Assembly (NCBI GenBank): GCA_016839955.1 | Contig: JAEOTI010000113.1 | Span: 1-10,037, forward strand | Source of the DNA: Candidatus Hodarchaeota archaeon | GTDB lineage: Archaea > Asgardarchaeota > Heimdallarchaeia > Hodarchaeales > YT1-057 | DNA: 10,037 bases | Reading direction: 5' to 3' | Shown here: positions 1 through 10,037 of the stretch, in pieces | Position numbering within the stretch: position 1 is the stretch's first letter | Layout of the letters: the number at the start of each line of letters is the position of its first letter | Position numbers and translations under genes: made by a program | Notes under the pieces: generated by a model | Told to the model about the DNA's origin: nothing | Database searches by the model: none | Seen by the model: the letters and a program-made list of their open reading frames with translations, nothing else

Positions 1-869
1 AATACTGAGTCTTCCATTCCTAATATGATTTTGAACACTTCTTGCGTCATTAAACCACCAATCACAAAGGATACTGACGAAACTGAAGGAATCTTTTCTT
101 CAGGTTCCTCATAGGTTTCCTTCCGACGTTCGCCGACAGGTGGGCAGGCTTTTTGAAGGCGATGAGGAGGGATTAAGGGTTGACATTCTAAGCAAGGAGT
201 TTTGTCAGGAAGGTATACCTGGAGATTTCCCCAGAATCCAAACATTCCACCTGAAACTAATGGAATTTTCTCACCCACAGCTAAACCATTTACCCATCTT
301 CTTGTATCAAAGTTATCTAAACCATCAACTAGAACATCAAGATTCTTAAATTCTTTCTTAGGTAGTTCTTGAATTGGAGAATCAAAGGCTCTTATTTTGA
401 TATTAGAATTGATCCCCTGAAGCATTATAGCAGCATGATTCGCCTTTGAACCTCCGATGTGGAAGTCTCGAAACAACAATTGTCTAGAGAGATTACTTAT
501 TTCTATAGTATCCATATCAACAATAATTAACTCTCCCACACCAGACATTGCAAGCGCTGCGGCAACAACAGATCCAAATGCCCCAGCTCCTACAATCATC
601 ACTTTAGCATTGCTTAACTTCTGTTGATCCCACCCATCAACGAGAAACTGTCGAGAGTATCTCTCTCCTTTGTCTTTTTGTTTTTTGGAAGGATTAAATT
701 GAGCTGCATCCAAATTCTTTACTGTAAAGCGTCTATGTCCACCCTTTGTTCGATAAGGATTCAGAACATTTTGTTTTTCTAGTCTTCGAAGAAAAGAAAT
801 CGAAATACCTAAATATCTTGCAGCTTCAGAAGAAGTAAGATCCCGAGGAACTTTCTTTCGAGAAGACAT
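1..869 (-). CDS. HTH-fused E1-like ubiquitin-activating enzyme (ThiF/E1 adenylation domain), partial at its C-terminus
   Basis: This gene starts at ATG 867-869 and stays open to the window edge, giving 289 codons without a stop; the C-terminus lies outside. Residues about 11-55 form a MerR/excisionase-type helix-turn-helix, with SSEAARYLGIS followed by RTKGGHRRF. After a short Lys-rich linker, about residue 70 onward is an E1/MoeB/ThiF domain: RYSRQFL, nucleotide-binding GAGAFGS (94-100), VDMDTIEISNLSRQ (117-130, with Asp118, Asp120, Asn126, Arg129), Lys142, and DGLDNFDTR (182-190). A zinc-type CxxC pair follows at 226/229; its second pair would lie beyond the edge. Cys242 (ACPPVGER) is the likely thioester cysteine by position. 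Family role: adenylate the modifier's C-terminal glycine and pass it to an E2. It follows the Ubl gene by 54 bases on the same strand, with AAGGTGA before the ATG, so the two probably form an operon. The HTH fusion is unexpected. A MoeB/ThiF sulfur-transfer role is possible but less likely given the Ubl, E2 and RING genes nearby. Confidence 0.93.
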   Translation of the reverse strand, partial: MSSRKKVPRDLTSSEAARYLGISISFLRRLEKQNVLNPYRTKGGHRRFTVKNLDAAQFNPSKKQKDKGERYSRQFLVDGWDQQKLSNAKVMIVGAGAFGSVVAAALAMSGVGELIIVDMDTIEISNLSRQLLFRDFHIGGSKANHAAIMLQGINSNIKIRAFDSPIQELPKKEFKNLDVLVDGLDNFDTRRWVNGLAVGEKIPLVSGGMFGFWGNLQVYLPDKTPCLECQPLIPPHRLQKACPPVGERRKETYEEPEEKIPSVSSVSFVIGGLMTQEVFKIILGMEDSV

Positions 870-923
870 GGGATTTCACCTTCTTCTGCTCCATAAACGA
901 TGTTTAAACCTTAATTTGTGAGA

Positions 924-1169
924 CTATAAAGATGAATTACCGCCTTCAGTGCGTGTAATTAGATACAATTTATCGAGAGGGCCCACTCCAGCTTCTTCAA
1001 GTGTCATAAAGTCATCAAGTTGTTGTCCACGAAATACAACGATAACCATTTGAGGAGGAATTCTTTTTTCTCTAGCCACTTCAGCTTTCACATCTTTTAC
1101 CAAAGAATCTTTTTCAACACTAACTGTAAGTTCGCCACCGCCTATTGCCGAGACTACTGTAACTTTCAT
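924..1169 (-). CDS. Ubiquitin-like modifier precursor with di-glycine and four-residue tail
   Basis: An 81-residue beta-grasp protein closely resembling ubiquitin: SLVKDVKAEV, then IPP (37-39), FRGQQLDD (46-53), TL (56-57), and KLYLITRTEGG. From the ATG at 1167-1169 the Gly-Gly falls at 76-77, almost exactly where ubiquitin ends. The tail NSSL follows, so this is a precursor that must be cut before the E1 can activate it; in related archaea a JAMM/Rpn11-type protease does this. Lysines are at 2, 20, 25, 28, 35 and 67. The positions matching ubiquitin Lys48 and Lys63 are Gln and Pro, while Lys28 matches Lys27. An in-frame TTG at 1191-1193 would add eight residues, but the AAGGAG lies between it and the ATG, so the ATG is preferred (spacer about 12 bases, slightly long). 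The gene probably heads an operon with the E1 gene. Confidence 0.93.
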   Translation of the reverse strand: MKVTVVSAIGGGELTVSVEKDSLVKDVKAEVAREKRIPPQMVIVVFRGQQLDDFMTLEEAGVGPLDKLYLITRTEGGNSSL

Positions 1170-1329
1170 TGAAGTTTCAAACTCCTTATTCAAAATTTTA
1201 AATCTTTAAATGGAGAAAATCCGATTTCAACTTTAATCTAACAATATGTTGTAAAAAACCTTCCTCAATCTGTCATCTTTTGGAAAGTGAGATAAGCAAT
1301 TGGTAGATATTTCAAGTGGAGTTAGCAAA
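1170..1329. promoter_or_regulatory. Divergent promoter region between the Ubl-E1 and coiled-coil-RING units
   Basis: This 160-base AT-rich stretch separates two outward-facing units of the ubiquitin locus. On the minus strand TTTAAAG at about 1204-1210 lies some 35 bases upstream of the Ubl ATG, a plausible archaeal TATA box with a short leader. Two short dyads are visible: AAATC-C-GATTT at 1217-1227 (perfect 5-base arms) and ACAATATGTTGT at 1241-1252 (one mismatched pair). Either could be a protein-binding site, but arms this short occur often by chance in AT-rich DNA. No clear plus-strand TATA box stands out. Confidence 0.4.
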
Positions 1330-1773
1330 ATGGATCGGGAACTCGAAATAGAATCCCTTAAAACCCCAAAAGGAGGAACAGTTCCAACAGTAAAGGGTTT
1401 ACAAACAATTATTGATAATATATACAAAGATCTAAGCCCATTAGAACAATCTCTTGCGGGTTTAACTCAAGGTTCTCAATCAGTAGCTAATAATGTCGAA
1501 AATCTCTCAAACCGCCTTGAATCCATACAACAATTTCTAGCTGACTTCCTCTTAATGCTTGGAAAAATTGATGCAGCTCTTTCGCAGCTCAACCAACGTG
1601 TAATGAACCTAGAAAACAATCAAGAGGGTTCAGGAATAACTAAATTAGATCTATTTGAAATCCGGGGTTCCCTTGCGGATTTATTAGCTCAATCTAAATT
1701 CTCTGATATATTTGAAGATGTCCAACAAAGTGTAAGGTCTGAAAGTAACGTGAAGGAACGAGATGATGTTTAA
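1330..1773 (+). CDS. Coiled-coil protein of unknown function, coupled to the RING gene
   Basis: I do not recognise a family. The protein has 147 residues, is acidic and soluble, has no membrane segment or signal peptide, and contains no cysteine. About residues 22-97 look like one long helix with hydrophobic residues at heptad spacing (for example VENLSNRLESIQQFL and IDAALSQLNQRVMNLENN), so a coiled-coil dimer or oligomer is likely. A Gly-rich break (about 100-102) is followed by a second predicted helical stretch, then a charged tail. The start chosen is ATG 1330, which has GGAG eight bases upstream; an in-frame TTG at 1300 has no comparable site. Its end overlaps the start of the RING gene by 11 bases, which suggests coupled translation and a shared complex. 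A scaffold, substrate adaptor or oligomerising partner for the RING protein is an inference from position only. Confidence 0.8.
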   Translation: MDRELEIESLKTPKGGTVPTVKGLQTIIDNIYKDLSPLEQSLAGLTQGSQSVANNVENLSNRLESIQQFLADFLLMLGKIDAALSQLNQRVMNLENNQEGSGITKLDLFEIRGSLADLLAQSKFSDIFEDVQQSVRSESNVKERDDV

Positions 1774-2104
1774 AAATAAAATTAGAGTGAAATCGACTGA
1801 ATCACAAGGTTCTGATGCAAGTACATCAGTCAAATTGCCTTTATTACTACCAAACCTTGGACCTCAAATTAGCTCTATTTATACAAGAATCATCCTCTCT
1901 CCAAAAATATCCTTTGAATGGACATTTGAAGAGGATCTAAAGTGTGAGATTTGCTGGGGGAAAATTAAACCAGGGGAAAAGACACAAGAATGTTCTAATT
2001 GTAATAGGAAGTTTCATTATGCCCACATAGTCACTTGGCTTCGTTCTAAGGACTTTTGTCCAAGCTGTCGGACTAGTTGGTACAGTTCAAGACCATCTCG
2101 CTAG
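1763..2104 (+). CDS. Small RING-finger protein, probable E3 ubiquitin ligase
   Basis: The protein has 113 residues with a C-terminal RING-type zinc module. Candidate ligands are Cys61-x2-Cys64, Cys77-x2-Cys80, His85-x2-His88 and Cys99-x2-Cys102. This C4-H2-C2 order resembles RING variants with CxxC...FHxxC...W...CPxC, but the sixth ligand is His instead of Cys. Residues that contact an E2 in known RINGs are present: Ile63 in the first zinc loop, Trp92, Pro100, and Arg103 straight after the last cysteine, the usual place of the linchpin arginine. The first 50 or so residues are Ser- and Pro-containing and have no recognised fold. GAAGGA precedes tandem ATG codons at 1763 and 1766; either may be the start. 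Co-location with Ubl, E1 and E2 supports a ligase role, and small RING proteins are known from other archaeal ubiquitin clusters. Another zinc-binding role is possible. Confidence 0.88.
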   Translation: MMFKNKIRVKSTESQGSDASTSVKLPLLLPNLGPQISSIYTRIILSPKISFEWTFEEDLKCEICWGKIKPGEKTQECSNCNRKFHYAHIVTWLRSKDFCPSCRTSWYSSRPSR

Positions 2105-2125
2105 AGTCGGAATTCTTTAGGGCGC

Positions 2126-2150
2126 TATTTTTAGAGATTCTTTCTTTTTC
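2126..2150 (+). terminator. T-rich tract after the RING gene, possible archaeal terminator
   Basis: TTTTT at 2128-2132 and TTTCTTTTT at 2141-2149 begin about 24 bases after the RING stop codon. Archaeal RNA polymerase often terminates at such T-runs without a hairpin. The call rests on base composition and position only. Confidence 0.35.
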
Positions 2151-2155
2151 GTTTA

Positions 2156-2407
2156 AATATGGGAATGGTTAAACTCCTGGGCGGTTTGGTTTCCTTTCTT
2201 TTGGTTACAGTTCCTTTAACTTTGTGTGAGATTCAAATCTCGATTAGACTCACCACAATTCTTTGGAAAAATGTGTTCCACTTCTAGTGGAATACTAATT
2301 TTCTCACAGTAAGCACATTCGTGACCCCATTTGAACAATAAGGATTCATGAATTTCGTAACCAGCTAATATACCTTGTTGGTACTCCTTCCCCTTGATCT
2401 CAGGCTC
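2156..2407 (-). pseudogene. Degenerate IscB-type HNH nuclease fragment (transposon-associated)
   Basis: Most of the 330-base gap between the RING gene and the 150-residue gene reads, on the minus strand, as an HNH nuclease core of the IscB (RuvC-HNH, IS200/IS605-associated) type. In one frame one finds EPEIKGKEYQQGILAGYE, then LLFKWGHECAYC, then VPLEVEHIFPKNCG-like sequence (read here as IPLEVEHIFPKNCG), then NRDLNLT. After an in-frame TAA at 2216-2218 the same frame resumes the family pattern with NCNQKKGNQTAQEF. The order GYE...KWG..CAYC...EHI.PK...NL...CNQKKGN matches IscB proteins as I know them. TAA codons bracket the segment at 2408-2410 and 2153-2155, and most of the RuvC parts are missing, so this is a dead remnant. 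It reads in the same frame as the 150-residue gene just upstream of it. Function: none expected; it marks a past mobile-element insertion. Intact IscB is RNA-guided, but no guide-RNA scaffold can be identified here. Confidence 0.8.
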
Positions 2408-2434
2408 TTACTGATCACTCCGCAAGCCCACTGA

Positions 2435-2887
2435 TCATCCGTAGGAGTCTCGTTGGGTAATTTCCTTTTCATCTTGAAACCAAGCTGAATTAGAAACAAA
2501 ATCTATGTCTAAGCTTATCCATTCTTTTTCATTATCTAGTTCATGTAATAATCGAATATAGGCAAAATTTTCTGGCTCATAGAAATAAATATCCCAAGTA
2601 ATTGAAGAAATAATTTGAAACGCAGGATTGCCAAGATCGATAATACTTCCAGAGCCTTGAAGCCTGATAATTTCCCCTTTAATTTCAGTTAATATCCTAT
2701 CAATTGATTTACTGAGGTCATTAGTTATTCCCTCAATATTTTCAAGGAACAGATTGTAGGCTAGAGTGCTAGATTGATTATTGCTTCTTATTGTAGGACC
2801 AGTACGAGAATTAAGTGAGAATGATTTGATTGTTGTTTCTGTAACGTCAATTATTCTTTTGAAGAAATTTTGACAGTTATTTTCCAT
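2435..2887 (-). CDS. Hypothetical protein, last gene of the alaS-CooC-like unit
   Basis: I do not recognise this 150-residue protein. The N-terminal two thirds looks helical and soluble (for example NIEGITNDLSKSIDRILTEI), followed by a mixed segment rich in aromatic residues (WDIYFYEPENFAYIRLL) ending in acidic turns. There is one cysteine (Cys5) and no signal peptide or membrane span. Its ATG comes one base after the ATPase stop codon, and AGGAG lies about ten bases upstream inside the ATPase gene, so it is cotranslated with that gene and may partner it. The stop codon abuts the IscB remnant, so the last few residues may have been altered when that element inserted or decayed. The sequence gives no basis for assigning a function. 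Confidence 0.7.
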   Translation of the reverse strand: MENNCQNFFKRIIDVTETTIKSFSLNSRTGPTIRSNNQSSTLAYNLFLENIEGITNDLSKSIDRILTEIKGEIIRLQGSGSIIDLGNPAFQIISSITWDIYFYEPENFAYIRLLHELDNEKEWISLDIDFVSNSAWFQDEKEITQRDSYG

Positions 2888-2888
2888 T

Positions 2889-3674
2889 TTAGGAGACTCC
2901 TAGTTCTTTAACCAGGGTCCTAATTTTTTTTGGAAAAATAGAATCTGGAGCGAATTCAATAACTGATTTACCGCTAATGTCGGATTGGATAACTTCTAGT
3001 GACACAGGAATTTCAATTATAGTTCTAAAAGGGTATTTATCTAAAATCTGTTTATTGTATGAGTCTCCCTCTTGAGGAAGTTTATTTACGACACAAATCA
3101 TTCTATCAGGAGTAAAATCTTCTTCTTTTGCCAGTTCCACAATCCTTCCTACAGTCTGAAGCGACCTAATTGATGGATCAGTAACTATAATCATAATATC
3201 TGTTTGTTTAAGTGTTCCCCTTCCAAATACTTCTAGGCCTGCCTCTACATCAAGAACTACATATTCATCTCGTCGGAGAACGATATGTCGTAACAAAGCT
3301 TTCAATAGAGAATGCGCTGAACACATACAACCCTGTTCACTATGAGCAATATATCCAGCAATCAGTAGTAAAACATTATCTTGTGCGGGAGTTCCAAATT
3401 TTTCAATAAGGTCATTGACTTTAGGGTTAATTTTAAAGACACCCGAAGGAGCCCCTGGAAGACCAGTACGTGCATTAACAAGCTCCTCGTTTTCAACAAT
3501 AGGGGTTATTGCCTCTAGTTTGTCTTTATCTAAACCTAAAGCAAAACCAAGATTGGGATTAGAATCTAAATCTACTGCGATAATATTTGCTCCACTTTGA
3601 CCTAATACACGAGCTAGCGTAGCCGAAATTAAGGTTTTTCCTGTTCCCCCTTTACCCACAATACATATTTTCAT
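2889..3674 (-). CDS. CooC/MinD-like P-loop ATPase (CO dehydrogenase nickel-insertion type)
   Basis: A 261-residue deviant Walker A ATPase of the SIMIBI class: GKGGTGKT at residues 7-14 with the signature lysine (Lys8) and Lys13, VDLDSNPN at 34-41, and LDVEAGLE at 141-148. A Cys-x-Cys pair at 116 and 118 (GCMCSAH) is typical of CooC, where it binds metal across the dimer interface and supports ATP-driven nickel insertion into CO dehydrogenase/acetyl-CoA synthase. I see no CO dehydrogenase gene in the window, so the client is unknown; a related metal-centre assembly role is possible. The start chosen is ATG 3672-3674, 17 bases after the synthetase stop, which begins the protein directly at the first strand (MKICIVGKGG). 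An in-frame TTG at 3693-3695 would overlap the synthetase stop by a few bases. The gene sits between alanyl-tRNA synthetase and a hypothetical gene in one leftward unit. Confidence 0.88.
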   Translation of the reverse strand: MKICIVGKGGTGKTLISATLARVLGQSGANIIAVDLDSNPNLGFALGLDKDKLEAITPIVENEELVNARTGLPGAPSGVFKINPKVNDLIEKFGTPAQDNVLLLIAGYIAHSEQGCMCSAHSLLKALLRHIVLRRDEYVVLDVEAGLEVFGRGTLKQTDIMIIVTDPSIRSLQTVGRIVELAKEEDFTPDRMICVVNKLPQEGDSYNKQILDKYPFRTIIEIPVSLEVIQSDISGKSVIEFAPDSIFPKKIRTLVKELGVS

Positions 3675-3691
3675 GTCACATCTCTCAATCT

Positions 3692-6352
3692 TCAATTTTC
3701 TTTTCGTTTGAAGCCTTGGGCTTGGGTTTTGGTTCCCTTCACTTTGTAGTAATATTCTTCCAGCATCAACTTTATATCGACTCCCGAACTGGCAGATCTT
3801 CCAACCCCAGTATTAGGGCCTAAAATAAGAATAATTTTGCCTGATGAGTCAATTTCTTTAGACATTGATGATAAAGCACCTAGTTGAGTTCGAGGATCAT
3901 CTGTTTCTACAGGGATAAGTACTTCTTTAGATTTAGGGTTAGATATACCTTCAGAAATTTTAATTGTCAATAATTGAGGAGCTAAAGTTTGAAGTTTCTT
4001 CCTTTGGTGTTTCCATTCTTGGAAAAATCGTTCAGCAGTCTCTACTATATCTTTTTCAGGGACTCCCCAGAGATTTTCGATCTTTTGCAATACTTGATCC
4101 CTTTGTTGAATTGCATTAATTGCAGGCTCTCCTGCAATAAAATTGATCCTTACAACACCATCTTGAATTCTTTCTGTGTTAATAATCTTTACAACACCAA
4201 TATCACCAGTTCTTTCTGCGTGCGTTCCACCACAAGCTTCAACATCCCAATCAGCTACAGAAACAATACGTAAATTGGCGCCTGGTACAGCACCACCTTG
4301 GTAAATTCCTTGGCCGTATTTATTTTCAGCTTCATCTCGAGATAACTCTTGTGTATGAACTTCTCTATTCTCTATAACGATTTTATTTGCTTCAAATTCG
4401 ATTTGCTGCTCTTGTTCGAATGTGAGACTATCAAAATGTGTAATATCTAACCTGGCTCTCTCTGGTGTTTTTAAGGCTCCTGCTTGCCAAACATGAGGCC
4501 CTAAGATTCTCCTTGCTGCTTCATTAATGATATGAGTAGCAGTATGCATTCTCATAACCGCTTTACGGGCTTTGATATCAATTTTACCAGTAATTTCATT
4601 ACCAACAGTTAATAAGGAGTCTAAAACATCATGAATTATGATTGGGCCTTGTAAAAATACTTCTCGAACTTTAAACCCCTCGATATAACCAGTATCACAG
4701 ACCTGACCCCCACTGGTCGGGTAAAACAGAGTTTGATCTAAGATAACAAAACGATTTTCATAAATGGCTAAAATTGTCGCAGAAAACTCATCATGTTCAA
4801 CAAATTCATAATATAATTTAGTTGTTGGGGAAATGTCTTTCAAATCGAATATAGGACGGTCTTCTACTTCATTATGTACTTTTCTTGATTCATGTCTAAT
4901 TTGAACTTTTTCGATGAAATTTTCTGGAACTACAAGAGATATATTCATTTCTCTTGCCACTTCTTGGGCAATTTCAGGGGGAATTCCTTGAGAATCGTAA
5001 ATTTCAACGAGTTCATCAACATTCAATGAATTTTTTTGCTTTAATATCCCCCGAACAGCTTTCCTTCCTTTTTTAAGCGTCTTTCGATATCTTTTCTCCT
5101 CTACTTCTAAAATTTCGTATAGAGAACCCTTTTTTGCTTCGTTAAGTTCAGGAAAGAATGTTTTTAGTTCGTCAACATGCCAATCAACTAATTCTGCTAG
5201 AGTGAGATCAAACCCATAGTGATCAATTAAACTAAGAGTTCTTCGGAGAAGAAACCGAAGATTGTACCCCCCTCCTACATTACTTGGTAAAGCACCATCA
5301 GCTATTGCAACAAGCAACGCTCTCGCATGTTCAACAATCGAATAAAGATCTTTAACAGGTTCAATATCTGCCCTGATTTCTTCTGTATCCATTTTGAGGA
5401 GTGAAGCGATACGTTCCCATTCTTTCGAGATATTTACAACTTCATCAAAATTTAAAAAACCAGCATAGGGCGCAAAACGCTTCCAAGAATCGCTAGGGCG
5501 AATACCTATTCTTTTGTATGCCTTTGACAAGACCAATGGAAAAACAACATCGTAAGACATTGGTGTACCTTGAGAGACCCAAGGATAACGCTCTAATCCA
5601 CTACCCATATCGATTACTTGGGTCTGTAGCTCACGAGAAGCACCATTCTTCAGGAGTTCATATTGCATGAAAACGCAATTACCTAATTCCATTCCATCAA
5701 CGAAATATTCCATGGATGGACCCCAATTGCCACCTCCTGCCCAAATATCTTCAATCCAAGTTATTTTTTCAGGTGGGAAACCCATTCCCACGGTTAGCCA
5801 AGTTTGTAGATATTGAATTGCCTCTTCTTTGAAATAAATAAATTTTCCTGGCCTATTGAAGACGTGTTGACCCATCATCACAAAAAGGGAATAATGTGAT
5901 CCAGTCAGACCTATATTTGGTAAGTCGTTAAACCTTAAGCACAATTGAGGTACTACTAAGGGATTGGCGGGAGGAGCAACGACACCCTCTACTGTATAGG
6001 GCTGAAAATCATATATACTTGCTTGAATAAAATCCGTATCATCTCTATGCCTTGCGACTACTGAATACCTTGGAATTTCAGTATGTTCAAATTCTTCAAA
6101 GACGTTGACAAATGTTCTCCAGCTTTCTTCATATCCTAATCGTTTGTGGGTTGGTGGATCTCCAATAAACTGATATCCACCCATACAGGAGGCTTCTCCA
6201 CACGTGATTTGATCAGGTCTTAATGTCCAGAAGTTATTTCCACACTGGCAAGTTTTTCTTAACATATTTAATTCTTTTAAGGTATTCACGGGGTAATATT
6301 TCATATAATCCTGGGCTAATTCCTTCTTTTTCATTTTTTTAAACGATTTCAT
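3692..6352 (-). CDS. alaS: Alanyl-tRNA synthetase, archaeal type
   Basis: This enzyme charges tRNA-Ala with alanine and clears mischarged Ser/Gly. The 886 residues match the archaeal form, close to its usual length of about 900. An N-terminal zinc-type module (Cys35, Cys37, Cys51, Cys56, then GGYQFIGDPP) precedes the class II catalytic domain: RHRDDTDF (101-108), PQLCLRF (135-141), WAGGGNWGPSMEYF (204-217) and DMGSGLERYPW (248-258). The editing domain carries HTATH (His603, His607) and CGGTH (Cys707, His711), the expected zinc-site residues. The C-terminal C-Ala region ends in KGTKTQAQGF, a poorly conserved version of the usual glycine-rich, AQGG-ending tail. The ATG is preceded by GGGAAG; a second in-frame ATG at codon 7 is a less likely start. 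The CooC-like ATPase gene follows 17 bases downstream, with no obvious functional link. Confidence 0.97.
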   Translation of the reverse strand: MKSFKKMKKKELAQDYMKYYPVNTLKELNMLRKTCQCGNNFWTLRPDQITCGEASCMGGYQFIGDPPTHKRLGYEESWRTFVNVFEEFEHTEIPRYSVVARHRDDTDFIQASIYDFQPYTVEGVVAPPANPLVVPQLCLRFNDLPNIGLTGSHYSLFVMMGQHVFNRPGKFIYFKEEAIQYLQTWLTVGMGFPPEKITWIEDIWAGGGNWGPSMEYFVDGMELGNCVFMQYELLKNGASRELQTQVIDMGSGLERYPWVSQGTPMSYDVVFPLVLSKAYKRIGIRPSDSWKRFAPYAGFLNFDEVVNISKEWERIASLLKMDTEEIRADIEPVKDLYSIVEHARALLVAIADGALPSNVGGGYNLRFLLRRTLSLIDHYGFDLTLAELVDWHVDELKTFFPELNEAKKGSLYEILEVEEKRYRKTLKKGRKAVRGILKQKNSLNVDELVEIYDSQGIPPEIAQEVAREMNISLVVPENFIEKVQIRHESRKVHNEVEDRPIFDLKDISPTTKLYYEFVEHDEFSATILAIYENRFVILDQTLFYPTSGGQVCDTGYIEGFKVREVFLQGPIIIHDVLDSLLTVGNEITGKIDIKARKAVMRMHTATHIINEAARRILGPHVWQAGALKTPERARLDITHFDSLTFEQEQQIEFEANKIVIENREVHTQELSRDEAENKYGQGIYQGGAVPGANLRIVSVADWDVEACGGTHAERTGDIGVVKIINTERIQDGVVRINFIAGEPAINAIQQRDQVLQKIENLWGVPEKDIVETAERFFQEWKHQRKKLQTLAPQLLTIKISEGISNPKSKEVLIPVETDDPRTQLGALSSMSKEIDSSGKIILILGPNTGVGRSASSGVDIKLMLEEYYYKVKGTKTQAQGFKRKEN

Positions 6353-6508
6353 TGTTTTTATCTTCCCAGGCTAGAGAATAAGTTAGATTCGTTATCCATT
6401 AGGAAAAATCCTACTACTTCAAGCAAACTAATAACGAGCTTATTTACTTTGATCTATAAATTCGTCTAAACCTACAACTGATCAATCTTTAGCGAATTAT
6501 CTAAAAAT

Positions 6509-7474
6509 TCAGGTAGGCTTCCATCTTTGTTTTGCTGTATCATATTCTGCTTTACCTTCACTTTGAAGGTTTTTTAAGATAACTTCAATTGTAGTAGGAC
6601 CTACGTTCCAAGAGAAGTATGGATCAAACCACCTAAACTTCGTTATGGTCTTTGTTACACGTTCAATAATATACCAATTCTTTTCTCCACCCTTTTCTAT
6701 TAAAATATCCATTATTGTCTTTATTACATGATCAAAAGAAAACTGCATTTCTTGAGATGCTTCAAATAAATCTGATCCTTGATTGAATATCGGTGGAAGA
6801 TGAGCTGGTAAAATTACATCTGCTTTGATCGATTCTAACATTTTTACTGTTTTTTGATGGTTTGGAAAGTTTCCAGTGGAATCGAGGAAGAAAGAATAAG
6901 GATTTCCAGGATAAATATGGGTTTCATCCCCAATAAAGACTCCTTTAGCATTTTTTGAAAAGAACATTATTAGGATATGATCTTCACTATGGCCTTTTGT
7001 TTCTTGCATTAATAATTTACTTTCACCTAATTCTAGTGTCCCCTCAGTAATCTCCAAATCAGGTTTGAGCTGGGAATACGCGGATGATCGAAGGGAAAAT
7101 TTTGCTTTTGAAAATGCGTTTGAATCTGCTGTTGGAAATCGATCTGTTAATTTTTCCCTTCCTTCCTTAAGGAGATTAGCACCATTTTCATGTACTACTA
7201 ATTGTGCTTCAGGTACCTTTTTCTTTAGATATGGAACCCCTCCATAGTGGTCAGGGTGAGCATGAGTTAGGATAATATAACGTAGTTCTTTTGGAGAGGT
7301 TCCCTTACTCCAGTAATCGTACATAGTTTGAGCAACTTTTTTTGTGCTTGGATCAATTATTGCAAAGTCATCATTTCCAATGACCACATAACTTCCCAGT
7401 ATTGCTCCTCCTCTATCTGTACCATCTACAAATCCGTAAACATCAGGGATCCATTCTTTAATCCATTCTTTCAA
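6509..7474 (-). CDS. Metallo-beta-lactamase-fold hydrolase with C-terminal winged-helix-like tail (LACTB2-like)
   Basis: A 321-residue MBL-fold enzyme with a complete two-metal site: HAHPDH at 71-76, His162 in KGHSEDH, Asp183 in IGDET, and His225 in PAH. After the MBL core, residues about 245-321 form a helical tail ending in TTIEVILKNLQSEGKAEYD, like the winged-helix tail of LACTB2/glyoxalase-II-like members. The family includes RNases and thioester or other ester hydrolases; the substrate here cannot be told. The start is TTG 7472-7474, supported by GGAG ten bases upstream and the lack of a nearby in-frame ATG. The gene diverges from the glycosidase-like gene across a 164-base region with a perfect dyad. 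No signal peptide is present, so it is probably cytoplasmic. Confidence 0.9.
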   Translation of the reverse strand: MKEWIKEWIPDVYGFVDGTDRGGAILGSYVVIGNDDFAIIDPSTKKVAQTMYDYWSKGTSPKELRYIILTHAHPDHYGGVPYLKKKVPEAQLVVHENGANLLKEGREKLTDRFPTADSNAFSKAKFSLRSSAYSQLKPDLEITEGTLELGESKLLMQETKGHSEDHILIMFFSKNAKGVFIGDETHIYPGNPYSFFLDSTGNFPNHQKTVKMLESIKADVILPAHLPPIFNQGSDLFEASQEMQFSFDHVIKTIMDILIEKGGEKNWYIIERVTKTITKFRWFDPYFSWNVGPTTIEVILKNLQSEGKAEYDTAKQRWKPT

Positions 7475-7497
7475 AGTAAAATTTCTCCATTACAAGT

Positions 7498-7506
7498 TCT
7501 AATAAA
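7498..7506 (-). promoter_or_regulatory. Candidate TATA box for the MBL-fold gene
   Basis: On the minus strand TTTATTAGA lies about 32 bases upstream of the TTG start, with a GGAG ribosome site between. This spacing fits an archaeal TATA box with a leader of a few bases. AT-rich surroundings make the call tentative. Confidence 0.35.
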
Positions 7507-7543
7507 TCCAACATAAATTAACAAAAACCTTGACGCATAATTA

Positions 7544-7558
7544 ATAATACTGTATTAT
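7544..7558. promoter_or_regulatory. Perfect dyad ATAATAC-T-GTATTAT, candidate operator
   Basis: Seven-base perfect arms flank a single centre base. The dyad lies between the divergent MBL-fold and glycosidase-like genes, about 37 bases from the candidate minus-strand TATA box and about 41 bases from the plus-strand one. That symmetric position suggests one regulator acting on both genes. This is inference from symmetry and placement. Confidence 0.45.
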
Positions 7559-7599
7559 CAATAAAGATTACAGAACCACAATTAAGGATCTAAAATTCG

Positions 7600-7608
7600 T
7601 TTAATAAG
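7600..7608 (+). promoter_or_regulatory. Candidate TATA box for the glycosidase-like gene
   Basis: TTTAATAAG lies 39 bases upstream of the TTG start at 7639, with GGAAG at 7627-7631 as the ribosome site. The spacing suits an archaeal promoter, but the region is AT-rich throughout. Confidence 0.35.
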
Positions 7609-7638
7609 ATCTTTCAGTCAAATATGGAAGTGTAACAC

Positions 7639-8661
7639 TTGGATGTACAAGAGGTTCTTTCAAAAGGATTTGTATTAGTTTTAGACCCAACTTCAGAGAG
7701 ATATGGAACAGAAGGAGGAAGTATTACAGATCCTAACGCTTTTCTAGCTGAGTATGGTGGTTGGTTAGAAGAAATTGCTATTGTAGCAAAAGCTGAAAAC
7801 GGAAAAGTAACCTATCAAAGTGCAGCGGCCCCAAAACATCAAAATGCAATCTTTCCGGATTTCGTAGAATTAGCAAATGATCTAGGGATTAAAACCTATG
7901 CTATTATTCATAGTATGGGTGATCAATACTTCTCCCAGGACTTTGATTATGGCGTGGTTCGATCTGGTGGCACCCAAGTTCGTCATTTTATTTGTCCTTC
8001 CCAAATCAGTTTTTGGAAGTACCTAGGAGCCGTAAGCAGAGAGATTGCGAAATATCCCGTCGAAGGTTTAGTTTTCTTAGAGTTTATGTTCCCCCGTCGA
8101 GAATTCTGTTTCTGTAGACGATGTTCGCGAGGTTTTAGTGATTTAACTGGTATTTCTGCTGATTTCACTTTTAATACAATAGTAGGCGATCCTGAGTATT
8201 ATGAACGATTTATAGAATGGCGGAGTGAAATTTTAACAGCAGCTTTCGAAGAAGTCTTTGCTGCAGCCCGTACTGTAAAACCGGATATTAATTTAATCCC
8301 AGTTGTAGATATTGACCCCGAAACAGGTTGGAAACAAGGTACAAAGGAACATTTTGGTTACGAAGTTGATAAATTAGTTGCAACTAATCCATTTCTTGGA
8401 TACCATTTAATGCCTTTCTCACCAATCGCACCTGAACCTGGGTCTACATCCTGGGAGGACCTTCGCGCTGCTTTACATACTAGCCCGCAATTTGAAGGAT
8501 CTTACGACAAATCCCTTGTGATTTGGGGATTAGAACAAGAAGAAGACGGAGCTTGGATTCTTCAATTGAAAGACGAAACAAATGCTAAACGCATCTTTGG
8601 TCGTTTAAATTACCCAGCAAGTTATAATGTGAAAAGAGAAATTCATCGTGGAATTTCTTAA
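7639..8661 (+). CDS. Putative TIM-barrel glycoside-hydrolase-like protein, substrate unknown
   Basis: The 340 residues show alternating strand-helix segments expected of a TIM barrel: FVLVLDP (11-17), LGIKTYAIIHS (82-92), VEGLVFLEFMF (141-151) and INLIPVVDID (218-226). The stretch EFCFCRRCSRGFSDLTG (155-171, Cys157, Cys159, Cys162) is the kind of Cys-containing loop seen after the fourth strand in several uncharacterised glycosidase-like families; Glu148 in LEF just before it could be catalytic. No signal peptide is seen, so the protein appears cytoplasmic. The start is TTG 7639 with GGAAG eight bases upstream; nearby ATG codons are out of frame or stop at once. It diverges from the MBL-fold gene and ends 16 bases from the convergent E2 gene. 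I place it by fold and motif only; no substrate or pathway is shown. Confidence 0.75.
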   Translation: MDVQEVLSKGFVLVLDPTSERYGTEGGSITDPNAFLAEYGGWLEEIAIVAKAENGKVTYQSAAAPKHQNAIFPDFVELANDLGIKTYAIIHSMGDQYFSQDFDYGVVRSGGTQVRHFICPSQISFWKYLGAVSREIAKYPVEGLVFLEFMFPRREFCFCRRCSRGFSDLTGISADFTFNTIVGDPEYYERFIEWRSEILTAAFEEVFAAARTVKPDINLIPVVDIDPETGWKQGTKEHFGYEVDKLVATNPFLGYHLMPFSPIAPEPGSTSWEDLRAALHTSPQFEGSYDKSLVIWGLEQEEDGAWILQLKDETNAKRIFGRLNYPASYNVKREIHRGIS

Positions 8662-8677
8662 GAAGAATGAAAGAAAT

Positions 8678-9160
8678 TCAAAACTGTGGTCTAGGAAGTC
8701 GTGGTGGAGGTTTTTGACCCCAAACCGCATACCGCTTTACATATTCTCGTGCTTTAGCTGAAAATTTATCAAAATCTTGAAGATATTGACGAGCTGCAGT
8801 GGTATTCAAAGGATCTTTTGGATTTGGATTCGAGAGGAGAAACCTTAGAGTTTCAACGAGATCCACCAAAGAATTGGCAGGAGACCAGTCTTTTCCGAGT
8901 ATTCCTACACACACCCGGTCTCTAAAGATATTTGGATGCCAGGTGTTTGTCATCCAACGAACTTCAGGATATCTAAATGGATAATTTCGGGGAATAATAA
9001 TATCTACAAGAAAAACTCCACTTTCGAATACACCAGTCCCAAGTATTTCTCCGCGCCAATGAGCCCAAGAACCGTCTACAGGCTTAAATGTAGGTTCCTC
9101 TTTCATGAGATCTTTAGCTTCTAATGCAAGCCTGTCCATCCACTCTTCTTCTGATAGCAT
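8678..9160 (-). CDS. E2 ubiquitin-conjugating enzyme (UBC fold)
   Basis: A 160-residue protein with the complete UBC core: WRGEILG (35-41), GVFLVDIIIPRNYPFRYPEV (48-67), WHPNI (74-78, His-Pro-Asn triad 75-77), catalytic Cys84 in VCVGIL, DWSPA (91-95), and NPNPKDPLN (111-119) followed by helices rich in Ala, Tyr and Lys. It would accept the activated modifier from the E1 as a thioester and pass it to substrate, probably with the RING protein. The core is very like eukaryotic E2s. The tail QKPPPRLPRPQF is proline-rich and extends past the last helix. ATG 9158-9160 is the only sensible start; its ribosome site (GAAAGAAG) is weak. The gene stands alone: convergent with the glycosidase-like gene, divergent from the flavin-reductase-like gene, and about 6.5 kb from the RING gene. 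Confidence 0.95.
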   Translation of the reverse strand: MLSEEEWMDRLALEAKDLMKEEPTFKPVDGSWAHWRGEILGTGVFESGVFLVDIIIPRNYPFRYPEVRWMTNTWHPNIFRDRVCVGILGKDWSPANSLVDLVETLRFLLSNPNPKDPLNTTAARQYLQDFDKFSAKAREYVKRYAVWGQKPPPRLPRPQF

Positions 9161-9194
9161 CTTCTTTCGCCAGAAAATAGTAGGTTGAGGTTCT

Positions 9195-9216
9195 ACTGCC
9201 GCTAATGGCAGTTTTT
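9195..9216. promoter_or_regulatory. Hairpin/dyad ACTGCC-GCTAAT-GGCAGT in the E2 leader region
   Basis: Six-base perfect arms enclose a six-base loop, with TTTT following on the plus strand. It lies 34 bases upstream of the E2 start and over 100 bases upstream of the flavin-reductase-like gene. It is notably GC-rich for this region. It could be an operator or leader hairpin for E2; on the plus strand it has the shape of an intrinsic terminator, but no plus-strand gene ends before it. Confidence 0.4.
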
Positions 9217-9289
9217 AGTCATTTGTGTAATTAATGAAAGATTGAAAATCGTTTCTTTCGCCTGATGAGGAATGTTACTAAACATTTCA

Positions 9290-9300
9290 AAAATACAATA
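9290..9300 (+). promoter_or_regulatory. Candidate TATA box for the flavin-reductase-like gene
   Basis: AAAATACAATA lies about 30-38 bases upstream of ATG 9328, the usual range for an archaeal TATA box with a short leader. The call rests on composition and spacing only. Confidence 0.3.
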
Positions 9301-9327
9301 GTATGATCTTCTAAAGAGTTGAGATAA

Positions 9328-9882
9328 ATGAAAAAAATGAAAATACCTCCAACAACAGCTGTTGTCCCCTGTCCAGCAGTGTTATTGAGTGTTGGGGAAG
9401 GTCCCAAAGCAAATATAATTACTCTTTCATGGGTTGCAAATGATTGTTCGAAACCCCCAACAGTAGTCGTTGGAGTTCGTCCAGAACGATATAGTTATGT
9501 AATATTGAAAGAACAACAAGATTTTGTGATTAATATCCCAACTACTGATCAATTTCAAGCCACTGTACTTTGTGGAACAAAATCTGGTCGAGACATTAAC
9601 AAGTTTGAAGCAACTGGATTAACAGCTATTCCTTCTTCAGACAAAATCTCTTCATATTTGATCGAAGAATGTCCTATTAATATTGAATGTAAGAAAACTC
9701 AACTTCTTGAACTTGGTTTTCATCATCTTTTCTTTGGTGAAGTTGTGAATGTTAATATAGATGACAATATTTTAAACAACCAAGGTAGATTGGACGTTTC
9801 CAAAGCAAAATTATTTACCTATAACCCAATTGCAGGTGAGTATTGGACTTTAGGATCTAAACTTGATCCAAAAAAAGATTGA
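9328..9882 (+). CDS. Flavin-reductase-like FMN-binding split-barrel protein (flavoredoxin type)
   Basis: The 184 residues have the flavin-reductase-like split-barrel pattern: an N-terminal CPAVLLSVGEG (15-25), NIITLSWVAND (29-39) where the FMN phosphate and ring usually bind, PPTVVVGVRPERYSY (43-57), DFVINIP (65-71) and CGTKSGRDINKFEATGL (82-98). The length is typical for the family. Such proteins bind FMN and reduce flavin or pass electrons; partner and physiological role are not shown. The start is ATG 9328, with GAG about nine bases upstream and a second ATG at codon 4. The gene diverges from E2 across 167 bases, with no evident link to the ubiquitin genes beyond position. Confidence 0.88.
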   Translation: MKKMKIPPTTAVVPCPAVLLSVGEGPKANIITLSWVANDCSKPPTVVVGVRPERYSYVILKEQQDFVINIPTTDQFQATVLCGTKSGRDINKFEATGLTAIPSSDKISSYLIEECPINIECKKTQLLELGFHHLFFGEVVNVNIDDNILNNQGRLDVSKAKLFTYNPIAGEYWTLGSKLDPKKD

Positions 9883-10037
9883 TGGTTTTTTGAAATTTAA
9901 AAAGGAATATTTGCTTTAATCACCTTTATTTACCTTCAACGATATTTTCCTATTGCATGGTTTTGATTCAGAATGCCACTTCGATTAAGAAAAAGAGCTA
10001 AAAGGAGAAGAAGGAGTTTAAGAACTTCGAAAATACG
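9883..10037. other. Right-edge stretch with two competing partial reading frames
   Basis: After the flavin-reductase-like gene a T-run at 9886-9891 may end its transcript. Two frames then run off the edge. On the plus strand ATG 9973 opens a very basic stretch beginning MPLRLRKRAKRRRR. On the minus strand, 9936-10037 reads VLKLLLLLLALFLNRSG and ends in TGA at 9936-9938, as the C-terminus of a protein with a membrane helix would. The two are mirror consequences of the same AAG/AGA-rich DNA, so at most one is likely real. Neither can be assigned from this much sequence. Confidence 0.3.

Follow-up and report, generated by a model that had tools for sequence, protein, structure and literature searches.

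At the edge of the analyzed window, that is the whole stretch of 10,037 nucleotides of Candidatus Hodarchaeota DNA, we found a gene that joins a MerR-type helix-turn-helix (HTH) domain to an Asgard ubiquitin E1 in one intact frame, and the analysis confirmed it as a genuine fusion (Table 1). An E1 with a DNA-binding head in an Asgard-type archaeon suggests that the enzyme at the start of the ubiquitin pathway may double as a gene switch, in all likelihood for its own gene. We know of no description of how archaeal ubiquitin systems are regulated. A previous sequence-only reading of this DNA was aware of no described ubiquitin E1 with such a domain, and the literature searched is in agreement: among the titles and abstract beginnings listed, which covered few subscription papers or preprints, none described an E1 with a DNA-binding domain. 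In addition, an HTH on E1 is absent from the available parts of PMC5654768, PMC9192718, PMC11354881 and PMC10936438, and the term HTH was not found in the available part of PMC1779556.

Table 1 Features of the window around the fusion gene and of the associated ubiquitin genes (window positions).
Feature	Position	Strand	Evidence and remarks
HTH-E1 fusion gene	3..869	minus	289 codons, runs past the window start; full-length homologues P0001 and P0002 have 400 aa
ThiF/E1 adenylation domain, residues 71-285	15..659	minus	Pfam ThiF 1.3e-56
C242 codon, candidate catalytic Cys	144..146	minus	Invariant in the 70-row alignment
Variable linker, residues 56-68	666..704	minus	1/13 columns invariant in three sequences
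MerR/HTH_17 winged helix-turn-helix, residues 11-55, wing RTKGGHRRF	705..839	minus	Pfam, NCBIfam excise, AF2 fold, Foldseek (weak E-values)
Ub/E1 gene spacer	870..923	minus	SD-like GGTGA and in-frame TGA ahead of the ATG
Ubiquitin precursor, ends RTEGG-NSSL	924..1169 from ATG	minus	Pfam ubiquitin 2.4e-11
Intergenic region, putative HTH target	1170..1329		AT-rich imperfect palindrome at 1188-1211
Coiled-coil protein	1330..1773 from ATG (ORF 1300-1773)	plus	Weak Pfam coiled-coil matches; overlaps the RING gene
Small RING-finger protein, E3 candidate	1763..2104	plus	zf-RING_2 3.3e-07, 30.9 bits (cut-off 27.3)
E2 ubiquitin-conjugating enzyme, HPN and single Cys84	8678..9160	minus	UQ_con 3.9e-28

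Reading frame and start of the fusion gene

The ORF list of the window shows the frame to be open throughout, without stop or frameshift, which bears out the earlier claim that it runs unbroken from the HTH into the E1. Only 289 of about 400 residues of the HTH-E1 protein are visible; the rest lies beyond the window edge, and the E1 on which the sequence-only reading was based is thus incomplete. The ATG at 869 has the SD-like sequence GGTGA a few bases 5' and an in-frame TGA three codons earlier (TGA AAT CCC ATG). The additional claim that there is no internal start between the two domains has to be corrected, as a TTG exists at residue 53. This is the sole other in-frame ATG, GTG or TTG before residue 90, and no SD-like sequence was seen 5' of it. 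The first 66 codons have a GC3 of 0.17 and the remaining ones of 0.31, a contrast that is weak because the first stretch is short.

An assembly error, a frameshift or a wrongly chosen start was considered as an explanation of the additional domain. In its favor, the relatives read begin at about residue 66–69. The possibility raised earlier, that homologues start at about residue 69, indeed holds for the other Asgard E1s read, including P0003 and P0004, but not for P0001 and P0002, which carry the HTH. These two homologues come from other contigs and share the architecture; therefore, chance, a chimera or a frameshift is very unlikely, and this also holds for a chimera or frameshift near 660–700, where the sequence-only reading had advised to look for one. 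Since the ATG moreover has an SD-like sequence and an in-frame stop shortly 5', the probability left to an artefact is very small, barring one error common to all three sequences, and a chance fusion is likewise rejected given the shared architecture.

A MerR-type winged helix at the N-terminus

The assignment of the N-terminal domain to the MerR/excisionase type was upheld by Pfam matches above the cut-offs and by the same architecture in P0001 and P0002. In the window protein, Pfam matched MerR at residues 12–48 (6.9e-08, 32.6 bits, cut-off 28.2), HTH_17 at residues 11–55 (1e-07, 32.5 bits, cut-off 27) and MerR_1 at residues 12–55 (1.5e-06, 28.7 bits, cut-off 21.6), and the NCBIfam excise domain was matched with 30.7 bits (cut-off 28.8). 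Structure prediction, which had been proposed as a check, agreed with this assignment. The HTH was folded and searched alone, and lists obtained with the full-length model (Foldseek/VIA) barely probe it. The predicted fold is an HTH with a wing, comprising helices at residues 13–20 and 24–32 and strands at residues 38–40 and 46–48. In the Foldseek search, the top rows belong to the MerR family with a probability of 1.00, the best E-value being 0.018 and none reaching 0.001. Many of the top rows are DNA-bound structures, with HiNmlR, BldC and SoxR among the top MerR-family rows.

The residues R28, R40, G43-G44, H45, R46 and R47, which we take to be DNA contacts on the basis of MerR-family structures, are invariant in the window, P0001 and P0002. 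These basic-wing residues are also found in free-standing and recombinase-type Asgard HTHs, and their retention suggests that the fused domain may bind DNA. The HTH part is basic (pI 10.6–11.05) as opposed to the acidic enzyme part (pI 5.4–6.2). It is the N-terminal domain that resembles MerR, BldC and excisionase HTH_17 proteins, in sequence as well as in predicted fold; within the searches made, such a domain is joined to an E1 only in P0001, P0002 and the window. Identity with an IS607 TnpA recombinase was rejected: the HTH is followed by the linker and ThiF, and no recombinase family appeared in the Pfam scan.

Distribution among Asgard E1 enzymes

The HTH-E1 fusion is rare. HTH domains occur in 2 of 104 database relatives, namely P0001 ('Hodarchaeota', 3,985-base contig) and P0002 ('Heimdallarchaeota', 327,155-base contig), which both have 400 aa, at 72% identity. 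MerR, HTH_17 and MerR_1 were matched in three rows of a 70-row alignment consisting of 69 of these relatives and the window; the other 35 relatives have no HTH in their precomputed domains. When the HTH alone (P0002 residues 1–66) was used as query against proteins of 220–700 aa (0.55–1.75 times 400), only P0001 and P0002 were found at E 1 among 53 candidates. A letter-based search for free-standing HTH copies gave one candidate and none at E 0.01; both of these searches reach only relatives sharing exact five-residue words. The suggested search for HTH plus ThiF architectures thus had a divided outcome: P0001 and P0002 were found, but the upstream frames held no HTH in any of the 69 genomic E1 loci read. 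These were taken from 126 loci of the best matches, the others lying below the cut-off applied; the 69 count the same gene twice in some cases and include two loci that are not Asgard E1s.

Among the genome contigs, the best relatives are about 45% identical and most top rows match from residue 57–70 on, with L006 (from residue 37) and L034 (from residue 24) as exceptions by match start. A tblastn search of the HTH against the first 80 loci yielded a weak match in L034 (E 0.58) and a gene in L007. Both were rejected: the L034 frame at the site of the match stops after 38 codons without an HTH, and the HTH-like match near the E1 of L007, considered as a regulator, proved to be a recombinase-type gene. 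With P0002 as query, 81/227 Asgard genomes were matched at 1e-60. Within the Heimdall-type class, each of the 58 genomes gave a match at E 0.001, although not all of the latter matches are orthologues. Viral contigs gave eight pattern matches and no relative, and the 253 plasmid records matched were all below 60% identity (top row 33%).

The proteins P0003 and P0004 (335 aa, starting MEGERYSRQ and MESERYSRQ, respectively) are annotated without HTH; in the E1 part, 197–201 of 220 residues are identical to P0001/P0002. The window and P0001–P0004 form one clade in the tree (100/100), and the starred branches of the tree require the HTH label to have changed at least twice, e.g. by one gain and one loss. 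Because such closely related E1s are annotated without HTH, the domain is probably dispensable for catalysis, and regulation, if any, would therefore be lineage-specific.

Conservation of the HTH core

We then compared the window with P0001 and P0002 column by column. Columns invariant in all three sequences amount to 27/37 in the HTH core (residues 11–47), 2/21 in residues 48–68 and 165/220 in the E1; the core boundary follows the Pfam MerR match (12–48), yet was chosen with the alignment in view, and the counts are those of three sequences only. By Fisher's test, the core differs from residues 48–68 (p 5e-06) but not from the E1 (p 0.84). For the full HTH_17 range, the numbers are 28/45 (residues 11–55) versus 1/13 (residues 56–68; p 0.001), with p 0.10 against the E1, and residues 48–55 at the end of this match are poorly conserved (1/8 invariant). 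Gapless pairwise comparison of the window gave, for the core, residues 48–57, the linker (58–68) and the E1 (69–288), identities of 28/37, 4/10, 1/11 and 169/220 with P0002, and of 29/37, 1/10, 2/11 and 171/220 with P0001. Since the core is conserved like the E1 while residues 48–68 are not, the HTH domain looks to have been kept by selection.

Linker and E1 part

The linker is probably flexible, with a pLDDT below 50 at residues 60–76 of an AF2 model of P0002 that was built from an 18-row alignment. In the E1 part, D118, D120, N126, Q130, K142 and D185 are invariant in the 70-row alignment and G94/G96 nearly so, and C226 and C229 lie in a zinc-type CLEC motif. C242 is the candidate catalytic cysteine and may form the thioester. 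Around this residue (window 135–146), the window reads ACPP, where ACTP is nearly invariant in relatives. In the P0002 model, strands of the C-terminal part, a putative ubiquitin-fold (beta-grasp) region, extend to residue 399 and the alignment to UBA3 to residue 400; the window stops at residue 289. UBA3, the catalytic subunit of the NEDD8 E1, differs from the window E1 in that it is not known to have a DNA-binding domain and acts as a heterodimer.

With the archaeal ubiquitin E1s (the E1-like protein of Caldiarchaeum subterraneum and Asgard E1s), the window E1 shares the adenylation domain, the CxxC zinc-type cysteines, the candidate catalytic Cys, a C-terminal part which, judged from the P0002 model, aligns up to where UBA3 ends, and the location of the gene near those of ubiquitin, E2 and RING. 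However, the archaeal E1s that were read begin with the adenylation domain, whereas that of the window is preceded by HTH and linker (about 66 residues). Other arrangements were observed as well. A Lokiarchaeal E1-like gene (L071, 10001–11599; 533-codon frame) has, judged by eye, a long charged and probably helical insert in the E1 part, and P0070 (417 aa) is a Ub-E1 fusion with ubiquitin (ending RTEGG) and E1 in one frame. A ubiquitin-domain Pfam match was present in 17 of the 70 aligned E1 rows; in several of those other than P0070 it may represent the C-terminal part.

Ubiquitin gene neighborhood and divergent promoter region

The ubiquitin gene is located directly 5' of the E1 gene on the same strand, and the coiled-coil and RING genes are divergent. 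By sequence, the E1 would be expected to activate the neighboring ubiquitin in an ATP-dependent manner. The window genes were sought in 152 loci, many of which are just about 4 kb and too short to show the block. Three loci of about 19–21 kb (L002, L020 and L148) carry genes related to E1, Ub, coiled-coil, RING, g2435, MBL, g7639 and E2 in the window order, and the window therefore represents a Heimdall-type ubiquitin neighborhood. Compared to the window, g2435 is reversed in these loci, MinD and AlaRS have no match, and extra genes lie between Ub and coiled-coil in L148 and L002. Inspection by eye of this gap (L148, 10762–12312; L002, 8209–9621) revealed a small-GTPase-like and a KaiC/RadA-like ATPase ORF that are absent from the window. 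Two window genes without Pfam or NCBIfam match (7639–8661 and 2435–2887) recur in the three blocks at about 37–44% identity. The overlapping coiled-coil and RING genes (1300–2104) also recur there as a pair, possibly a two-part E3.

Given this arrangement, the HTH-E1 may regulate its own operon. The repeats listed for 870–1340 comprise three inverted pairs and a single direct one. The palindrome at 1188–1211 has 9/12 pairs and was matched by 29/200 shuffles; gapped inverted repeats in 1170–1329 were equally good in 91/100 shuffles, and the direct repeats of this region were equalled in 186/200. As no repeat in 1170–1329 is significant versus the shuffles, none is called an operator. A sigma-70 scan, based on a bacterial model ill-suited to archaea, found no promoter.

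Possible functions of the fused domain

The reading we favor, although we consider it about as likely as not, is that the protein combines a ubiquitin E1 with a DNA-binding regulator, in which the ubiquitin-bound state of the E1 tunes DNA binding, most likely at the divergent Ub-E1/coiled-coil-RING promoter. According to this model, the C-terminal part would activate the ubiquitin encoded next door, passing from adenylation via the thioester to the E2. The winged HTH on its flexible linker would bind DNA once two copies meet on an E1 dimer. Occupancy of the E1 by Ub-adenylate or thioester, or engagement of the E2, would set the DNA affinity, and feedback would result, most likely on the divergent promoter. 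The kept basic wing, the opposite charge of the two halves, the flexible linker and the gene position fit such a combination of enzyme and regulator. Counted against it are the lack of a significant repeat in 1170–1329, the HTH-less sisters, the restriction to three carriers and the variability of residues 48–55.

The idea that the Ub-adenylate or thioester state could set DNA binding is based on analogy with BirA and RbkR. The enzyme fold of BirA is unrelated to that of E1, its HTH is of another family, and its modifier is biotin instead of ubiquitin; RbkR is a riboflavin kinase, unlike E1, and its HTH differs from the MerR/HTH_17 type. Nevertheless, BirA of group II is likewise an adenylating ligase with an N-terminal HTH, group I has none, and the HTH of B. 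subtilis BirA can be removed without harm to ligation, as stated in the available part of PMC4016012. Archaeal RbkR, according to the available part of PMC8305020, is a gene regulator and enzyme in one and thus likewise an archaeal HTH-enzyme fusion, with an HTH-less orthologue (MJ0056) that is an enzyme only. That the E1 is a ligand-gated transcription factor, whose DNA binding is controlled by Ub-adenylate or Ub-thioester occupancy, is a tentative proposal that we judge somewhat less probable than its converse. If true, the enzyme that opens the cascade would give the cell a direct reading of its ubiquitin supply, and this in a lineage of archaea near the eukaryotes. The short separable domain and the natural occurrence of HTH-plus and apparently HTH-minus sisters make this testable in vitro, like in BirA.

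Besides a regulatory role, the HTH might tether ubiquitin activation to DNA or chromatin, in a broad or nonspecific manner, and load the E2 near DNA-bound substrates without any control of transcription. This would be in line with the basic HTH and its intact wing, the predicted disorder of the linker and the fact that no significant operator-like repeat was found, but MerR/HTH_17 domains are normally sequence-specific DNA binders and nothing in the window suggests DNA-bound substrates, and we consider such tethering unlikely. We are more doubtful still that the winged helix has turned into a protein-binding module for ubiquitin, the E2 or the coiled-coil/RING proteins, similar to the RRE of MccB or the winged helices of ESCRT, which take part in protein complexes. 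MccB, which emerged from the structure search as a neighbor of the E1 part, is a ThiF-like, E1-like enzyme whose N-terminal winged RRE holds the peptide. Asgard ESCRT systems use winged helices as well (available part of PMC10936438). However, the domain is of the MerR/HTH_17 type by sequence and has kept the wing RTKGGHRR, and no MccB, RRE or ESCRT row appeared in the best 50 of 811 HTH matches, a result that still leaves room for such a likeness.

It also appears quite improbable that the domain is a functionless passenger, i.e. an HTH of a mobile element that was captured beside the E1 and has since disappeared from the P0003/P0004 lineage. HTH_17 was matched in 71/227 Asgard genomes at E 1e-5, and 22/37 HTH ORFs listed from 50 loci showed a pattern of the resolvase type (YxRVS or a looser form), falsely so in one case or more, including the second copy in L153; we presume the recombinase-type ORFs to be of the IS607 kind. 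In L007 (3750–6293), an HTH-recombinase and a TnpB-like ORF, presumably an IS607-type transposon, are located directly upstream of the Ub and E1 genes. This apparent element and the annotation of P0003/P0004 without HTH would speak for a passenger. Against it stand the core columns of the HTH, whose conservation equals that of the enzyme and is not shared by the adjoining residues, and the nature of the closest Asgard HTH found, which is no recombinase but a free-standing ORF of 63 aa with 54% identity over 46 residues.
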